DNA from: Cryomorphaceae bacterium
GTDB taxonomy: Bacteria > Bacteroidota > Bacteroidia > Flavobacteriales_D > Crocinitomicaceae
Length of the DNA stretch: 64,000 bases
Assembly (NCBI GenBank): GCA_027483605.1
Contig: JAIXUE010000022.1
Location: 1-64,000 of the forward strand
Direction of reading: 5' to 3'
The notes below the pieces were generated by a model. The model saw nothing but the letters and a program-made list of their open reading frames with translations, did not search any database and was not told where the DNA came from. Every line of letters starts with the position of its first letter. Position 1 is the first letter of the stretch. Below are positions 1-64,000 of the stretch, one piece after another. A program made the position numbers and the translations under genes.

Positions 1-1070
1 CTGCCAAGCAGAACCTCAACATAGACGCTTTGCTCGACAAAGTGCTCCTCGAAGCAGAACTCCTCGACCTCAAAGCCAATCCTACAAAAAATGCGGTAGG
101 TACCGTTATTGAATCTTCTTTGGATAAAGGAAAAGGTTATGTCACGAACATGCTCGTAGAAGCAGGTACTATGCGTATCGGCGATGTCATTTTAGTGGGT
201 CGTTATTACGGCCGCGTTCGTGCTATGCAAGACGAACACGGACAGCCGCTCAAAGAAGCCGGTCCGGCACAACCTGTTTCTGTTTTAGGAATCAATGGTG
301 CGCCTAGCGCAGGTGACAAATTCAACGTCCTCGACGACGAAAAAGAAGCCAAATCAATTGCGCAAAAACGCGAACAACTCTACCGCGAGCAAGGCTTGCG
401 CACCACCAAACACATTACCCTCGACGAAATCGGACGCCGTTTGGCCATCGGAGACTTCAAGGAACTTAATATCATTGTCAAAGGTGATGTCGATGGATCA
501 ATCGAAGCACTTTCTGATTCCTTGCTCAATTTGTCTACGGAAGAAATCCAAGTCAACATTGTTCACAAAGGGGTGGGGGCAATTACCGAGGCCGATGTCA
601 ACTTGGCATCAGCATCAGACGCCATCATTGTTGGCTTCCAGGTTCGTCCGACTTTACCAGCCCGTAAATTGGCCGAAACTGAGCAGATCGATATCCGTAT
701 GTACTCCATTATCTACAAGGCTATTGAAGAAATCAAAGCTGCAATGGAAGGCATGTTGTCACCAGACATCGAAGAAAAAGTACTCGGTTCTGCCGAAGTG
801 CGTGAAACCTTTGAAATCACTAAAGTCGGTACCATTGCCGGTTGTTATGTCCTCGACGGCATCATCAAGCGCAGCTCCAAAATACGTCTTATCCGAGATG
901 GCATTGTGGTGCATTCGGGCAGCCTAGGCTCGCTCAAGCGCTTCAAAGACGACGTCAAGGAAGTCAAAAACAACTATGAGTGTGGTCTGAATATCGATAA
1001 GTTCAACGATATCAAAATCGGAGATATCATCGAGGCCTACGAAGAAGTAGAAGTGGCAAGAAAATTGTAA
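1..1070 (+). CDS. infB: Translation initiation factor IF-2, C-terminal part (partial at window start)
   Basis: IF-2 is the GTPase that brings initiator tRNA to the 30S subunit and promotes 70S joining. Only the C-terminal part is present: the reading frame is open from base 3, so the true start lies upstream. The G domain is missing. What remains matches the beta-barrel domain II (VLVEAG-like stretch near 150-210), the IF-2 specific domain III with the [11 protein letters not shown] motif (about 480-520), and the C-terminal fMet-tRNA binding barrel with AEVRETFEI and KVGTIAGC (about 795-845). The stop codon is followed by 57 bases holding a promoter for the next gene, so tatA need not depend on infB transcription. 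Identification is secure. Confidence 0.97.
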
Positions 1071-1097
1071 TGTCCAAGCGACAAGCTGAATTTTCAT

Positions 1098-1105
1098 TAA
1101 TTTTG
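1098..1105 (+). promoter_or_regulatory. Bacteroidota -7 box (TAATTTTG) before tatA
   Basis: TAATTTTG matches the Bacteroidota -7 consensus TAnnTTTG and lies 22 bases before the tatA ATG, giving a leader of roughly 17 bases. I see no exact TTTG at the -33 position. Confidence 0.55.
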
Positions 1106-1127
1106 TAAGACACTAAATAAAGTAATT

Positions 1128-1313
1128 ATGGGCAAATTTGGACCAACCGAAATCATTCTCATCCTCGTAATCGTTTTGCTTTTTTTCGGAGGTAAAAAAA
1201 TTCCAGAACTGATGCGTGGTCTTGGTAAAGGCGTCAAAGAATTTAAAGACGCATCCAAAGGCGAAAACAATACGGAAGCGCCTTCTACTGAAATCACAAA
1301 AGAAGAAAAGTAA
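1128..1313 (+). CDS. tatA: Twin-arginine translocase subunit TatA
   Basis: A 61-residue protein with the TatA/E plan: a short periplasmic N-terminus, one membrane helix (about residues 8-23), a hinge at [10 protein letters not shown], an amphipathic helix ([12 protein letters not shown]) and a polar, charged tail. TatA multimerises to form the pore that exports folded proteins carrying twin-arginine signals. tatC is not in this window. The start is the ATG 22 bases after the -7 box. gatA follows after 4 bases, so the two are probably co-transcribed; I see no functional link between them. Confidence 0.93.
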
Positions 1314-1317
1314 CTGC

Positions 1318-2721
1318 ATGTACCGTACCATCGCAGAGATTCAGACCGCCTTGCATTCTGGCAAAACGGCTTTGGACCTCGTTGAGGAACACCTCATTCG
1401 CATAGCAGCAAATGCGCATCTCAACGCTTTTCTTGAAGTCTTTACTGACTCTGCCAGAGCACAAGCGCGCTTGGTAGATCAGAAAATCCAAGCAGGTACT
1501 GCAGGCCAATTGGCCGGAGTGATTGTCGGTATCAAAGACAACATTTGTTACAAAAATCATAAAGTAAGCGCTGCATCAAAAATCCTTTCAGGCTTTGAAT
1601 CGATCTATACAGCAACTGTTTTACAACGCCTTATAGATCAAGATGCTATTGTCATTGGCCGCCTCAACTGCGATGAATTCGCCATGGGCAGCTCCAACGA
1701 GAACTCGGCATTCGGCTCTGTGCAAAATAATTGGAAACCTAATTACGTGCCCGGAGGTTCTTCCGGTGGAAGCGCTGTAGCGGTTTCAGCCAATTTGTGT
1801 ACAGTCTCGCTTGGTTCAGATACCGGAGGATCAGTGCGCCAACCCGCTTCCTGGACTGGTACTTTCGGCATTAAGCCCACTTATGGCCGTCTGAGCCGCT
1901 ATGGACTTATTGCTTATGCTTCGTCATTTGATCAAATTGGCTTTTTTACCAATAGTTTAGCCGATACCCAACTTTTGTTGTCACTTACCGTAGGTCAAGA
2001 TCCCTGCGACGCAACCAGCTCTAGTTTGGACAACGAAACCCGTACCAATCTGCCCGAAAAACTCAAGATAGGTGTGTTGGCCGAATGCCTTCATCATCCT
2101 GGTCTGGATGCAGAAATTAAAGTCAAACTACAACAAACCCTTGCCGACTTGCGAGAAAAAGGCCATGAAATCATCGAGGTGAGTTTTCCATTCCTCGACT
2201 ATATGGTACCAACTTATTACGTCCTAACTACCGCTGAGGCCTCTTCTAATTTAGCACGTTTTGACGGCGTTCATTATGGCTACAGAAGTGCAGATGCAAA
2301 AGGCGTTGAACAAACCTACGTGAAGTCGCGCAGCGAAGGATTTGGCCCGGAGGTACAGCGTCGCATCATGACCGGTACTTTTGTGCTCTCACACGGCTAC
2401 TACGATGCCTATTACACCAAAGGACAGCAAGTTCGCCGCATCCTCAAAGACCGCACTACAGCGCTCTTGAATGAATGCGACGTACTCTTGTCGCCAACTA
2501 CACCCACTACTGCTTTTGAAATGAATGCGGTCAAAGATCCAATTCAGATGTATTTGCAGGATATTTTTACGGTTCATGCCAACTTAACAGGTAATCCAGC
2601 CATCAGCTTGCCTTTTGGTATACACAGCAATGGCTTGCCATATGGTATTCAGTTAATGGCGCGTGACTTTGAAGAAGATTTACTTTTTCATGCAGCCAAA
2701 AAAACACAAGAGGTTTTATGA
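1318..2721 (+). CDS. gatA: Asp-tRNA(Asn)/Glu-tRNA(Gln) amidotransferase subunit A
   Basis: GatA is the amidase subunit of GatCAB, which converts mischarged Glu-tRNA(Gln) or Asp-tRNA(Asn) to the amidated form. The 467-residue protein carries the amidase-signature Ser-cisSer-Lys triad: the Lys in VGIKDNI (about residue 79), and the serines in PGGSSGGSAVAVS and SLGSDTGGSVRQPA (about residues 150-180). The start was moved from an in-frame GTG at 1216, inside tatA, to the ATG at 1318, which gives the usual N-terminus. gatB and gatC are not in the window. The stop overlaps the start of the next gene (ATGA), indicating translational coupling. Confidence 0.95.
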   Translation: MYRTIAEIQTALHSGKTALDLVEEHLIRIAANAHLNAFLEVFTDSARAQARLVDQKIQAGTAGQLAGVIVGIKDNICYKNHKVSAASKILSGFESIYTATVLQRLIDQDAIVIGRLNCDEFAMGSSNENSAFGSVQNNWKPNYVPGGSSGGSAVAVSANLCTVSLGSDTGGSVRQPASWTGTFGIKPTYGRLSRYGLIAYASSFDQIGFFTNSLADTQLLLSLTVGQDPCDATSSSLDNETRTNLPEKLKIGVLAECLHHPGLDAEIKVKLQQTLADLREKGHEIIEVSFPFLDYMVPTYYVLTTAEASSNLARFDGVHYGYRSADAKGVEQTYVKSRSEGFGPEVQRRIMTGTFVLSHGYYDAYYTKGQQVRRILKDRTTALLNECDVLLSPTTPTTAFEMNAVKDPIQMYLQDIFTVHANLTGNPAISLPFGIHSNGLPYGIQLMARDFEEDLLFHAAKKTQEVL

Positions 2722-4247
2722 TCAAATGGTTGTGTTTCTTCGTATGTTTATGCACTGCAGGTCTGTTCTTTGGGCAAAAACCTGCTCACTTAGTGCGTCC
2801 GTCAGATTCACTTGACCCCGATCCATTTGTTAATACAGTACAGCAAAGTCTCAACTTGTTTTACGCTGACTACGCAAATGCCAACCAATACGATTCCATC
2901 ATCACGGCCCTTAACTATTCTCCTGGGCAAATTCCAACTTTTTCCGATTCAGTGATTTGTGCGCGCTTGGCAAAAATGAACGAGCTCACACCTTTTCAGC
3001 TCGACTGCAATTCCGCTACACTGTCTACGATTAAATTTTTTGCCGCTCAGCGTCGAGGCTTTATCCGCGTTGCACTCGGCCGCTCAGCTTTGTACTTTGA
3101 TCTTTTTGAGGAAAAGCTTACAGAGTATGGCTTGCCTTTGGAATTACGCTTCTTGTCAGTCATAGAAAGTGGTCTCAGGCCACAAGTTAAATCCAGAGCA
3201 GGTGCGCTCGGATTGTGGCAGTTTATGTACAAAACAGGTCTCTATTTTGGTTTGGAGGAAAACTCCTACATAGATGAGCGGATGGACCCAGAAAAAGCGA
3301 CAGACGCAGCTTGCCGTTACCTCAAACAACTTTATGGCATCTACGGCGACTGGAATTTAGCGCTGGCTGCTTACAATGCTGGCCCTGGCAATGTCAATCA
3401 TGCTATTCGCAAGTCAGGCGGTAAAAAAACTTATTGGGAGGTACGCCCATTTTTACCTGCAGAAACACAAGGCTATGTTCCCAATTTCATTGCAGCTGCC
3501 TACATGATGACCTATCATGCCGAATACAACATCATTCCCATGGAGGCCAAGATTCACAATGCTCAGTTAGATACCATGTGTGTCAAGAGTGGTGTGCACA
3601 TGCAAACCATTGCTCAGCTCGTCGGTTGGGACCTCACCGAAATTCAGAGCCTTAATCCTGTCTACAAGACCACCTATATTCCCAAAATGACTCCTGCGCG
3701 TTGTGTAACAGGTCCAATGGATAAAATTGGTTTATTGGTGAGTTATGAAGATTCTTTATACATCCTTGAAGAGGCCATTTATCATCCTAAACCTATTATT
3801 GCTCCACCTCCGCTGAGTATAGATACTACTCAAAAAGATACCCTCGGCGTCGCAAATCCAACCATTGACACCCTCCAGGCTGTTGCGCCTCCAACGAACA
3901 GTTTGCTATATCACAAAGTTAAAACCGGTGAGAACTTGCGTCAAATTGCATTAAAGTATAATGTTTCAATAGAGCAGTTAATGGAATGGAACGCATTGCG
4001 CACCACTAATATTTATGTTGGTCAGAAACTTACTATCTACACCAATCAAACTCAGGTTCAAATCACACCTACACCTGCAGCACCCACGCCTGCAGCACCA
4101 GTCAAAAAATATTACACTGTGCGGGCGGGAGATACATTCGGAAAAATCGCCCAACGCCATAACCTGACTCAAGCGCAATTACAGCGCCTCAACCCAGGCG
4201 TAAGGGTGAACAGCATTGCCATTGGGCAACGCATTCGCATTAAATAA
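2718..4247 (+). CDS. MltD-like membrane-bound lytic murein transglycosylase with two LysM domains
   Basis: This 509-residue exported protein cleaves peptidoglycan glycan strands. It has a signal peptide (about 1-20), a family 1 SLT domain (about 130-260) with the catalytic Glu in SVIESGLRP, followed by AGALGLWQFM and ALAAYNAGPGNV, and two C-terminal LysM peptidoglycan-binding domains (about 397-441 and 463-509). A Thr/Pro/Ala-rich linker separates the LysM domains. The layout is that of MltD. It overlaps gatA by ATGA and is followed after 6 bases by a glycosyltransferase, so it opens a run of envelope genes. Confidence 0.93.
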   Translation: MIKWLCFFVCLCTAGLFFGQKPAHLVRPSDSLDPDPFVNTVQQSLNLFYADYANANQYDSIITALNYSPGQIPTFSDSVICARLAKMNELTPFQLDCNSATLSTIKFFAAQRRGFIRVALGRSALYFDLFEEKLTEYGLPLELRFLSVIESGLRPQVKSRAGALGLWQFMYKTGLYFGLEENSYIDERMDPEKATDAACRYLKQLYGIYGDWNLALAAYNAGPGNVNHAIRKSGGKKTYWEVRPFLPAETQGYVPNFIAAAYMMTYHAEYNIIPMEAKIHNAQLDTMCVKSGVHMQTIAQLVGWDLTEIQSLNPVYKTTYIPKMTPARCVTGPMDKIGLLVSYEDSLYILEEAIYHPKPIIAPPPLSIDTTQKDTLGVANPTIDTLQAVAPPTNSLLYHKVKTGENLRQIALKYNVSIEQLMEWNALRTTNIYVGQKLTIYTNQTQVQITPTPAAPTPAAPVKKYYTVRAGDTFGKIAQRHNLTQAQLQRLNPGVRVNSIAIGQRIRIK

Positions 4248-4253
4248 ATTGCG

Positions 4254-5009
4254 ATGAAAATTTCTGGCGTTATCATCACTTACAACGAAGCCCGGAATAT
4301 CGGTCGCTGTATCGCTTCGCTACAAGATGTTTGCGATGAAATTTTGGTTCTCGATTCATTTTCTACCGATCAAACCCCAGCTATTTGCATGCAACACGGC
4401 GTGCGCTTTGAGCAAAATAAATTTGAAGGACATATTCAGCAAAAGAATATAGCGCTCAACAGCGCAATACACCCCTGGATTTTATCGCTAGATGCCGATG
4501 AAGCACTCACCCCTGAGTTGAAGCAATCCATTTTGCAAATCAAAGCCAATTTACCTGAGCGCGGCGCCTATACATTTAATCGCCTCACAAATTACTGCGG
4601 AACTTGGATCAAGCATAGCGGTTGGTATCCAGATACCAAATTGCGACTGGCCTCTAAAAAAGATGTCCAATGGGGTGGAATCAATCCACATGATCAACTT
4701 TTGCCAATTAGCAATTTACCAATAGTGCATTTGAATGGTGATCTTCTGCATTATTCTTATTACACCAAAGCAGACCATTTCAAGCAAATTTCCTATTTTT
4801 CGGAGATTGCCGCCAAAGAGTTATTTGAGCGAAAGGTGAAAAGTTCGGTCTTCAAAATTGTACTGAAAGTCAGTGCTCAATTCATCAAAACCTATCTACT
4901 CAAATTCGGGTTTTTGGATGGCAGGGCTGGTTGGCATATCGCAATTCGCAGCGCGTATGCAACCAAATTGAAATACACATTGCTCCGAACCCACTGGAAA
5001 AATGCCTGA
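4254..5009 (+). CDS. Family 2 glycosyltransferase (WaaE/KdtX-like)
   Basis: A 251-residue cytoplasmic GT-A glycosyltransferase. The N-terminus (GVIITYNEARNIGRC) is the GT2 nucleotide-binding strand; the conserved acidic residues appear in EILVLDSFSTDQT and, as the metal-binding DxD-like motif, in LSLDADEALTPEL (about residue 80). The overall pattern resembles lipopolysaccharide-core GT2 enzymes of the WaaE/KdtX type, but acceptor and sugar cannot be read from sequence. It overlaps the following GT9 gene by 8 bases, so they are probably translated together and act on the same surface glycan. Confidence 0.88.
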   Translation: MKISGVIITYNEARNIGRCIASLQDVCDEILVLDSFSTDQTPAICMQHGVRFEQNKFEGHIQQKNIALNSAIHPWILSLDADEALTPELKQSILQIKANLPERGAYTFNRLTNYCGTWIKHSGWYPDTKLRLASKKDVQWGGINPHDQLLPISNLPIVHLNGDLLHYSYYTKADHFKQISYFSEIAAKELFERKVKSSVFKIVLKVSAQFIKTYLLKFGFLDGRAGWHIAIRSAYATKLKYTLLRTHWKNA

Positions 5010-5988
5010 ATTCAGAAACATATTGATTTCAAGGACCGACGCCATTGGCGATGTCTGTCTCACCTTGCCAGCGTGTCAAGCAATCAAATCCGCTTTTCCA
5101 GACAGCGAACTCACTTATTTATGTAGCGCATACACCAAAGCGGTGGTGTCTTGTTTTGAGCCCATTTCGCATATCCTTACCCTAGAGCAGCTGGAGCAAG
5201 CAGCTCAAGCAGAACGAAGCACTCAACTCAGTAAATTTGATGTCGTCGTTCATTTGTTTCCAAATAGGATGGTAGCCCAATGGTGCAAACAAGCCAAAGT
5301 ACCAATGCGCATTGGCACCGCACATCGATTCTTTCATCTTTGGAATTGTAATTTTCGACCGCGGTTTACCCGCAAACGTTCGGCATTACACGAGGCACAA
5401 TTGAATTTTAAGTTATTAGCGCCGTTGGGCATAACAGCTATTCCAACCCTCAATGAAATCAATCAAGAATTGAACTTTAAGGCAAGTGCTTTGCCCCATG
5501 AGCTCGCACAAAACAATTGGAGCAAAGTAATTCTTCTTCATCCAAAGTCGAACGGAAGTGGGGCAGAATATCCGATAGCGAACTACCTGGATTTAGCGCA
5601 GCAATTGGTAGCGACGGGCCACACCGTTTATTTTACCGGAACTGAAAAGGAAGGAGCTTACTTTCGAGACCAACTTCCGCAAAATCCAAGAATAATTGAT
5701 GCAACGGGCCATTGGGATCTTCAAACTTTTATTGCCATTATTTCGCAAGCCAAAGCTTTGGTCGCCTGTTCTACTGGCCCCTATCATTTGGCTGGCCTTT
5801 GTGGAATTCGGGCAGTTGGTTTGTTTGCAAGTCGCCGGCCTATACACTCCGGTCGCTGGGCGGCATTGGGCAACAAGTCAGTGGCGCTTGAACACGACCC
5901 AAATTGTGCGCAATGTTCGGCTGGTCAGCAGTGTACTTGTATTGCACAAATTCCAATAGAGCAAATCATTTATGCCATTGAAAAGTAG
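5002..5988 (+). CDS. Family 9 glycosyltransferase (heptosyltransferase-like)
   Basis: A 328-residue GT-B enzyme of the heptosyltransferase family. It opens with ILISRTDAIGDVCLTLPA, the family's N-terminal signature, and has the C-terminal donor-binding region with ILLHPKSNG (about 175) and ACSTGPYHLAGLCG (about 255). The nominal reaction is transfer of a heptose or related sugar to lipopolysaccharide core. Four cysteines cluster near the C-terminus (CAQCSAGQQCTC), as in several GT9 proteins. It overlaps both neighbours (8 bases upstream, 17 downstream), which places it in an envelope-glycan operon. Substrate unknown. Confidence 0.88.
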   Translation: MPEFRNILISRTDAIGDVCLTLPACQAIKSAFPDSELTYLCSAYTKAVVSCFEPISHILTLEQLEQAAQAERSTQLSKFDVVVHLFPNRMVAQWCKQAKVPMRIGTAHRFFHLWNCNFRPRFTRKRSALHEAQLNFKLLAPLGITAIPTLNEINQELNFKASALPHELAQNNWSKVILLHPKSNGSGAEYPIANYLDLAQQLVATGHTVYFTGTEKEGAYFRDQLPQNPRIIDATGHWDLQTFIAIISQAKALVACSTGPYHLAGLCGIRAVGLFASRRPIHSGRWAALGNKSVALEHDPNCAQCSAGQQCTCIAQIPIEQIIYAIEK

Positions 5989-6685
5989 TTATTTGCGCAA
6001 TTTGCTGTTGGCGTTCTATGTGCTGTGTTATAGTGCCGGATTATTTCATTGGGCCCGTGACATTGATCAATTCGACTTCGAATTACTTCCAAAAGCAGTT
6101 GCTCATGGCCTCCTGATCGGCTTGGTCTACTTCGGTTTTCAAACGAAAGAAATGCCGCGTTTAAAGGGCAGTTACTTGCTTTCGTTGGCTTTTGTAGTGG
6201 CCTTTTATCTGTTTACCTACAAGTCGTCATTGCCCTATCTTTGGTTTTGGTCACTTTTGTTGCTCCAGCTAGTGTTACTCATTACTTATTTGAAGGGGCT
6301 TGCATGGCGTCAGATCACATTGCTTAAGAACTTTCTGATTGCCACGATGTGGTACATCCAACTCAATTTAATACCCGCATTTGCCGGCAACGCGAATTTA
6401 GCATACCTGCCATTTTTCATTTTTTATTTGGCGTTGAGCATTCAAGTCGATGCCGAAGACATTGAAGAAGATACCGGGAAAATCAAGACCTTGGCAAGTA
6501 AAATGGGCCAGGGCACAACGGCTTATCTGGTAATTTTTCTGTTGGCTTTCTTTGCCTATTTAATGGGATTGCCATTTGTCTGGATTTTGCTTGCATTACT
6601 TGTCTTAAAACGCGAGACATTTTTACCCAAACGCTCTTATGACGCATTGCTTTTGGTTCTCGGCGTCTACTTTCTATTGCGTTAA
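5972..6685 (+). CDS. Polytopic membrane protein, degenerate UbiA-prenyltransferase-like
   Basis: A 237-residue protein that is almost entirely membrane helices (about eight). I do not recognise it with certainty. A stretch near residues 152-168 (IQVDAEDIEEDTGKIKTLA) resembles the second Asp-rich motif of UbiA-type prenyltransferases, which precedes a Thr-Leu in that family; the helix around KNFLIATMWY also resembles them. The first Asp-rich motif (NDxxD type), needed for prenyl-diphosphate binding in UbiA enzymes, is not visible where expected. It may be an altered or non-catalytic relative. It overlaps the GT9 gene by 17 bases, so it belongs to that operon. Confidence 0.6.
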   Translation: MPLKSSYLRNLLLAFYVLCYSAGLFHWARDIDQFDFELLPKAVAHGLLIGLVYFGFQTKEMPRLKGSYLLSLAFVVAFYLFTYKSSLPYLWFWSLLLLQLVLLITYLKGLAWRQITLLKNFLIATMWYIQLNLIPAFAGNANLAYLPFFIFYLALSIQVDAEDIEEDTGKIKTLASKMGQGTTAYLVIFLLAFFAYLMGLPFVWILLALLVLKRETFLPKRSYDALLLVLGVYFLLR

Positions 6686-6697
6686 GCACAAGCTTTG

Positions 6698-6705
6698 TAT
6701 CTTTG
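6698..6705 (+). promoter_or_regulatory. Bacteroidota -7 box (TATCTTTG) before leuS
   Basis: TATCTTTG fits TAnnTTTG exactly and ends 18 bases before the leuS ATG at 6724. It overlaps an alternative in-frame ATG at 6703, which argues against that earlier start. Confidence 0.55.
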
Positions 6706-6723
6706 TGCATTCTATTTACAACC

Positions 6724-9501
6724 ATGGACTACACTTTCAACGCAATCGAAGCCAAATGGCGCCAACTTTGGCAGGAGCGCAAAACATACCAAGTCACCGA
6801 AGACAGCAGCAAACCTAAGTTTTATGTCCTTGACATGTTCCCTTATCCATCTGGTGCAGGTTTGCACGTTGGGCATCCGCTCGGTTATATTGCTTCCGAT
6901 ATTTTTGCGCGCTACAAGCGCTTGAAAGGTTTTAATGTCTTGCACCCAATGGGCTATGATTCTTTTGGATTGCCCGCAGAACAATACGCTATTCAGACCG
7001 GTCAGCATCCGGCCATCACCACCAAAGAAAATATTGCGCGCTATCGCGAACAGCTCGACCTTATGGGCTTTAGTTTTGATTGGGATCGAGAAGTCCGCAC
7101 CTCAGACCCATCGTACTACAAATGGACCCAATGGATCTTCAAGCAGCTCTTCAATGCTTATTACGATTTATCGACCAATAAAGCTGAGCCAATTGCCAAG
7201 CTGATTGCTTTTTTCGAAAAAGATGGAAACCAAAGCGTGAACGCTGTGTGCGACCAAGAAGAAGTATTTTCTGCCTCAACCTGGGCCTCGTTTAGCGCAG
7301 CAGAAAAAGAAGCGGTTTTACAACAGTATCGCATGGCTTATCTCGCAGAAAGTTGGGTCAATTGGTGTCCGGCTTTAGGAACCGTGCTCGCCAACGATGA
7401 AATTGTGAATGGCGTTTCTGAACGCGGTGGGCATCCGGTAGAGCAAAAACGCATGATGCAGTGGTCTATGCGCATCAAAGCATATGCAGAACGCCTCCTA
7501 GAAGGTCTAGACCGCATCGACTGGACCGACGCACTCAAAGAACAACAGCGCAACTGGATTGGTAAATCAAAAGGAGCAAGTGTTCATTTTGCTGTCAAGG
7601 ATACCGAACTGCAAATCGAAGTATTTACGACGCGCCCCGATACCATTTTTGGCGTGAGCTTTATGGTCTTGGCGCCTGAGCACCCGTTTGTAGCTCAAAT
7701 CTGCACGGCAGATCAGCAAGATGAAATAGCCGCTTATCAGCAACAAGCGGCACTCAAGACAGAACGCGATCGCCAAGCCGATGTTAAAAACATCTCTGGT
7801 GCATTTACGGGGGCTTATGCGTTGCATCCTTTTACAGGAAAAGAAATTCCGATTTGGATCGGAGATTACGTCTTGGCTTCTTACGGCACTGGCGCCGTGA
7901 TGGCAGTCCCTTGTGGAGACCAACGCGACTACGATTTTGCCAAACATTTTGGCTTGCCAATCCCAGCTATTTTTGCCGATAAGGACATTTCTGAAATGGC
8001 CTATGCCGAAAAAGATGCCTTCATTGCCAATTCAGATTTTTTAAATGGCCTCGATTACAAAGCAGCTATGGAAAAAGCAATTGCTGCTATAGAAACCAAA
8101 GGAATCGGTAAAGGCAAAACCAATTACCGCCTGCGCGATGCCGTATTTTCTCGCCAGCGCTATTGGGGCGAGCCTTTCCCGGTTTATTACCAAGATGGCT
8201 TACCTCAACTTGTAGACGACGCTTTGCTGCCCGTCACTTTACCTGATGTAGATGCTTATTTACCTACCGAAGATGGCGAACCACCATTGGCCAGAGCGGC
8301 AAAAGAAGCGTGGTCTTGTCAGTTAGGAGAGCGCATGGAATACAATACCATGCCAGGTTGGGCCGGAAGCTCTTGGTATTTTTTGCGTTACATGGATCCG
8401 CACAACCAAGAAACCTTTGCCGATCCTGAAAAGCTGGCGTATTGGAACCAAGTCGATTTATACATCGGGGGTTCCGAACATGCAACAGGCCATTTACTTT
8501 ATGCGCGCTTCTGGACCAAAGCACTTTATGACCTCGGGTTTCTTCCATTCGACGAACCGTTTGCCAAGCTCATCAATCAAGGCATGATCCTCGGCAAATC
8601 TGCCATTGCCTACATTGGTCCAGATCAAAAAATGTATTCTCTTGATATGCTTCCGGCAGATAAGGAAGGGTTTCGAGAGGTGCGCATCTTAATTGACCTA
8701 CTCAACGACGACGAAACCATTCAGCTTGATGCGCTCAAGTCTTGGCAGCCACAATATGCGCAGCAAGAATTTGTATGCAATGCAGACGGAAAGGTATTGG
8801 TGAAACGCGAAGTAGACAAAATGTCTAAGCGTTGGTATAATGTGGTCACACCAGACGACCTCTGCGAAAAATATGGGGCCGATACCCTGCGCATGTATGA
8901 AATGTTCTTAGGGCCACTAGAGCAAAGTAAACCATGGGATACCAAAGGAATTACCGGTGTACATGGATTTTTGAAAAAATATTGGCGTTTGTTTCACCTC
9001 AATGGTCAGTTTGAAGTTAGCGACGCAGCACCGAGCCCGGTTGCACTTAAAACCTTACACAAAACAATCAAAAAACTCACCGACGACCTCGAGCGTTTCT
9101 CTTTCAATACAGGTGTTTCAAGCTTCATGATTTGTGTCAATGAACTTACCGAGCAAAAGTGTAATAACCGCCATATTTTAGAGCAACTGACCATTTTAAT
9201 GGCGCCTTATGCTCCCCATATTTGCGAAGAAATTTGGTCGCAATTACAACCTTCCTCGTCAAGTATTTTTACGGCTACATATCCAGCATTCGATGCGAGT
9301 TTCTTGACAGAATCTACTTTTGATTATCCTGTTTCTTTCAATGGAAAAATGCGCTACAAAGCTACATTAGAGCTCTCGCTTTCTATTGATGAAGTGCAGG
9401 CCCACGTTTTGGATAAACCAGAAACACAAAAGTGGCTTGAAGGCAAAACGCCTAAGAAGGTAATTGTCGTACATGGCAAGATTGTCAATATTGTACTCTA
9501 G
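6724..9501 (+). CDS. leuS: Leucyl-tRNA synthetase
   Basis: A 925-residue class I synthetase charging tRNA(Leu). Visible parts: the HIGH-type site (PSGAGLHVGHPLGY, about residue 45), zinc-domain-like WVNWCPALGTVLANDE, the CP1 editing domain with TTRPDTIFGVSF and YGTGAVMAVPCGDQRDYDFA (about 300-410), and the KMSKS loop as DKMSKRWYNV (about 698). The last Ser of KMSKS is Arg here. The protein is longer than the E. coli enzyme (860), with extra sequence after residue 150 and around 625-690. The start at 6724 was chosen because the upstream in-frame ATG falls inside the -7 box. It converges with a regulator 14 bases away. Confidence 0.96.
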   Translation: MDYTFNAIEAKWRQLWQERKTYQVTEDSSKPKFYVLDMFPYPSGAGLHVGHPLGYIASDIFARYKRLKGFNVLHPMGYDSFGLPAEQYAIQTGQHPAITTKENIARYREQLDLMGFSFDWDREVRTSDPSYYKWTQWIFKQLFNAYYDLSTNKAEPIAKLIAFFEKDGNQSVNAVCDQEEVFSASTWASFSAAEKEAVLQQYRMAYLAESWVNWCPALGTVLANDEIVNGVSERGGHPVEQKRMMQWSMRIKAYAERLLEGLDRIDWTDALKEQQRNWIGKSKGASVHFAVKDTELQIEVFTTRPDTIFGVSFMVLAPEHPFVAQICTADQQDEIAAYQQQAALKTERDRQADVKNISGAFTGAYALHPFTGKEIPIWIGDYVLASYGTGAVMAVPCGDQRDYDFAKHFGLPIPAIFADKDISEMAYAEKDAFIANSDFLNGLDYKAAMEKAIAAIETKGIGKGKTNYRLRDAVFSRQRYWGEPFPVYYQDGLPQLVDDALLPVTLPDVDAYLPTEDGEPPLARAAKEAWSCQLGERMEYNTMPGWAGSSWYFLRYMDPHNQETFADPEKLAYWNQVDLYIGGSEHATGHLLYARFWTKALYDLGFLPFDEPFAKLINQGMILGKSAIAYIGPDQKMYSLDMLPADKEGFREVRILIDLLNDDETIQLDALKSWQPQYAQQEFVCNADGKVLVKREVDKMSKRWYNVVTPDDLCEKYGADTLRMYEMFLGPLEQSKPWDTKGITGVHGFLKKYWRLFHLNGQFEVSDAAPSPVALKTLHKTIKKLTDDLERFSFNTGVSSFMICVNELTEQKCNNRHILEQLTILMAPYAPHICEEIWSQLQPSSSSIFTATYPAFDASFLTESTFDYPVSFNGKMRYKATLELSLSIDEVQAHVLDKPETQKWLEGKTPKKVIVVHGKIVNIVL

Positions 9502-9515
9502 TTACACAAGCAGGA

Positions 9516-10385
9516 TCATTCAAAAAGAGACAGCAGGCTTGCAGAATTTTTAACTTCTGTGAGGAGTCCTTTAAGTGCAGCAGAATGCGTATGAATTTGG
9601 GCTCCACCCGCAATGTAGCGTACATCTGGCGCGTCGTTGTGTAGTTGCTTGAAATACCCAACAATAAAATGTTGGTCAACGGCAGTTAGCCAGCTGCTCA
9701 ATACGACTGTTGGCTTTAGGCGCCCGATGCAATCTACTAAAGAGTCGTAGGGCAAGCTCTGGCCAAGATAATACGTGTAATGGCCCTTGGATCGGAGCAA
9801 ATATTGATAGAAAAGCAAGCCAATTTCGTGCCAGTCGTGTTCTGGTAAAAAGAGTAAAACACTTTCTTTTGATTTTGGCGGAATAGGTAATTTATCGATT
9901 TCGGTAATGACTTTTTGGCGGATGAGGTTGGAGATAAAGTGCTCTTGTGCAGCTGAAATGCTATTGACCAACCACATGACACCGATGCGATCTAGAAAAG
10001 GAATGAGGTTGTCAGAAAAAGTAGCCTCTAAACCTTTGTTTTTGATGAGGTCATTGAGGGTATTGCGAAACAGTTGTTCGTCGAGTTCAAGCAAAGCTAA
10101 AATGAGCTTTTCTTCAGCGTTATCTATAGAAGAATTGAGTCGAATTTCGGAAACCATATGGTGGATAGCCGTAGTACCCATGGTGGCTATCTTCGAAATT
10201 TTGAGTCCTTTTTTATTCAGTAGACTCACATTGAGTAAAAAAGACAAATCGGCATCGGTATAGGTCCGAATTTTGGTATCAGTACGATCCGGAATGAGCA
10301 TGCCGTAACGCTTTTCCCATATGCGAATGGTGTGCGCCTTGATGCCCGTCAGTATTTCGATATCTTTGATTTTATATTCTGCCAT
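9516..10385 (-). CDS. MerR-family regulator with cobalamin-binding domain (CarH/LitR-like)
   Basis: A 289-residue regulator. Residues 1-75 are a MerR winged helix (YKIKDIEILTGIKAHTIRIWEKRYG). Residues 95-165 form a helical domain containing W138 followed nine residues later by E148-H149, the W-x9-EH signature of CarH photoreceptors. Residues 170-289 are a Rossmann-type B12-binding domain with D184-x-H186-xx-G189, the DxHxxG motif whose His ligates cobalt. Known relatives bind adenosylcobalamin in the dark, repress as tetramers and release DNA in light. No carotenoid or photolyase gene is adjacent; the divergent neighbour is engB, 86 bases away. Target and light response are inference. Confidence 0.88.
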   Translation of the reverse strand: MAEYKIKDIEILTGIKAHTIRIWEKRYGMLIPDRTDTKIRTYTDADLSFLLNVSLLNKKGLKISKIATMGTTAIHHMVSEIRLNSSIDNAEEKLILALLELDEQLFRNTLNDLIKNKGLEATFSDNLIPFLDRIGVMWLVNSISAAQEHFISNLIRQKVITEIDKLPIPPKSKESVLLFLPEHDWHEIGLLFYQYLLRSKGHYTYYLGQSLPYDSLVDCIGRLKPTVVLSSWLTAVDQHFIVGYFKQLHNDAPDVRYIAGGAQIHTHSAALKGLLTEVKNSASLLSLFE

Positions 10386-10459
10386 CTTCTACGTAGTCAA
10401 ACCCTAACAACCTTTAAGATAGATTGTTCGCTTTGCCGCAAAAATAAAAGTTTAAAGTG

Positions 10460-10467
10460 TAACTTTG
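10460..10467 (+). promoter_or_regulatory. Bacteroidota -7 box (TAACTTTG) four bases from the engB start
   Basis: TAACTTTG is separated from the engB ATG (10472) by only CAAG. Transcription starting a few bases after the box would give a leaderless or near-leaderless mRNA. A TTTG at 10432-10435 is 24 bases upstream, longer than the usual spacing. Confidence 0.55.
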
Positions 10468-10471
10468 CAAG

Positions 10472-11062
10472 ATGCAAATCAAAAGCGCAGAATTCACCAT
10501 CTCCAATACTGAAGTAAGCAAGTGTCCGCTAGACGGCAAGCCCGAATTCGCTTTTATTGGCAGATCAAACGTAGGTAAATCCTCGTTAATCAATATGTTA
10601 ACCTCAAAAAAAGGCCTTGCCAAGACTTCCGGTACTCCTGGCAAAACCCAACTCATCAATCATTTTTTGATCAACGAACATTGGTACCTCGTAGATTTAC
10701 CTGGTTATGGCTATGCAAAGGTCAGCCGCACGCAGCGCAGTTCTTTTGAGCGTTTTATTGCCGACTACCTGACCAAGCGCGAAACCCTTTACAATATTTT
10801 TGTCCTGCTCGATGCGCGTTTAGAGCCTCAAAAAATTGACCTTGAGTTCATGAATTGGTGTGGCCAAAAAGGCTTGCCATTTTCTATGGTCTTTACGAAA
10901 ATTGACAAGTTATCAAGTTCGGCGCTGCAGAAAAACTTGGCAAAATACAAAAAAGAAATGCTAAAGGTATGGGCCGAATTACCACCGGTTTTCACTACCT
11001 CTGCCCAATCCGGATTCGGAAAAGAGCCGCTGCTCAACTATATCGATCAGATTTTAGCTTAG
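10472..11062 (+). CDS. engB: Ribosome biogenesis GTP-binding protein EngB (YsxC/YihA)
   Basis: A 196-residue Era/TrmE-type GTPase needed for late assembly of the 50S subunit. G1 is [12 protein letters not shown] (about residues 31-42), G3 DLPGYGYA (about 75-82), and G4 TKID (about 140); switch I holds [10 protein letters not shown]. Length is normal for the family. The ATG lies four bases after the -7 box. The divergent upstream gene is the CarH-like regulator, so their promoters share an 86-base region; whether that regulator touches engB is unknown. Confidence 0.95.
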
Positions 11063-11101
11063 TGAGCGCAAGGGCCACTTGAATTTTCTTTGCGAATTCC
11101 T

Positions 11102-11109
11102 TACTTTTG
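11102..11109 (+). promoter_or_regulatory. Bacteroidota -7 box (TACTTTTG) before yebC
   Basis: TACTTTTG fits TAnnTTTG and ends 18 bases before the yebC ATG. A CTTG at 11078-11081, 20 bases upstream, is a one-mismatch -33 element. An in-frame TTG at 11107 falls inside the box and is unlikely to be the start. Confidence 0.5.
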
Positions 11110-11127
11110 CCCAAAAGTATACGCATT

Positions 11128-11838
11128 ATGGGAAGAGCATTTGAATACCGCAGAGCAGCCAAAGAAAAACGCTGGGACAAAATGTCCAAAATGTTTCCGA
11201 AGTTAGGCAAAGCCATCACTATGGCAGCCAAAGAAGGCGGCATGGACCCGACCACCAACGCAAAGCTCCGCACTGCTATTCAGAATGCTAAATCTGAAAA
11301 CATGCCCAAAGACAATATCGAGTCTGCGATCAAGCGCGCAGCTCAAAAAGATATTGCCTCATTTACAGAAGTTAATTACGAAGGAAAAGGCCCGCATGGG
11401 GTATTGGTTTATGTAGAATGTGCTACTGACAACCCTACGCGTACCGTTGCGAATGTCAAGTCTTATTTTAACAAAGCAGGCGGTTCTGTTGTACCAAATG
11501 GTTCAATGGAATTTATGTTCTCGCGCAAAAGTATTTTTGAAATCGCCAAAACACCAGAACTCGACCCAGAAATGCTCGAACTAGAGCTCATCGATGCAGG
11601 TTGTGAGCAAATCGAGGTTGAGGAAGAGCAAATCGTTGTCTACGGAGACTATACCGCTTTTGGCACGATAGCTAAAGCCCTCGAAGACATGCAAATTGAA
11701 GTTCAAAAATCAAGTCTCAAGCGCATTCCGACAAGCCCAGTTGAGTTTTCCGAAGAACAACTCGTCGACATCGAAAAAATGCTCGATAAAATCGAAGACG
11801 ACGACGACATCCAGCAGGTCTTTACCAATATTGCATAA
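11128..11838 (+). CDS. YebC/PmpR-family regulatory protein
   Basis: A 236-residue member of the YebC family (TACO1 in mitochondria). Family members have been described as DNA-binding regulators and, more recently, as translation factors that relieve stalling at proline runs. The N-terminal signature is clear: [19 protein letters not shown], then [11 protein letters not shown] and [12 protein letters not shown], followed by an acidic C-terminal domain ending [10 protein letters not shown]. The common start MAGHSKW is replaced by MGRAFEYR, a form found in the family. The ATG at 11128 is preferred over TTG 11107. It stands alone, 49 bases before the sprE operon. Confidence 0.9.
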
Positions 11839-11887
11839 ACTACATACTAAAAACGCGAATTTCGCGTTATAACGCCTTTCATTGTCC

Positions 11888-14512
11888 ATGCGCACAAGCC
11901 TTTACCTCTTACTGACATCGCTACTGCTCCTTTTGTCATGGGCTTGTTCTACAGAAAACAATACGCCGCTCAACCGCTTTTATCACCAAACAACTGCCAA
12001 ATACAACGGGCATTTCAACGCCAAAGAATTACTCAGAATTTCTTTAAAGACTTACCAAGACGCCAGAAAAGAAGATTTCTACACCCTTCTCCCTGTTTTT
12101 CCGGTTCCGACTGAAAAAGAAGTCAAAGGCATGTTACCTGCCATAGACACCGCTGTGGTCAAATGTGCCAAAGTGATCCTCAATCACAGCATGCCCACTG
12201 CCGAAAACATGTTCTACAAAACGGTAGAATACAACAAATGGATCGATGAAAACTGGCTGACTGTTGGGGAGGCCTATTTTTACAGACGCGATTACGCTAA
12301 AGCAAAAGACAATTTTGAGTTTGTCAAGCGCTTTTTTGACAAAGACCCCAGCCTGTACGTGGCCAGTCTCTGGCTTGCCAGAATTGATATCGAACAGCGC
12401 AAATACGCGGACGCTAAATTGATTTTAGATGCACTCAACGAACGCGCCGAAATACAAAACGACAAGCAACTTACAGATTATATTCCTTTCTTGCGCAACA
12501 AGAACCCGGAAGCGGGGCCTCAAATGACCAAGAAGCTTCAATTTGAGATCCATCGCACCTATGCAGACCTAGCGCTGCGTCGCAAAGAATACGATGTTGC
12601 TGTGGAGGGCCTCAAGTTAGCCATCGACAAGTGCCCCGATGCCAAAGAAAAAGCACGCTTAAATTATATTCTGGCGCAGGTTTACCAACAACAAAATCAG
12701 TTGGCAGAGGCCGCAACACATTATGGAAAGGCATTCAAGGCGGCGGCAGCTCCAGACATCGCATTCAACGCCCGCCTCAACAGAGCAATTGTCAGCGGCG
12801 ACGACCGCCTTATGGCAGACCTTCAAAAGATGCTGCGCGATGCCAAAAACGCTACGTTCAAAGACCAGATATACTACGCCATGGCCCTCATGGAAATCAA
12901 TAAAGGGAACAAGCCACTTGCTAAATCACATCTGACCTCCGCGGCTTTTTATTCCAACAATAATAAGCGCCAACGGGCACAGGCCTACGAAAAGCTTGGA
13001 GATCTTTCTTTTCAAGAAAAAAACTTTGTGTACGCCCAAAAGTATTACGACTCGAGCGCTCGGTTTATCACTGATGACTATCCAAATGGCGAGCAAATCA
13101 AGAGTAAAGCCACTAAATTAGCAGACTTAGTAAAGGCGATAGAAACTGCCCAATTCGAAGATTCCGTTCAGAAAATTGCCGCTCTCTCCGAAAAAGACCG
13201 CGAAGACTTCCTCAAGGAAACGCTCAAACAAATCAAGCGCGACGAACAGCGCCGCAAAGAACTCGAGGCGGCAAAGCTACTTGCTTTGCAGCAGAGCCAG
13301 CCTACAACCACCAACACCAACGCCAACAAATTTATCTTCAACAATACCAAACTCCGCGAAGAAGGTTACAATGAGTTTCGCAAGAATTGGGGAATGCGTG
13401 AAAACACCGATGACTGGCGCCGTAGCGAGCGCATTGTTTTAAATGCCAACATAGACGTTAAGGAACAAGACAGCTCACAAGCTCAGACCACGCCGGGTCA
13501 GCAAGATTCACTTTCAATAGCAGGTTTGCTCAAGAACATTCCATTGACCGCAGAGGCATTGAAGGCCTCACAAGAAAGACTCTTAGAAGCGTTGTATACC
13601 TCAGGCGTGCTCTACAAAGAAATCCTCAATGAAACCGAGTTAGCAGCTGCCCAATTCTTGGCGATTCTCGACAAAAATCTGGATCACCCAACCGACCTTT
13701 CTGCCGCTTTTCAGCTCTTTAAAATTTATGAGAACTCAGACGATGCCGACAAATACCGTCAGTATATTCTCAAGAAGTACCCGAGCTCAGATGCCGCAAA
13801 GTATTTCAAAGACCCAGATTTTTACGTCAAGCAAAAGCTAAGTGCTCAAAAAGACCAAGAAGCCTATCTTGCGCTTTTAAAGAAATACGATCAAGCTTAC
13901 TTTGCTCAAGTTCAGGCTGCTACGCAAACCATCATAGACAGCGACCCAGCCAATGCGTACAGAGCAGAGTATTTATTGCTCAATGCCTTGGCAATTGGCC
14001 AGCAAACGACCGACAAACAAGTACTCGTTCCGCTATTGCAGCGCATTATCGATGAGAAACCTAAGTCTGATCAGGCGGCTCGCGCCAAAGAAATGTTAGA
14101 GATCCTCAAGAAGGGTTATTCTAAATTTGATCTCACACCAGCGTCTAAAGAACAATCTATCTTTACGTTCGCGCCAAACGTGACCCAATTTGTGATTGTA
14201 CTACTAGACGAAGACGAAGAAGCCGATGACGTGCGTACCACGGTAGCCAATTTCTCAACCAAAGCTTTTAAAACTTCTAAAGTAAAAGTAACGGTCAAAA
14301 CAACCCTCGACGAAAAGAATTTCATCCTCATTTCTGATTTCCCTACATCCAAAATTGCTTGGGACTACCTTAATGCCTACAAGGCCGGAGCGGAGTATCT
14401 CGACGACTACCAAAACAATAAAATTTTCATAATCAATCAAGAAAATTTGAAAAAGTTGATAGAAACGTCGAAATTTGAAGAATATAAAGGATTTTTCATC
14501 GATAATTACTAA
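11888..14512 (+). CDS. sprE: Type IX secretion / gliding motility lipoprotein SprE (PorW)
   Basis: An 874-residue TPR-rich protein matching SprE/PorW, a periplasmic lipoprotein required for T9SS function and gliding, thought to link the PorKN ring to the secretion pore. The N-terminal hydrophobic stretch ends in SWACSTENN with Cys20 as the likely lipidated residue, followed by the family-typical NRFYHQTTAKYNGHFNAKE. TPR-like helices fill about residues 110-400 (YFYRRDYAKAKDNFE, ARIDIEQRKYADAK) and again beyond 560. The start is the ATG at 11888; an in-frame TTG lies 6 bases upstream. Bactofilin follows after 5 bases. Confidence 0.88.
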   Translation: MRTSLYLLLTSLLLLLSWACSTENNTPLNRFYHQTTAKYNGHFNAKELLRISLKTYQDARKEDFYTLLPVFPVPTEKEVKGMLPAIDTAVVKCAKVILNHSMPTAENMFYKTVEYNKWIDENWLTVGEAYFYRRDYAKAKDNFEFVKRFFDKDPSLYVASLWLARIDIEQRKYADAKLILDALNERAEIQNDKQLTDYIPFLRNKNPEAGPQMTKKLQFEIHRTYADLALRRKEYDVAVEGLKLAIDKCPDAKEKARLNYILAQVYQQQNQLAEAATHYGKAFKAAAAPDIAFNARLNRAIVSGDDRLMADLQKMLRDAKNATFKDQIYYAMALMEINKGNKPLAKSHLTSAAFYSNNNKRQRAQAYEKLGDLSFQEKNFVYAQKYYDSSARFITDDYPNGEQIKSKATKLADLVKAIETAQFEDSVQKIAALSEKDREDFLKETLKQIKRDEQRRKELEAAKLLALQQSQPTTTNTNANKFIFNNTKLREEGYNEFRKNWGMRENTDDWRRSERIVLNANIDVKEQDSSQAQTTPGQQDSLSIAGLLKNIPLTAEALKASQERLLEALYTSGVLYKEILNETELAAAQFLAILDKNLDHPTDLSAAFQLFKIYENSDDADKYRQYILKKYPSSDAAKYFKDPDFYVKQKLSAQKDQEAYLALLKKYDQAYFAQVQAATQTIIDSDPANAYRAEYLLLNALAIGQQTTDKQVLVPLLQRIIDEKPKSDQAARAKEMLEILKKGYSKFDLTPASKEQSIFTFAPNVTQFVIVLLDEDEEADDVRTTVANFSTKAFKTSKVKVTVKTTLDEKNFILISDFPTSKIAWDYLNAYKAGAEYLDDYQNNKIFIINQENLKKLIETSKFEEYKGFFIDNY

Positions 14513-14517
14513 GCTTT

Positions 14518-14925
14518 ATGCTAAGAAAAGACATTTTCGGAGGTTCGCAAACACCTGATACCAACGACCGCATTAACCGCATTATAGCCGGTACAGAAAT
14601 CAACGGCGATCTCACTTCTGATTCCAACATCCTTCTCGAAGGACAAGTCAATGGCAACATTTCCTGCGCGGGCCGCGTCATTATCGGCACCTCTGGAAAA
14701 ATCAATGGCAACCTCGTTTGTGTTAACGCGGAAATAGACGGCGCCATGGACGGCCAACTCATGGTAGAAAATCTCTTGGTATTGCGCGCAACGGCTCGCA
14801 TTAAAGGCGATATCCAAACCATGAAACTCCACATAGAAGAAGGTGCTTTCTTTGAAGGTGCTTGCGTGATGCGCGCTGGTGTCAGTACGCAAAAACTAGA
14901 CGTGGAGGCTACCTTCAATGACTAA
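14518..14925 (+). CDS. Bactofilin (polymer-forming cytoskeletal protein)
   Basis: A 135-residue bactofilin. The central right-handed beta-helix is visible as a run of short repeats: INGDLTSDSNILLEGQVNG, CAGRVIIGTSGKINGN and ARIKGDIQTMKLHIEEGAF. Bactofilins polymerise without nucleotide into filaments that help shape the cell or position proteins at the membrane. The gene sits between sprE and an atpZ-like gene, overlapping the latter by 8 bases, an order I recall from other Bacteroidota. Whether the filament helps place the T9SS machine is an inference from position only. Confidence 0.92.
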   Translation: MLRKDIFGGSQTPDTNDRINRIIAGTEINGDLTSDSNILLEGQVNGNISCAGRVIIGTSGKINGNLVCVNAEIDGAMDGQLMVENLLVLRATARIKGDIQTMKLHIEEGAFFEGACVMRAGVSTQKLDVEATFND

Positions 14926-15136
14926 AAAAAATAGTTCCAATAACTCTTACCTCAAGCTAAGTTCAGCTGCATTTCAAATGGCCGCCGTCATCGGAGGCTT
15001 CACTTGGTTGGGTACTTGGCTAGACAACCAGTTCCACACCAATAGCCTCTTTACAATTATACTCGCACTCCTTGGTGTAGGCATAGGATTGTACCTGATC
15101 ATTAAAGAAGTGAACGCGCTCAATCGTGAAAACTAA
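14918..15136 (+). CDS. AtpZ/AtpI-family small membrane protein
   Basis: A 72-residue protein with two membrane helices (about 16-32 and 43-64) separated by LDNQFHTNS. The pattern AAVIGGFTWLGTWLDNQF and LGVGIGLYLIIKEV is typical of AtpZ/AtpI-like proteins, which in other bacteria precede the F1Fo ATP synthase genes and assist c-ring assembly or Mg2+ handling. It overlaps bactofilin by 8 bases and the next gene by 11. The ATP synthase genes that usually follow are absent. Confidence 0.8.
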   Translation: MTKKNSSNNSYLKLSSAAFQMAAVIGGFTWLGTWLDNQFHTNSLFTIILALLGVGIGLYLIIKEVNALNREN

Positions 15137-15503
15137 TCCAAAAAAACAAATTACTCCTTGGTCTTATTTGGCCACTTTAGTGGCTGTTCATTTGGTGTTT
15201 CTGCTCCTTGCCTTTATGGGTATTTTTGAATTGCCATTCAAGCAATTATGGAGCATTCAATTGACCTCGCTTTTATTGATCTTGATTTCTGCTGGTGTTC
15301 TTTTTATTAAAAATACCGGTGCTGCTGCTGCGCAAACTTTCCGATTTTTGATCATTAGTGTAACCCAATTGTTGGGTTATTTATCGACAAGTTTGGCATT
15401 GATTTATACTGACCAGAGCGTTGAGCTCGTCTTATATCTGTTGGGGCTTTCTTTGAGTGTCCTGATTCTTCAGACAAGTTATTTAGTCAGACGGCTAAAA
15501 TGA
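15126..15503 (+). CDS. Small four-helix membrane protein, ATP-synthase-neighbour type
   Basis: A 125-residue protein with about four predicted membrane helices (about 12-32, 38-58, 68-90, 98-118) and a cationic N-terminus (MKTNPKKQ). The start is GTG at 15126, overlapping atpZ by 11 bases. I do not recognise a named family; small membrane proteins of this size lie between atpZ and atpB in some Bacteroidota. Its 3' end overlaps the convergent peptidase gene by 9 bases, so the operon ends here and no ATP synthase subunit follows. Confidence 0.7.
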   Translation: MKTNPKKQITPWSYLATLVAVHLVFLLLAFMGIFELPFKQLWSIQLTSLLLILISAGVLFIKNTGAAAAQTFRFLIISVTQLLGYLSTSLALIYTDQSVELVLYLLGLSLSVLILQTSYLVRRLK

Positions 15504-16751
15504 GCGCATAAACCCAAGCAAAAGTTTGGCGAGGGGTTCGAATGCCGCGTAACTTAATTCTTCAGCTTTGTCGTGGATATCGTGGTAGTGTTTGTTCGGC
15601 CCCATGGTATAGACAAAGAATGCAGGCACGCCTTTTTCAGTGAAGAAATAGTGGTCAGAATTAGCGGCCGGCCCTCTGGATTTGATTTGTGTCAGGTTGG
15701 ACCCTTCTGTATTGAGTTCTTTTAAACGTTCAAACTCTGTTTTAAACAGTGTAGCATTTACCACTGTAATGCCCTCTTCTCCGCTTCCCATAATATCTGT
15801 ATTGAGCAGAAAACGAATTTGTTTTAAATCAAAAAGTGGATGTTCTACAAAGTAATGCGACCCTACTAGCCCCGCTTCTTCAGCTCCAAAAGCGATGAAA
15901 ACATAATTGAAATTGGGGTCGCGTTTCAAACTCAGTTCTTGAGCCATATACAAGAGCATCCCCACACCTGATGCGTTGTCATTGGCCCCAGGAAAATAGG
16001 TGTCTTTACCCATTTTTCCCAGGTGGTCGTAATGTGCGGTGATGACTAAATAAGGTTTTTTCTTTGCTTGTTGGGCAGCTGGAAGATAGCCAATGACATT
16101 GCTTGAGGTGAATTTTGGATTGAAAAATGCTTCTAAGTGGATGAACGCACTTTGCGGTTTGTTGGCCAAAGCAGTTGCTAGCACTTGGAAAGCAGGGTAG
16201 GGGCTTGCTTCTTGACTCACGGACCACATGAGCTTGCTAGTAGTCATTTCTATTGTTGCTGCAAATTTCTGGAGTTCTTGAAGCCTGGCTTGTAACACTT
16301 TATTGGTGTCACCGCCAAAACCTGAAGTCTGAACGACCAATATGCGGTCAGAGGGGCAAGGTTTAAATGCATTGACACTTCTGTATAAAGTAGCGGCATT
16401 GCAATAAACGAGTGTAAAATACTGAGGCATTACGCCAGCCGAGGAGGGTGAAACGAGGTAATCTAAACCCGGACGCAGGGTGTCTTGGCCAATGGCAATT
16501 GTACAAGCTCCAGGAAAAGTTTGAACGGGTAGGGTAAATGGCTGCTGGAATTTTTTTTTGAAGGGTTTGAGTCCAATTTTTTGGAATTCTACTGCAATTA
16601 AATGAGCAGCTAAAATTCTTCCGCTATCGACGTAACCTCTACCAGCGTATTCAGGGGAGCAAAGTTTGGCGATGGTTTCCCGGTAAGGGTAGGTTTGAGC
16701 AAAACCCTGCGAAAACAGTAAGCAAAAAAAGAAACTATGCGCCAGTCGCAT
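15495..16751 (-). CDS. Secreted M28-family zinc aminopeptidase
   Basis: A 418-residue exported metallopeptidase. A signal peptide (about 1-18, ending SQGFA) precedes a protease-associated-like region and the M28 catalytic domain. All five zinc ligands expected of the family can be placed: His in ITAHYDHLG, bridging Asp in GANDNASG, the Glu pair in FGAEEAG (catalytic Glu plus ligand), Asp in LLNTDIMG and His in HYHDIHD. It should trim N-terminal residues from peptides in the periplasm or outside. The upstream acidic-protein gene overlaps its start by 17 bases, so they form an operon. Confidence 0.93.
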   Translation of the reverse strand: MRLAHSFFFCLLFSQGFAQTYPYRETIAKLCSPEYAGRGYVDSGRILAAHLIAVEFQKIGLKPFKKKFQQPFTLPVQTFPGACTIAIGQDTLRPGLDYLVSPSSAGVMPQYFTLVYCNAATLYRSVNAFKPCPSDRILVVQTSGFGGDTNKVLQARLQELQKFAATIEMTTSKLMWSVSQEASPYPAFQVLATALANKPQSAFIHLEAFFNPKFTSSNVIGYLPAAQQAKKKPYLVITAHYDHLGKMGKDTYFPGANDNASGVGMLLYMAQELSLKRDPNFNYVFIAFGAEEAGLVGSHYFVEHPLFDLKQIRFLLNTDIMGSGEEGITVVNATLFKTEFERLKELNTEGSNLTQIKSRGPAANSDHYFFTEKGVPAFFVYTMGPNKHYHDIHDKAEELSYAAFEPLAKLLLGFMRSF

Positions 16752-17655
16752 AGCGGCGGCAAATTTTATAAATGAAATCTTCGACTATTTCAGATTCGGT
16801 ATCCCACGCAAAGGTATTGGCGAGTTCGGCAATCATGTTGCGGGCAGCATCAATGGAGGCAAGTTGGTCGAGTTGTTTGACATTACTTGAGAACTCGTCT
16901 GAAGAACCATCGAACAATTCATTGATGAATTGCAGTTTTTCATTGAGTGTAAAGGCACCAATGAGGCTCTCTAATGGAAATACGCTGCGGTTGTCTCGGA
17001 TGTTGGCTTCCATTTCGGCCATCCAAATAGGTTGGTCACCAGAAAATTCTGGCTCCCAGCTAGACGGCGTGGCGTGCACCATTACTTCTTCTTCGCTTGT
17101 TTGGTCTTCAACAACCTCTTCAAACAGATTTTCTACAACAATTGGTTGCTCCTCAATCATTTCTAGCTCAATCGTTTCTTCCTCGATTGCTTTTTCTTCT
17201 TCTTCTTCTTCTTCTTGAACTTCATCTGCTACAACTTCTTGCGCATCCTCTTCTTCAAAAAGGTCTTCTTCAGACGTTTCGTCCTCCATCAATTCTTCTT
17301 CAACCGCTTCTGCTTCTTGGTCATTGGAGGCACTAACATTTTGCTCAGAGTTGGCAAAGGTGACCTCAAATTCAGGCGCTGGCGTAGGTTCATCTAGGGA
17401 ACCAAAAAGATCGATAGGGGTTTCAATTTCAGTTTGGCGAATACTGGCAGAAATGACCGGCTCGTTTACTCCCAAAACATTGGTTTCGTATATTTTGTAG
17501 CGCAAAATAACCATGCGTTCGTAGAGTTCTTTGGCGTCCTCGACTAATAATTCCATATCTTCTGGGCTAAGGTGTCCAGATTCTAGTTTTTCTACACCAT
17601 TTTGAAGGTGTCCGAGAATAGTTTTGATCATTAGAGCGGGACTTTTTTCTGACAT
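16735..17655 (-). CDS. Conserved acidic Bacteroidota protein of unknown function
   Basis: A 306-residue cytoplasmic protein of three parts. Residues 1-65 are helical (MIKTILGHLQNGVEKLESG). Residues about 75-220 are a highly acidic low-complexity linker including seven consecutive Glu encoded by a GAA triplet run. Residues about 225-306 form a compact helical domain (SLIGAFTLNEKLQFINELF) ending in a basic tail (YKICRRYATGA). I believe the N- and C-terminal parts are conserved in this phylum but know no function. It overlaps the M28 peptidase gene by 17 bases and is divergent from tdk. Confidence 0.75.
   Translation of the reverse strand: MSEKSPALMIKTILGHLQNGVEKLESGHLSPEDMELLVEDAKELYERMVILRYKIYETNVLGVNEPVISASIRQTEIETPIDLFGSLDEPTPAPEFEVTFANSEQNVSASNDQEAEAVEEELMEDETSEEDLFEEEDAQEVVADEVQEEEEEEEKAIEEETIELEMIEEQPIVVENLFEEVVEDQTSEEEVMVHATPSSWEPEFSGDQPIWMAEMEANIRDNRSVFPLESLIGAFTLNEKLQFINELFDGSSDEFSSNVKQLDQLASIDAARNMIAELANTFAWDTESEIVEDFIYKICRRYATGA
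17194..17214. repeat. Trinucleotide microsatellite (TTC)7 within the acidic-protein gene
   Basis: Seven perfect TTC units on the + strand (GAA on the coding strand) encode Glu7 in the acidic linker. Gain or loss of units would keep the frame and only lengthen or shorten the linker. Confidence 0.9.
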
Positions 17656-17747
17656 TGCTTATAACTTATTAATTTCGTGCAATTGGCAGTATATTGTACT
17701 ACCGAATCAAAATTAGAAAACATTTCACAATCTCATTCAACAGCACT

Positions 17748-18323
17748 ATGTTTTTAGAGCAATTTACCAAAGAAAACGGACAACAAGGTTGGATAGAAGT
17801 GATTTGTGGTTCCATGTTTTCTGGTAAAACCGAAGAACTCATCCGCAGACTCCGGCGTGCCGCTTTTGCCAAACAAGCAATTTTGCTCTTCAAGCCACTT
17901 ATCGATGACCGCTATGCCACAGAGGCTGTTGTGAGCCATCAAGGGCAAAGTTGGGAAGCCAAGCGCGTTGCATCCGCACAAGAAGTATTCGACGGATGGA
18001 AAGGAGAACAAATTGTAGCTATAGATGAAGCACAGTTTTTTGATGCCCAAATTGTTCAAGTTTGCAACGAACTTTCAAACAAAGGTGTTCGTGTCATCGT
18101 TGCGGGTTTAGACATGGACTTTAAAGGAATTCCTTTTGGCCCTATGCCGCAGCTGATGGCGATTGCAGAATATGTCAGTAAAGTACATGCTGTATGTGTG
18201 CACTGCGGTAAACTAGCGCAGTTCTCGCATCGGACGGTAGCCCAAACTGAGCAAGTTTTGGTAGGCGCCGTAGAAAAATATCAACCGCTCTGCAGGAGTT
18301 GTTATCAAAAAGCCTTGTCATGA
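17748..18323 (+). CDS. tdk: Thymidine kinase
   Basis: A 191-residue type II thymidine kinase, salvaging thymidine to dTMP. The P-loop is GSMFSGKTEELIRRLRRA (about residues 20-37), the Walker B/catalytic Glu lies in IVAIDEAQFFD (about 88-98), and the structural zinc site is formed by CVHC (about 145-148) and CRSC (about 181-184). The ATG at 17748 gives the usual N-terminus (MFLEQF... GWIEVICGS); an in-frame TTG at 17694 would add 18 residues. A TAATTTCG box at 17670-17677 is a one-mismatch promoter. The stop overlaps the next start (ATGA). Confidence 0.94.
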   Translation: MFLEQFTKENGQQGWIEVICGSMFSGKTEELIRRLRRAAFAKQAILLFKPLIDDRYATEAVVSHQGQSWEAKRVASAQEVFDGWKGEQIVAIDEAQFFDAQIVQVCNELSNKGVRVIVAGLDMDFKGIPFGPMPQLMAIAEYVSKVHAVCVHCGKLAQFSHRTVAQTEQVLVGAVEKYQPLCRSCYQKALS

Positions 18324-20569
18324 AACTGAGCCTTACCCCTGCGCAATTGCAAGACATCTTAGGTGCGACCTGTATTGGTACAAACACTAATTTATTGGTT
18401 CAAGAAGTTGTTTACGATTCGCGCAAAATTTCGCGCAGTGAAGGCGCCGCTTTTTTTGGACTAAATGGTCCCAAGCGTAGCGGAGCGGATTATGTCGAGG
18501 ATGCGCATCAGAAAGGTATTCGCAGTTTTGTGCTCGATCAAGCGCCTACTAAGCTATATCCTGACTCTAATTTCTATATCGTTACTGACGTACTTGAGGC
18601 ACTTCAGAAACTAGCTGCCTACCACCGTCAAAGAATCAATTATCCTATTGTTGCCATCGCTGGCACCATTGGCAAAACCACCGTCAAAGAGTGGATATAT
18701 CATCTTTTAGCCGGAAAGCTCAAGGTACAGCGCAGCCCAAAAAGTTACAATTCTCAGCTAGGGGTAGCACTTTCGTTGTTGCAGCTTCCTTTAGAGGGAG
18801 ATTTAGCGCTCATTGAGGCGGCTGTGAGTAAATCAGGCGAGATGGAGAAGCTCCATGCCATGATTGCGCCAAATTATTTAGTGATTACTACAAAAAAAGC
18901 AGGTTTTCGCCATGAGTTTGGTTCAGACGCTGCTTATTACCAAGCGCTAGACCACCTTGCAACAGGTTGTGAGTGGGTGCTCGATGGTGACCTCTTGAGC
19001 AAACAAAGCTCAGAAAATTCGAGTTCCTTGTTCGAACAAATTCCGTTTAATGACCCTGTTCGCCTTCATAATGCACAAGTTGCGATTACCTGTGCACTTC
19101 GTTTTGGCAGCTGCAAACCAAATGATGTTGCGGAGCTTCCAAAGCTAGCCAATCGTTTGGAAACCTTTGAGGGTATTCAGGGGGCCACCCTGATCAATGA
19201 CTCCTACACCCTCGATTTATTCGCTTTTGAGGGCTCACTTGCCTTTTTAAAGGCAGTAGCACAGCACAAGCAGCAAATGGTCTGCTGCTTATTGGCTGCA
19301 AATCAGGTTCATTTAAAAGAAGAGATTATTGGTCTGCTGCAGGCTTATCAAATTAAGCAATATTATATCTGGACCAAACTACCCGAAAACCTACCAATTA
19401 TAGACCACCATGTCGTCTTGATCAAGGGCAATCAGCATTTGTTAACTGAAGCGTTATTGGCCAAATGGAAGCGCAAGTCGCACAGTACTGTGGTGCGGTA
19501 TGACCTTTCTGCTCTTCAACACAATTTGCGCCAATACCAACAAAGTCTGGCGCCAACAACTCAAATACTTGCCATGGTCAAGGCGCAAGCTTATGGCGCA
19601 GGTTTAGATCAAATTGCAAAGCAACTCGTATCAGGTGGAGTCAATTATTTTGGCGTTGCATATGCAGATGAAGGCGTTTTGCTCAGGCAGGCAGGGATCA
19701 ATTTACCCATTTTAGTCATGAACGCCGAGCCTGCTGGCTTCGAGAGTTGCATTCAGTACCAACTCGAGCCTGCAATTTATAGCCCTGTCCACCTAGACGC
19801 CTTTATACGTACCCTCATAGCAGCACAAATCCAAGCTTATCCTATTCATTTAAAGTTCGATACTGGCATGCACCGTTTGGGTTTCATGCCCGAACAAACC
19901 GATCAATTGTTACAAACGCTCAGCGCTCAGCCAGAAGTGATTGTCAAGAGTGTATATAGCCACATGGCATGCGCAGACCAGCCTCAGCACCCAATGAACA
20001 GACAGCAAATTACATGTTTCAAAGAAATTTGCGGTCGCTTAGAAAGTACGCTGGCATATCCTTTTTTCAAGCATCTAATGAATTCTGAAGGCGCGGCTCA
20101 TTTTCCAGATGCGCAATTCGATATGGTGCGCCTGGGCATTGGACTTTTTGGCGTTAATCACGATGCAGTCTTTGAAGCCAAACTCAAACCGGTCATCACT
20201 TGGACAAGTCAGATCTCACAACTCAAGCAACTCAAACAGGGTGATTTTGTTGGCTACGGTTGCTCAGAAGCATTGGATGCCGATAGTCAAATCGCAGTGA
20301 TTCCCGTTGGTTACGCCGATGGTTTCAAGCGAAAGTTAAGTAATGGAATAGGAGGGGTATATATCGACGGAATCTATTGCCCCACTATTGGTAGCGTTTG
20401 TATGGACATGATCATGGTTTTGGCACCAAATGCAAGCCTAAGTTCGGAGGTAGAAATTATAGGCCTGCACCAAACGCTCCATGATTTTGCCACAAAGGCG
20501 CAGACAATTCCTTATGAAATACTTACAAGTATCTCACCTCGCGTGCAAAGAACTTATGTGAATGATTAA
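18320..20569 (+). CDS. murF-alr: Bifunctional MurF-like ligase / alanine racemase fusion
   Basis: A 749-residue fusion known from Bacteroidota. The N-terminal half (about 1-390) is MurF-like, with a Mur ligase P-loop written AIAGTIGKTTVKE where most members have GTNGKTT, then SYNSQLGVALS and NDSYTLDLFAFEGSL. The C-terminal half (about 393-749) is a PLP fold III alanine racemase: the PLP lysine in MVKAQAYGAG, the catalytic Tyr in DFVGYGCSE, and the C-terminal GSVCMDMIMV. The pair would make D-Ala and join D-Ala-D-Ala to the UDP-MurNAc tripeptide. Start at ATG 18320, overlapping tdk. The MurF half may be weakened; the racemase looks intact. Confidence 0.92.
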   Translation: MKLSLTPAQLQDILGATCIGTNTNLLVQEVVYDSRKISRSEGAAFFGLNGPKRSGADYVEDAHQKGIRSFVLDQAPTKLYPDSNFYIVTDVLEALQKLAAYHRQRINYPIVAIAGTIGKTTVKEWIYHLLAGKLKVQRSPKSYNSQLGVALSLLQLPLEGDLALIEAAVSKSGEMEKLHAMIAPNYLVITTKKAGFRHEFGSDAAYYQALDHLATGCEWVLDGDLLSKQSSENSSSLFEQIPFNDPVRLHNAQVAITCALRFGSCKPNDVAELPKLANRLETFEGIQGATLINDSYTLDLFAFEGSLAFLKAVAQHKQQMVCCLLAANQVHLKEEIIGLLQAYQIKQYYIWTKLPENLPIIDHHVVLIKGNQHLLTEALLAKWKRKSHSTVVRYDLSALQHNLRQYQQSLAPTTQILAMVKAQAYGAGLDQIAKQLVSGGVNYFGVAYADEGVLLRQAGINLPILVMNAEPAGFESCIQYQLEPAIYSPVHLDAFIRTLIAAQIQAYPIHLKFDTGMHRLGFMPEQTDQLLQTLSAQPEVIVKSVYSHMACADQPQHPMNRQQITCFKEICGRLESTLAYPFFKHLMNSEGAAHFPDAQFDMVRLGIGLFGVNHDAVFEAKLKPVITWTSQISQLKQLKQGDFVGYGCSEALDADSQIAVIPVGYADGFKRKLSNGIGGVYIDGIYCPTIGSVCMDMIMVLAPNASLSSEVEIIGLHQTLHDFATKAQTIPYEILTSISPRVQRTYVND

Positions 20570-20574
20570 GTTTG
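20567..20574 (+). promoter_or_regulatory. Bacteroidota -7 box (TAAGTTTG) at the end of murF-alr
   Basis: TAAGTTTG starts on the last bases of murF-alr and ends 23 bases before the ATG at 20598. It lies downstream of an alternative in-frame ATG (20562), supporting the later start. Confidence 0.5.
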
Positions 20575-20597
20575 CATTGAACCAAACGCCACTAAAG

Positions 20598-21701
20598 ATG
20601 AAAAGTATTTTATTGTTTTTGATTTTACTCTGTTCATTAAAGACTAATGCACAGGTTACAAAACAGGAGGGAGATACCCTTAAATACTTGATTATTAGAA
20701 ATAATGGCATAGAATACGTCGGTCAAATTTTATCTGATGACGGCCGTGAATTATTGATTTTGACCCAACAACTCGGCAAAATTTATATCCCAAAATCAGA
20801 TATAAAAAGTGTGACTTTAGTAAACGAGCAAACGGACTTCAAAGATGGAGAATTTTTAGGTCAGGGTGTTTTCACGACCCGCTATCAGTTTACAACCAAC
20901 GCCTTTCCAATTAAAAAGGGAGAAAATTATGCGCTCATCAATTTATATGGGCCCGAAGTTCATTTTGGGGTGCTGCCCAACCTCAGCGTTGGGATCATGG
21001 CGACTTGGATTGCCAGCCCAATTGCCTTGGCCTTGAAATACACGATTCCTACACAAAACCCAAAACTAAATTTTGGTCTAGGTACCATTATGGCTTCTTC
21101 CGGTTATTTTAATCAAGCTAAAGGAATCGGAGGATTGCATTGGGCAATGGCTACTTACGGAACGCGTCGCAGCAACGCCACGCTTTCTTTAGGTTATGGA
21201 TATTTTAATTCGGGCTTCTCTTTTTCAAATCAAAATACCTATTATCAGCCTGGAACATATGCAGCGGTATTGAACCAAGGGTCTTATATTTTCCCGATAC
21301 CAGAAATGCTTACCTACGAAAATGAAGTTGGAAATTTCAAATCGCCAATAATTGGGATATCAGGCATAACAGTAGTCAGTAAAAAAGCGAGTATTATTTG
21401 GGACGTCATGATCATTGGAGGCAATAAACGAAAAGTCTTTGACGGCCAACAAGTAGATTATTTTTATGATCCATTTACGAGTCAGCCAAGCTCGGTTGTG
21501 TACAACGACCCATTCATAGACGTAAAAAGCACCAATTTTGTCATCATGCCGGGTATGCGTTTTCAAAAAGATGAAAACAAGGCTTTTCAGGTGACGCTCG
21601 CCGGCGTGATTGGCCGGCGTGAAGAAACCGTCAATTATCAACTCAACGTAAATAGTTATTCTTTCCCGATACCAATGCTCAGTTGGTTCTATAAGTTTTA
21701 A
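20598..21701 (+). CDS. Secreted, probably outer-membrane protein (barrel paralogue 1)
   Basis: A 367-residue exported protein without a named family that I recognise. Signal peptide about 1-19 (ending LKTNAQ). Residues about 28-75 form a small beta-rich unit with LSDDGRELLI and LGKIYIPKSDIKSV. The rest alternates short polar and aromatic strands (FTTRYQFTTNAFPIKKGENYA, LSVGIMATWI, ATLSLGYGYFN) and ends in Phe (LSWFYKF), typical of outer-membrane barrels. It is clearly paralogous to the product at 24236-25309. The helix-turn-helix gene begins 2 bases after its stop. Barrel nature and export are inferred. Confidence 0.75.
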   Translation: MKSILLFLILLCSLKTNAQVTKQEGDTLKYLIIRNNGIEYVGQILSDDGRELLILTQQLGKIYIPKSDIKSVTLVNEQTDFKDGEFLGQGVFTTRYQFTTNAFPIKKGENYALINLYGPEVHFGVLPNLSVGIMATWIASPIALALKYTIPTQNPKLNFGLGTIMASSGYFNQAKGIGGLHWAMATYGTRRSNATLSLGYGYFNSGFSFSNQNTYYQPGTYAAVLNQGSYIFPIPEMLTYENEVGNFKSPIIGISGITVVSKKASIIWDVMIIGGNKRKVFDGQQVDYFYDPFTSQPSSVVYNDPFIDVKSTNFVIMPGMRFQKDENKAFQVTLAGVIGRREETVNYQLNVNSYSFPIPMLSWFYKF

Positions 21702-21703
21702 GT

Positions 21704-22717
21704 ATGGAAACAGTTCAAGATCAGTTGTTGCAACTCATTAAGGCAAAACTCCCGCCAGGCGATGCATTGGGTCATATCTTGAGTGAAACACTGCATATCA
21801 GCATGGATGCTGCTTATCGCCGAATGCGCAATGAAACTGCGCTGACTATCGATGAACTCAAAAGGCTTTGTAAAACCTTTGATATCTCGTTTGACTCCCT
21901 GATTTTACAACAGAAAACAAATGTGATTTTCCGGTACACGCCCCTCAATGCCTATGATTTTTCTTTGGAATCATATTTAGAGGGCATCCTTGATGCATTC
22001 GAGCGTTTGCGTCATCTAGAGGATCCAAAAATCATGCTCACGATCAATAATACGCATTTTTTTCAGCTCTTGAATTTTCCGCAATTAGTGCGCTTTAAAT
22101 TGTTTTTTTGGGCCAAAACACACTTGCAAATCCCAGATTATAAAAATGTACTTTTTCGACACGAAAAAACTACAGACCGTGCCTTCGAACTTGGTAAATC
22201 TATTTTGCAATCTTACAATACCATTCCGTCGGTAGAAATTTTTGATCCCGAGCTCATGCGTGGTTTTTTGCGGCAAATTCATTATTACTACAAATCCAAT
22301 CAATTCGAAGACCCTACTTACGCGCTCTTTTTATGTGATCGCCTGCTCATGTTTTCTTCCCATCTGCGCGAACAAGCAACTCATGGTAAAAAATTCATAT
22401 ATGGCACGCAAGTGCCAGCAACGGGCAACCACTTCGAGATGTACCTCAATGAGACCATCAATGCCGATTCTGCATTTTATTACGAAAGCAAAGACAAGCA
22501 AGGATTGTTTCTCTCTCACAACATCATGAATTACCTTCAAACTACTGATGTGCAATATGTACAAGATGCCAAGCAAGTTATCGACAAGCAATTAGCTAAT
22601 TCGAGCCTGATCAGCGTTGTGAATGAACGCGAACGCAATAATTTCTTTGCGGATTTTGAAAAAACAATTGGCATGTTTCGTAAGAAAATCGAGGCTGACC
22701 TTGATTTTCTCTCCTAG
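21704..22717 (+). CDS. Helix-turn-helix protein of unknown function
   Basis: A 337-residue cytoplasmic protein. Residues about 1-65 resemble an XRE-like helix-turn-helix: LGHILSETLHISMDAAYRRM, then TIDELKRLCKTFDISFDSLI. The remaining 270 residues are mainly helical with many aromatic residues and show no motif I can name; they may be a sensing or dimerisation domain. There is no signal peptide or membrane helix. It starts 2 bases after the barrel-paralogue gene, so the two are almost certainly co-transcribed, suggesting a regulator tied to that envelope protein. DNA binding is inferred. Confidence 0.7.
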   Translation: METVQDQLLQLIKAKLPPGDALGHILSETLHISMDAAYRRMRNETALTIDELKRLCKTFDISFDSLILQQKTNVIFRYTPLNAYDFSLESYLEGILDAFERLRHLEDPKIMLTINNTHFFQLLNFPQLVRFKLFFWAKTHLQIPDYKNVLFRHEKTTDRAFELGKSILQSYNTIPSVEIFDPELMRGFLRQIHYYYKSNQFEDPTYALFLCDRLLMFSSHLREQATHGKKFIYGTQVPATGNHFEMYLNETINADSAFYYESKDKQGLFLSHNIMNYLQTTDVQYVQDAKQVIDKQLANSSLISVVNERERNNFFADFEKTIGMFRKKIEADLDFLS

Positions 22718-22814
22718 CACTTGCGTTTTTCGCAACTCCGATATCATTGGCTTTGATAATCAGTTTTGTCTTTATCGCGCATTGATTCACCTTTGTAGCA
22801 TCAAATTGTATGCT

Positions 22815-24011
22815 ATGAAAACAAAAAAATTACAATCCGTTTTATTATTAGTGGTCATTTTCTTTAGTGGGATGGCCAGTTATTTTGCTCAGCCTAACAG
22901 CACCATTGCTGTAGCCAATCCAAATGTAAATGCGCTGACGATCAAGCCGGAGTCGGTGGCTAAAATGCTGCGTCTTGAGTTGATAAAAATCAATAAATAC
23001 AAAGTCTATGATGAATTTGACATGAATGAAATCATCAAGGCTAAAGAAGAGTATAAGGTGGGCTGTTATGGCCAGAACTGTTTATCTAAATTGGGCGAAG
23101 AACTCAAAGTAGATTACGTTATGTGTGGTTCTATTGATGGCTTGGGAAACAAGATTGTTGTTACCATCAAAATTATTGACGTCAAGGCACAAAGTCTTTA
23201 TAAGTCTGCGGTTCGTGAATTTGACAACCAAGAATTAGAAATCCAACGCATGGTTGAAATCGTCTTAGCCGAAATGCACGGCTTTACTGTAGACAAAGTC
23301 ATTGCCGATCGCTTGGCCTTTAAAAATGAAGTCATTACTTCCAACAATGTGGGTAAAATCAATAATTCAGGCCCGCGAATTGGTTTTGCTGCCATGACTG
23401 GAGAAGTTGCTGAATTCGCTACACGACCTGAAGTTTACGGTGGATTAGGCATCCAGCCATTTACCTCCATGATTGGTTATCAGATCGAAGGTCAATATGT
23501 TGGCACCGATAATTTTTCTGCATTGGTCGAGGGTATTTTTAACATTTCTGGCTTAGAGCAGAGCAATTTTATTCCTTCTTTTTCATTGTTAAATGGTTTT
23601 CGTTTTGGCAAAGCCAATTGGGAATTTGCATTTGGCCCAAGATTTGGCATCAAATCAACATCAATAGGTTTCTTGGACAAAGACGCGGAATATGGCCCTG
23701 CAGGAGGCTACTACACAGAAAACGAATGGATTGCATCTGGAGGTAAAGTGAACGTTCAAACTGGTGAGCTCATTGCAGTGCCTAATGGAGGTTTTACTGA
23801 ACATTTTGACAGAGATGGAAAAAAAGAACTTGCCACCTCTTTCTTAATGGCCTTTGGCCGCACCTTTCAGGCAGGTTCTTTGAATATCCCTGTCAATTTA
23901 TTTTACAGTTCTCAGAAAGGCGGCGGTTTTGTAGGCGTGAATATGGGTTTTAATGTCCAAAAGAGTAAACAACCGATAAACAAAACGAAGAGTCCGCAGC
24001 GTTATTATTAG
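22815..24011 (+). CDS. Secreted CsgG/TolB-N-like protein of unknown function
   Basis: A 398-residue exported protein. The ATG at 22815 gives a signal peptide (about 1-28, ending SYFAQ); an in-frame start 192 bases upstream lies inside the preceding gene and is rejected. Residues about 40-160 resemble the nucleotide-binding-like fold of CsgG/TolB-N type proteins (YKVYDEFDMNEIIKA, GCYGQNCLSKLGEELKVDYV, VVTIKIIDVKAQSLY). Residues about 185-398 look beta-rich and barrel-like (GNLNIP-type strands, GFRFGKANWEFAFGPRFG). A CACCTTTG at 22789-22796 is a one-mismatch -7 box. A strong terminator follows. Confidence 0.7.
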   Translation: MKTKKLQSVLLLVVIFFSGMASYFAQPNSTIAVANPNVNALTIKPESVAKMLRLELIKINKYKVYDEFDMNEIIKAKEEYKVGCYGQNCLSKLGEELKVDYVMCGSIDGLGNKIVVTIKIIDVKAQSLYKSAVREFDNQELEIQRMVEIVLAEMHGFTVDKVIADRLAFKNEVITSNNVGKINNSGPRIGFAAMTGEVAEFATRPEVYGGLGIQPFTSMIGYQIEGQYVGTDNFSALVEGIFNISGLEQSNFIPSFSLLNGFRFGKANWEFAFGPRFGIKSTSIGFLDKDAEYGPAGGYYTENEWIASGGKVNVQTGELIAVPNGGFTEHFDRDGKKELATSFLMAFGRTFQAGSLNIPVNLFYSSQKGGGFVGVNMGFNVQKSKQPINKTKSPQRYY

Positions 24012-24073
24012 GACTTCAAGCAAACTAGATAAAAATCAAAACACAACTTTTCGTTTGTTAGTGTTTCGCATGG

Positions 24074-24106
24074 ACGCTCTGCTTCTTCGGAAGTCAGGGC
24101 GTTTTT
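24074..24106 (+). terminator. Intrinsic terminator with a UUCG tetraloop
   Basis: A stem of about 12 pairs (24074-24085 with 24090-24102, one G-U pair and one bulged T) closes a C(UUCG)G tetraloop and runs into five Ts. It ends the CsgG-like transcript. The 224-base gap around it (24012-24235) holds no other feature I can support. Confidence 0.8.
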
Positions 24107-24235
24107 GCGCAAGATTTTCTCTTTCCCCTGCCAATGGAGAGTTGGTTTTTCTAGTTGTCGCTTTTTTAACTTGCTTTTGGCTCTTTGTATCGTTATAACT
24201 AGATTTACGCTTTAATAGATTTTTTTATCTACAAC

Positions 24236-25309
24236 ATGAAAACTCGTCTTCATTTTTCAACGCTTCTTTCCATATGCTTCCTCTTCATTGGATGCCTTCA
24301 ATTACATGCGCAAGCACCAAATACGAGCGCACCAAGTTCAGATACCACCAAATATTTAGTTGTCAAATACGACGGCAACGAATATGTAGGCCTTATCCTT
24401 TCCGATGATGGACGCGAGGTACTTATAGAGACCAAATCTCTAGGTAAAATATACATTCCAAAAAGTGACATCAAGTCATTTCGACCCGTAGACTACGCTG
24501 AGGATATCGCGAAAGGCGAATTCAGCACTGCAGGGGTATTTACCACCCGCTATCAGTTTACCACTAACTGTTTTCCGATCAAAAAAGGGGAGAATTATGC
24601 CATGCTCAATTTATATGGCCCTGAGGTGCATTTTGCCGTCCACAAAGATTTTTCTGTGGGGGTGATGTCCACCTGGATTGGTTCGCCAATGGCATTAGCC
24701 CTTAAATACACGCGCGGCACTTCCAATCCAAAAATTAATTATGGGGTCGGCACACTCTTTGGCACTTCAGGATACATTAATCAAGGCAGCGGATTTGGTG
24801 GTTTACATTGGGGCATGATTACCTATGGTGATCGCCGCAATAACGCCACACTTTCAATAGGTTATGGTTATTTGAATGACGGAGGCAATGATTTTTATAA
24901 TGAAATCATTTATGTACCAGGTACTTATTCATCTGTTAGCGGCGCATACCCTATACTGCCAATTCAAGACATACAACCTGTCAGTACGAGTAGATACAAA
25001 GCCCCAATCATTGGGTTGGCAGGCCAAGCTAAAGTTGGAAAAAAGGCAAGTTTTATTTACGATTGCATGATGATCAGCGCGACTTCAGGATATGATCAAG
25101 AAATTGACAACCAATATGGAAGTAATGGGCAATTACAACAAGTTGTTGTTGGTCAAGTAAAGCAAAACCGTCAGCAGATTTTAATCATTATGCCAGGCAT
25201 GCGTTTTCAAAGAACAGAAAACAAGGCATTTCAGATCAGTTTGGCAGGTGTCATTACCGCTAAGAGGTCCTTCCCCTTACCGATGGCCAGTTGGTTTTAT
25301 AGAATTTAA
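24236..25309 (+). CDS. Secreted, probably outer-membrane protein (barrel paralogue 2)
   Basis: A 357-residue exported protein closely similar to the product at 20598-21701. Shared blocks include LSDDGRE, LGKIYIPKSDIKS, GVFTTRYQFTTN, FPIKKGENYA, LYGPEVHF and a C-terminal SWFYRI. Signal peptide about 1-26 (ending LQLHAQ). The middle loops differ most (about residues 215-300), as expected for surface loops of a barrel. The stop is followed after 18 bases by the cyclase-HD gene with no terminator between, so they are likely one transcript. No named family recognised; barrel nature is inferred from strand pattern and the aromatic-rich C-terminus. Confidence 0.75.
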   Translation: MKTRLHFSTLLSICFLFIGCLQLHAQAPNTSAPSSDTTKYLVVKYDGNEYVGLILSDDGREVLIETKSLGKIYIPKSDIKSFRPVDYAEDIAKGEFSTAGVFTTRYQFTTNCFPIKKGENYAMLNLYGPEVHFAVHKDFSVGVMSTWIGSPMALALKYTRGTSNPKINYGVGTLFGTSGYINQGSGFGGLHWGMITYGDRRNNATLSIGYGYLNDGGNDFYNEIIYVPGTYSSVSGAYPILPIQDIQPVSTSRYKAPIIGLAGQAKVGKKASFIYDCMMISATSGYDQEIDNQYGSNGQLQQVVVGQVKQNRQQILIIMPGMRFQRTENKAFQISLAGVITAKRSFPLPMASWFYRI

Positions 25310-25327
25310 GCACCCTTTTAAAGCACA

Positions 25328-26899
25328 TTGGTTATAGCCCTTTTCATATTTCAATCTTGGTGGCTGTCTATTTTGGCAGCCTCGTTTTTGTTTTTGTTGA
25401 TTTTTGTTTTTATCCGCAGCCGGATCGAAACATCGCGCAGAAATCAAGTGAGGCTCGAGGTCAAAATTGCCGAACGCACTAAAGAAATACGGCTACAAAA
25501 AACCAAAATTGAGGAGCAAAAACGCCTTTTAGAAGAAGAGAAAACTAAAGTAGAGGAGCAGCAAGCGCTCTTGCAGCGCGAAAAAGACCGCACTGAACAA
25601 TGGCTCCTGAATACCTTGCCCTCACAAGTTGTTATTGAGCTCAAACGCAATGGAAAAGTTAAGGCACAGGCATTTAAGCAGGTTTCCATTATGTTTACCG
25701 ACGTAGTGGGCTTTACCCGAATTTCTGAATCGATGGCGCCGAGTAGGATTGTTTCTAAACTCGATATCTTGTTTCAGAAGTTCGATGAAATCATTCAGGC
25801 CAATAACCTTGAAAAAATCAAGACAATCGGAGATGCATACATGTGTGCTGGTGGTGTGCCGGTAGAGAACTCAACCAATCCGATAGACGCCTGTTGCGCT
25901 GCCTTGCAAATACAGGCTTTCATGGAAAAGCTCAAGTACGAAGCCATTGCAGATCACGAAGACTACTGGGAAATCCGTTTAGGAATCAACACTGGGCCTG
26001 TCATTGCAGGAATCATTGGGAATATTCGCTTGGCTTATGACGTTTGGGGTTCTTCTGTAAACCTTGCGCAGCGCATGGAGATGCTCGGCGAGCCAGGAAA
26101 AGTAACCATTACGGGCAATACCTTCCAGCAAATTGAACCTTATTTTGAATGTGATTACAAGGGCAAAGCCTTGACCAAATCGCGCACAAAATTAGATATG
26201 TACGTGGTGCAACGAATTAAACCAGAGCTTTCTGTCAATGGAGAGGGGCTTATTCCGAATTCTCGTTTTGAGGAAATCAAGAAATTACACCACTACAGCT
26301 CTATTAAGTATTACAAAACAGAGCACCACGTGATGGGAATCCTTCAAAAAAACCTCGCTCCATCGCTCTATTATCATTCGATCAACCACACCAAAGATGT
26401 TGTTAAATCTGTGGAGCGCATTGCTTTATTAGAAGGTGTCACTGACGAAGGCCTCTTCTTACTCAAAACGGCTGCAATTTTCCACGACGCAGGTTTTATT
26501 GACCAATATGACCACAACGAGGCAATCGGTGCTCGAATGGCACAGGAAATCTTACCTAAGTATGGTTATACCGAGCAGCATGTCAAAACAATTGTCGAGC
26601 TCATTCATGCGACCGAAATACCGCACAAACCCATCAATAAACTCCAAGAAATCATTTGCGATGCCGACCTCGATTATTTGGGGCGTTCGGACTTCGAGCA
26701 AATTGCCGACAACCTTAGAAAAGAGCTCACCGAAATGGGAAAAATCAAATCTCGAAAAGAGTGGGATACAATTCAAGTGAATTTCCTCAAGCAGCATCAG
26801 TATTTCACGGCAACTGCAATCGAATCTCGTCAAAAAAAGAAACAAGAAAACCTACAAGTTGTCATTGATCGCTTGGCAGCAGATACTTACACCGATTGA
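25328..26899 (+). CDS. Class III adenylate cyclase with C-terminal HD domain, lacking a sensor domain
   Basis: A 523-residue inner-membrane protein: one membrane helix (about 11-30), a coiled coil (about 34-90), a class III cyclase domain (about 115-295) and an HD-type domain (about 340-460). Cyclase metal residues are D125 (MFTDVVGFT) and D169 (TIGDAYM); K165 and D238 specify adenine; N245 and R249 complete the site. The HD set is H386-D387, H427 and D446. The helix start FQSWWLSIL resembles the segment that follows periplasmic Y_Y_Y/beta-propeller sensors, but nothing precedes it here. No ATG exists before residue 122; TTG 25328 is the first start after an in-frame stop (25319). The start is uncertain. 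Confidence 0.85.
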   Translation: MVIALFIFQSWWLSILAASFLFLLIFVFIRSRIETSRRNQVRLEVKIAERTKEIRLQKTKIEEQKRLLEEEKTKVEEQQALLQREKDRTEQWLLNTLPSQVVIELKRNGKVKAQAFKQVSIMFTDVVGFTRISESMAPSRIVSKLDILFQKFDEIIQANNLEKIKTIGDAYMCAGGVPVENSTNPIDACCAALQIQAFMEKLKYEAIADHEDYWEIRLGINTGPVIAGIIGNIRLAYDVWGSSVNLAQRMEMLGEPGKVTITGNTFQQIEPYFECDYKGKALTKSRTKLDMYVVQRIKPELSVNGEGLIPNSRFEEIKKLHHYSSIKYYKTEHHVMGILQKNLAPSLYYHSINHTKDVVKSVERIALLEGVTDEGLFLLKTAAIFHDAGFIDQYDHNEAIGARMAQEILPKYGYTEQHVKTIVELIHATEIPHKPINKLQEIICDADLDYLGRSDFEQIADNLRKELTEMGKIKSRKEWDTIQVNFLKQHQYFTATAIESRQKKKQENLQVVIDRLAADTYTD

Positions 26900-26900
26900 T

Positions 26901-27614
26901 TTATAAATAGCGCCCAGTGCGTGTTTTGGGAGCTGGTTTTTTGGTCTTTTCGTTGGCAATATTGTATCCGTAGGAAAAATTAAGAATGGCGCGGTTCAAA
27001 GCGCCAGGGCTCATGATGCGTTGGTCGTATATGTAAGCGAGTTCAAAGGTATGCGGGCCCTCCAAATCAAATCCTAAACCAATACTCCAGCGGATCCGAT
27101 TGAGGTGATATCCTTGCTGACCATCCATAGGACCAGTAAAAAACTCCATAGAAGCTTCTGGTAAAAGAATAGAATTTTTGAGATCATAGCCAACACTTGG
27201 TTTGAAGCGGAATGCTTCTGCAAATTCTTGCTCGAAGTTGTCAGCCAATCTATTTGTAGTGAATTGATAGCGCATTCTCAAACCCAATTGTAAGCGCTGC
27301 AATTCATAATTGCATTGTAGGTTGGTATTGATGCGGTGTCTGTAAGTAAAGTTTCCTTGATCGGTTCGACTACCAATGTAGCGGTAATCTACAGAAGGGC
27401 GGATGTATTTGTTGATTTTGTATTTGTAGGAGATTTGCGGAAAAAATGTTTGTACGCCTCCGGCGCCATGACGGGTAGTGAGGTCAAAGGCCAAACTCTG
27501 TTTTTTGTCGAGTTTATAGCCAACGCCAACTTCGTTCCATACTTGAAACACCGTGCTGTTCTGACTCAGGCCCAAGAATGGCACAAAAAGCAAACTGATA
27601 ATTAGGTTCCGCAT
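26901..27614 (-). CDS. DUF2490 outer-membrane protein
   Basis: A 237-residue exported protein of the DUF2490 family, predicted outer-membrane barrels of unknown role. Signal peptide about 1-17 (ending FLGLSQ). Family features: NSTVFQVWNEVGVGYKL near the N-terminus, then alternating strands such as VDYRYIGSRTDQGNFTYRHR and LGLRMRYQFTTNRL. The C-terminus ends in a basic tail, not an aromatic residue. It lies 2 bases after the lipoprotein gene upstream and one base from the convergent cyclase stop, so no terminator fits between those two genes. Confidence 0.82.
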   Translation of the reverse strand: MRNLIISLLFVPFLGLSQNSTVFQVWNEVGVGYKLDKKQSLAFDLTTRHGAGGVQTFFPQISYKYKINKYIRPSVDYRYIGSRTDQGNFTYRHRINTNLQCNYELQRLQLGLRMRYQFTTNRLADNFEQEFAEAFRFKPSVGYDLKNSILLPEASMEFFTGPMDGQQGYHLNRIRWSIGLGFDLEGPHTFELAYIYDQRIMSPGALNRAILNFSYGYNIANEKTKKPAPKTRTGRYL

Positions 27615-27616
27615 TC

Positions 27617-28048
27617 TTAACGAGTAACGATGATTTCACCTAAATCTTTCGTTTCGTTTTTGCCGATTTCTACTGTAAATTTTACAGGGGCTTTGGTGTA
27701 GTAGTCGTCGTCATTGTTGGTAATTGAGTTGCCAGTATGGAAAACCTCGTTGTAAGCAAAAACTGTGTAAGTACCCGGAAATAAAAAATTGAAACTAAAC
27801 GTGCCGTCGTGGTTGCATTCTACTTTATCATCAAAAATGCTGTCTTGGGTTCCGTAAACGATATAAACATCTTCTGTAGCCCCAGAATAAGATACTGTTT
27901 GCGCTAACGCACCATTGATATACAGTTTTTCGTTCACGGTTAGTTTGCCCGTAATCTGACTGCGTCCGCCTGGTCCTTCATACTTTTTACAGCCTGAAAA
28001 ACCGAGTGTCAAAATAGAGATGGTTAGCAGTAAGGAAAGTCTTTTCAT
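27617..28048 (-). CDS. Small lipoprotein of unknown function
   Basis: A 143-residue lipoprotein: a hydrophobic signal ends in LGFSGC with Cys20 as the lipidation site, followed by KKYEGPGG. The mature part is beta-rich (YINGALAQTVSYSG, GTFSFNFLFPGTYTVFAYN) and resembles a carboxypeptidase-regulatory-like or prealbumin-like fold in which GTYTVFAYN is a typical strand. Acidic runs (NNDDDYYT) could bind metal. No catalytic residues seen. It heads a two-gene operon with the DUF2490 protein. Confidence 0.72.
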   Translation of the reverse strand: MKRLSLLLTISILTLGFSGCKKYEGPGGRSQITGKLTVNEKLYINGALAQTVSYSGATEDVYIVYGTQDSIFDDKVECNHDGTFSFNFLFPGTYTVFAYNEVFHTGNSITNNDDDYYTKAPVKFTVEIGKNETKDLGEIIVTR

Positions 28049-28160
28049 TTCTTTTTTTTGACAATGTTAAGAAAAAAACAACTTTTCTCTGCTTCTTGCG
28101 TCTGTTTGTTTGGATAAAAATTGATATTTCACTAATATTGGTGACGCTAAATCAAGCTAA

Positions 28161-31100
28161 ATGAAACACTTACTACTCTCCTTTCTTTTTTGCCTTCCTT
28201 TTGTTGGTTTTTCACAGGTTGTAATCAACGAATATTCGTGTTCTAACATGACAGGCCCTACCGACGCTTTCGCTGAGCGCGAAGACTGGATAGAGCTCTA
28301 CAACACCACAGGAGCAGCAGTCGATCTGACTGGTTGGTATCTTTCAGACAAAGCAACCAATCTTACCAAATGGCAAATTCCCAGCGGCAGTATCAATGCC
28401 AATGGCTTCAAAATGGTTTTTTGTTCTAAAAGAGATTTAGTTTCGGGCAATCAATACCATCCCAATTTCAATTTATCTCAAACGGGCGGAGATTGGATTA
28501 TTTTATCTAATCCTTCAGCCGTAGTTGTCGACTCGTTCAAGATTGTCCACCTCACTAAATCAAATCATTCTGTTGGCCGTTCAAGCAATGGCGCCAACGA
28601 CTTCAAATTGTTCACCACACCAACGCCAAACGCCAACAATACTGGCGGGGTTAATTTTTACCCACCAAAACCCGTTTTTAGTTTAGCTCCAGGATTTTAT
28701 CCGAGTGCTCAGACCATCACCATCACTTGTGCAGATCCTACTGCAACAATTCGCTACACTTTAGATGGTTCAGATCCGATAGCCACTTCCCCCGTTTATA
28801 CCGCGCCCATCAATATCACCACCACCAAAGTATTGCGTGCCACCGCATTTGGCGCCACACTTTCCTCATTCACAGAAACCAATACATATTTCATCAATGT
28901 GAGCCATACCATTCCGGTCGTTTCGGTTTGTAGTCAGGGGGTGTTTTCACTCGTGGCAAATGGCAGTCAAAACCCACCCAATCGCATTGGTTCGTTTGAG
29001 CTTTTTGAACAAGATGGTACATTCATCGATGAATCAGAAGGCGATTTCAATAAGCACGGGAATGATTCTTGGGCCTATGCGCAGCGCGGTTTTGATTTCA
29101 TATGTCGAGACCAATACGGACATAACGGAGACCTCGAACACGAAATATTTCCAGAAAAAGACCGCGATGCATTTCAACGCGTGATGCTCAAGCCGGGTGC
29201 AAGTGATAACTATCCTTTTGAACAAGGTGCGCACATCCGCGATGCATTTATCCATACGCTTTCTATCCGCGCTGGCATGAAACTCGACGAGCGCACTTGG
29301 CGTCCGGCAATTGTTTACCTAAACGGAAACTATTGGGGTGTATATGAAATTCGCGAAAAAGCCGATGACCACGATTACGCCGATGAATATTATGGCCAGG
29401 ACAAATACAATATGCACTACCTCAAAACATGGGGTGGCACATGGCAAGAATACGGCGCTCCAAATGCGCAGCCAAGTTGGAATGCATTGCGCAACTACAT
29501 CCTTGCCAACAACATGGGTAATGCGGCCAATTTCAATTATGTTGATTCCTTACTAAGTTGGAAATCGCTCGCCGATTACTTCATGATCAATTCTTACACA
29601 GTCAACCAAGACTGGCTCAATTGGAATACTGCGTGGTGGAGAGGCTTAGACACCACCGGCGACCACAAAAAGTGGGGCTATGTACTCTGGGATATGGACG
29701 CTACTTTTGGTCATTACATCAACTACACTGGCATTCCCGACCCGAGTGCAAATGCAGATCCATGTAATGCAGAAAACTTGCCGAATCCGGGTGGTCAAGG
29801 CCACACCGATATCCTCGAAAAGCTCATCAATCAAAACCCAATAGTAGAGCAGTATTATATCACGCGTTACATCGACCTGATCAATACCTCTTTTAGTTGT
29901 GTGAGTATGTTAGCTCTGCTCGACAGTATGGTCGACGAGATTGCGCCCGAAATGGCTGCGCAATGTGCCAAGTGGGGCGGTACCTACAATGGCTGGCAAG
30001 CCAGAGTGACTCAATTGCGCAATTTTATTAACCAGCGGTGCTTGGCACTAGAGCAAGGCCTGATCGATTGTTACCAACTTTCTGGCCCGTTTGCGGTCAC
30101 TTTTGACGTTTCGCCAGTGGGTGCGGGTACCATTCAAGTCAACTCGATTAATCCGCCGAGCTACCCATGGGCCACGACTTATTTCGGTGGTATTCAGACA
30201 CTCATCGAGCCAAATGCTAACCCTGGTTTTGTATTTAGCCACTGGACCGCTTCAACAGGGCCACTTGGCTTGCCTAGTACAACAGCTAACAATTTCATCA
30301 ACATCAATGCTCCGCAAACCATTGTTGCGGTCTTTATTCCAGATGTTCCAGACGCTGATGGCGATGGTTGCTTGACTGTAGATGAAAACCTTGTTGGTAC
30401 TGACCCAACTAACCCCGACACCGATGGCGATGGCGAGAGCGACTGCGCCGAAATCGGTAATGTGGCGGCCCCAACCGACACCGATGGTGATGGCATCATC
30501 GATGCGTTAGAGTCTTCTATTTTTGATACCGACGGCGATGGCGTCATGGATGAACTTGACCCAGATAACACCAATCCTTGTATTCCAAATGCAAATGCAG
30601 GCCCTTGTGACCAAGACGGCGACGGGCTCACCAATGGCCAGGAAAACGCGGCAGGGACCAGTCCAACCAATCCAGATTCAGACGGTGATGGCCTCACCGA
30701 TGGCGCCGAGGTGACCAACGGTTCTGACCCGCTGAATCCTTGTGATCCAGATGATACCCTCCCAGGGTGCCAAATTGACACCGATTTCGATGGCCTTACC
30801 GATGCGCAAGAAGGCGTGCTTGGCACGAATCCACTCAATGCAGATACCGATGGCGATGGCATCAACGACGGTACTGAAGTGGCCAATGGTTCCAACCCGC
30901 TAGATCCATGTGATCCAGATGGAAGCAGCCCAGAATGTGCTACTGGTATTTTCTTCCCAACCGCATTTTCACCGAATGGAGTAGGTAGTGGGCTCAATGA
31001 AGTGTATCAAATCATTGCAGGTAAAGACATCGCAGCCATTAACTTCAAAATTGTTGACCGCTGGGGTAATCTGATGTTCTCCTCTACCAATAAACTCTTC

Positions 31101-31223
31101 AAATGGGATGGAACTCACAAAGAAAAGCCTTGCAACAGTGGGGTTTATGCGTATGTATGTGACGTCACTTACGAAAATGGTAGCACTAAGAAATTCACTG
31201 GTAACATCACTTTAATACGATAA
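28161..31223 (+). CDS. CotH-family surface protein with lamin-tail, TSP3 repeats and T9SS type B sorting domain
   Basis: A 1020-residue secreted protein. In order: signal peptide (about 1-18), lamin-tail domain (about 20-145, [18 protein letters not shown]), chitobiase-C-like domain (about 172-248, [11 protein letters not shown]), a CotH kinase-like domain (about 251-640, [51 protein letters not shown]), an InlB-repeat-like unit (about 650-720), Asp-rich thrombospondin type 3 repeats (about 728-928) and a CHU_C/type B sorting domain (about 930-1020). CotH proteins of spores phosphorylate coat proteins; here the target would be extracellular. The next gene encodes a PorP/SprF-like protein immediately after the stop. 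Confidence 0.9.
30346..30945 (+). repeat. Calcium-binding TSP3-type repeat array within the CotH gene
   Basis: About eight imperfect repeats of the DxDGDG(L/I)xDxxE type ([39 protein letters not shown]), interspersed with Cys-Pro spacers. Such repeats bind calcium and act as stiff spacers between a surface domain and the sorting domain. The DNA is imperfectly repetitive because of this coding bias. Confidence 0.88.
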
Positions 31224-31226
31224 GTG

Positions 31227-32276
31227 ATGCGCTTTCAACGTTTTCTTTTTTCAATTGTATCTGTTTTTGCGGTTTTTGGCGCTTTTCCAAACTTGGGCCA
31301 TGCCCAAGATTTTCACCTTACGCAAGCAGACCGAAGCATGCCTTTTCTGAATCCTGCATTTGTAGGGGCATACAAAGGCTATGAAAGATTCACCATGCTC
31401 AACCGCAATCAATGGATAGGTTCCGGCACCCAATTCTTGACGAGTTATGGCATGGCCGAATTCACGCCGGGCCGAAAGCGCCAATCTGAGCGTGCTTACG
31501 CGGGCATCGGCGCCTCTTTTTGCAATGACGTAGGTGGGGACTCCCGCATGTCTCAAAAATCTTTTGGTCTTACGGCGAGTGGTCACATCCCACTGGCAAA
31601 AAGTCACTGGCTAGATGCCGGTATCCAAACTGCAATTCAGCAGCGAAGTGCAGATTTCAGTAGCTTGCTATATTACTCACAATGGAACGGCAGTGCCTTA
31701 GACCCAAGTGTTTTTTCAGGTGAAGAAAATGATTTTGTCAATTTTGCTTTTGTCGATGCGAGCCTCGGAGTAGCTTATCGTTTTGAACCGAACCAACGCG
31801 GCGAATTGCGCGATGGCCAATGGTCTTTGCAAACGGGCCTTTCCTTTCAGCATGTCAACCGTCCGCGTTTGCAATACAATACCCTTTCTGCAGATCGCTT
31901 GCACCGAAAAGCAGTTGCCTATGCTTGCTTTTCACTTGGGCTCAATGAAATATCGTCGCTACAGTTTTCACTGACGCATTTGCGTCAGGGAGGACACTCC
32001 GAGAGCATGTTGGGTGCAATTTACCGCATGAAGCTCCGAGGAAGCTCACAAGTCACCAACGAAGTCAGCACCAGATATTTAAGTACTGGTCTTTATTTTA
32101 GGTCTACAGCTGCTGTGGCACCATATGTTGCTATAGATTTAGGTGCTTTCGATTTCGGGGTTTCTTATGACCTAGATTTAGGAGCGGCATCTTCTGTTTT
32201 CAGACACTCTTTTGAGCTCAACTTAGCCTATACATTCCTTAAAAAGTCGGCTTTTAAAGGTAGCCGTTTGCGCTAA
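31227..32276 (+). CDS. PorP/SprF-family type IX secretion membrane protein
   Basis: A 349-residue protein with signal peptide (about 1-27, ending GHAQ) and the PorP/SprF opening QDFHLTQADRSMPFLNPAFVGAY. The remainder is beta-strand-rich (FGLTASGHIPLAKSHWLDAGI, YLSTGLYFRSTAAVAPYVAI). SprF-type proteins are outer-membrane partners of T9SS type B substrates and help them to the surface, usually encoded just downstream of their substrate as here. The start is ATG 31227, with GTG one codon earlier. The 3' end overlaps the convergent GH3 gene by 23 bases. Confidence 0.88.
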   Translation: MRFQRFLFSIVSVFAVFGAFPNLGHAQDFHLTQADRSMPFLNPAFVGAYKGYERFTMLNRNQWIGSGTQFLTSYGMAEFTPGRKRQSERAYAGIGASFCNDVGGDSRMSQKSFGLTASGHIPLAKSHWLDAGIQTAIQQRSADFSSLLYYSQWNGSALDPSVFSGEENDFVNFAFVDASLGVAYRFEPNQRGELRDGQWSLQTGLSFQHVNRPRLQYNTLSADRLHRKAVAYACFSLGLNEISSLQFSLTHLRQGGHSESMLGAIYRMKLRGSSQVTNEVSTRYLSTGLYFRSTAAVAPYVAIDLGAFDFGVSYDLDLGAASSVFRHSFELNLAYTFLKKSAFKGSRLR

Positions 32277-33780
32277 GATAAGCGTTCCACTGCTTAGCTT
32301 GTTCTTTATTCATCACCCTAGGGACTTTATTTTGAGCGCCCAATTTTCCGATGCTTTCTAGGTAGTTATAGAAAACCTCAGTTGGCAATAAATGCAGCTT
32401 GGGCAAGGGCATACTGTGTTTTCGGACGTAGGCGTAGTCGTCGTTAACTTGTTGGAGTGCGGCATCTATCTGCTCTATCAGGTCAGGATCAATTTTTACA
32501 TCATCACAACCGATATACCAGCAATGCTGTTGGTTTTGTTCATCGGCGTGAATGGTGTATTCTGAAAAGGAAAGTTTGGCTTTTGCGCTCACTTCTTTTA
32601 GTGCTTGATTGAGATTATCCAAAGAAAGGTGCTCTCCGCACAAACTTAGAAATTGCTTGATGCGCCCTGCAATAATGATTTCGTGCGTAGTGGTATCGAC
32701 AAAACGCACTAGGTCGCCGATCATATAGCGCCATAGCCCAGCATTTGTGCTAATGACAAGCGCGTAATCGATTCCTGTTTTGACTTCACTAATTGTATAT
32801 GCTTTGTATTGATTTTTGAGCTCACCAGATTCTGTAAAGTATTCTGCATTGAATGGGATAAATTCAAAAAAGATGCTATTGTTCATCAAGAGCGTCATCC
32901 CTCTTTTTTTCGGACTTGTTTGATATGCGAAATATCCCTCACTGGCTAAATAGGTATCGAGCAGAACAACTGGTGTTCCACTAACTTTTTGAAGCCGTTC
33001 AACGAACGGATCCATGTAAACACCACCGTGAACGTAGACTTGAAAATTGGGCCAAATTTCGTGGATATTCTTGAGTTGATAGTGCTGAACAATCTCTTCT
33101 AACAGCAATACACACCAACTTGGAATACCTGCCATAATGCCAATATCCCATTTCGGCGCTTCTTGTACCATGAGCGGTAACTTTGCTTTCCAATCTTTGA
33201 GATGCGTGATTTTTTTCGTTGGTTTGGTAAATGGTGCCGCAATGAGCGAGGTGTGTTTTTTAAGGATGCCGCTGAGGTCTCCTTCAAAATGTTGGTCTAT
33301 TTTTTTCAGCTTGGTGGAGCCGCCTACTGCCAACACTTTGGCGCTGTAAAATGAATCAGGTAGGTTCAGTTCATGTAAGATTGAGAATTGGCGCAATGAT
33401 ACCCGCTGAAAAGACCGGATCATTTCGGTGGTGACAGGAATTCTTTTGCTCGGCGCACCTGTTGTACCCGATGACAAAGCGAAGTATTTGATGCGTCCGG
33501 GCCAAATGGTATCTTTTTTACCTTCAATGGTATCTTCGAGCCATTCCGCATAAAATTGCTCATACTCTGTTATGGGTACAATTTGTTGGTACCGAGAAAC
33601 AAGGTCGGTTTTTTGAAGTAAGACCGGAAATTGATAGCATTGGCCAAAAGCAGTTTTTTTGGCGTGGTCTATGTTTTGTCGCAGGACCTCGAGTTGTTGT
33701 TTGTAGTCGGCACGGGCACGAGAAATACGCTTAAAACTTATTGCTGTACTACGCTGAATGAGCTTACCAATTATAGGCAT
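32254..33780 (-). CDS. GH3 auxin-responsive-promoter family acyl-acid ligase
   Basis: A 508-residue member of the GH3 family (ANL adenylating superfamily). Plant GH3 enzymes join amino acids to jasmonate or auxin; the bacterial role is unknown. The ATP-binding loop is ALSSGTTGAPSKRIPV (about residues 100-115); further signatures are YLASEGYFAYQT (about 295) and NAGLWRYMIGDLVRFV (about 375). The ATG at 33780 gives the usual MPIIGKLIQRS start; an upstream in-frame start at 33909 would place 43 extra residues across the -7 box and is rejected. Divergent from uspA. Confidence 0.9.
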   Translation of the reverse strand: MPIIGKLIQRSTAISFKRISRARADYKQQLEVLRQNIDHAKKTAFGQCYQFPVLLQKTDLVSRYQQIVPITEYEQFYAEWLEDTIEGKKDTIWPGRIKYFALSSGTTGAPSKRIPVTTEMIRSFQRVSLRQFSILHELNLPDSFYSAKVLAVGGSTKLKKIDQHFEGDLSGILKKHTSLIAAPFTKPTKKITHLKDWKAKLPLMVQEAPKWDIGIMAGIPSWCVLLLEEIVQHYQLKNIHEIWPNFQVYVHGGVYMDPFVERLQKVSGTPVVLLDTYLASEGYFAYQTSPKKRGMTLLMNNSIFFEFIPFNAEYFTESGELKNQYKAYTISEVKTGIDYALVISTNAGLWRYMIGDLVRFVDTTTHEIIIAGRIKQFLSLCGEHLSLDNLNQALKEVSAKAKLSFSEYTIHADEQNQQHCWYIGCDDVKIDPDLIEQIDAALQQVNDDYAYVRKHSMPLPKLHLLPTEVFYNYLESIGKLGAQNKVPRVMNKEQAKQWNAYLSANGYL

Positions 33781-33813
33781 TTGAATAGAAGCTTTTTGTG
33801 TAGAGGCTTCGTA

Positions 33814-33821
33814 CAAAAATA
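33814..33821 (-). promoter_or_regulatory. Bacteroidota -7 box (TATTTTTG, minus strand) before the GH3 gene
   Basis: On the minus strand this reads TATTTTTG, matching TAnnTTTG, and lies 33 bases before the GH3 ATG. It supports the shorter start at 33780. Confidence 0.45.
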
Positions 33822-33857
33822 AAGAGAAAACAAGTGCGTTCTTACTGCACTTTGTTT

Positions 33858-33865
33858 TAAATTTG
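33858..33865 (+). promoter_or_regulatory. Bacteroidota -7 box (TAAATTTG) before the universal stress gene
   Basis: TAAATTTG matches TAnnTTTG and ends 14 bases before the ATG at 33880. A TTTG at 33851 is too close to act as its -33 element. Confidence 0.5.
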
Positions 33866-33879
33866 TAAAAAACTTCACT

Positions 33880-34704
33880 ATGCCAACTAAATGCTTCATT
33901 GTTCCTCACGATTTCACTGCGGTGGCCGATATCGCCCTACAACATGCCATTGCCACAGCAAAGCCATTAGGTGCTGAAATCCAAGTACTTCATGTCGTTT
34001 CCAAAGACACCCAAATTCCTGAAGCGCTTGCGCAACTAGAAAATGTCATTGGTCAGTTCGAACAAGAAGGGTTGGTATTGAAACCGAATGTACGTATTGG
34101 TAGCATTTTTGAAGATATTGGTGCGTTTGCCGCCGAGCATCAAGCAGAACTCATCGTAATGGGTACGCACGGTGCACATGGCTGGCAGCACATTACAGGC
34201 AGCCATGCACTCAAGGTTGTTACAAGTTCGCAAGTTCCATTTATCATCGTTCAAGAAAAAGCTGTCAAGGCCTCAGGCTATGACTCTATTGTTGTCCCGA
34301 TGGACCTCCACAAAGAAACCAAACAAAAACTTTCAATTGTTGCCAATTTGGCACAATACTTCAAGTCTAAAGTACACGTTGTCACACCAGATGAAACCGA
34401 TGAGTTTTTGCGTCATCAAGTACGTTCCAACATTACCTTCTCAGAAGGATTCTTCAAAGACCGTGGCATCGAAATGACCAGCGCTGTTGTTCCAAGTTCT
34501 GGTTTTGACAAAGAAGTAGTCAAATACGCCGTGAGCGTAGATGCAGACCTGATCGCTATCATGAACCTCCAGCGCAATAACCTTTTTAGCGCACTGTTTT
34601 CTAACCATGAGCAATACATCATCACCAATGATGCTTTGATCCCGACCCTGATTGTCAATCCAATACATTTAGGTTCGGATTACAGCAATATGTTCTCGAT
34701 GTAA
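33880..34704 (+). CDS. Tandem-domain universal stress protein (UspA family)
   Basis: A 274-residue protein with two Usp domains (about 1-140 and 145-274). The first opens with [20 protein letters not shown] and carries the ATP-loop-like [21 protein letters not shown]; the second opens with [18 protein letters not shown] and has a weaker loop near [11 protein letters not shown]. Only the first domain keeps the G-x-H-G type nucleotide motif. Usp proteins respond to starvation and stress. fbp starts 2 bases after its stop, so stress response and gluconeogenesis are probably co-expressed. Confidence 0.9.
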
Positions 34705-34706
34705 GC

Positions 34707-35705
34707 ATGTCTAAACTCACTACACTTCATGAGTTTATTGTCAGCAAGCAAAAAGATTTTCCATTTGCTACCGGTGAGTTATCTCGTCTGCTGAACGATA
34801 TCGCTTTAGCCTCCAAAATTGTCAGCAATGACGTCCGCAAAGCTGGTTTGGTAGATCATATCCTTGGTGCCCAAGGTGGTCAAAATGTGCAGGGTGAAGA
34901 ACAGCAAAAATTAGATGTTGTTGCAGATGAGGCCTTTATTCGCGCGTTTAAAAATGGTGGCGAAGTATGCGGTATTGCCTCAGAAGAAAACGACGATTTT
35001 CTCGCCTTTGAATCCGAACAAGCCCAAAATGCGAATTACGTCATCTTATTTGATCCGCTTGACGGGTCCTCTAATATTGACGTCAACGTTTCTATTGGCA
35101 CCATATTTTCTATTTACCGCAGGGTTTCACCACAAGGTACGAAAGCAACTTTAGCCGATATGCTGCAGCCAGGCACCCAACAAGTTGCAGCCGGTTACGT
35201 ACTTTACGGATCCTCTACACTTTTAGTTTATACAACAGGTAAAGGCGTCAATGGCTTTACCCTAGACCCTTCGATTGGCGAGTATTTCTTGTCACATCCC
35301 GACATGAAAATGCCTGAAAATGGTAGGCTCTATTCGGTCAACGAAGGCAATCTCAATGATTTTGATCCACAGCTTCGTGCTTATTTGGCTTACTGTCAAT
35401 CAAATGAAAATCAAACGGGCAAGCCGTATTCAGGTCGTTACATCGGCTCTTTGGTTGCCGATTTTCATCGCAACCTGATCAAAGGTGGTATTTACATTTA
35501 CCCAACAGTACCTTCTGCACCAAATGGACGTTTGCGCTTGCTTTATGAGTGCAATCCGTTGGCTTTTATTGCCGAACAGGCTGGAGGGTTAGCCACTGAC
35601 GGGCAGCGACGTATCCTAGATATTCAACCCACCGAATTACACCAGCGCGTCGGATTCTATATTGGATCAAAGTTAATGGTGGAGAAGGCGATGGGCCTTC
35701 ATTAA
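34707..35705 (+). CDS. fbp: Class I fructose-1,6-bisphosphatase
   Basis: A 332-residue gluconeogenic enzyme hydrolysing fructose-1,6-bisphosphate. The metal-binding signature [20 protein letters not shown] (about 112-131) and the upstream acidic EENDDF (about 93-98) are intact, as is the C-terminal substrate region [12 protein letters not shown]. Length matches the bacterial enzyme. It lies 2 bases after the Usp gene and converges with the tonB-like gene, overlapping it by 4 bases. Confidence 0.96.
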
Positions 35706-36469
35706 GAATTAGAAGCTTTCAGATTAATGGTGTAATCCATCTCCACAATTCCGGCTCCAGGCTCTTTATTGTACCTTACTTCGCGCTTGATGCGCTCTTT
35801 GATGTCAAAGATAGTTCTATCGTCAATACAAGTTGTCAAGGACTTCACAGATCGAACCCCAACTACTTGCCCTTCGGCATTGACTTGAACTTTAAAACCG
35901 ATGCGGCAGTCAAAATCATTTTCGTATTTCGGAAGATTAACGTTGTTGATGCGAATTCTGCCTTTTCCTGAACCGCGACCATTGCCAATTCCATCTCCGT
36001 CGCCATTCCCGTTTCCAGGGCCTCCAAACGGGCCGTTACCAGAGCCATTACCGTTGCCACTGCCGCCGCTTCCGAAGAAGTTTGTGCTTTGCGTTGTAGT
36101 GGAGGTACCGTTGGTGCCGTTGGGTGAATTGTGGTTGTTTGAATTTCCGCTGTTGTGTGTAAAATCACTTCGACTTGCGGTAGCCACTCTTTCGCTTTGA
36201 TCTGCAGGCGGTGCAATGCGGCCAGAACCGGGTGTGCCACCACCGCGAGAGCCTCCTGCAGCTTCTTCTAGTTCTACGTTGTCTATTTGAAATTCTTCAA
36301 TGACTTCATCTGAGCGAAGTGGAGGCGTATCTACCAACTGATCCGGACGGGCGTCAAATTTAATGATGAAAGCCAACAGCAACATGGAGAGCAACCACAC
36401 TGAAGTGTAGATCAAAGATTTTTTGGAATCTTCGCGTGCGCCGATGTGTTCTAATTGAAATTGTTCCAT
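35702..36469 (-). CDS. TonB-like energy transducer with Gly/Asn-rich linker
   Basis: A 255-residue periplasm-spanning protein: cytoplasmic N-terminus, one membrane helix (about 19-38), an acidic segment, a low-complexity linker rich in Gly, Asn and Ser (about 70-175, including [18 protein letters not shown]), and a C-terminal TonB/AgmX-type beta domain (about 180-255) with [18 protein letters not shown]. It should carry proton-motive energy from the ExbB-ExbD-type motor to an outer-membrane partner. The third gene of an operon with exbB and exbD. The linker is Gly/Asn-rich where classical TonB is Pro-rich. Confidence 0.85.
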
Positions 36470-36505
36470 GATAAGGAGCTCTAGCTAAATTGACATAAAT
36501 TAAAA

Positions 36506-36913
36506 TTACCCTTCTTTGGTTGCAATGATCATTTTCAAGTCATTGAGCATACCAATTTTGAGCAGGTCGACAAGCTCTTGAACTTGGGCATCGTAGGGCA
36601 AACGCAAAATGACGGTGTTGTCGCCAAGTTTTTTGGTCTCACCTATGAGTACGCCTTCGAGCTGATCAAAAGCAATTTCGTCGTTGTTCACATAGAAATG
36701 ACGTTGCTGATTTTCATCAAATTTGACAGTCAATGTGACGTGCTGTTGTTGTGTTTTTTCATTGGCATCAGACTTTGGCAACGGAACTTTGATGACGTTG
36801 GGGTTGGCCAAAGTAGAGATGATCAAAAAGAACAATAGCAAGAAGAACATGATGTCGCTCAATGCAGACGTAGCCACCTCTGCATGGAACCTTCTATTAC
36901 GCTTTATGGCCAT
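36506..36913 (-). CDS. ExbD/TolR-family proton channel protein
   Basis: A 135-residue inner-membrane protein with one N-terminal helix (about 18-38) and a periplasmic domain. The key membrane Asp is present: ALSDIMFFLLLFFLI, in which the Asp of LSDIMFF is the expected proton-carrying residue. The C-terminal part (LVDLLKIGMLNDLKMIIAT) is typical. It overlaps the exbB-like gene by 17 bases, giving the order exbB-exbD-tonB on the minus strand. Only one exbD copy is present. Confidence 0.92.
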   Translation of the reverse strand: MAIKRNRRFHAEVATSALSDIMFFLLLFFLIISTLANPNVIKVPLPKSDANEKTQQQHVTLTVKFDENQQRHFYVNNDEIAFDQLEGVLIGETKKLGDNTVILRLPYDAQVQELVDLLKIGMLNDLKMIIATKEG

Positions 36914-37634
36914 CTTTTGAGCTGATTAGTTTGACAAACTCTAGGTTGATTTTTTGAATAGCAAGCGCATAATTATCGATGAGGCCATTCAATAAGTGAT
37001 AAGCTGTAAATGCCAAAATACCGACCACCAAACCTGAACCTGATGAAATCATTTTTTCATACAAACCACCTGAGATATTACCGATAGAAACGTTTTCTGA
37101 AATAGAGATACTGTAGAAAATTTTAATTACACCAGAAATGGTACCGATGAAACCGAGGGTAGGTGCAATACCTGCTATCAAACCTAGGTGATTGATGTTT
37201 TTTTCCATTTTACCAATTTCAATATTGGCAACTTTCTCCATATTGGCTTCAATTTGCGGAATCGGACGCCCGATAGACTGCACACCTTCTTTCACGACAG
37301 TTCCAAACGCCGTCTGATCTCGATTGACAACATCAAGCGCTCCTTGCATACTGCCGGCGTTGAGTTGTGTTTGAAGTTCGTTGAGCAACATTTGATTTTG
37401 CTTGGTCATGCGGCGGATATACAAAAAGCGTTCAACGGCTACATAGGTGGTGTAAAACAGGAGTAGCGCAATCGGAATCAAAAAGACCCCTCCTTTCATG
37501 AGAAAGTCAATCGCCGAAATTTCTTCGACAGTTTTGAAAGATTCTTCGGTGGCGCCTTCTGCTACTTGAGCACTTAAAACTCCTGCGCTCATCATGAACG
37601 CTGCTACTAGGGTGTATTTGACTGAAAACTTCAT
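36897..37634 (-). CDS. MotA/TolQ/ExbB proton-channel protein
   Basis: A 245-residue protein with a cleavable-looking N-terminal segment (about 1-22) and three membrane helices (about 48-68, 145-170 and 193-215). The conserved ExbB/TolQ motifs are in NHLGLIAGIAPTLGFIGTISG and SGSGLVVGILAFTAYHLLN. Together with ExbD it forms the proton-driven motor powering the TonB-like protein. It heads the operon. Upstream on the minus strand TAATTTTA is a one-mismatch -7 box; the 164-base gap to mfd has no other feature I can support. Confidence 0.92.
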   Translation of the reverse strand: MKFSVKYTLVAAFMMSAGVLSAQVAEGATEESFKTVEEISAIDFLMKGGVFLIPIALLLFYTTYVAVERFLYIRRMTKQNQMLLNELQTQLNAGSMQGALDVVNRDQTAFGTVVKEGVQSIGRPIPQIEANMEKVANIEIGKMEKNINHLGLIAGIAPTLGFIGTISGVIKIFYSISISENVSIGNISGGLYEKMISSGSGLVVGILAFTAYHLLNGLIDNYALAIQKINLEFVKLISSKDGHKA

Positions 37635-37781
37635 ATTTGGGTTCTAATTTGGTACGCTAAAATTAATCATAGACCACAGGCAACTTGCTGTAAATACTTG
37701 GAGATATTCACACTCAATTGTTATTTGTAACGTCCTGACCGGAAAAGGTCACAATTTTTTTCGCTCCGCGGATACTTTGCG

Positions 37782-37789
37782 TAATTTTG
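37782..37789 (+). promoter_or_regulatory. Bacteroidota -7 box (TAATTTTG) before mfd
   Basis: TAATTTTG ends 9 bases before the mfd ATG at 37799, implying a leader of only a few bases. An in-frame TTG at 37787 is inside the box and is an unlikely start. Confidence 0.5.
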
Positions 37790-37798
37790 CAGCCCGCT

Positions 37799-40700
37799 AT
37801 GGAACTCGCTACATTTATCAAAACCCTTGCCAAACATCCGGCGCTCGATAGAAGTGCTGCTGCCCTTCAATTGGCTGATGCCAATATACATTGGAAAGGC
37901 ATGGTGGGTTCTGCCAAGTCTTTACTTTCTCTAATGGTAGCCCAGCAGGTACCAGGCACACACTTATTTGTGCTTTCCGATAAAGAAGAAGCAGCTTATT
38001 TCTTGAACGATTTTGAAGGGTTATTTCCGGACGATAAACGCATTTTGTTTTACCCAGCATCTTATCGGGTACCTTATCAGCAAGAGCAAACAGACAACTC
38101 CAATGTGGTAGCCCGTGCAGAAGTACTTGAAAAACTCAGTGACAAACAAAATACTTGGGTGATCACCTATCCCGAAGCACTTTTTGAGAAAATCCCTACG
38201 AAGAAAAATTTGGTCAAGCACACCATGCGCCTGGAGGTCGCTAAAAGCTACAGTACCGATTTTCTCAATGAATTGCTTTTGGAATATCAGTTTGAGCGCG
38301 TCGATTTTGTATATGAACCCGGTCAGTTCTCTATCCGAGGCGGCATTTTAGATGTGTTTTCTTACGCCAACGAGCACCCTTTTCGGATAGAATTTTTTGG
38401 TGATGAGGTAGAGAGCATTCGCACTTTTGATGCTGCTAGCCAGCTATCGATTGCAAGTCATCAATTTTTTAATGTCATCCCAAATATACAATCTGGAGAA
38501 AGTTTAGAAATCCAAGAAACCTTGTTGGGCTTTATGGGTAATCAAGCTATCTGCTGGATGGCAGATGTACAAAGAACTTTCGATCTTTTGAAACGCGAAT
38601 ACGAGCGCGCTGTGGAGATACACAGTAAGCACGAAGGCCCTGTCTCATACGCGCTTCCTCAGGAAAAATTTGTTTCGCACCTTGATTTTGAGCAGCAGCT
38701 GAAGGCTCATCGTGTTATCGAATACGGGCCAGTTTTTCATTTCAAGGCCACGCATACAGAAACTTTTGATTGCATACCACAACCCAGTTTCAACAAAGAT
38801 TTTCAGCGGCTCAATACCGATTTAAAGGCGCGAAAGTCAGAAGGATACCAGAACTTGATTTTTTCGAATCAGCCCAGACAAGTAGAACGACTTTACCAAA
38901 TATTTAGTGACATCGGCGAAGAAGGTGAGTTCAGTGCACTGCCCTTGGCTTTGCATGAGGGATTTATCTTTCCATCGCTCAAATTGGTTTGCTATACCGA
39001 TCACCAACTTTTTGAACGCTACCATCGGTTCAGACTCAAAGAAGGTTTTAAGCAGGCCAAGCAAGCACTGACGCTCAAAGAAATTTACCAACTCCAAAAA
39101 GGAGATTACGTCACGCATATCGACCACGGGGTGGGTCAGTTTTCTGGCTTGGAAACCATTGATGTCAATGGCAAACCTCAAGAAGCCATTCGCTTGGTAT
39201 ACAAAGATGGAGACGTACTTTATGTGGGCATTCACTCCTTGCACCGAATCTCCAAATTTACCGGCAAAGAAGGAAGTGCACCCACGCTCAATAAACTTGG
39301 CACGCAGGCTTGGTCTAATCTCAAGAATAAAACCAAGAAAAAAATCAAGGAGCTTGCGTTTGACCTCATCAAACTCTATGCCCAGCGCCGCAGCAAACCG
39401 GGTTTTTCTTTCGCACCAGATAGTTATTTGCAAAACGAACTCGAGGCATCTTTCATGTTCGAAGACACCCCCGATCAGTACAAAGCCACCCAAGATATCA
39501 AACGCGACATGGAAGCACCACGCCCTATGGATCGTTTGGTGTGTGGCGACGTCGGTTTTGGTAAAACAGAAGTGGCTATTCGAGCAGCTTTCAAAGCTGT
39601 TGCCGATTCCAAACAGGTAGCTGTTTTGGTCCCGACCACTATTTTGTCTTTGCAACATTTTCGCAGTTTTAAAAATAGACTTTCGAGTTTTCCGGTAACT
39701 GTAGACTACATCAACCGCTTTAAATCAGCCAAAGAAATCACCGAAACACTTAAAAAATTGGCTGCTGGCCAAATCGACATTTTGATTGGCACCCATGCAT
39801 TGGTTGCCGAGCGCGTCAAGTTCAAAGATTTGGGCCTCATGATCATCGATGAAGAACAAAAGTTTGGTGTTGCGGTCAAGGACAAACTCAAGACCCTGCG
39901 CACTTCCGTCGATACCCTCACGCTCACCGCCACACCTATTCCGCGCACCTTGCAGTTTTCATTGATGGGAGCCCGAGACCTGAGTATTATCAATACGCCA
40001 CCGCCCAACCGCCAGCCGGTTCTGACCGATATCATTTCCTTTAATGAAGAGCAAATCCGCGATGCCATTGCATATGAAGTAGGGCGCGGAGGCCAAGTGT
40101 TTTTTGTCAATAACCGACTTTCCAATATCAAAGAACTCTCTGGCATGATCCAGCGCTTGTGCCCAGGAGTGAGAGTAGGCATTGGTCATGGCCAAATGGA
40201 CGGAAAGCAACTCGAAAAAATCATGCTGGATTTTATTGAAGGTGCTTACGATGTTTTGCTCGCCACCACCATTATTGAGTCGGGCATTGATATTTCGAAC
40301 GCCAATACGATCATCATCAACGACGCGCATCAGTTCGGTCTTAGCGATTTGCACCAATTGCGCGGTAGGGTAGGCCGCAGCAATAAAAAAGGTTTTTGCT
40401 ACCTCATTGCACCAAAATTCAGCATCATGACCTCCGAGGCGCGCAAGCGTTTAGAGGCGCTTGTTCAATTCTCAGATTTAGGATCGGGTTTCAATATTGC
40501 CATGAAAGACCTCGATATCCGCGGGGCGGGCAACATGCTTGGCGGAGAACAAAGCGGTTTTATAGCAGAAATAGGTTTTGAGATGTATCAGAAAATCCTC
40601 AACGAGGCCATGCAAGAACTCCGTGAAAGCGAGTACAAAGAACTTTTTGATGATCGGAATACAGATCAATTCAACGGATTTGTCCAGGATTGCGTTTTTG

Positions 40701-41143
40701 AAACGGATATGGAAGTTCGGATTCCAGACCAATACGTGAACCAAGTTGCTGAGCGTTTGAGTTTGTACCAAGCTATGGACAACTTAAAGAACAAAGAGGA
40801 ACTCGCTGCTTTTAGCGCCCAACTTCAAGATCGTTTTGGCCCACTGCCCAAAGAAGTGAAGGAGCTCTTGTTCTCTTTTGAACTTCGTTGGCTCGCAGAA
40901 TCTATGGGTCTCGAGCGCTTGGTGCTCAAGTCCGAAAAATTAGTAGGGCATTTTATTGCCAATCCGCAGTCGCCATTTTACGAAACAGATCAGTTTCAAG
41001 GAATTCTCAACCGCATTTTAGCTCAGCCTATTGGATACAGACTTGCTCAAAAAGATGACAAACTCAGGTTGGTGATTGAACCCATCCGGCATATCAAAGA
41101 TGCTTTTCAAAAGTTACAAGCACTCCAAGACCCCTCCAACTGA
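37799..41143 (+). CDS. mfd: Transcription-repair coupling factor Mfd
   Basis: A 1114-residue translocase that removes RNA polymerase stalled at DNA lesions and recruits UvrA. Order: UvrB-like N-terminal region (about 1-420), the RNA polymerase-interacting Tudor-like domain (LQKGDYVTHIDHGVGQFSG, about 430-500), helicase domains with Walker A CGDVGFGKTEVAIRA (about 580), DEEQ box MIIDEEQKFGV, motif III LTATPIPRTLQ, motif VI QLRGRVGRSNKKG, and a C-terminal domain (about 960-1114). Length is normal. The promoter is directly upstream and no terminator hairpin is visible in the 90 bases after it. Confidence 0.97.
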   Translation: MELATFIKTLAKHPALDRSAAALQLADANIHWKGMVGSAKSLLSLMVAQQVPGTHLFVLSDKEEAAYFLNDFEGLFPDDKRILFYPASYRVPYQQEQTDNSNVVARAEVLEKLSDKQNTWVITYPEALFEKIPTKKNLVKHTMRLEVAKSYSTDFLNELLLEYQFERVDFVYEPGQFSIRGGILDVFSYANEHPFRIEFFGDEVESIRTFDAASQLSIASHQFFNVIPNIQSGESLEIQETLLGFMGNQAICWMADVQRTFDLLKREYERAVEIHSKHEGPVSYALPQEKFVSHLDFEQQLKAHRVIEYGPVFHFKATHTETFDCIPQPSFNKDFQRLNTDLKARKSEGYQNLIFSNQPRQVERLYQIFSDIGEEGEFSALPLALHEGFIFPSLKLVCYTDHQLFERYHRFRLKEGFKQAKQALTLKEIYQLQKGDYVTHIDHGVGQFSGLETIDVNGKPQEAIRLVYKDGDVLYVGIHSLHRISKFTGKEGSAPTLNKLGTQAWSNLKNKTKKKIKELAFDLIKLYAQRRSKPGFSFAPDSYLQNELEASFMFEDTPDQYKATQDIKRDMEAPRPMDRLVCGDVGFGKTEVAIRAAFKAVADSKQVAVLVPTTILSLQHFRSFKNRLSSFPVTVDYINRFKSAKEITETLKKLAAGQIDILIGTHALVAERVKFKDLGLMIIDEEQKFGVAVKDKLKTLRTSVDTLTLTATPIPRTLQFSLMGARDLSIINTPPPNRQPVLTDIISFNEEQIRDAIAYEVGRGGQVFFVNNRLSNIKELSGMIQRLCPGVRVGIGHGQMDGKQLEKIMLDFIEGAYDVLLATTIIESGIDISNANTIIINDAHQFGLSDLHQLRGRVGRSNKKGFCYLIAPKFSIMTSEARKRLEALVQFSDLGSGFNIAMKDLDIRGAGNMLGGEQSGFIAEIGFEMYQKILNEAMQELRESEYKELFDDRNTDQFNGFVQDCVFETDMEVRIPDQYVNQVAERLSLYQAMDNLKNKEELAAFSAQLQDRFGPLPKEVKELLFSFELRWLAESMGLERLVLKSEKLVGHFIANPQSPFYETDQFQGILNRILAQPIGYRLAQKDDKLRLVIEPIRHIKDAFQKLQALQDPSN

Positions 41144-41233
41144 TTCCTTGACCTACATCAAGAGAAATTAACGGACATTATTACAACTTTGTGGTCTTCA
41201 ATTTGTTTATTCAGTAATCTTAAAATTTAAAAC

Positions 41234-41806
41234 ATGAAAAATTTATTAGTTGGTTTAGTTGGCGCGTTCGCCTTGTTTTCATTTGTTGTATCTCAAGCAG
41301 GTGTTTGGTCTGTTGATGGTGCACATTCTCGATTGGGTTTTACCATCTTGCACAATGGCATCACTAATGTTCACGGTAACTTCGGAAAGTTCACCATGGA
41401 AGTCACTACACCAAATGCAGACTTCACAGGCGCTACAATCGTTTTGAACGCAGATGCAGCTTCTGTAAATACTGGTATCGAAGCTCGTGACAATCACTTG
41501 CGCACCGCAGATTGCTTTGATGTAGAAAAATACCCAGCAATTACCTTTAAGAGTACTTCAGTTACTGCTGCAAAAGCAAAAGGAACTTACGTGATTGAGG
41601 GAGAGCTCACTATGCACGGTACAACTAAAAAAGTAACTTTCAGTGGTGTTCACACAGGGAATGGTAAAAATTACAAAGGAACAGAAGTTGCTGGTTTGCA
41701 AATTACAGGTGCTGTAAAGCGCTCAGAATTTGGTATGGGCGAGGTAAGCCCAGGTTTGGCAGACGAAGTGAAGCTTCAAGCTGATTTAGAAATCGCTAAA
41801 AACTAA
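41234..41806 (+). CDS. YceI-family secreted lipocalin-like protein 1
   Basis: A 190-residue exported protein of the YceI family, a lipocalin-like barrel that binds polyisoprenoid or other lipids. Signal peptide about 1-22. The family pattern is plain: WSVDGAHSRLGFTILHNGIT, ADAASVNTGIEARDNHLRTA, CFDVEKYPAITFKST, ELTMHGTTKKV and VKRSEFGMG. A second, diverged YceI gene starts 4 bases later, so the pair is an operon. Confidence 0.93.
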   Translation: MKNLLVGLVGAFALFSFVVSQAGVWSVDGAHSRLGFTILHNGITNVHGNFGKFTMEVTTPNADFTGATIVLNADAASVNTGIEARDNHLRTADCFDVEKYPAITFKSTSVTAAKAKGTYVIEGELTMHGTTKKVTFSGVHTGNGKNYKGTEVAGLQITGAVKRSEFGMGEVSPGLADEVKLQADLEIAKN

Positions 41807-41810
41807 GCAT

Positions 41811-42332
41811 ATGAGAAGTTCTTTCTTGTTTGTTTTGTGTTTTGCTGCACTGACGAGCTATGCTCAATCATACAAACTAGCCGATGGCCACAAGATTGCT
41901 TTTACAAATCCTGACGTCAGCGGAACTTTTGATGAGTTGAGTGCCGCATCTATTGTTTTTGATGAAACAAAGTTGGCAAGTGCCAAACTCAGTTTCAAAA
42001 TAGAAGTAGGTTCCATCAATACTGGAAATGGCCTCATGAACAAACACGCTCGCGGAGAAGAGTGGTTCAATGCGGATAAATATCCGTACATTGAATTCAC
42101 TTCAACCAAGATCGAAAAAACCAATGAGGGCTTCAAAGCAACAGGAAAACTTCAGATGCATGGCGTCAGTAAAGAAGTCAGTATTCCCTTTTCTTTCTCG
42201 AAAAAAGGAAATAAAGGAACATTTATTGCTAAATTTAGCGTAGATAGATCTGATTTTCAGATTGGCAAAAAAAACGGTGGCGTTAGTGAAACCATCAAAA
42301 TCACCGCTACTATTCCAGTCCTAAAAAAATAG
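41811..42332 (+). CDS. YceI-family secreted lipocalin-like protein 2
   Basis: A 173-residue exported YceI protein, diverged from its upstream neighbour. Signal peptide about 1-18 (ending TSYAQ). It keeps SINTGNGLMNKHARGEEWF, ADKYPYIEFTSTKI, GKLQMHGVSKEVSIPF and FSVDRSDFQIGK, but its opening strand differs (LADGHKIAFTNPDVSG where the first copy has VDGAHSRLGFTI). The difference may reflect another ligand. Spaced 4 bases from each neighbour. Confidence 0.92.
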   Translation: MRSSFLFVLCFAALTSYAQSYKLADGHKIAFTNPDVSGTFDELSAASIVFDETKLASAKLSFKIEVGSINTGNGLMNKHARGEEWFNADKYPYIEFTSTKIEKTNEGFKATGKLQMHGVSKEVSIPFSFSKKGNKGTFIAKFSVDRSDFQIGKKNGGVSETIKITATIPVLKK

Positions 42333-42336
42333 TGTT

Positions 42337-42729
42337 ATGATAAAAAAAGTAGTTTGGTCCCTTGCATCGGGTATTTTGGCGGGCGGTGTATGTTACGCTT
42401 ACGGCGAAACCTATGAAAAACAGCTCATGGAAGATTATTCTAATGTTGTGCCTACAGCCGCCATTTTTATATCTTGTATCGTAGCTACATCAATTGCTAC
42501 CATAGGGTATTGGTTGTTTAGCAAAATTATTCCAATGTTTGGCGAGTTTATTTTTGCTTTGCTTTTTGCGGCTTTTTCAACAGCAAGCCTTGTTGGTGTT
42601 TTGGGTTATACATTCACCGACGACTCGAGTGAAGTTCATCAATTTATTTTTTATGGTTATGCCATGCCAATGCACTTTTTTCCTTTCCTAGCTTGGTATG
42701 TATTTAAGCCACTATTTGACCAGAAATAG
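42337..42729 (+). CDS. Small membrane protein of unknown function
   Basis: A 130-residue protein with about four hydrophobic segments (about 5-22, 36-58, 66-90, 100-122). No named family recognised. Between the first two helices lies a polar stretch GETYEKQLMEDYSN that might face the periplasm. It begins 4 bases after the second yceI gene and is followed at once by a strong terminator, so it is the last gene of the yceI operon. Confidence 0.7.
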   Translation: MIKKVVWSLASGILAGGVCYAYGETYEKQLMEDYSNVVPTAAIFISCIVATSIATIGYWLFSKIIPMFGEFIFALLFAAFSTASLVGVLGYTFTDDSSEVHQFIFYGYAMPMHFFPFLAWYVFKPLFDQK

Positions 42730-42753
42730 GTAGTTTTTTTGGCACAATACTTG

Positions 42754-42780
42754 AAAGGATGCTTCGGCATCCTTTTTTTT
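42754..42780 (+). terminator. Intrinsic terminator with a UUCG tetraloop
   Basis: A perfect nine-pair stem (42754-42762 with 42767-42775) closes C(UUCG)G, and eight Ts (42773-42780) follow the GC part. It ends the yceI operon before the next surface-protein gene. Confidence 0.92.
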
Positions 42781-42834
42781 TGAAAAAATGGATAAAAAGC
42801 ACAACGAAATCTTTTGAAATCCGTTATTAGGTAG

Positions 42835-45213
42835 ATGTCATTACGCTTGGGTATATATTTGTTGTTTTTTGGGAGTTTATTTCTATTCAACTCTCATGCC
42901 CAGCTGGTGACCAATAATGCGCTCAATCCGCAGGGTTTAGTTCAAAATGTACTGCTCGGAAATGGCGTCACGGTTTCTAATGTCACGTACAATGGAAGCC
43001 CAATGGCAATAGCACAATTTACTGCCGCCAACACAACCCTCGGAATCAATAGCGGTATTGTGCTCACTACCGGAACAACTTTACCCAATGGCGACGGTCC
43101 GCATGGCCCTAACGATACCCCAGGAGCAGGTGTAGACAACAACATGGGTGGTTTCAATTTGCTTTCACAACTCATACAAGGCACCCAAACCTACAATGCA
43201 GCGATCTTAGAGTTTGACTTCATTCCATATGCTGACACCGTTCGCTTCAAATATGTTTTTGGCTCCGACGAATATCCAGAGTTTGCTCCGCCTAACAATA
43301 CTACCTACAACGATGTCTTTGGGTTTTTTATCTCAGGACCTGGCATTGCAGGTTTTGAAAACATAGCCAAGTTGCCAAATGGGGCGGTTGTATCTATCAA
43401 TAACGTAAATACCATTACCAATCCATTTTATTTTGTGAATAATGGCGATGGCAACACCGCACCTTATAACCAAAGTGCACAATATATCCAATACGATGGG
43501 TTCACCAAAGTTCTTGAGGCAGTTTCTAAAGTACAATGTGGCCAAACCTATCACCTTATCCTCGCTATTGCCGATGTAGGCGATGGTCAGTGGGATTCCG
43601 GTATTTTTTTGGAGGCAAATAGCCTTTCTACACTGACACCAATAGAAATTGACCACACTCTTTCTCAGCAGGTTTTTCCAAATCCTGATTGGATGGCCGA
43701 AGGTTGTGTGAGTACAAATGTTACCCTTGCGCGCCAGACCAATCTCAACCAAAGTTTGACCATTCCTGTTCAGCTCAGTGGCACTGCAACTAACGGCATA
43801 GACTACAACGGTGTACCTGCAAGCGTAACGTTTCAACCGGGTCAGACAACGGTTAGTTTTACGATTCAATCGCTCACAGATGCCTTACTTGAAGGATTAG
43901 AAACACTCACGCTTACCTTTCCCATCACGGATCCATGTGGAAACATCACACCACTCGTGCTCGATCTCTGGATCCAAGACAACCAGCCATTGCAAGTGGC
44001 CCTCAGCACGACTAGTATAAGTTGCCCAGGCGATCCAATTGTCATCAACTCACAAATTAGTGGTGGTGTTCAACCCTATACTTATCTTTGGAGTACAGGT
44101 GAAACTACAGGTAGCATTACACTCACACCTTCGACTACACAGGCTATTTGGCTAGAAGTTACAGACGCTTGTACGGGCCTGCCTGCCTATGACACCATTG
44201 TTGTGAGCGTACCTGTCTTCAGTCCATTGTCTGTTTTGACCAGCCCTGATCTTACAGAAATATGCCCTTTTATTCCAGCCACTATAGGTGTTCAGGCCAG
44301 CGGCGGATCGGGCCAATACACTTATCTATGGACTACCAACAACGTCGTAAGCGGTACCACTGATTCTCTTTTAGTGAACCCGGGCAGCACCAGTACGTAT
44401 CATATTTTAGTGAGCGATAATTGCGGCAATACCATTCAAGACTCCATTTTATATACGATTTTAAGTCCTCCACTTGTCTTACAAATGAATGGCCCTTTTG
44501 AAATTTGTCCGGGCGATACCGTAGATTTACTAGTTACAGCTAGTGGCGGATACGGTACTTACTATTATAATTGGTCAACTACCGCAACCACACCACAAAT
44601 CACTGTAGCGCCTCAAGTGACAACCTCTTATTTTGTGCAAGTCAGTGATGAGTGTCAAACTTTTAGCACGGCGGCAGTGGCTACGGTACAGGTGGTGAAG
44701 CCCTTGGCAAATTTTTATATCCTCACCCAAGCGCCAATGCAAGGCCTGCCAGTACAGTTTCAGAACGCCTCGCTAAATGCGTGGTCTTATACATGGTCTT
44801 TTGGCGACGGAAACGGTTCTTTTTTGGTCAACCCGACGCACGTTTATACGCAGCCAGGCCCTTATGAAATTACACTCATTGCCACCGATCAGAAAGGATG
44901 TATCGACAGTATCACCAAATGGATTGAGATAGCACCTGAGCGCTTTATTTATTTACCCAATTCATTTACACCCGATGGCGACGGCCTTAATGAGTATTTT
45001 TACGGCCGCTTTATTGGCCTGATGAGTGCGCGTTTCTACATTTTTAATCGTTGGGGTGAAGCCGTTTTCTTTTCTGATGAGCTCAATTTTATTTGGGATG
45101 GCAAATATGAGGGCATACCAGTACAAGACGGTACCTATTCTTGGTATTTGATATACGAAATAGAAAAAGGTATCTACGAAGATTTACACGGGCACGTGAA
45201 TGTCATCCGCTAG
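42835..45213 (+). CDS. Large T9SS-exported surface protein (choice-of-anchor L, Calx-beta, PKD, type B sorting domain)
   Basis: A 792-residue secreted protein. Signal peptide about 1-22; a choice-of-anchor L domain (about 28-265; VLTTGTTLPNGDGPHG, RFKYVFGSDEYPEF, DVFGFFISGPG); a Calx-beta-like unit (about 285-385; TIPVQLSGTATNGIDYNG); three SprB/PKD-like repeats (about 390-610; GGVQPYTYLWSTGETTGSI and similar); a PKD domain (about 624-700; YTWSFGDGNGS); and a CHU_C/type B sorting domain (about 703-792; NSFTPDGDGLNEYFYG, FNRWGEAVF). Probably an adhesin or matrix protein delivered by the T9SS. It stands alone behind a terminator. Confidence 0.9.
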   Translation: MSLRLGIYLLFFGSLFLFNSHAQLVTNNALNPQGLVQNVLLGNGVTVSNVTYNGSPMAIAQFTAANTTLGINSGIVLTTGTTLPNGDGPHGPNDTPGAGVDNNMGGFNLLSQLIQGTQTYNAAILEFDFIPYADTVRFKYVFGSDEYPEFAPPNNTTYNDVFGFFISGPGIAGFENIAKLPNGAVVSINNVNTITNPFYFVNNGDGNTAPYNQSAQYIQYDGFTKVLEAVSKVQCGQTYHLILAIADVGDGQWDSGIFLEANSLSTLTPIEIDHTLSQQVFPNPDWMAEGCVSTNVTLARQTNLNQSLTIPVQLSGTATNGIDYNGVPASVTFQPGQTTVSFTIQSLTDALLEGLETLTLTFPITDPCGNITPLVLDLWIQDNQPLQVALSTTSISCPGDPIVINSQISGGVQPYTYLWSTGETTGSITLTPSTTQAIWLEVTDACTGLPAYDTIVVSVPVFSPLSVLTSPDLTEICPFIPATIGVQASGGSGQYTYLWTTNNVVSGTTDSLLVNPGSTSTYHILVSDNCGNTIQDSILYTILSPPLVLQMNGPFEICPGDTVDLLVTASGGYGTYYYNWSTTATTPQITVAPQVTTSYFVQVSDECQTFSTAAVATVQVVKPLANFYILTQAPMQGLPVQFQNASLNAWSYTWSFGDGNGSFLVNPTHVYTQPGPYEITLIATDQKGCIDSITKWIEIAPERFIYLPNSFTPDGDGLNEYFYGRFIGLMSARFYIFNRWGEAVFFSDELNFIWDGKYEGIPVQDGTYSWYLIYEIEKGIYEDLHGHVNVIR

Positions 45214-45243
45214 ACTATGTAACCTAATCGAGTGCAAACGAAC

Positions 45244-46212
45244 TTATTCGTTCGAAATGATCTCAAATAGCTCGTTGAGGTTTGGTGAAATGATGATTTC
45301 AATGCGGCGATTTTTTGATTTATCGGCCGGGTCTACCGGATGAAACTCGCTGCGGCCAGCAGCCATCATTTGCGTAGGCGCCATATTCGAATTTGCCAAC
45401 ATCAGTTCAACAACTGCAGTGGCACGCAAAACAGAAAGTTCCCAGTTGTTTTTTGGCGAAACACTGCTATTGAGTTTGTCGCTGTCGGTGTGTCCTTCTA
45501 CTACAATTTCTAAGTCGCGTTCAGTTTCGAGCACACGCGCAAGTTCCACTAATGCCGCTTTACCTTCTTCTTCAACTTTTGTCGAACCAGAATTGAAAAG
45601 GAGCTTGGCCTCTAAACTCACATAAATTTTGCCATTCTTCTGTACAACTGTTAGGCCTTGGTTTTCAAAGTTGCGAAGCGCATTGGCCACGCGCGCTTTG
45701 AGTAATTGGATTTTTGCATCTTTTTTACGGATGGCTTCCTCGAGTTCATTGACGCGTTTTTCGCGCTCTTCTAATAAAGCTTGCTTGCTTTTGAGTTCTT
45801 GTTCTAATTTTAAAAGCGCATCTTCTTTGCGCTGAAGTTCTTTTGTTTTTTGCTCGAGTTCGGTCTGGAGGGTGGCTGTTTCTTTGGCGCTGAGGTTTTT
45901 GAGTTTGTCAAAAGCACTTTCGAGTGCTTGGTATTGGGTTTCAAGCGTTTCGGTTTCGCGCTGTAAAAGTCGCATTTGGTTGCCTAAATTATTGGTGTCT
46001 CCGCGCAAGCGACTCACTTCTTTGGCTGCTAAATCATATTTAGTTTGAAGGTCTTTGGAGAGTACTTCGTAGTCGCTGCTGCTCTTTTTGTATTTCGCTA
46101 GTTCTTCACTACACGACTTTTCGCGTTCGAGTAGTTCGTTGTATTTTTTAGAAGGTACACAGGCCGTAAACAACAAAGAGGCGATGAAGGAAAGGAAAAA
46201 GAAATTTTTCAT
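45244..46212 (-). CDS. OmpA-family lipoprotein with long coiled coil
   Basis: A 322-residue lipoprotein. The ATG at 46212 gives a signal ending FTAC with Cys as the lipidation site; the longer frame to 46308 lacks a signal and is rejected. Residues about 25-185 are a continuous coiled coil (LEQELKSKQALLEEREKRVNELEE). Residues about 205-315 are an OmpA/MotB-type peptidoglycan-binding domain with ILVVEGHTDSD-type pattern (VVEGHTDSDKLNSS) and the C-terminal RRIEIII. It should tether the outer membrane to peptidoglycan, with the coil as a spacer. CAACTTTG upstream is a one-mismatch -7 box. Confidence 0.9.
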   Translation of the reverse strand: MKNFFFLSFIASLLFTACVPSKKYNELLEREKSCSEELAKYKKSSSDYEVLSKDLQTKYDLAAKEVSRLRGDTNNLGNQMRLLQRETETLETQYQALESAFDKLKNLSAKETATLQTELEQKTKELQRKEDALLKLEQELKSKQALLEEREKRVNELEEAIRKKDAKIQLLKARVANALRNFENQGLTVVQKNGKIYVSLEAKLLFNSGSTKVEEEGKAALVELARVLETERDLEIVVEGHTDSDKLNSSVSPKNNWELSVLRATAVVELMLANSNMAPTQMMAAGRSEFHPVDPADKSKNRRIEIIISPNLNELFEIISNE

Positions 46213-46343
46213 GATGCAGCTTTTTTTACAAAGTTGATTTTTTATCGGGTATTGAAACAGGCTCTTTTCTGTTTTTATAAACACCAAATGTTGCATAAAG
46301 TAACACATTAGGTCAATTTGATGCGCAGCGCGAGCGAATTCCT

Positions 46344-46351
46344 TACCTTTG
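46344..46351 (+). promoter_or_regulatory. Bacteroidota -7 box (TACCTTTG) four bases from the next start
   Basis: TACCTTTG is followed by CATC and then the ATG at 46356, so the transcript would be leaderless or nearly so. A TTTG at 46317-46320 lies 23 bases upstream. Confidence 0.6.
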
Positions 46352-46355
46352 CATC

Positions 46356-46925
46356 ATGAGTATTGTCAGGAAAAATCAAAAGAAGTTACAAGAAGCAGTA
46401 GGCTTTCTACAAAAAAAAGACCTGCCTTCAATTACAGCAGCGCTCAATATTTTAAAAGATTACGGTCATCCAACTGTACTTTCGGATGTTTTCAGAAGTT
46501 TGGAGGGCCTTGAGCGCGCTGAACAACAACTTGTTTTAGGCTTTTTAGCTGATATTCAGGACACCGACGCCGTTGAAGCCTTTATCACCTACCTCCAAGA
46601 AGAAACCAATCCTGCCAACCGCAAGCTCCTTTTATCAGCTATTTGGAATTCAAAACTGCCTTTTGATGCGCATTTGCCATTTTTTGTCATGTTAGCCTCG
46701 CAAGGTGACTTTCTAGAGGCCCTAGATTGCCTGACAATCATCGAAAACATGTCTGGCCCCTTTGATGAGTCTCAACTACTAGAATCTCAGCTTTTGCTCA
46801 AAGAATACGTAGAAGAACGAGCTCCACAAACTGATCAAAAAGCGCAAATCATGAGTGAGATTGCTTGGTTTGTGAAAGAACAAAACGACGGCATAGATGC
46901 CGACTTACTAATTGACAACGACTAA
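46356..46925 (+). CDS. HEAT-repeat-like protein of unknown function
   Basis: A 189-residue cytoplasmic, almost entirely helical protein. Helical pairs such as LPSITAALNILKDYGHPTVL, AVEAFITYLQEE and ANRKLLLSAIWNSKL resemble HEAT or ARM repeats used in protein binding. No catalytic motif. It is the first gene of a cluster with yicC, gmk and nadD and is separated from yicC by 4 bases. I know no function for it. Confidence 0.72.
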   Translation: MSIVRKNQKKLQEAVGFLQKKDLPSITAALNILKDYGHPTVLSDVFRSLEGLERAEQQLVLGFLADIQDTDAVEAFITYLQEETNPANRKLLLSAIWNSKLPFDAHLPFFVMLASQGDFLEALDCLTIIENMSGPFDESQLLESQLLLKEYVEERAPQTDQKAQIMSEIAWFVKEQNDGIDADLLIDND

Positions 46926-46929
46926 CAAG

Positions 46930-47808
46930 ATGAACCAAGTATTGCTGCAATCAATGACCGGATTTGGTAAGGCCAACGGACATTTTCAGGATAAAAAGAT
47001 CTCAGTTGAAGTGCGATCACTCAATTCTAAGGGCCTCGACCTGAACCTCAAAATTCCGTCGAGCTACCGCGACCTCGAGTCTCCTATTCGCAAACTTGTG
47101 ACCGAAAACTTATTACGTGGCAAAATGGACCTCGGTATTTATATCGAGAGCCAACAACACCAAGTAGCAGGTCTCATCAATGAACAAGTAGCTACTGCCT
47201 ATTTTGAAAAACTCAAGGCAATCAATACCTCTTGGGGAACGAACACACAGGATTACCTTGCTTTAGTTTTACGCATGCCAGAGGTACTTACAAGTCAGTT
47301 TGAAGAACTTTCAGCATCAGAAACTGCGTTTGTCCTTGATCTAGTGCAGCAAGCTTGTTCGCAACTTCAAAAGTTCCGCATGCAAGAAGGACAGAGCCTG
47401 GCCACAGATTTATTAGACAACCTCTCACACATCCAGTCAGAACTCGAGGCGATAGTACCATACGAGCAAGAGCGGGTGGCTCAGGTCAAAGAACGTATTC
47501 AAAAAGGTTTGGCGGCTATAGATGAAAGTCGAATTGACGCCAATCGCTTGGAACAAGAAATGATATATTATGTGGAGAAGCTAGATATTTCAGAAGAAAA
47601 GCAGCGTTTACAGCAACACCTCAATTATTTTTCAGAAACGCTCCATCAAGAAGCGTCCGGAAAAAAACTTGGGTTCATTGCCCAAGAAATGGGTCGTGAA
47701 ATCAATACCTTGGGTAGCAAGTGCAATCATTCTGAAATCCAACGCAGGGTAGTGATCATGAAAGACCACCTCGAAAAAATAAAAGAACAGGTCCTCAACG
47801 CGCTCTAA
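46930..47808 (+). CDS. YicC-family endoribonuclease-like protein
   Basis: A 292-residue YicC protein; E. coli YicC has been reported to act on RNA. The N-terminal signature SMTGFGKANGHFQ and the conserved VEVRSLNSKGLDLNLKIP are clear, as is the C-terminal KLGFIAQEMGREINTLGSK and CNHSEIQRRVVIMKDHLEK that carry the likely active residues. The start is ATG 46930, 4 bases after the previous stop; an in-frame TTG 18 bases upstream overlaps that gene. gmk follows after 1 base, the usual Bacteroidota pairing. Confidence 0.93.
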   Translation: MNQVLLQSMTGFGKANGHFQDKKISVEVRSLNSKGLDLNLKIPSSYRDLESPIRKLVTENLLRGKMDLGIYIESQQHQVAGLINEQVATAYFEKLKAINTSWGTNTQDYLALVLRMPEVLTSQFEELSASETAFVLDLVQQACSQLQKFRMQEGQSLATDLLDNLSHIQSELEAIVPYEQERVAQVKERIQKGLAAIDESRIDANRLEQEMIYYVEKLDISEEKQRLQQHLNYFSETLHQEASGKKLGFIAQEMGREINTLGSKCNHSEIQRRVVIMKDHLEKIKEQVLNAL

Positions 47809-47809
47809 A

Positions 47810-48379
47810 ATGTCAAGCAACCGGAGTATAGTTATTTCAGCCCCATCAGGCGCAGGTAAATCTACCATTGTTGGTGCATTGTTGCGCAAATACCCACAAT
47901 TGGAATTCTCCATCTCTGCCTGTTCCAGACCTCCACGAGGGCAAGAGCAAGACGGAGTTGATTATTATTTTTTAACACCTGATGCCTTCAAAGCGCAAAT
48001 TGCACAAGGTGCATTTTTTGAATGGGAAGAGGTCTATGCGGGCATGTATTACGGCACACTTAATGCAGAATTAGCGCGCATTTGGTCTGCCAGTAAAGTT
48101 GTGGTTTTTGATGTAGATGTAATTGGTGGATTAAAAATCAAAGAGAAACTCCAAAACGCAGCGCTGGCCATCTTTATTCAGCCACCCAGTATTGCTGTGT
48201 TAGAAGAAAGACTGCGCAAACGCCAAACGGATTCAGAAGAAAAAATACAATTGCGGATTGCAAAGGCTGCCGAAGAAATGAGCCACGCTGCTGCTTTTGA
48301 CCATGTTGTGGTCAACGATGACCTTTCAGAGGCAATTCTACAAATTGAACAACTCATTTTAGCATTTATTGAACCATGA
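47810..48379 (+). CDS. gmk: Guanylate kinase
   Basis: A 189-residue enzyme phosphorylating GMP to GDP. The P-loop is SAPSGAGKSTIVGALL (about residues 9-24), followed by the GMP-binding region ISACSRPPRGQEQDGVDYYF (about 40-60). The lid Arg residues appear in RLRKRQTDSEEKIQLR. Length is normal. Its stop overlaps the nadD start (ATGA). Confidence 0.96.
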   Translation: MSSNRSIVISAPSGAGKSTIVGALLRKYPQLEFSISACSRPPRGQEQDGVDYYFLTPDAFKAQIAQGAFFEWEEVYAGMYYGTLNAELARIWSASKVVVFDVDVIGGLKIKEKLQNAALAIFIQPPSIAVLEERLRKRQTDSEEKIQLRIAKAAEEMSHAAAFDHVVVNDDLSEAILQIEQLILAFIEP

Positions 48380-48972
48380 GGATCTGCTTGTTTTTTGGCA
48401 CTTTCAATCCTATACATGTAGGGCACTTGATCATTGCCAATCACATGGCCCAGCTTTCGCAAATTGATCAAGTTTGGTTGGTCGTGACACCACATAATCC
48501 GCACAAAGAGAAATCTACTTTATTAGCTGATCATTTGCGCTTAGACATGGTTCGAGATGCACTTTACAACACGCCAAACTTAAAGGTTAGCGACATCGAA
48601 TTTCATTTACCCAAGCCTAACTATACCATCTCTACGCTGACCCATCTGCAAGAAAAATACCCACAACATGAGTTCAGCTTATTGTTAGGAGCCGATAACC
48701 TTCGCTCGTTTCATAAATGGTATAATTGGGAGCAAATCATCGCAAATCATCGGATTTATGTGTACCCACGCCTCAAAGAAGAGGGACTTGATGCTGCGCC
48801 TCATCCATTAATTGAGCAGCATGTAAATATTGAATTCATTCACGATGTACCGATTTTAGGAGTTAGTTCGAGTCATGTGCGTGCTCGTTTGGCAGCTGCA
48901 AAAGACTGCTCTTTTTTACTGACCGAACCCGTTGCAAAATTCATTGCAGATAGAGCTTTGTATCAAAAATAA
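48376..48972 (+). CDS. nadD: Nicotinate-nucleotide adenylyltransferase
   Basis: A 198-residue enzyme of NAD synthesis, joining AMP to nicotinate mononucleotide. It begins with FFGTFNPIHVGHLIIANH, in which HVGH is the HxGH nucleotidyltransferase motif, and ends with the second motif SSSHVRARL (about residue 171). LLLGADNLRSFHKW is typical of the family. Last gene of the HEAT-yicC-gmk-nadD cluster. Confidence 0.95.
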   Translation: MRICLFFGTFNPIHVGHLIIANHMAQLSQIDQVWLVVTPHNPHKEKSTLLADHLRLDMVRDALYNTPNLKVSDIEFHLPKPNYTISTLTHLQEKYPQHEFSLLLGADNLRSFHKWYNWEQIIANHRIYVYPRLKEEGLDAAPHPLIEQHVNIEFIHDVPILGVSSSHVRARLAAAKDCSFLLTEPVAKFIADRALYQK

Positions 48973-48978
48973 GGGCAC

Positions 48979-49000
48979 AAAAAAGGGGAGTTTCCTCCCC
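48979..49000 (-). terminator. Intrinsic terminator for the T9SS type A gene
   Basis: On the minus strand GGGGAG pairs with CTCCCC around a GAAA (GNRA-type) loop and is followed by six Ts. On the + strand the hairpin is followed by TGAATC, not T-rich, so it serves the minus-strand gene best but may also stop nadD transcripts. Confidence 0.85.
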
Positions 49001-49023
49001 TGAATCAATTGTTTTTATTGCAT

Positions 49024-49770
49024 TTAGAGCTTTACAAACTTTTGTTGTTGTGTACCAAATGTGTCAGTAAGTTCAATAAGGTAGCTGCCGCTAGCCAACT
49101 TACTTAAATCAAAAGTAACAGAACTGGCATTGGTTTGGAGTACTTCGATTGTTTTTCCTGAGAGGTCGCGTAGTGTGACGACTGAAGAACTGCCAGCAAA
49201 TAATCCAGTTACTTCAATAGTGGCTGTAGCTGGGTTTGGTTGCAAGCTAAGCGGATTGATTACTTGATCAATTGTTCCACCCGAACCAACTACAATTTTG
49301 TAGCCGTCAAAAGAAACCGTCTGGGTAACGGGCGTTGGAGGCAAACCTGGGAATAGCACAACCAAAACAGTTGCCGTAACGTCTACAGTGACCGGAAAAA
49401 CAGCCACGGAATCTGTGGTTCCATAGATATTTGCACATCCGTTGACCCCTCCGAGGTAGGTACAGTTAGAGACATTACAAGCGAAGTCAAAACCAGGAGG
49501 TAATCCTTGAAGTGCATCAACAGTAAACTGTTGGATGACAGATCCTACAAACTGACCACTTGGGTCGATTTCAGCGGTAACGGTTGAAGGTACTTTGAAG
49601 TTGATATCGGTAGAGTAGGCGACATTTGGAAGTGCCGGCGGAAGGTTTTGGGTGGTGTCTGGCCAAATACCGTAAGTGGAGTCTACAAAGTTGGCGCCTG
49701 GCGTACAGGACTGACCCCATGAAAGGGCGTAAGTCATTGCAAATAAAGCAGAAAGTAAGATTTTTTTCAT
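49024..49770 (-). CDS. T9SS type A sorting-domain protein of unknown function
   Basis: A 248-residue exported protein: signal peptide about 1-18 (ending YALSWG), a beta-rich middle region with paired cysteines (SCTPGANF, CNVSNCTYLGGVNGC) and a C-terminal type A sorting domain (about 175-248: LSLQPNPATATIEVTGLF, GKTIEVLQT, LASGSYLIELTD, QQKFVKL). The sorting domain would be removed as the protein passes the T9SS. The cargo part has no recognised family. It is a single-gene unit with its own terminator. Confidence 0.86.
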   Translation of the reverse strand: MKKILLSALFAMTYALSWGQSCTPGANFVDSTYGIWPDTTQNLPPALPNVAYSTDINFKVPSTVTAEIDPSGQFVGSVIQQFTVDALQGLPPGFDFACNVSNCTYLGGVNGCANIYGTTDSVAVFPVTVDVTATVLVVLFPGLPPTPVTQTVSFDGYKIVVGSGGTIDQVINPLSLQPNPATATIEVTGLFAGSSSVVTLRDLSGKTIEVLQTNASSVTFDLSKLASGSYLIELTDTFGTQQQKFVKL

Positions 49771-49875
49771 GGTATGAGTTTAAAGATTCTAGGCTAAAAG
49801 TAATATAATTTTTATTTACAAGCTATCGTAAAATTACTTAAGACCCTTCAATTTTTTGCAATCCGCTGCTTTGGC

Positions 49876-49883
49876 TACCTTTG
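49876..49883 (+). promoter_or_regulatory. Bacteroidota -7 box (TACCTTTG) four bases from the DUF4286 start
   Basis: TACCTTTG is followed by TGTC and the ATG at 49888. A TTTG at 49855-49858 sits 17 bases upstream, close to usual -33 spacing. Confidence 0.6.
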
Positions 49884-49887
49884 TGTC

Positions 49888-50202
49888 ATGGTTATTTACA
49901 ATGTAACGGTCAGTATTGACCAAGCAGTGGAGCAAGAATGGTTAGCCTATATGAAAGGCGCTCATATACAAGACGTGCTCAATACGGGTTGCTTTTTAGA
50001 ATGTCGTCTTTCTCGTGTAAACGGCGAAGAAGATGGTGGTTGTACCTATTCAGTGATGTATCTGGCTAAAGATCAACAAACGCTAGATCAGTACCAAGCT
50101 GAGTTCGCTCCAGCACTACAACAAGATCATGCCTTGCATTTCCAAGGCAAGTTTGCCGCCTTTCGCACAACCCTTACGCTCCTTGAAGAATTCAAGCAAT
50201 GA
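49888..50202 (+). CDS. DUF4286-family protein
   Basis: A 104-residue cytoplasmic protein of the DUF4286 family, common in Bacteroidota and without known function. It opens with MVIYNVTVSIDQAVEQEWL and has the typical WLAYMKGAHIQDVLNTGCF and YQAEFAPALQQDHALHF. The fold is probably a ferredoxin-like alpha-beta dimer. Its stop overlaps the rsmA start (ATGA), a pairing I believe recurs in the phylum and which may hint at a link with ribosome maturation. Confidence 0.85.
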   Translation: MVIYNVTVSIDQAVEQEWLAYMKGAHIQDVLNTGCFLECRLSRVNGEEDGGCTYSVMYLAKDQQTLDQYQAEFAPALQQDHALHFQGKFAAFRTTLTLLEEFKQ

Positions 50203-50987
50203 TTGTAAAGCCTAAAAAACAGCTCGGTCAGCACTTTCTCAAGGATGCAGGCACTTGTCAGAAGATTGCCAATCAAGTCATCTGGACAGACCAAACCCGA
50301 AAAGTCCTGGAAATTGGCCCAGGAATGGGCGCTTTAAGTAAATACCTATGGGAAATCCCAGAAATAGACTTATGGCTGCTCGATGTCGATATTGAGTCCA
50401 TTGATTATTTAAGAGCTACTTATCCGGCACAGGCAGAGCGCATCCTTTTTGGCGATTTTCTGCGCTTGAACCCGGCAGAACTATTCGGAGAAGATGCTTT
50501 TATTGTGGTCGGTAATTTTCCGTACAATATTTCCTCTCAGATTTTATTCAAATGCCTTGAGCACCGCAATCAAGTGCCGCAAATTATGGGCATGTTTCAA
50601 AAAGAAGTCGCGGTAAGAGTGGCGCAAAAGCCGGGCTCAAAAGAATACGGCATCATTAGTGTCCTCTTGCAGACTTTTTATGACATCCATTACTGTTTCA
50701 CTGTAGACGAACATGTTTTTATCCCGCCGCCAAAAGTGAAGAGTGGGGTCATTCGCTGTGTGCGCAACGAGCGAGATGCATTGCCATGTGACGAAAAGTT
50801 ATATTTCCAAGTTGTGAAAGTAGCCTTCAACCAAAGGCGTAAAACGCTGCGCAATTCTTTGCGGGTATTATTGAAAGATGCTCCTTTGCCAGCCAAATTT
50901 GAGCAGCAGCGTCCAGAGCGTCTGAGTGTTGAGGATTTTATTGAACTGACCTGTTTTATCGAGCAGTTAACTGCTAATATGGACTAA
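50199..50987 (+). CDS. rsmA: 16S rRNA dimethyladenosine transferase
   Basis: A 262-residue SAM-dependent enzyme that dimethylates two adjacent adenines near the 3' end of 16S rRNA. Signatures: KKQLGQHFLKDAGTCQKIA at the N-terminus, SAM-binding VLEIGPGMGALSKYL (about residues 30-44) and the catalytic motif GNFPYNISSQI (about 105-115). Length is normal. The 3' end overlaps the convergent repeat-protein gene by 14 bases. Confidence 0.96.
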   Translation: MIVKPKKQLGQHFLKDAGTCQKIANQVIWTDQTRKVLEIGPGMGALSKYLWEIPEIDLWLLDVDIESIDYLRATYPAQAERILFGDFLRLNPAELFGEDAFIVVGNFPYNISSQILFKCLEHRNQVPQIMGMFQKEVAVRVAQKPGSKEYGIISVLLQTFYDIHYCFTVDEHVFIPPPKVKSGVIRCVRNERDALPCDEKLYFQVVKVAFNQRRKTLRNSLRVLLKDAPLPAKFEQQRPERLSVEDFIELTCFIEQLTANMD

Positions 50988-52683
50988 AACTATCTTGGCC
51001 ATTTGCGCCAAGTTCTTTGCCTTGTCTGAACATCTTTTTACTGATGAGCTGTCCGTTTTCATTGTAGGCAAAGAAAGGGCCGTCTTTGAGTCCGTGTTTG
51101 TAGTGGATTTCATAGACGAGTCTGCCGTAGCGGTCGTATTGCTTGAACACTCCGTGTAGCCTGCCGTATTTGTACTGCGAAACAATTGTGGGCACCACCC
51201 CGCCAGGGTAATAGTTGACCCAAGTGCCATGTTTGAGCCCGTGGTAATATTTGCCAGCTTCTTTGATTTGATAATCTACCTGTGAATACGCTTCATAAGA
51301 TCCATGAAAGTCACTAACCGTTTCTTTGAGACCCATAATGGCCATGCCGTCCGCTACATTTTTTTGGATAAAAACTTTGTAGTGTTGCTTCTCCTTGATA
51401 CGGCCGTTATTGAAATAGCTGATCCATTCACCAACTTTGTGATCCGCTTTGTAAGTCCCCTTTAGTTTGAGCACGCCATCGGGCGCGTAAGATTCCCATG
51501 CGCCATCGAGAAGGCCTTCGTGAAAAGTAGTTTTGTCTTTGAGCCTCCCGGTTTCCCAGTAATTGAGCCATTCGCCTTCCTCTTTGCCTTTGACGTACTT
51601 GCCAGTCATTAAAAGTGTAGAATCTTCGTACCAAGTTTGCCAAGTACCTGTGCGCAAGTCATGGAGGTAAGCCCCGGTGCGATACAAAGCGCCATTTGGA
51701 TAGTAGTAGGTCCAATTGCCAGTGCGCAAGTCGGATTTGAAATGCGCAACATAAGAGAGTTGTCCGTTGGAGAAGTAATAATGCCAGACGCTATCTTGTT
51801 TGCCTTTGTCAAAATAGCCTTCCATATCCAGTTTGCCCTCTTCTGTAAACCATTTCCATTGCTTGGTTTTCAAGCCCATTTCATAGGTTCCGTAGGTCAG
51901 GGTGTCGGTTTGGTTGGCCATGACTAAATATTCACCATCTAGGGAATCTGCTCGGTAGGCAACTCTCTTTTCAAGCATGCCGTCAAAGCGATAAAATTCC
52001 CACGTACCATCTTTCTTGCCTTTTTGAAAAGAACCGCCTACAGATAAAACACCATTTGCTGTGCGCTCTTCAAAAGGTCCGGTTTTTAGACCATCTTGAA
52101 AAGTGTACAATTCTTTGACAGTACCATCTACAAAATAGTTGATGATTTGGCCATTTCCATCTTTGATGGTTTGTTGGTGCGTGCTGTCTTCCTTCCAATA
52201 CGCTTGAAGGTAAACGGTATCGTTTTGCACGAATTCAATAGATTTGGGATGACCGTCTGCATAGAAGTACTCCCAAATTCCGACGGGGCTGCCCAATTCA
52301 AATTGTCCGCGGACTTGTATTTTTCCATCTTCAGCATATTCTCGGTAGATGGAATCCGGGACATTGAATTTGAAATAGGATTCTTGTTTCAATTGTTTGT
52401 TTGGGTAGAAAAAGCTGCGCTTGCCATGAAGCCGATTGCGATAGTAATTTGCTTCTTCCTCTAAAATACCCTCATAGGAATAGAAGAGCCATTTGCCATG
52501 CTTCTCAGTGGTTTGAGGTGTGGCGACACTTGTAAAGTAAGCACCATAACCCTGGATATGTTTGTTTTGAGCATCCCAGAAAATGCGCACTTTAGGACTG
52601 AGGTTTTCTTTGAGCACTTTGACTTCCTGCCCCCAAGCTGTACCGATAAGACAAATAAATATGACGAGAACTTTGCTGCGCAT
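50974..52683 (-). CDS. Exported MORN/YwqK-type repeat protein
   Basis: A 569-residue exported protein made almost wholly of MORN-2/YwqK-like repeats. The ATG at 52683 gives a signal peptide (about 1-19, ending GTAWGQ); the longer frame to 52746 has none and runs into the next gene. About 20 repeats of some 23 residues follow the pattern G-x-W-x-x-Y-x-x-x-G-x-L (for example TGNWTYYYPNGALYRTG, VGEWISYFNNGRIKEK, EGEWLNYWETGRLKDK). Each unit is a beta-hairpin, so the protein should be a long flat sheet. Function unknown; surface or periplasmic scaffold is a guess. Confidence 0.86.
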   Translation of the reverse strand: MRSKVLVIFICLIGTAWGQEVKVLKENLSPKVRIFWDAQNKHIQGYGAYFTSVATPQTTEKHGKWLFYSYEGILEEEANYYRNRLHGKRSFFYPNKQLKQESYFKFNVPDSIYREYAEDGKIQVRGQFELGSPVGIWEYFYADGHPKSIEFVQNDTVYLQAYWKEDSTHQQTIKDGNGQIINYFVDGTVKELYTFQDGLKTGPFEERTANGVLSVGGSFQKGKKDGTWEFYRFDGMLEKRVAYRADSLDGEYLVMANQTDTLTYGTYEMGLKTKQWKWFTEEGKLDMEGYFDKGKQDSVWHYYFSNGQLSYVAHFKSDLRTGNWTYYYPNGALYRTGAYLHDLRTGTWQTWYEDSTLLMTGKYVKGKEEGEWLNYWETGRLKDKTTFHEGLLDGAWESYAPDGVLKLKGTYKADHKVGEWISYFNNGRIKEKQHYKVFIQKNVADGMAIMGLKETVSDFHGSYEAYSQVDYQIKEAGKYYHGLKHGTWVNYYPGGVVPTIVSQYKYGRLHGVFKQYDRYGRLVYEIHYKHGLKDGPFFAYNENGQLISKKMFRQGKELGANGQDSFSPY

Positions 52684-52690
52684 ATGGGGC

Positions 52691-53353
52691 TTAGAAAATG
52701 ACGCGAAAAATGAAAAACAACCCAAAGGCAATAAAGACGCTGCCAATGAATTTGTTGAGTAAATTGAGCAATTTGTAAGTTACTAAATTCCTGATTTTTT
52801 TGGCGGTGACGATTTTGACAATATCAAAAGCGATGAAGGTTGTAAGGATGATGCCTAAAAACAAGAACAAGAAACCATTGCTGTCGTCGGGGCTTTCGCG
52901 TTTGGCTACCGAGGCGACACTTAGCCAGTAAAAGATGACAAGTGGGTTGGCAAAGTTGAGCAAGAAACCTTTAGCAATCATGAGGCCGAAATTCTTTTGC
53001 GGATTGGCGCTTTCCCCGAGGTGGTATTTCTCTGTAACTTCCTCTAATTCTTGATCGCCGTTGTGCATTTTTGATTTCTTGAACAAATTGACAAAGCCGA
53101 AAGCAATAAAAATGAGCCCTCCGAGTAGGTCAAAAAGCTCTTTGTTTTTGCCAGTTAGTAAAGAATTGATTTGCTCGACAAAGAGCACAGACAATAGAAT
53201 GTAAACGATATCGCTGAGCATGACACCAAAATCTATTGCCAAGGCGCTTCTAATGCCTTTTGTTATGCTATTCTCGAGCAAAACAAAAAACACAGGGCCA
53301 GGAATTAAAGATAAAAGTAGGCCGATAGAAAACGCGTGGAAAACCATATCCAT
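52691..53353 (-). CDS. LysE-family exporter
   Basis: A 220-residue inner-membrane protein with about six helices and the LysE/RhtB opening GLLLSLIPGPVFFVLLENSI. It probably exports amino acids or small related molecules; substrate unknown. A cytoplasmic loop (about residues 88-118) is charged (KKSKMHNGDQELEEVTEKYH). It lies 7 bases upstream of the repeat-protein gene on the same strand, so they may be co-transcribed. Two in-frame ATGs (residues 1 and 3) are possible. Confidence 0.87.
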   Translation of the reverse strand: MDMVFHAFSIGLLLSLIPGPVFFVLLENSITKGIRSALAIDFGVMLSDIVYILLSVLFVEQINSLLTGKNKELFDLLGGLIFIAFGFVNLFKKSKMHNGDQELEEVTEKYHLGESANPQKNFGLMIAKGFLLNFANPLVIFYWLSVASVAKRESPDDSNGFLFLFLGIILTTFIAFDIVKIVTAKKIRNLVTYKLLNLLNKFIGSVFIAFGLFFIFRVIF

Positions 53354-53439
53354 GTAACAAAAATAGCTTTTAATGTGCTAGAAATGCTTCAAGTGGACTA
53401 ATGTTACGGACAGCGCGATGTTTATTTCGGGAAATGCAC

Positions 53440-53447
53440 TAAATTTG
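53440..53447 (+). promoter_or_regulatory. Bacteroidota -7 box (TAAATTTG)
   Basis: TAAATTTG ends 18 bases before the ATG at 53466 and lies downstream of another in-frame ATG (53418), supporting the later start. Confidence 0.45.
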
Positions 53448-53465
53448 TTGCTCAATTTAGAGAAC

Positions 53466-53825
53466 ATGAAAACATTGCGCGCCAATCAAAAACTTGAACA
53501 AATCATTGCCAACGTCGAAAAGAAGGGCCTAGAGGCTCCCAAATTGATTGATGACCTCAAAGAGCTCAGAGAAATGGCATTGCTTGAACAAGATCCATTG
53601 GTGGTGAAATCTTTGCGTCTTACTTATGAGTTTCTTCAAGAAAATGAATGTTTTGATGTAGAGGCGCAATACGAAGAAGATGAAGAAGGCAACGAATACC
53701 CAATTGAAATCGAAGACAAAGAAAACTTACTCTATTTCTTGAACCTTCTCAAAAACGCAGAGCACAAAATCAACCGCGAAGAAATCAAAGATTACCGTTC
53801 TGCGCTCAAATTAGAATTATACTAA
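53466..53825 (+). CDS. Small helical acidic protein of unknown function
   Basis: A 119-residue cytoplasmic protein, helical and acidic, with no recognised family. It opens MKTLRANQKLEQIIANVEK, continues LIDDLKELREMALLEQDPLVV and has an acidic central stretch (YEEDEEGNEYPIEIED). The ATG at 53466 is preferred to 53418 because the -7 box lies between them. It is a single-gene unit facing a bidirectional terminator. Real coding is supported by regular codon use and a clear stop-terminator arrangement. Confidence 0.7.
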   Translation: MKTLRANQKLEQIIANVEKKGLEAPKLIDDLKELREMALLEQDPLVVKSLRLTYEFLQENECFDVEAQYEEDEEGNEYPIEIEDKENLLYFLNLLKNAEHKINREEIKDYRSALKLELY

Positions 53826-53901
53826 GCAACCAAATCGAACTGAAGCTCGTCTAAAGGAAAAGAGCAAGTCATTGTTCATTTTGGTTTTAATTATCTTGCA
53901 G

Positions 53902-53932
53902 AAAAACCTGGAATAACCTTCCAGGTTTTTTT
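53902..53932. terminator. Bidirectional intrinsic terminator
   Basis: A 12-pair stem (53902-53913 with 53919-53930) around a five-base loop has an A-run before and a T-run after, so it can end transcription from both sides. Its right arm reaches the stop codon of the minus-strand nuclease gene (53931-53933). Confidence 0.9.
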
Positions 53933-56729
53933 ATGCACAAAACTGGCAATATTTTGCTTCTTCTAGATGCATAAAAGGAATGTCGGCATTGAGTAATTCC
54001 GTAACGAGCGTTTGAATCCCACTTTTAAACAGGTCTGGCACTTGCAGAAGTTCTGTTTGCTTGTCTATGCTGAGCGCAAAGTTGTCTTCGCGGTTGATCA
54101 GTGATTCGATGCGCGCTTCTGTAGGTAGATGGCCAAATCTTTCTTGGAAAAACATAGTATATAAACAAAGCTGCAGTGCATGTTTGGGCTTGCTGAGGTT
54201 GGTATATGGATCATCTTTGGTCGTGATCTTCACATGGCTTTCTAGGACTTTTCCCGATTTATAGTCAATCACGCGGTAATGGTTTTGACCTATGCAATCG
54301 ATTCGGTCGATGTATCCAACAAAATGAACCGGTATGGTTTCTTGGTCAAGTTGGATTGTTTGGGAGAGCTCAAATTTGGCTTCTAGTTGAATGATATGCA
54401 ACGGCTCTTGCAGCGACTTTACAAATTCAAGTTCTTTGAGCAACTTTTGTTTGGTGAGGTCAAGCGCCATTTCAAAGCTGAGCAGGTTTTTTCCGCGGGA
54501 AAAGAGTGTTTCGTTTTGATCAAAGTAGTTCAAGAAATACTTGCGCAATACGGCCGGATAAGTAGTGAGCATTTTTGCAATTGCCTGTTCAGTTAAAGGC
54601 CCTGGTGCTGGTTCAATGAGTGCGCCAAGCTTGTCGCGCTGTGCATAGGGCGTATAGAGTTCTTCTAGGCAATTGTGTATGAGTGAGCCAAAGGTGCTCG
54701 ATGCCAAGTCTTCTTCTACTTCATCTTCTTCGCCAAACTCTACAACATAGCGATAGTAAAAATCGAGCGGGCAAGAGATGTATTTACGCAGTGCTGAAGC
54801 GGAGACATTTCCTGCTAAATAACTCAGGATCCGTGCTTGGATAGCTGGGGTCTTGTGAATCAGTGTCTGCGCACTTTTTTGTGCTTCAGCTGGAATTTGA
54901 TAAAAGAATTCTTGCCAACTGACCTGCTGATTTTGCTGCAGCCATTCCATTTTGAGCTGTAAAAGGTAGCGGCTGCGCTCATGACTACCTAAGACCTCAC
55001 TTGTGGAGGCGTAAGTAAATACTAGTTCGCGTGCGTGATGCAGTAACCTGTAAAAATGTTGGGCAAAGAGTCCTTGTTTATCGCGGTTATTGGGCATGCC
55101 AAAAGCGGCGCGAAGGTCCATTGGAATGATACTTTGGATGGGGTTGGTAGGCGGCAACTTGCCTTCGTTCATGCCAAGTACGTAAATGCGCTCGAAATCG
55201 AGCAAGCGGGTTTCGAGTAAACCGGTAAGTTGTAATCCGGCAGTTGGGCTACCGAGGTAAGCGAGGTTACTGCGCGTCCAGTGTTGGTAAAATAATTTTT
55301 TGAAGCTGCTCAGGGCCATTTTTGGAAAATCGGCATCGACAAAAACTTCAAACTGACGACAAGCGAGTTCAAAAGAAAGCAATGCAGTGCGTTCAAAGTC
55401 GTTGGCTTCTGGGATGTATTCCAGTAAGATGCGATTGAGTTGGCGCATTTGCTGCAGTGCTTTAGGCCAATCTGCATCCCAGGACGCCGCAAGAATCCGA
55501 ATGACTTCAAGAAGTTGTGGGTCTAGTTGGAGCTGATCTACGTTTTGAAAAACGCGGTTATTCTTGACAGTTCTGTGCTCTGCTGCGGCCAATTGTGCTT
55601 GTTGTTTTTGATCAAAAGCAAGTGTGGTAAAGGCATGATGACAGAAGCGCTGAAAATCTTTGTAATACAACGATTTGGTCTTGAATTTGAGTTGATTTTC
55701 TTGGAGTTGAAAGCAGAGGTCTACCCAAGTTCGAACAGGAGTTTGATCCAGTGGTAAACCAAGCGTGATATTGGCTTGCCCTACAATCTTGGGAATATTG
55801 CGAATAGCGGCGTGTACTAAATCTTCGTCGGCCAAGAGCACCAATACCTCGCTCCAGTCTGCAACAGGATTTTCAAGCAATTCGGTGGCCAGTACCTTTA
55901 CTTGGCCAATATGTTGGGCGCATTCAATGACTTTGACTTGATAGCTTTCTGTTTGCAGGGCATTGCGGAGGTTTTCTGGTTGTTTTTGACCTAAGTACTC
56001 CAAATTTTTGCGCTGAAATTGACCAGCTTCATGAAACTTATTGTTCAGGTAGAATTGGTCAGTATCAACGATGAATTCAGCTTGCTTTTTATCGATGAGG
56101 TATTTAATGATGCGCTGCTCTGCCGCAGATAACGCATTGAACCCGACAAAGAGATAGTGCATGTTGTCATCGAGATATTGCGTCGGGTTCTCGGCGAGTT
56201 GCCGGTAGGCTTGTGCCTTGCTGCAACCTTTAAGTGTTTTGAATCTTTGCTGTAGCCCTTCGTGGAGCTGTGGGATGAGTTCCCAAAACAGCATGAATTT
56301 CTTTTGAGATGCCGAGTAACTTTCTTCATCAATTTGCCAACTTTCCAAGGCTTTAATGGAAGCTAGATTTTTGTAAAGTTGTTGGTGAGCTACTAAATAA
56401 CGGTCTACATCGTCAAAGTCAGAAAGGAGAATGGGGCCCCAACTAAGGTATTCTTCAAAAGGCAGCGCTTCTTCTTTGAGGGTATTCTGATAAATCTTGT
56501 AGAGTTCGAGCAGTGCTTTGGTTGGATGTAAAATCTGTTGTGTGCACAACGAGGCTACCCATTGATCAATTGTGAGTATATGCGGCGAAATCAAAGGTCC
56601 ATTGTTGGCCTTGTACAGTGCGTTGAGTAAGTAACGTTTGGCGCGTTCAGACGGCAGCAAAACGCTTAGGTTTTTGGGGTCGTGTCCTTTTTGGAGGATG
56701 TCTATAGCGAGTTGATCTAGAAATTTCAT
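53931..56729 (-). CDS. AddB-like PD-(D/E)XK nuclease / inactive helicase
   Basis: A 932-residue protein matching the Bacteroidota AddB-like subunit of a RecBCD/AddAB-type enzyme. The N-terminal half is a degenerate superfamily I helicase (NLSVLLPSERAKRYLLNALY; DFERIYVLGMNEGKLPPTNP near residue 510). The C-terminal nuclease shows GYIDRIDCIGQ, then VIDYKSGKV with the catalytic Asp and Lys. Cysteines for a 4Fe-4S staple are incomplete: one in SCPLDFYYRY and two in the terminal CQFCA, where four are expected. The AddA partner is not in the window. TraB-like gene lies 17 bases upstream on the same strand. Confidence 0.88.
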   Translation of the reverse strand: MKFLDQLAIDILQKGHDPKNLSVLLPSERAKRYLLNALYKANNGPLISPHILTIDQWVASLCTQQILHPTKALLELYKIYQNTLKEEALPFEEYLSWGPILLSDFDDVDRYLVAHQQLYKNLASIKALESWQIDEESYSASQKKFMLFWELIPQLHEGLQQRFKTLKGCSKAQAYRQLAENPTQYLDDNMHYLFVGFNALSAAEQRIIKYLIDKKQAEFIVDTDQFYLNNKFHEAGQFQRKNLEYLGQKQPENLRNALQTESYQVKVIECAQHIGQVKVLATELLENPVADWSEVLVLLADEDLVHAAIRNIPKIVGQANITLGLPLDQTPVRTWVDLCFQLQENQLKFKTKSLYYKDFQRFCHHAFTTLAFDQKQQAQLAAAEHRTVKNNRVFQNVDQLQLDPQLLEVIRILAASWDADWPKALQQMRQLNRILLEYIPEANDFERTALLSFELACRQFEVFVDADFPKMALSSFKKLFYQHWTRSNLAYLGSPTAGLQLTGLLETRLLDFERIYVLGMNEGKLPPTNPIQSIIPMDLRAAFGMPNNRDKQGLFAQHFYRLLHHARELVFTYASTSEVLGSHERSRYLLQLKMEWLQQNQQVSWQEFFYQIPAEAQKSAQTLIHKTPAIQARILSYLAGNVSASALRKYISCPLDFYYRYVVEFGEEDEVEEDLASSTFGSLIHNCLEELYTPYAQRDKLGALIEPAPGPLTEQAIAKMLTTYPAVLRKYFLNYFDQNETLFSRGKNLLSFEMALDLTKQKLLKELEFVKSLQEPLHIIQLEAKFELSQTIQLDQETIPVHFVGYIDRIDCIGQNHYRVIDYKSGKVLESHVKITTKDDPYTNLSKPKHALQLCLYTMFFQERFGHLPTEARIESLINREDNFALSIDKQTELLQVPDLFKSGIQTLVTELLNADIPFMHLEEAKYCQFCA

Positions 56730-56746
56730 GCGCCTTTGCAGTTAGC

Positions 56747-57967
56747 TTACTCGAACCAAACTTTTTCAAAAAAGGAAAACGGCCGATTGGAATGCATGAA
56801 TTTATGACCACCATATGATTTGATGATGGCAAAGTAATTAGCCCCAAATTGAATTTGCACAAAGTTGAGACCTTCTGGATAGGTATCTGAAAGTCCTTGA
56901 AAGACAACTGAACCGTCGTCTAGTGTTTTTTTAGTCATGTTCGCACCGGCAGGCGGATTGATATAGATACTGGCTGTTTCTTCAGGGGAAATTGTGGAGT
57001 CTCGCAGTTGAATGTTGATCTCAAAGGTATTGCCTTGGCCGAGTTCGCGGTAAATGAGTTTCAGAGAACCATCTGGGAGGTTCAGCGCAAGCGGTTTTCC
57101 AGGGAATTTAGCAACCAAACCCGATTTTTGATCTACATATACTGATTCTGTTTGTTTTTTGATCAAGCGCTTGCTTGGTGGCGCTTGGGAGCTGATGGTC
57201 CAGCGAACAGAGCGCACTTTGTAGCCACGCATGCGCAGCAGTTGCAATAGGCCATCTTCACCTCCTAAATGACCTGCACCCACTGCGCAAAAGAAGGACT
57301 GCGGTGTTTGGAGTAATGTGAGCAGTTTGTCGAGCATTTGTTGGTTGCGCTTCACAATGACTTCGTTATAGAGGTTTTCTTGCACAGAAAGGTAAGATTT
57401 CATGAAGCGCTGCAAGGCATCGAGGTCTCCGCGCAAATAGAGTTCGAGTAGCTTTTCTTGCGTGAATGCATTGATTTGGTTGTCGAGAATACGGCGCTCG
57501 CTCAGTTTGAATTCATTAGATAAAGCATATTGCTCCTCAACTTTTTCGAGTGCAATGGTTTCTTTACCCAATTGGAGCCCCACGACTTGAAAATAGGCGT
57601 CTAAAAATTGTGGCATACCATCTTCTGTTCCGTAGAGGGTTTGAGAGGTCATGATGAGGCTTGTATATGATTTGCCCTTGTCATCGAAGCGGGTTTCGGG
57701 CAAGTTTTTACGGGTATCCATAGTCGAAAATAGACTGTAGATATCTGTTTCGAGTACAATTTTTTGTGCCTGTTCAAAGGCAATATACACACTGTCTGAA
57801 AGTTCAAAAAGCTCGCGATCGTTGGCATGTAGTGTGCCGAAAAAGTAAGATTTGACGCCAGACTTTGGATGCGTAACCTCCCAAAGGAGCTCTTTGTCGA
57901 GTTCAATTAGTTGAGACAGCCCTAAATTGGAGCTCAATAAAGCCAGAAAAAGGAATACCGTACGCAT
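56747..57967 (-). CDS. TraB/GumN-family exported protein
   Basis: A 406-residue exported protein of the TraB/GumN family, proposed metal-dependent hydrolases related to Tiki proteases. The ATG at 57967 gives the signal peptide MRTVFLFLALLSSNLGLSQ; a longer frame to 57985 would overlap hutI. The motifs are SYFFGTLHANDRE near the N-terminus (about residue 40) and FCAVGAGHLGGEDGLL (about 225-240). Residues about 275-406 add a beta-rich domain not usual in short TraB proteins. It is between hutI and the nuclease gene in one minus-strand run. Confidence 0.86.
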   Translation of the reverse strand: MRTVFLFLALLSSNLGLSQLIELDKELLWEVTHPKSGVKSYFFGTLHANDRELFELSDSVYIAFEQAQKIVLETDIYSLFSTMDTRKNLPETRFDDKGKSYTSLIMTSQTLYGTEDGMPQFLDAYFQVVGLQLGKETIALEKVEEQYALSNEFKLSERRILDNQINAFTQEKLLELYLRGDLDALQRFMKSYLSVQENLYNEVIVKRNQQMLDKLLTLLQTPQSFFCAVGAGHLGGEDGLLQLLRMRGYKVRSVRWTISSQAPPSKRLIKKQTESVYVDQKSGLVAKFPGKPLALNLPDGSLKLIYRELGQGNTFEINIQLRDSTISPEETASIYINPPAGANMTKKTLDDGSVVFQGLSDTYPEGLNFVQIQFGANYFAIIKSYGGHKFMHSNRPFSFFEKVWFE

Positions 57968-57981
57968 GTATTCAAAGTTAA

Positions 57982-59214
57982 TCAAATAAAAACACGTTGA
58001 ATGTGTTTTTCAGTATAGGCGTAGGCTAAATAAGCTAATGACGACACTTCGTTGGTCAAAAGAATAGGGGACTTTCTACCTAATGCGATTTTGCCATGCG
58101 TATTTCCAAGTTCTAAGGCAGCTGCTGCATTGATCGTAAGGGCATTAATAGCAGCCTCTGGTGTCATTTTCATTTTGATGCAGGCCAAAGAAAGCACATG
58201 CATGAGATCAAAACTTGGAGAAGATCCTGGATTGAAGTCGCTGGCAAGCGCTACAATTGCATCGGCTGCCATGAGTTCTGTGGCAGCGCCGTAAGGAATC
58301 GATAAGAAATGAGAACAGCCCGGTAAAAGGGTTGCTACACAATTGCTTTTTGCCAAGGCATGGAGGTCGTTTTGGTCAAGTTCTTCGAGGTGGTCTACAG
58401 ATACTGCACCTTTTGCAATAGCGGCAGGGACGCCACCTAGCACAGAAAACTGATTGACATGCACTTTTGGTTTGAGGCCGTATTGTGCACCAGCGTCGAG
58501 TATTTGTTCCATTTCGGAAGTACTGAAATAATTGCGCTCACAAAACACATCGATGTAGTCTGCGAGTTGCTCTGCTGCTATGACAGGTAAGATGTCGTTG
58601 ATCAAAAGCGAGATATAGGCCTCTCGCTGGTTTTTGTATTCTTGCGGAATGGCGTGTGCACCGAGAAAGGTAGCTTTGATAGCTATGGGTGCAGTTTGCT
58701 TGAGTTTTTTGATGACGCGCAGCATCTTGAGTTCACCCTCCACACTTAAGCCGTAGCCCGACTTGATCTCAATTGCACCTGTCCCAGCTGCCTGTATTTT
58801 TTGCAGACGTTTGAAGGCTGAATCGTAAAGCGCATCTTCAGTAAGCGCGTTGAGCTTTTTGGCTGAATTAAGGATGCCGCCGCCTTTGTTAGCTATTTCT
58901 TCGTAGCTCAGGCCGTTGATGCGGTCGACAAATTCTTCCTCGCGGCTGGCCGCAAAAACAGTATGTGTATGTGAATCAATGAATGCGGGCAGCACATAGC
59001 AATTGCTGGCATCAATGACCTCTACCTCGCGCCAGTCGGTGATACCAGGCCATTCGTCCATGGGGCCATAGGCAATGACTTCGTTGTCTTCCAAGGCCAA
59101 GTAGGCATTTTCGATGATGGGCAGGTGGTTCATTTGCGTTCCACGCAGTACCATTGGAAGGTCTTCGCCAGCTTGAACAAGCCCTTTGATATTTTTGATA
59201 AATTGTTTGCGCAT
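57982..59214 (-). CDS. hutI: Imidazolonepropionase
   Basis: A 410-residue amidohydrolase of histidine breakdown, opening the ring of imidazolone-5-propionate. Metal ligands and family motifs: FIDSHTHTVFA (HxH, about residue 75), KVHVNQFS (about 240), SVDHLEELDQ (about 263) and ALASDFNPGSSPS (about 315). The ATG at 59214 is preferred to GTG 59226. hutH, hutU and hutG are not nearby, so the pathway must be completed elsewhere. The divergent yraN gene starts 50 bases away; TATCTTTA is a one-mismatch -7 box for hutI. Confidence 0.94.
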   Translation of the reverse strand: MRKQFIKNIKGLVQAGEDLPMVLRGTQMNHLPIIENAYLALEDNEVIAYGPMDEWPGITDWREVEVIDASNCYVLPAFIDSHTHTVFAASREEEFVDRINGLSYEEIANKGGGILNSAKKLNALTEDALYDSAFKRLQKIQAAGTGAIEIKSGYGLSVEGELKMLRVIKKLKQTAPIAIKATFLGAHAIPQEYKNQREAYISLLINDILPVIAAEQLADYIDVFCERNYFSTSEMEQILDAGAQYGLKPKVHVNQFSVLGGVPAAIAKGAVSVDHLEELDQNDLHALAKSNCVATLLPGCSHFLSIPYGAATELMAADAIVALASDFNPGSSPSFDLMHVLSLACIKMKMTPEAAINALTINAAAALELGNTHGKIALGRKSPILLTNEVSSLAYLAYAYTEKHIQRVFI

Positions 59215-59264
59215 ACGTATTTTCACTGTAAAGATAAGGGCAATTTCGGCTTAATTTCGTTCTG

Positions 59265-59645
59265 ATGACACAAAGAAATTCAGACATGAAGCACGACGTG
59301 CTCGGCAAATGGGGTGAAGCCTATGCCTTGACCTATCTGTTGGGTCTGGGTTACGTCCAAAAAGCCCGCAACTACAAATTTAACCGCATGGAAATTGACC
59401 TGATCATGACCGATGGGCAAACGTTGGTGGTGGTGGAAGTCAAAACGCGGCATAGTGCCGAACTAGGCGAACCTTGGCGCGCCGTTAATTTGGCCAAGCA
59501 AAAACAGTTGATCAGGGTAGCAAATTATTTTGCAAAGTCAATTGAATGGCCTTTTGAGGTGCGTTTTGATGTCTTGTCTATTGTGCACAACAGTAACCAT
59601 ACCGATCTGACTCACATCATAGATGCGTTCAGTCCTCAGCCTTGA
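59265..59645 (+). CDS. YraN-family (UPF0102) predicted endonuclease
   Basis: A 126-residue protein of the YraN/UPF0102 family with a PD-(D/E)XK-type fold, whose role is unclear (linked to DNA uptake or repair). GKWGEAYALTYLLGLGY precedes the probable active site: the Glu and Asp of NRMEIDLIM and the EVKTRH segment (about residues 42-65). The ATG at 59265 follows TAATTTCG (59252-59259), a one-mismatch -7 box, by 5 bases; an ATG 21 bases later is an alternative. Its stop abuts the lpdA stop with no gap. Confidence 0.9.
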   Translation: MTQRNSDMKHDVLGKWGEAYALTYLLGLGYVQKARNYKFNRMEIDLIMTDGQTLVVVEVKTRHSAELGEPWRAVNLAKQKQLIRVANYFAKSIEWPFEVRFDVLSIVHNSNHTDLTHIIDAFSPQP

Positions 59646-61043
59646 TTAGATATGTAGGGCGCGGTCTGCAGTAGCGGCAAGCGCAGCTTCTTTGATCGCT
59701 TCAGAGTAAGTAGGGTGACCATGACAAATGCGCGCGATGTCTTCGGCAGATGCACGGTATTCCATGGCTGTTACGGCTTCCATAATGAGGTCAGCAGCAC
59801 GTGGTGCGATCATGTGTACACCTAAAATTTCATCGGTCTCAGCGTCGGCCAAAATCTTGATAAAACCACTGGTATCCATGCTTGCTCGTGCTCTGCCCAA
59901 TGCTTTGATAGGGAAAGAACCTGCTTTGTAGGCGCGTCCGGCAGCTTTGAGCTCTTCTTCGGTTTGCCCTACTGCAGCAATTTCTGGCCATGTATACACA
60001 ACGCCAGGAATCAGGTTGTAATTGATGTGTGGTTTTTGTCCGGCGATTTGTTCGGCAACAAAAACACCTTCTTCTTCGGCTTTGTGGGCGAGCATGGCAC
60101 CGCGTACAACATCGCCAATGGCGTAAATATGTCCTACTGCTGTTTGTAAGTGGTCATTGACCTCTACTTGGCCGCGTTGATTGACTTGTAAGCCCGCTTT
60201 TTCTAGGCCTAGCCCTTCAGTGTACGCTTTGCGGCCTACAGCCACCAAACAGTAGTCGGCTTCGAGCGTAACTTGCTCTCCTTTTTTGTTTTCAGCAGTG
60301 AGAACAACTTGTTTGCCGTTGTTGACCACGCCAATTACTTTGTGCTCCATATGGAACTTGAAACCTTCTTTTTTGAGAATTTTTGTGAATTCTTTGCCAA
60401 TACCGGCATCCATGGTTGGTAAAATACTCGGGGCAAATTCAATCACTTCTACTATGGCACCCAAGCGCGCATAAACAGAACCTAACTCAAGGCCGATGAC
60501 GCCACCACCAATGACGAGCATCTTTTTTGGAATTTCTTGGAGTTTGAGTGCTTCTGTTGAAGTAATGATTCGTTTTTTATCTGGTTCCATTCCTGGAAAG
60601 TAGTTGGGCTTACTTCCTGTAGCGATGATGATGTTCTTTCCGCTGATTTGGATCGTTTGCTCCGCTTTGATTTCGATAGTGTGTGCATCAATAAAGCTGC
60701 CTACACCCTGATAAACGGTAATTTTGTTTTTATCCATGAGGTACTTGACCCCAGCGCAAGTTTGGGACACCACTTCATTTTTGCGGGCAATCATTTGAGC
60801 GAGGTTAGCCTTCAGGCCTTTTACTTCAATGCCGTGAGCCGAAAAATTGTGTTGGGCATTGTAAAAATGTTCGGAAGAATCGAGCAGAGCTTTGGATGGG
60901 ATACAGCCCACATTTAGGCAAGTTCCACCTAAAGTACTGTATTTTTCTATCAAAGCTGTTTTCAAGCCGAGTTGCGCACAACGCAAGGCAGAAACGTATC
61001 CGCCGGGTCCTGAACCAATTACTACCACATCAAAAGTTTCCAT
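59646..61043 (-). CDS. lpdA: Dihydrolipoyl dehydrogenase
   Basis: A 465-residue FAD enzyme, the E3 part of 2-oxoacid dehydrogenase complexes. FAD binding: VVIGSGPGGYVSALRCAQLG (about 6-25). The redox disulfide is in GGTCLNVGCIPSKALL (about 39-54). NAD binding: MLVIGGGVIGLELGSVYARLG (about 175). The C-terminal active-site pair is ICHGHPTYSEA (about 445). Length is normal and no partner genes lie nearby. It has a near-consensus promoter interleaved with that of the divergent gene. Confidence 0.97.
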   Translation of the reverse strand: METFDVVVIGSGPGGYVSALRCAQLGLKTALIEKYSTLGGTCLNVGCIPSKALLDSSEHFYNAQHNFSAHGIEVKGLKANLAQMIARKNEVVSQTCAGVKYLMDKNKITVYQGVGSFIDAHTIEIKAEQTIQISGKNIIIATGSKPNYFPGMEPDKKRIITSTEALKLQEIPKKMLVIGGGVIGLELGSVYARLGAIVEVIEFAPSILPTMDAGIGKEFTKILKKEGFKFHMEHKVIGVVNNGKQVVLTAENKKGEQVTLEADYCLVAVGRKAYTEGLGLEKAGLQVNQRGQVEVNDHLQTAVGHIYAIGDVVRGAMLAHKAEEEGVFVAEQIAGQKPHINYNLIPGVVYTWPEIAAVGQTEEELKAAGRAYKAGSFPIKALGRARASMDTSGFIKILADAETDEILGVHMIAPRAADLIMEAVTAMEYRASAEDIARICHGHPTYSEAIKEAALAATADRALHI

Positions 61044-61059
61044 CCGTCTAATTTTTTTA

Positions 61060-61090
61060 CAAATTTACTGTTTGTACACGAACAACCAAA
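61060..61090 (-). promoter_or_regulatory. lpdA promoter: TTTG-N19-TAAATTTG (minus strand)
   Basis: On the minus strand TTTG (61090-61087) and TAAATTTG (61067-61060) are separated by 19 bases, the best match to the Bacteroidota consensus in the window. The box ends 16 bases before the lpdA ATG. Confidence 0.75.
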
Positions 61091-61102
61091 GTCTTAATTT
61101 TG
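61071..61102 (+). promoter_or_regulatory. Divergent promoter: TTTG-N20-TAATTTTG (plus strand)
   Basis: TTTG (61071-61074) and TAATTTTG (61095-61102) are 20 bases apart and serve the PKD-protein gene. The elements interleave with those of the lpdA promoter, so the two promoters occupy nearly the same DNA. Confidence 0.75.
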
Positions 61103-61114
61103 CGTTGTAACACT

Positions 61115-63781
61115 GTGCACAAGTTAAAAACACTCTTCTTAGGTCTTTCGCTGCTCCTCTCGGGGTGGTCTGTGGCTTCGCACATCATTGGGGGTGACAT
61201 CTATTATAACCACCTTGGCGGCAATCAATACCGTTTTTTTATTACCCTTTACCGCGATTGCGCTTCTACGGGTGCGCAATTCGACGACCCGCTTTACCTT
61301 TCGATTTTTACGCAGGGCAATATCCACTACCAAACTGTACAGGTGCCTTTCCCTGGCTCAGTCATTTTGCCAATTGATTTCAATAATCCATGTGCAACAC
61401 AACCATCCGGTGTTTGTGTTGAACGCGCAATTTATCAAGTGGTCTTGACACTTCCTCCAATCCCAGGTGGCTACACAGTTTCTTATCAGCGCTGCTGCCG
61501 AGGCCCCAACATCACTAATTTGCAGTTCCCAGACGACACCGGTCTTACGCTTGTGGCGCAAGTCCCTGGTTCGAACACCAATGCAAGCAATAACAGTAGC
61601 CCGCGTTTTACAAACTATCCACCTATACTCCTCTGCAATAACGATCAACTTCTTTTTGACCATTCGGCCACTGACCCCGATGGCGATCAGCTCGTTTATT
61701 CCTTGGTAACGCCCAATGCAGGCGCGAACTCAGGCAATCCGCAGCCACTACAGATGCCTCCACCCCCTTATTTCCCGGTTACATGGCAATCAAACTTTAA
61801 TGCTGCAGCGCCTCTTGGGCCGGGTTCTTCAACGATTATCCACCCAACTACAGGTCTATTAACCGTGAGTCCGAACTTGATTGGATTGTTTGTAGTTGGT
61901 GTTCGGGTACAAGAATTTCGCAACGGACAGTTGATCGGAGAGACCGTACGCGACTTCTTGTTCCGCGTATTTGATTGCAATATCCAATTGGCTGCTATTT
62001 TACCAACCCAAGCACAATTGCCAAACTTCAGCGGCTATTGTGATGGTTTAACCGTACAGTTTGACAACATGTCTTATGGGGGCACCAATTACAGCTGGGA
62101 TTTCGGTGTGGCGGGTACCAATACAGATGTGAGTCCTTTGTTTGAACCCACTTACACTTATCCTAGTTCGGGTATTTATACCGCTCAACTTATTGTCAAT
62201 CCAGGCCAGAATTGCACCGACACCGCTTATATTGAAATCATTGTCAATGAAGCACTAGACCTCGAATGGCAAACCCAAGATTCCCTCTGCCTAAGCAATA
62301 ATTCGCACGATTTTCTAGCTCAAGTTTCGGATCCTTCAGCTACACTTTCTTGGAGCTTCCCGCCAAGCGCATCTATCGCCAACGCAAATGGCACCTTTGT
62401 ACCAAACGTCGTATTTGCAACACCTGGTTTTCATCCAGTACTCCTCGAGGCCAACTCAACATATTGCCAGCAAACTTTTCTCGACTCGGTATACATATTC
62501 GGCGAAGCCACCGCTGCTATTGTGGTTCCACCTCAAGTGGAGTGCTTGGGTTATACCATCACCTTTGGCAACGCTTCACAAAACGCTATTTTGTATAACT
62601 GGGATTTTGGGAACGGACTAATCAGTTCGCAACAACTTCCTACCGTAACCTTTCCCGGACCGGGTGTCTATCCAGTTACGCTTATTGCTGGGTCATCTTC
62701 AATTTGTTTAGATAGCACAACAGTCAATGTAACGATTGAGCAACCGATTGTCTTGAACCTCACTCATTCTGACTCTCTTTGTATTGACGAACTCTTCAAT
62801 TTTGATGCGCAAGTCAGTGGCCCAGCAGCAACGAGCTATTCTTGGGATTTTGGGCCGCATGCTGCCCCAGCCACCAGCAGTCAACTCACGGGTAATTCAG
62901 TTTTGTTTGACCAAAATGGCAACCAACAAGTACTCTTAATAGGTCAAAATGCACTTTGTGTAGACACCGCTGTGGCATTGGTGCGTGTTTTTGGACATCC
63001 GAGTATCAATTTTATGTTCTTAAATGCGCTGCAGTGCGCACCTTCTCAGGCACAATTTGTGAACCTAAGTCAGAGCGAAGTACCGACTATCTACCTTTGG
63101 GATTTGGGCGACGGCACGCAAGTGCAAGGGACCAATGTGCTGCACACCTACAGCCAACCTGGTAATTATACAGTGACGCTTACACTCATCGAGCAATTCG
63201 GTTGTCGAGACACCCTCTTTATGGCGCAGCAAGATCTCGTCACGGTTCATCCATCACCGCAGGCAGGGTTCTCTATTAGCCCAGATCGCGTCGATGTTTG
63301 TCAGAACGAGGCGGTATTTACCGACCTTTCCATAGATGCAGCTACCTACCAGTATTTTGTCGAGGACCGCAGTGTGCAGTATACAACGCCTAACTTTGTA
63401 CATGCTTATCAATCGGGCGGCACAGACTATCCGATGCAAGTGGTGGCCAATAGTTTTGGTTGTACTGATACCGCATATTCAAGTATAGAAGTGGAGCCAT
63501 TTAGTATTTATGCGCCAAATACATTTATTCCAGACGGAAACGGACGCAATGAAGTTTTTAAAGTTGTGACTGACTTCGGGGTTACGGATTGGTCTTTGGA
63601 AATATTCAACCGCTGGGGAGAGCGTGTTTTTGTGAGTCAAAATGCTGCAGAGGGTTGGGATGGCACCTTTAATGGATTGCCGTGTCAAGATGGTTTGTAC
63701 AATTACGTTCTGAAATTCAGGCCGTGTCATGAACCGTATATCCGCAGACAGCGCGAGGGAGCAGTGCAGTTATTGCGTTAA
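61115..63781 (+). CDS. PKD-rich T9SS-exported surface protein with type B sorting domain
   Basis: An 888-residue secreted protein. The GTG at 61115 is preferred because the upstream in-frame TTG (61100) lies inside the -7 box; it yields a signal peptide (about 1-22, ending GWSVAS). The opening HIIGGDIYYNHLGGNQYRFF and LYRDCAST are typical of a conserved Bacteroidota N-terminal domain (about 23-270). Four or more PKD-like units follow (NYSWDFGVAG, LYNWDFGNGL, SYSWDFGPHA, IYLWDLGDGTQ). The end (about 800-888) is a CHU_C/type B sorting domain (NTFIPDGNGRNEVFKV, IFNRWGERVF). Probable cell-surface or matrix protein. Confidence 0.88.
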   Translation: MHKLKTLFLGLSLLLSGWSVASHIIGGDIYYNHLGGNQYRFFITLYRDCASTGAQFDDPLYLSIFTQGNIHYQTVQVPFPGSVILPIDFNNPCATQPSGVCVERAIYQVVLTLPPIPGGYTVSYQRCCRGPNITNLQFPDDTGLTLVAQVPGSNTNASNNSSPRFTNYPPILLCNNDQLLFDHSATDPDGDQLVYSLVTPNAGANSGNPQPLQMPPPPYFPVTWQSNFNAAAPLGPGSSTIIHPTTGLLTVSPNLIGLFVVGVRVQEFRNGQLIGETVRDFLFRVFDCNIQLAAILPTQAQLPNFSGYCDGLTVQFDNMSYGGTNYSWDFGVAGTNTDVSPLFEPTYTYPSSGIYTAQLIVNPGQNCTDTAYIEIIVNEALDLEWQTQDSLCLSNNSHDFLAQVSDPSATLSWSFPPSASIANANGTFVPNVVFATPGFHPVLLEANSTYCQQTFLDSVYIFGEATAAIVVPPQVECLGYTITFGNASQNAILYNWDFGNGLISSQQLPTVTFPGPGVYPVTLIAGSSSICLDSTTVNVTIEQPIVLNLTHSDSLCIDELFNFDAQVSGPAATSYSWDFGPHAAPATSSQLTGNSVLFDQNGNQQVLLIGQNALCVDTAVALVRVFGHPSINFMFLNALQCAPSQAQFVNLSQSEVPTIYLWDLGDGTQVQGTNVLHTYSQPGNYTVTLTLIEQFGCRDTLFMAQQDLVTVHPSPQAGFSISPDRVDVCQNEAVFTDLSIDAATYQYFVEDRSVQYTTPNFVHAYQSGGTDYPMQVVANSFGCTDTAYSSIEVEPFSIYAPNTFIPDGNGRNEVFKVVTDFGVTDWSLEIFNRWGERVFVSQNAAEGWDGTFNGLPCQDGLYNYVLKFRPCHEPYIRRQREGAVQLLR

Positions 63782-63783
63782 TG

Positions 63784-64000
63784 CTATTCTGCTCGTCTTA
63801 GTACAAAATTTTGCCCTAAGTATACTTTTCTGACTTGTTCGTCTGCCGCGAGCTCTTCAGCACTACCAGACTTCAGGATTTTACCTTCAAACAATAGGTA
63901 GGCGCGATCTGTGATAGAGAGGGTTTCTTGAACGTTGTGGTCGGTGATTAGAATCCCAATGTTACGTTTTTTGAGTTCAGCAACAATGGCTTGAATATCT
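63784..64000 (-). CDS. lptB: LPS export ABC transporter ATP-binding protein LptB, C-terminal end (partial)
   Basis: The last 71 or so codons of an ABC ATPase on the minus strand, running off the window edge. The translated end holds [20 protein letters not shown], then [11 protein letters not shown] and [10 protein letters not shown], the characteristic LptB H-loop and C-terminus. LptB powers extraction of lipopolysaccharide from the inner membrane. The Walker motifs lie outside the window. The TAG stop is 2 bases from the stop of the convergent PKD-protein gene. Confidence 0.93.

What the first reader, a model, noticed from the sequence alone, without database searches (positions are those of the whole stretch)
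20598..26899. Two paralogous envelope proteins, each joined to a different cytoplasmic regulator
The secreted barrel-like proteins at 20598-21701 and 24236-25309 are clear paralogues sharing many blocks. The first is followed after 2 bases by a helix-turn-helix protein, the second after 18 bases by an adenylate cyclase-HD protein. A CsgG-like exported protein and a strong terminator lie between, so there are two transcripts. This looks like a duplicated envelope-sensing module with two outputs, one transcriptional and one through cAMP. The link between barrel and regulator is inferred from position only.
Basis: partly seen in the sequence, partly recalled or inferred. Interest (0 to 1): 0.6.

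Follow-up and report, generated by a model that had tools for sequence, protein, structure and literature searches.

The report
HTH regulator of outer-membrane barrel genes
The two barrel proteins look like regulated outer-membrane proteins rather than sensors: the neighbouring DNA-binding protein sits beside a conserved 15-base palindrome that recurs in front of other envelope genes in related bacteria, while the neighbouring cyclase is the conserved stump of a sensor enzyme that lost its sensing half.

Summary
The interpretation largely turns round. (1) The old unit is HTH plus an exported CsgG/FlgO-like gene: next to each other in 44 of 80 sampled HTH loci, eight genera. Barrels adjoin HTH in 13 of 33 loci of the window's genus, 0 of 47 elsewhere. 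(2) A palindrome TTGCG-N5-CGCAA lies between HTH and that gene in 43 of those 44 loci (window 22721-22735). It also precedes 11 of 43 examined barrel genes outside the genus, on other contigs than HTH, mostly about 80 nt before the start: 11 of 30 in HTH-bearing genomes, 0 of 13 in genomes without detected HTH. Barrels are thus probably HTH targets, not its sensors. (3) The cyclase is nearly family-wide (232 of 240 genomes), normally about 1300 aa with its own propeller sensor. The window's clade lost the sensor, apparently before barrel 2 arose; two other lineages lost it independently. (4) The 'strong terminator' is the signal-peptide end of a deleted third barrel. Binding of HTH to the palindrome is inferred, not shown.

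The parts
20598..21701 (+). Barrel 1 (B1): predicted outer-membrane beta-barrel, 367 aa, 28 nt after the MurF-Alr-like fusion gene (that name is recalled, from no call)
21704..22717 (+). HTH regulator, 337 aa: N-terminal Cro/C1-like DNA-binding domain, about 270-residue C-terminal part of unknown fold; one match in the genome
   Evidence: dN/dS 0.010-0.018
22721..22735 (.). Proposed operator, palindrome TTGCGTTTTTCGCAA, beginning at the 4th base after the HTH stop codon
22757..22768 (+). Second conserved element (consensus about TTGNNNAATTCARTTTT), about 15-25 nt after the palindrome in most loci
   Evidence: position counted by eye
22788..22795 (+). Possible Bacteroidota -7 box (CACCTTTG against the recalled consensus TAnnTTTG)
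   Evidence: read; papers using that consensus string for Flavobacterium: listing only
22815..24011 (+). Exported CsgG/FlgO-like protein, 398 aa; the gene most often found directly after HTH
24014..24113 (+). Scar, 5' part: start region (ATG now ATC) and signal peptide of a deleted third barrel; holds the hairpin read as a terminator (24072-24106)
   Evidence: 89/99 identical to L076
24131..24227 (+). Scar, 3' part: last codons (PMESWFF-stop) of the deleted barrel and the leader of barrel 2
   Evidence: 85/96 identical to L076
24236..25309 (+). Barrel 2 (B2): paralogue of B1, 357 aa
25328..26899 (+). Sensorless adenylate cyclase-HD, 523 aa: hydrophobic segment, coiled-coil-like stretch (both read by eye), class III cyclase, HD domain; most relatives are about 1300 aa

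Best explanation
The HTH protein is a one-component transcription regulator of a small envelope regulon. A dimer most likely binds TTGCG-N5-CGCAA, with a second contact about 30 nt downstream, just upstream of the promoter, and controls the CsgG/FlgO-like gene, members of the barrel family and a few other exported proteins. B1 and B2 are its targets or operon companions, products of repeated tandem gain and loss of barrels at this place, and not sensors feeding the regulators. The cyclase is an old, nearly family-wide enzyme that lost its periplasmic propeller sensor in this clade and remains under strong constraint; it lies in the same variable stretch between MurF-Alr and DUF2490. Shown: gene order and its conservation, the palindrome and its position, co-occurrence with HTH, the scar, the sensor losses. 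Inferred: that HTH binds the palindrome, activation (from its place upstream of the promoter), any co-transcription, and what signal the HTH C-terminal part reads.
For: Palindrome in 43 of 44 loci where HTH is followed by the CsgG/FlgO-like gene (35 exact, 8 with one mismatch) against 0.029 sites per kb elsewhere in the same loci; 5 of the 44 are a 265-aa variant that scores only 36-41 bits, without which it is 38 of 39. The site precedes that gene also where other genes intervene (L225, L226, L217, L188). AT in the core 98.5% of 260 bases. Where a different gene follows HTH, that gene can have the site: 7 of the 11 hits among 599 other ORFs are the gene right after HTH. Barrels outside the genus: 11 of 43, Fisher p 1.4e-8 against the 599 ORFs; 11 of 30 in HTH genomes against 0 of 13 in genomes without a detected HTH, p 0.019. 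The third barrel paralogue of the own genome has a one-mismatch site 65 nt before its start, and 7 of 11 own sites lie 48-93 nt before exported-looking genes. Exact AT-core sites: 12 of 12 chosen HTH genomes (19 sites, 3 reversed-pattern controls) against 2 of 20 without detected HTH (1 control). Of those two, one site is inside a coding gene; the other genome's contig ends inside the CsgG/FlgO-like gene, so its HTH may simply be missing from the assembly. In L094 (the same locus as L188) a barrel lying between HTH and CSGG has its own copy 79 nt upstream.
Against: 32 of 43 examined barrels outside the genus have no site, only 3 of 59 barrels not behind MurF-Alr in the named-genome loci have one (these include organisms of other families, and some loci overlap), and window B1 and B2 have none of their own. 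Six of the 11 positive barrels are orthologues within one genus (g27), found with one of them as query, so they are not independent; the other five come from three genera. About ten listed barrel places outside the genus were not fetched. The stricter count of CSGG genes with a site 40-130 nt before a start is 38 of 59. The genome comparison is not phylogenetically independent, and most sites counted in HTH genomes are the one beside HTH. No binding data. Distances were taken to the candidate ATG nearest 81 nt, which sharpens the peak. The HTH model is poor beyond the DNA-binding domain (pLDDT 66.5) and no profile reaches its cut-off. Another conserved regulator could own the site.
Confidence: 0.72

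Rival explanations
1. One reading: each barrel is an envelope sensor that signals to the regulator encoded after it, one to DNA (HTH) and one to cAMP.
For: Close spacing (2 and 18 nt); MurFAlr-B-HTH in 23 of 92 barrel rows and B directly before the short cyclase in 11 of 92. The cyclase lost its own sensor, so an outside input would be useful.
Against: HTH has no adjacent barrel in 47 of 47 sampled loci outside the genus (in L248 a weak 90-bit barrel homologue lies three genes downstream). Short cyclases without B2 include a sister group of 9 rows and L089; HTH without B1 occurs in L080, L083, L085, L087, L088. B2 has about four times the dN/dS of the cyclase (0.066-0.099 against 0.014-0.022). 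An outer-membrane barrel cannot touch either cytoplasmic protein without a periplasmic partner; none is known and none was searched for.
Confidence: 0.06
2. The barrels next to HTH and cyclase are there only because this stretch between MurF-Alr and DUF2490 is a place where envelope genes are gained and lost; neither barrel is functionally tied to either regulator.
For: Contents vary: no barrel, one, two or three; ferritin, 250-270 aa exported proteins, SDR- and epimerase-like genes (names recalled) come and go; barrel scars. Most barrels lack the palindrome.
Against: Shared palindrome in front of unlinked barrels and the barrel-HTH-CSGG trio at other genomic places in G003, G029, G014.
Confidence: 0.17
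3. The palindrome is an RNA element (hairpin or terminator of the HTH transcript) rather than a protein-binding site.
For: It begins at the 1st to 4th base after the HTH stop in many loci and can form a 5-bp stem; in L199 and L201 it lies inside a longer GC hairpin.
Against: The arms are conserved in sequence, the core is almost always A/T, one-mismatch versions such as TTGCA...CGCAA break the stem, and the site also occurs about 80 nt before barrels on contigs other than the HTH gene's. Covariation was not tested formally.
Confidence: 0.05

Closest known systems
Cro/C1 (XRE)-type one-component regulators (P22 c2 repressor, C.Esp1396I; BetR, HTH_26 in Pfam)
   Same: N-terminal helix-turn-helix-like domain; short palindromic candidate operator next to the regulator gene
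   Different: All Pfam scores below cut-off; about 270-residue C-terminal part without profile or PDB sequence relative and no confident fold match; candidate targets are exported envelope proteins; no site 40-130 nt upstream of its own gene (0 of 80 ORFs)
KdgM/NanC oligosaccharide porins (monomeric barrels; 12 strands as recalled)
   Same: Fold of residues 120-357 of B2 (Z 19.0 and 18.7)
   Different: 9% identity; extra N-terminal small beta domain (residues 39-84); no Pfam, NCBIfam, PHROGs or PDB sequence match
Two-component-regulator-propeller sensor proteins with class III cyclase output
   Same: Full-length relative L053: Reg_prop, Y_Y_Y, cyclase, HD; the window copy keeps the part from the hydrophobic segment on
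   Different: Window copy lacks the propeller and Y_Y_Y parts
CsgG/FlgO lipoprotein family
   Same: Weak similarity of part of the N-terminal half (FlgO 14.4 bits, residues 90-132)
   Different: Below cut-off; no CsgG hit; long C-terminal part not matched

Membership tests
Cro/C1 (XRE)-type HTH regulator | Profile match to an HTH family over its curated cut-off | tested here: not met
   BetR 20.4/21.6, HTH_26 15.2/22, HTH_3 13.7/23 bits; so described as HTH-like, not filed as a member
Cro/C1 (XRE)-type HTH regulator | Fold of the DNA-binding domain | tested here: inconclusive
   P22 c2, C.Esp1396I and XRE chains align over 64-71 columns with probability 0.9-0.99 but E about 0.2-0.5; model pLDDT 66.5
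Cro/C1 (XRE)-type HTH regulator | Binds a palindromic operator | not testable with these tools
   Candidate operator found; binding not measured
Outer-membrane beta-barrel (KdgM/NanC-like) | Barrel fold | tested here: met
   KdgM Z 19.0, rmsd 1.9 A, 159 aligned, on a model of pLDDT 84.7
Outer-membrane beta-barrel (KdgM/NanC-like) | Sequence membership | tested here: not met
   No Pfam, NCBIfam or PDB sequence match
Class III adenylate cyclase | Guanylate_cyc domain over cut-off | tested here: met
   162.3 bits against 21.9; PDB relatives
Class III adenylate cyclase | Lys and Asp that select ATP, metal-binding Asp residues | tested here: met
   FTDVVGFT at 123, KIKTIGDAYM at 163, DVWGSSVNLAQRM at 238; which residues count is recalled from the family; activity not tested
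Propeller (Reg_prop/Y_Y_Y) sensor cyclase | Propeller and Y_Y_Y domain | tested here: not met
   Absent from the 523-aa window protein; present in the 1304-aa relative
CsgG/FlgO family | Profile match over cut-off | tested here: not met
   FlgO 14.4 against 22.6 bits, CsgG not listed

The most novel reading that the evidence does not exclude
In this clade cAMP synthesis was rewired from ligand control to gene control: the cyclase lost its propeller sensor after the HTH-palindrome-CSGG unit had settled in front of it, so that the palindrome now drives a CSGG-(barrel)-(ferritin)-cyclase operon and HTH sets cAMP by setting the amount of a sensorless enzyme, with envelope proteins and cAMP in one regulon.
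Probability: 0.25. Interest if true: 0.75.

Novelty: new member of a known kind. Interest (0 to 1): 0.55.

Why it matters
It would give an unnamed regulator family of Crocinitomicaceae (below every cut-off, no PDB relative) a testable operator and a first regulon of outer-membrane proteins; the paper searches made here (listings only) showed nothing on it, which is weak evidence of absence. It also gives a natural experiment: a nearly family-wide sensor cyclase that lost its sensor at least three times while, in the window's clade, the catalytic half stayed under strong constraint, which makes the question of what a sensorless cyclase is for directly testable. And it shows a trap: a textbook-looking terminator between two genes that is the fossil signal peptide of a deleted gene.

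Tried and rejected
Structure of HTH: the model from 27 close relatives is poor (pLDDT 66.5); weak Foldseek rows to Rgg/PlcR/PrgX (E 0.09-0.4, TM about 0.2) are not taken as evidence.

Promoter/terminator scan: numbers no higher than in shuffles, and it did not list the hairpin.

'CSGG-B2 gap of 23-33 nt leaves no room for a terminator' (my note): it holds for L076-L078, L081, L082, L085, L086, L088, but the window, L079 and L089 have longer gaps that hold the hairpin; in the window and L089 these match barrel 5' ends well, in L079 less clearly (67/85 with gaps). In the sister group without B2 another hairpin (GAAGGGGCTTCGGCCCCTTT or one base different) follows CSGG in 8 of the 9 CSGG-CYC rows other than L089; L104 gave no gap because of an over-long ORF call. 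This speaks against simple co-transcription of CSGG and cyclase there and against the novel case.

B2 as the ancestral barrel of the cyclase locus: rejected, since B2 groups with B1 (SH-aLRT 81, modest) and not with the MurFAlr-B-ferritin barrels.

Rows dropped or not taken: barrel rows under 290 aa or at most 200 bits were left out; one search kept the best 80 of 107 relatives (76 loci); 80 HTH places of 155 HTH-positive genomes and 20 cyclase places were picked by me; about ten barrel places outside the genus listed were not fetched; contig-edge cyclases were left out of the change count. ORFs are longest-frame calls, so starts may be too early. Gene names MurF-Alr, thymidine kinase, SDR, epimerase and CPBP are recalled, from no call.

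Literature: searches are search listings only; no paper was opened. 0 papers for the palindrome string, 0 for propeller + adenylate cyclase + Bacteroidetes; the 12 listed of 5,244 do not mention the family.
Full report
WHAT IS THERE. B1 and B2 are paralogues (188/366 identical, E 8e-121). HTH follows B1 by 2 bases; the cyclase follows B2 by 18 bases in the same frame, with a TTG start. The window lies on contig 2 of a 2.39-Mb genome, 99.9% complete; named relatives place it in Crocinitomicaceae, one of them titled UBA952 (L087). AlphaFold gives B2 as a small N-terminal beta domain (39-84) plus a barrel like the KdgM/NanC porins (Z 19.0 and 18.7). That N-terminal hydrophobic stretches are signal peptides is read by eye. 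Gene names MurF-Alr, SDR and epimerase are recalled.

WHO SITS NEXT TO WHOM. Of 60 relatives, 34 have a barrel homologue. Neighbourhoods in the genus fall into states: B1-HTH-CSGG-B2-cyclase as in the window (G034, G020, G022, G016; G011 and G285 with three barrels); no B1 (G027, G013, G023, G267, G239); no B2 (G008, G015, G002, G035 and others); and MurFAlr-barrel-ferritin-full-length cyclase without HTH or CSGG (G005, G030, G032, G019, G026). In G003, G029 and G014 barrel-HTH-CSGG stands elsewhere, with no cyclase in the stretch. I fetched 80 HTH loci out of the 155 HTH-positive genomes of 399 searched. CSGG is the next gene in 44 and within a few genes in 56; 5 of the 44 are the weak 265-aa variant. 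A barrel adjoins HTH in 13 of 33 loci of the genus and in 0 of 47 outside, two of these from other families; L248 has a weak barrel homologue three genes away. So HTH-CSGG is the old pair and the adjoining barrel a local addition.

WHERE B2 CAME FROM. In a tree of 92 barrels B1 and B2 form sister clades (SH-aLRT 81; each clade 100) next to the other HTH-linked barrels, apart from the barrels of the ferritin-cyclase state. Barrels are often in tandem or repeated in one locus: L076, L081, L094, L106, L112, L114, L132, L147. The 224-nt gap before B2 in the window is the scar of one more: its left part matches the start and signal peptide of the middle barrel of L076 (89/99), its right part the last codons of that gene and the B2 leader (85/96); the best of 200 shuffled scores was 37 against 158 (shuffles were run for the left part only). 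The hairpin called a strong terminator (z -4.2) is signal-peptide code. In L089, which has no B2, the gap before the cyclase still matches the 5' end of a B2 (66/85 with L078), so B2 was probably lost there.

THE PALINDROME. Directly after HTH, in front of CSGG, lies TTGCG-N5-CGCAA (window 22721-22735). Of 44 loci with CSGG next to HTH, 35 have it exactly and 8 with one mismatch; the one miss is L216. In the same loci such sites otherwise occur at 0.029 per kb. Of 58 CSGG genes (265-aa variants included) in these loci 52 have a site upstream; 36 of the 52 distances are 79-88 nt, with the caveat that the script took the ATG nearest 81. A stricter count, site 40-130 nt before an early start, gives 38 of 59 CSGG, 11 of 599 other ORFs and 0 of 80 HTH ORFs; 7 of those 11 are the gene right after HTH. 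The core is A or T in 98.5% of 260 positions. A second element, about TTGNNNAATTCARTTTT, follows at a nearly fixed spacing in most, and in some barrels (G356, G378, G327) it begins with TTGCG again, 30 nt after the first. A Bacteroidota-type -7 box can be read after it.

TARGETS AWAY FROM HTH. In the own genome 11 sites with at most one mismatch (4 for the reversed control pattern) include 4 inside genes and 7 lying 48-93 nt before exported-looking proteins, among them the third barrel paralogue on contig 8 (site 65 nt before its start). Outside the genus 43 barrel genes of 38 genomes were examined, about ten listed places not: 11 have a site 60-102 nt before the first start, at 75-83 nt in 9 of them. 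All 11 are in genomes with HTH (11 of 30 genes) and on other contigs than the HTH gene; none of 13 genes in genomes where one search found no HTH has one (p 0.019). Six of the 11 are orthologues in genus g27, near the query; the other five come from genera g29, g30 and g32. Among barrels not behind MurF-Alr in the named-genome loci only 3 of 59 have a site within 250 nt (L094, L114, L132), L114 being the same locus as the G147 hit. So the link holds for a part of the family only. Exact AT-core sites occur in 12 of 12 chosen HTH genomes and in 2 of 20 genomes without a detected HTH; of these two, one site is inside a coding gene, the other genome's contig ends inside CSGG, and a further one of the 20 (G336) has a contig that begins at the cyclase. 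These genome counts are not phylogenetically independent, and sites beside HTH make up most of the first group; the Fisher p of 1.8e-7 should be read so.

THE CYCLASE. A match at E 1e-30 or better exists in 232 of 240 family genomes and in 150 of the 151 good ones. The usual protein is about 1300 aa; L053 has Reg_prop, Y_Y_Y, cyclase and HD. A ferritin gene is directly upstream in 14 of 20 cyclase loci fetched; 3 of the 6 misses are contig ends. In the window's clade the ORF begins just before the hydrophobic segment, by ORF calls that start with different codons in different species. On a tree of 59 cyclases short forms need three changes (contig-edge rows left out): the window's clade (24 rows, SH-aLRT 100), G189, and G203 of genus g27; the latter two have no barrel in the stretch fetched. 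In the clade a sister group of 9 rows has no B2, and its barrels branch off before the B1/B2 split, so the sensor probably went first; loss of B2 there cannot be excluded, as L089 shows. The cyclase is under strong constraint (dN/dS 0.014-0.022), like HTH (0.010-0.018), while CSGG (0.032-0.045), B1 (0.055-0.080) and B2 (0.066-0.099) are freer; dS is near saturation and undefined for some pairs, so the ratios are rough. It is the only match to this protein in the genome at E 0.001, which has three cNMP-binding domains over cut-off. With the ATP-selecting residues present, cAMP signalling is plausible but untested.

HOW IT MOST LIKELY WORKS. HTH, made from the MurF-Alr operon (inferred from short gaps), binds the palindrome and switches CSGG and, where they carry the site, barrels and other exported proteins. 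Site position upstream of the promoter suggests activation; this is inference. What HTH senses is unknown; its C-terminal part is the candidate. B1 is likely made together with HTH, B2 near CSGG and the cyclase. Whether the cyclase shares CSGG's transcript is open: gaps are short in several relatives, but hairpins follow CSGG in others.

VERDICT. Real genes, real barrel-HTH link, probably in the opposite direction from that proposed; the cAMP branch is a separate story of a sensor lost.

Noticed in passing
L273-L287, e.g. L274: Ferritin gene directly upstream of a propeller-sensor adenylate cyclase-HD gene in several genera (14 of 20 cyclase loci fetched): a possible iron-storage and cAMP pair.
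   Followed up: partly
L268 (G203) and L269 (G189): Two further, independent losses of the cyclase's propeller sensor (517 and 537 aa).
   Followed up: partly
window 18299-20569: MurF-alanine racemase-like fusion gene upstream of B1, overlapping the thymidine-kinase-like gene 17694-18323 (names recalled, from no call).
   Followed up: no
L203, L208, L225, L226, L248, L254: In some genomes HTH is followed by epimerase-like, CPBP-type membrane protein and SDR-like genes (names recalled) instead of CSGG; L208 and L248 have a one-mismatch site before the epimerase-like gene.
   Followed up: partly
L192-L198: CSGG replaced by a 265-aa protein that keeps a CSGG-like C-terminal part (36-41 bits) but has another N-terminal part, palindrome mostly retained, some with one mismatch.
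   Followed up: no
L300, L301 (G000 contig 35, 81061 and 84071): Two similar-looking 309- and 306-aa exported proteins of unknown family, each with a one-mismatch palindrome 48-75 nt upstream.
   Followed up: no
L199, L201: Palindrome lies inside a longer GC-rich hairpin; in L199 a T run follows. Operator and terminator may be merged there.
   Followed up: no
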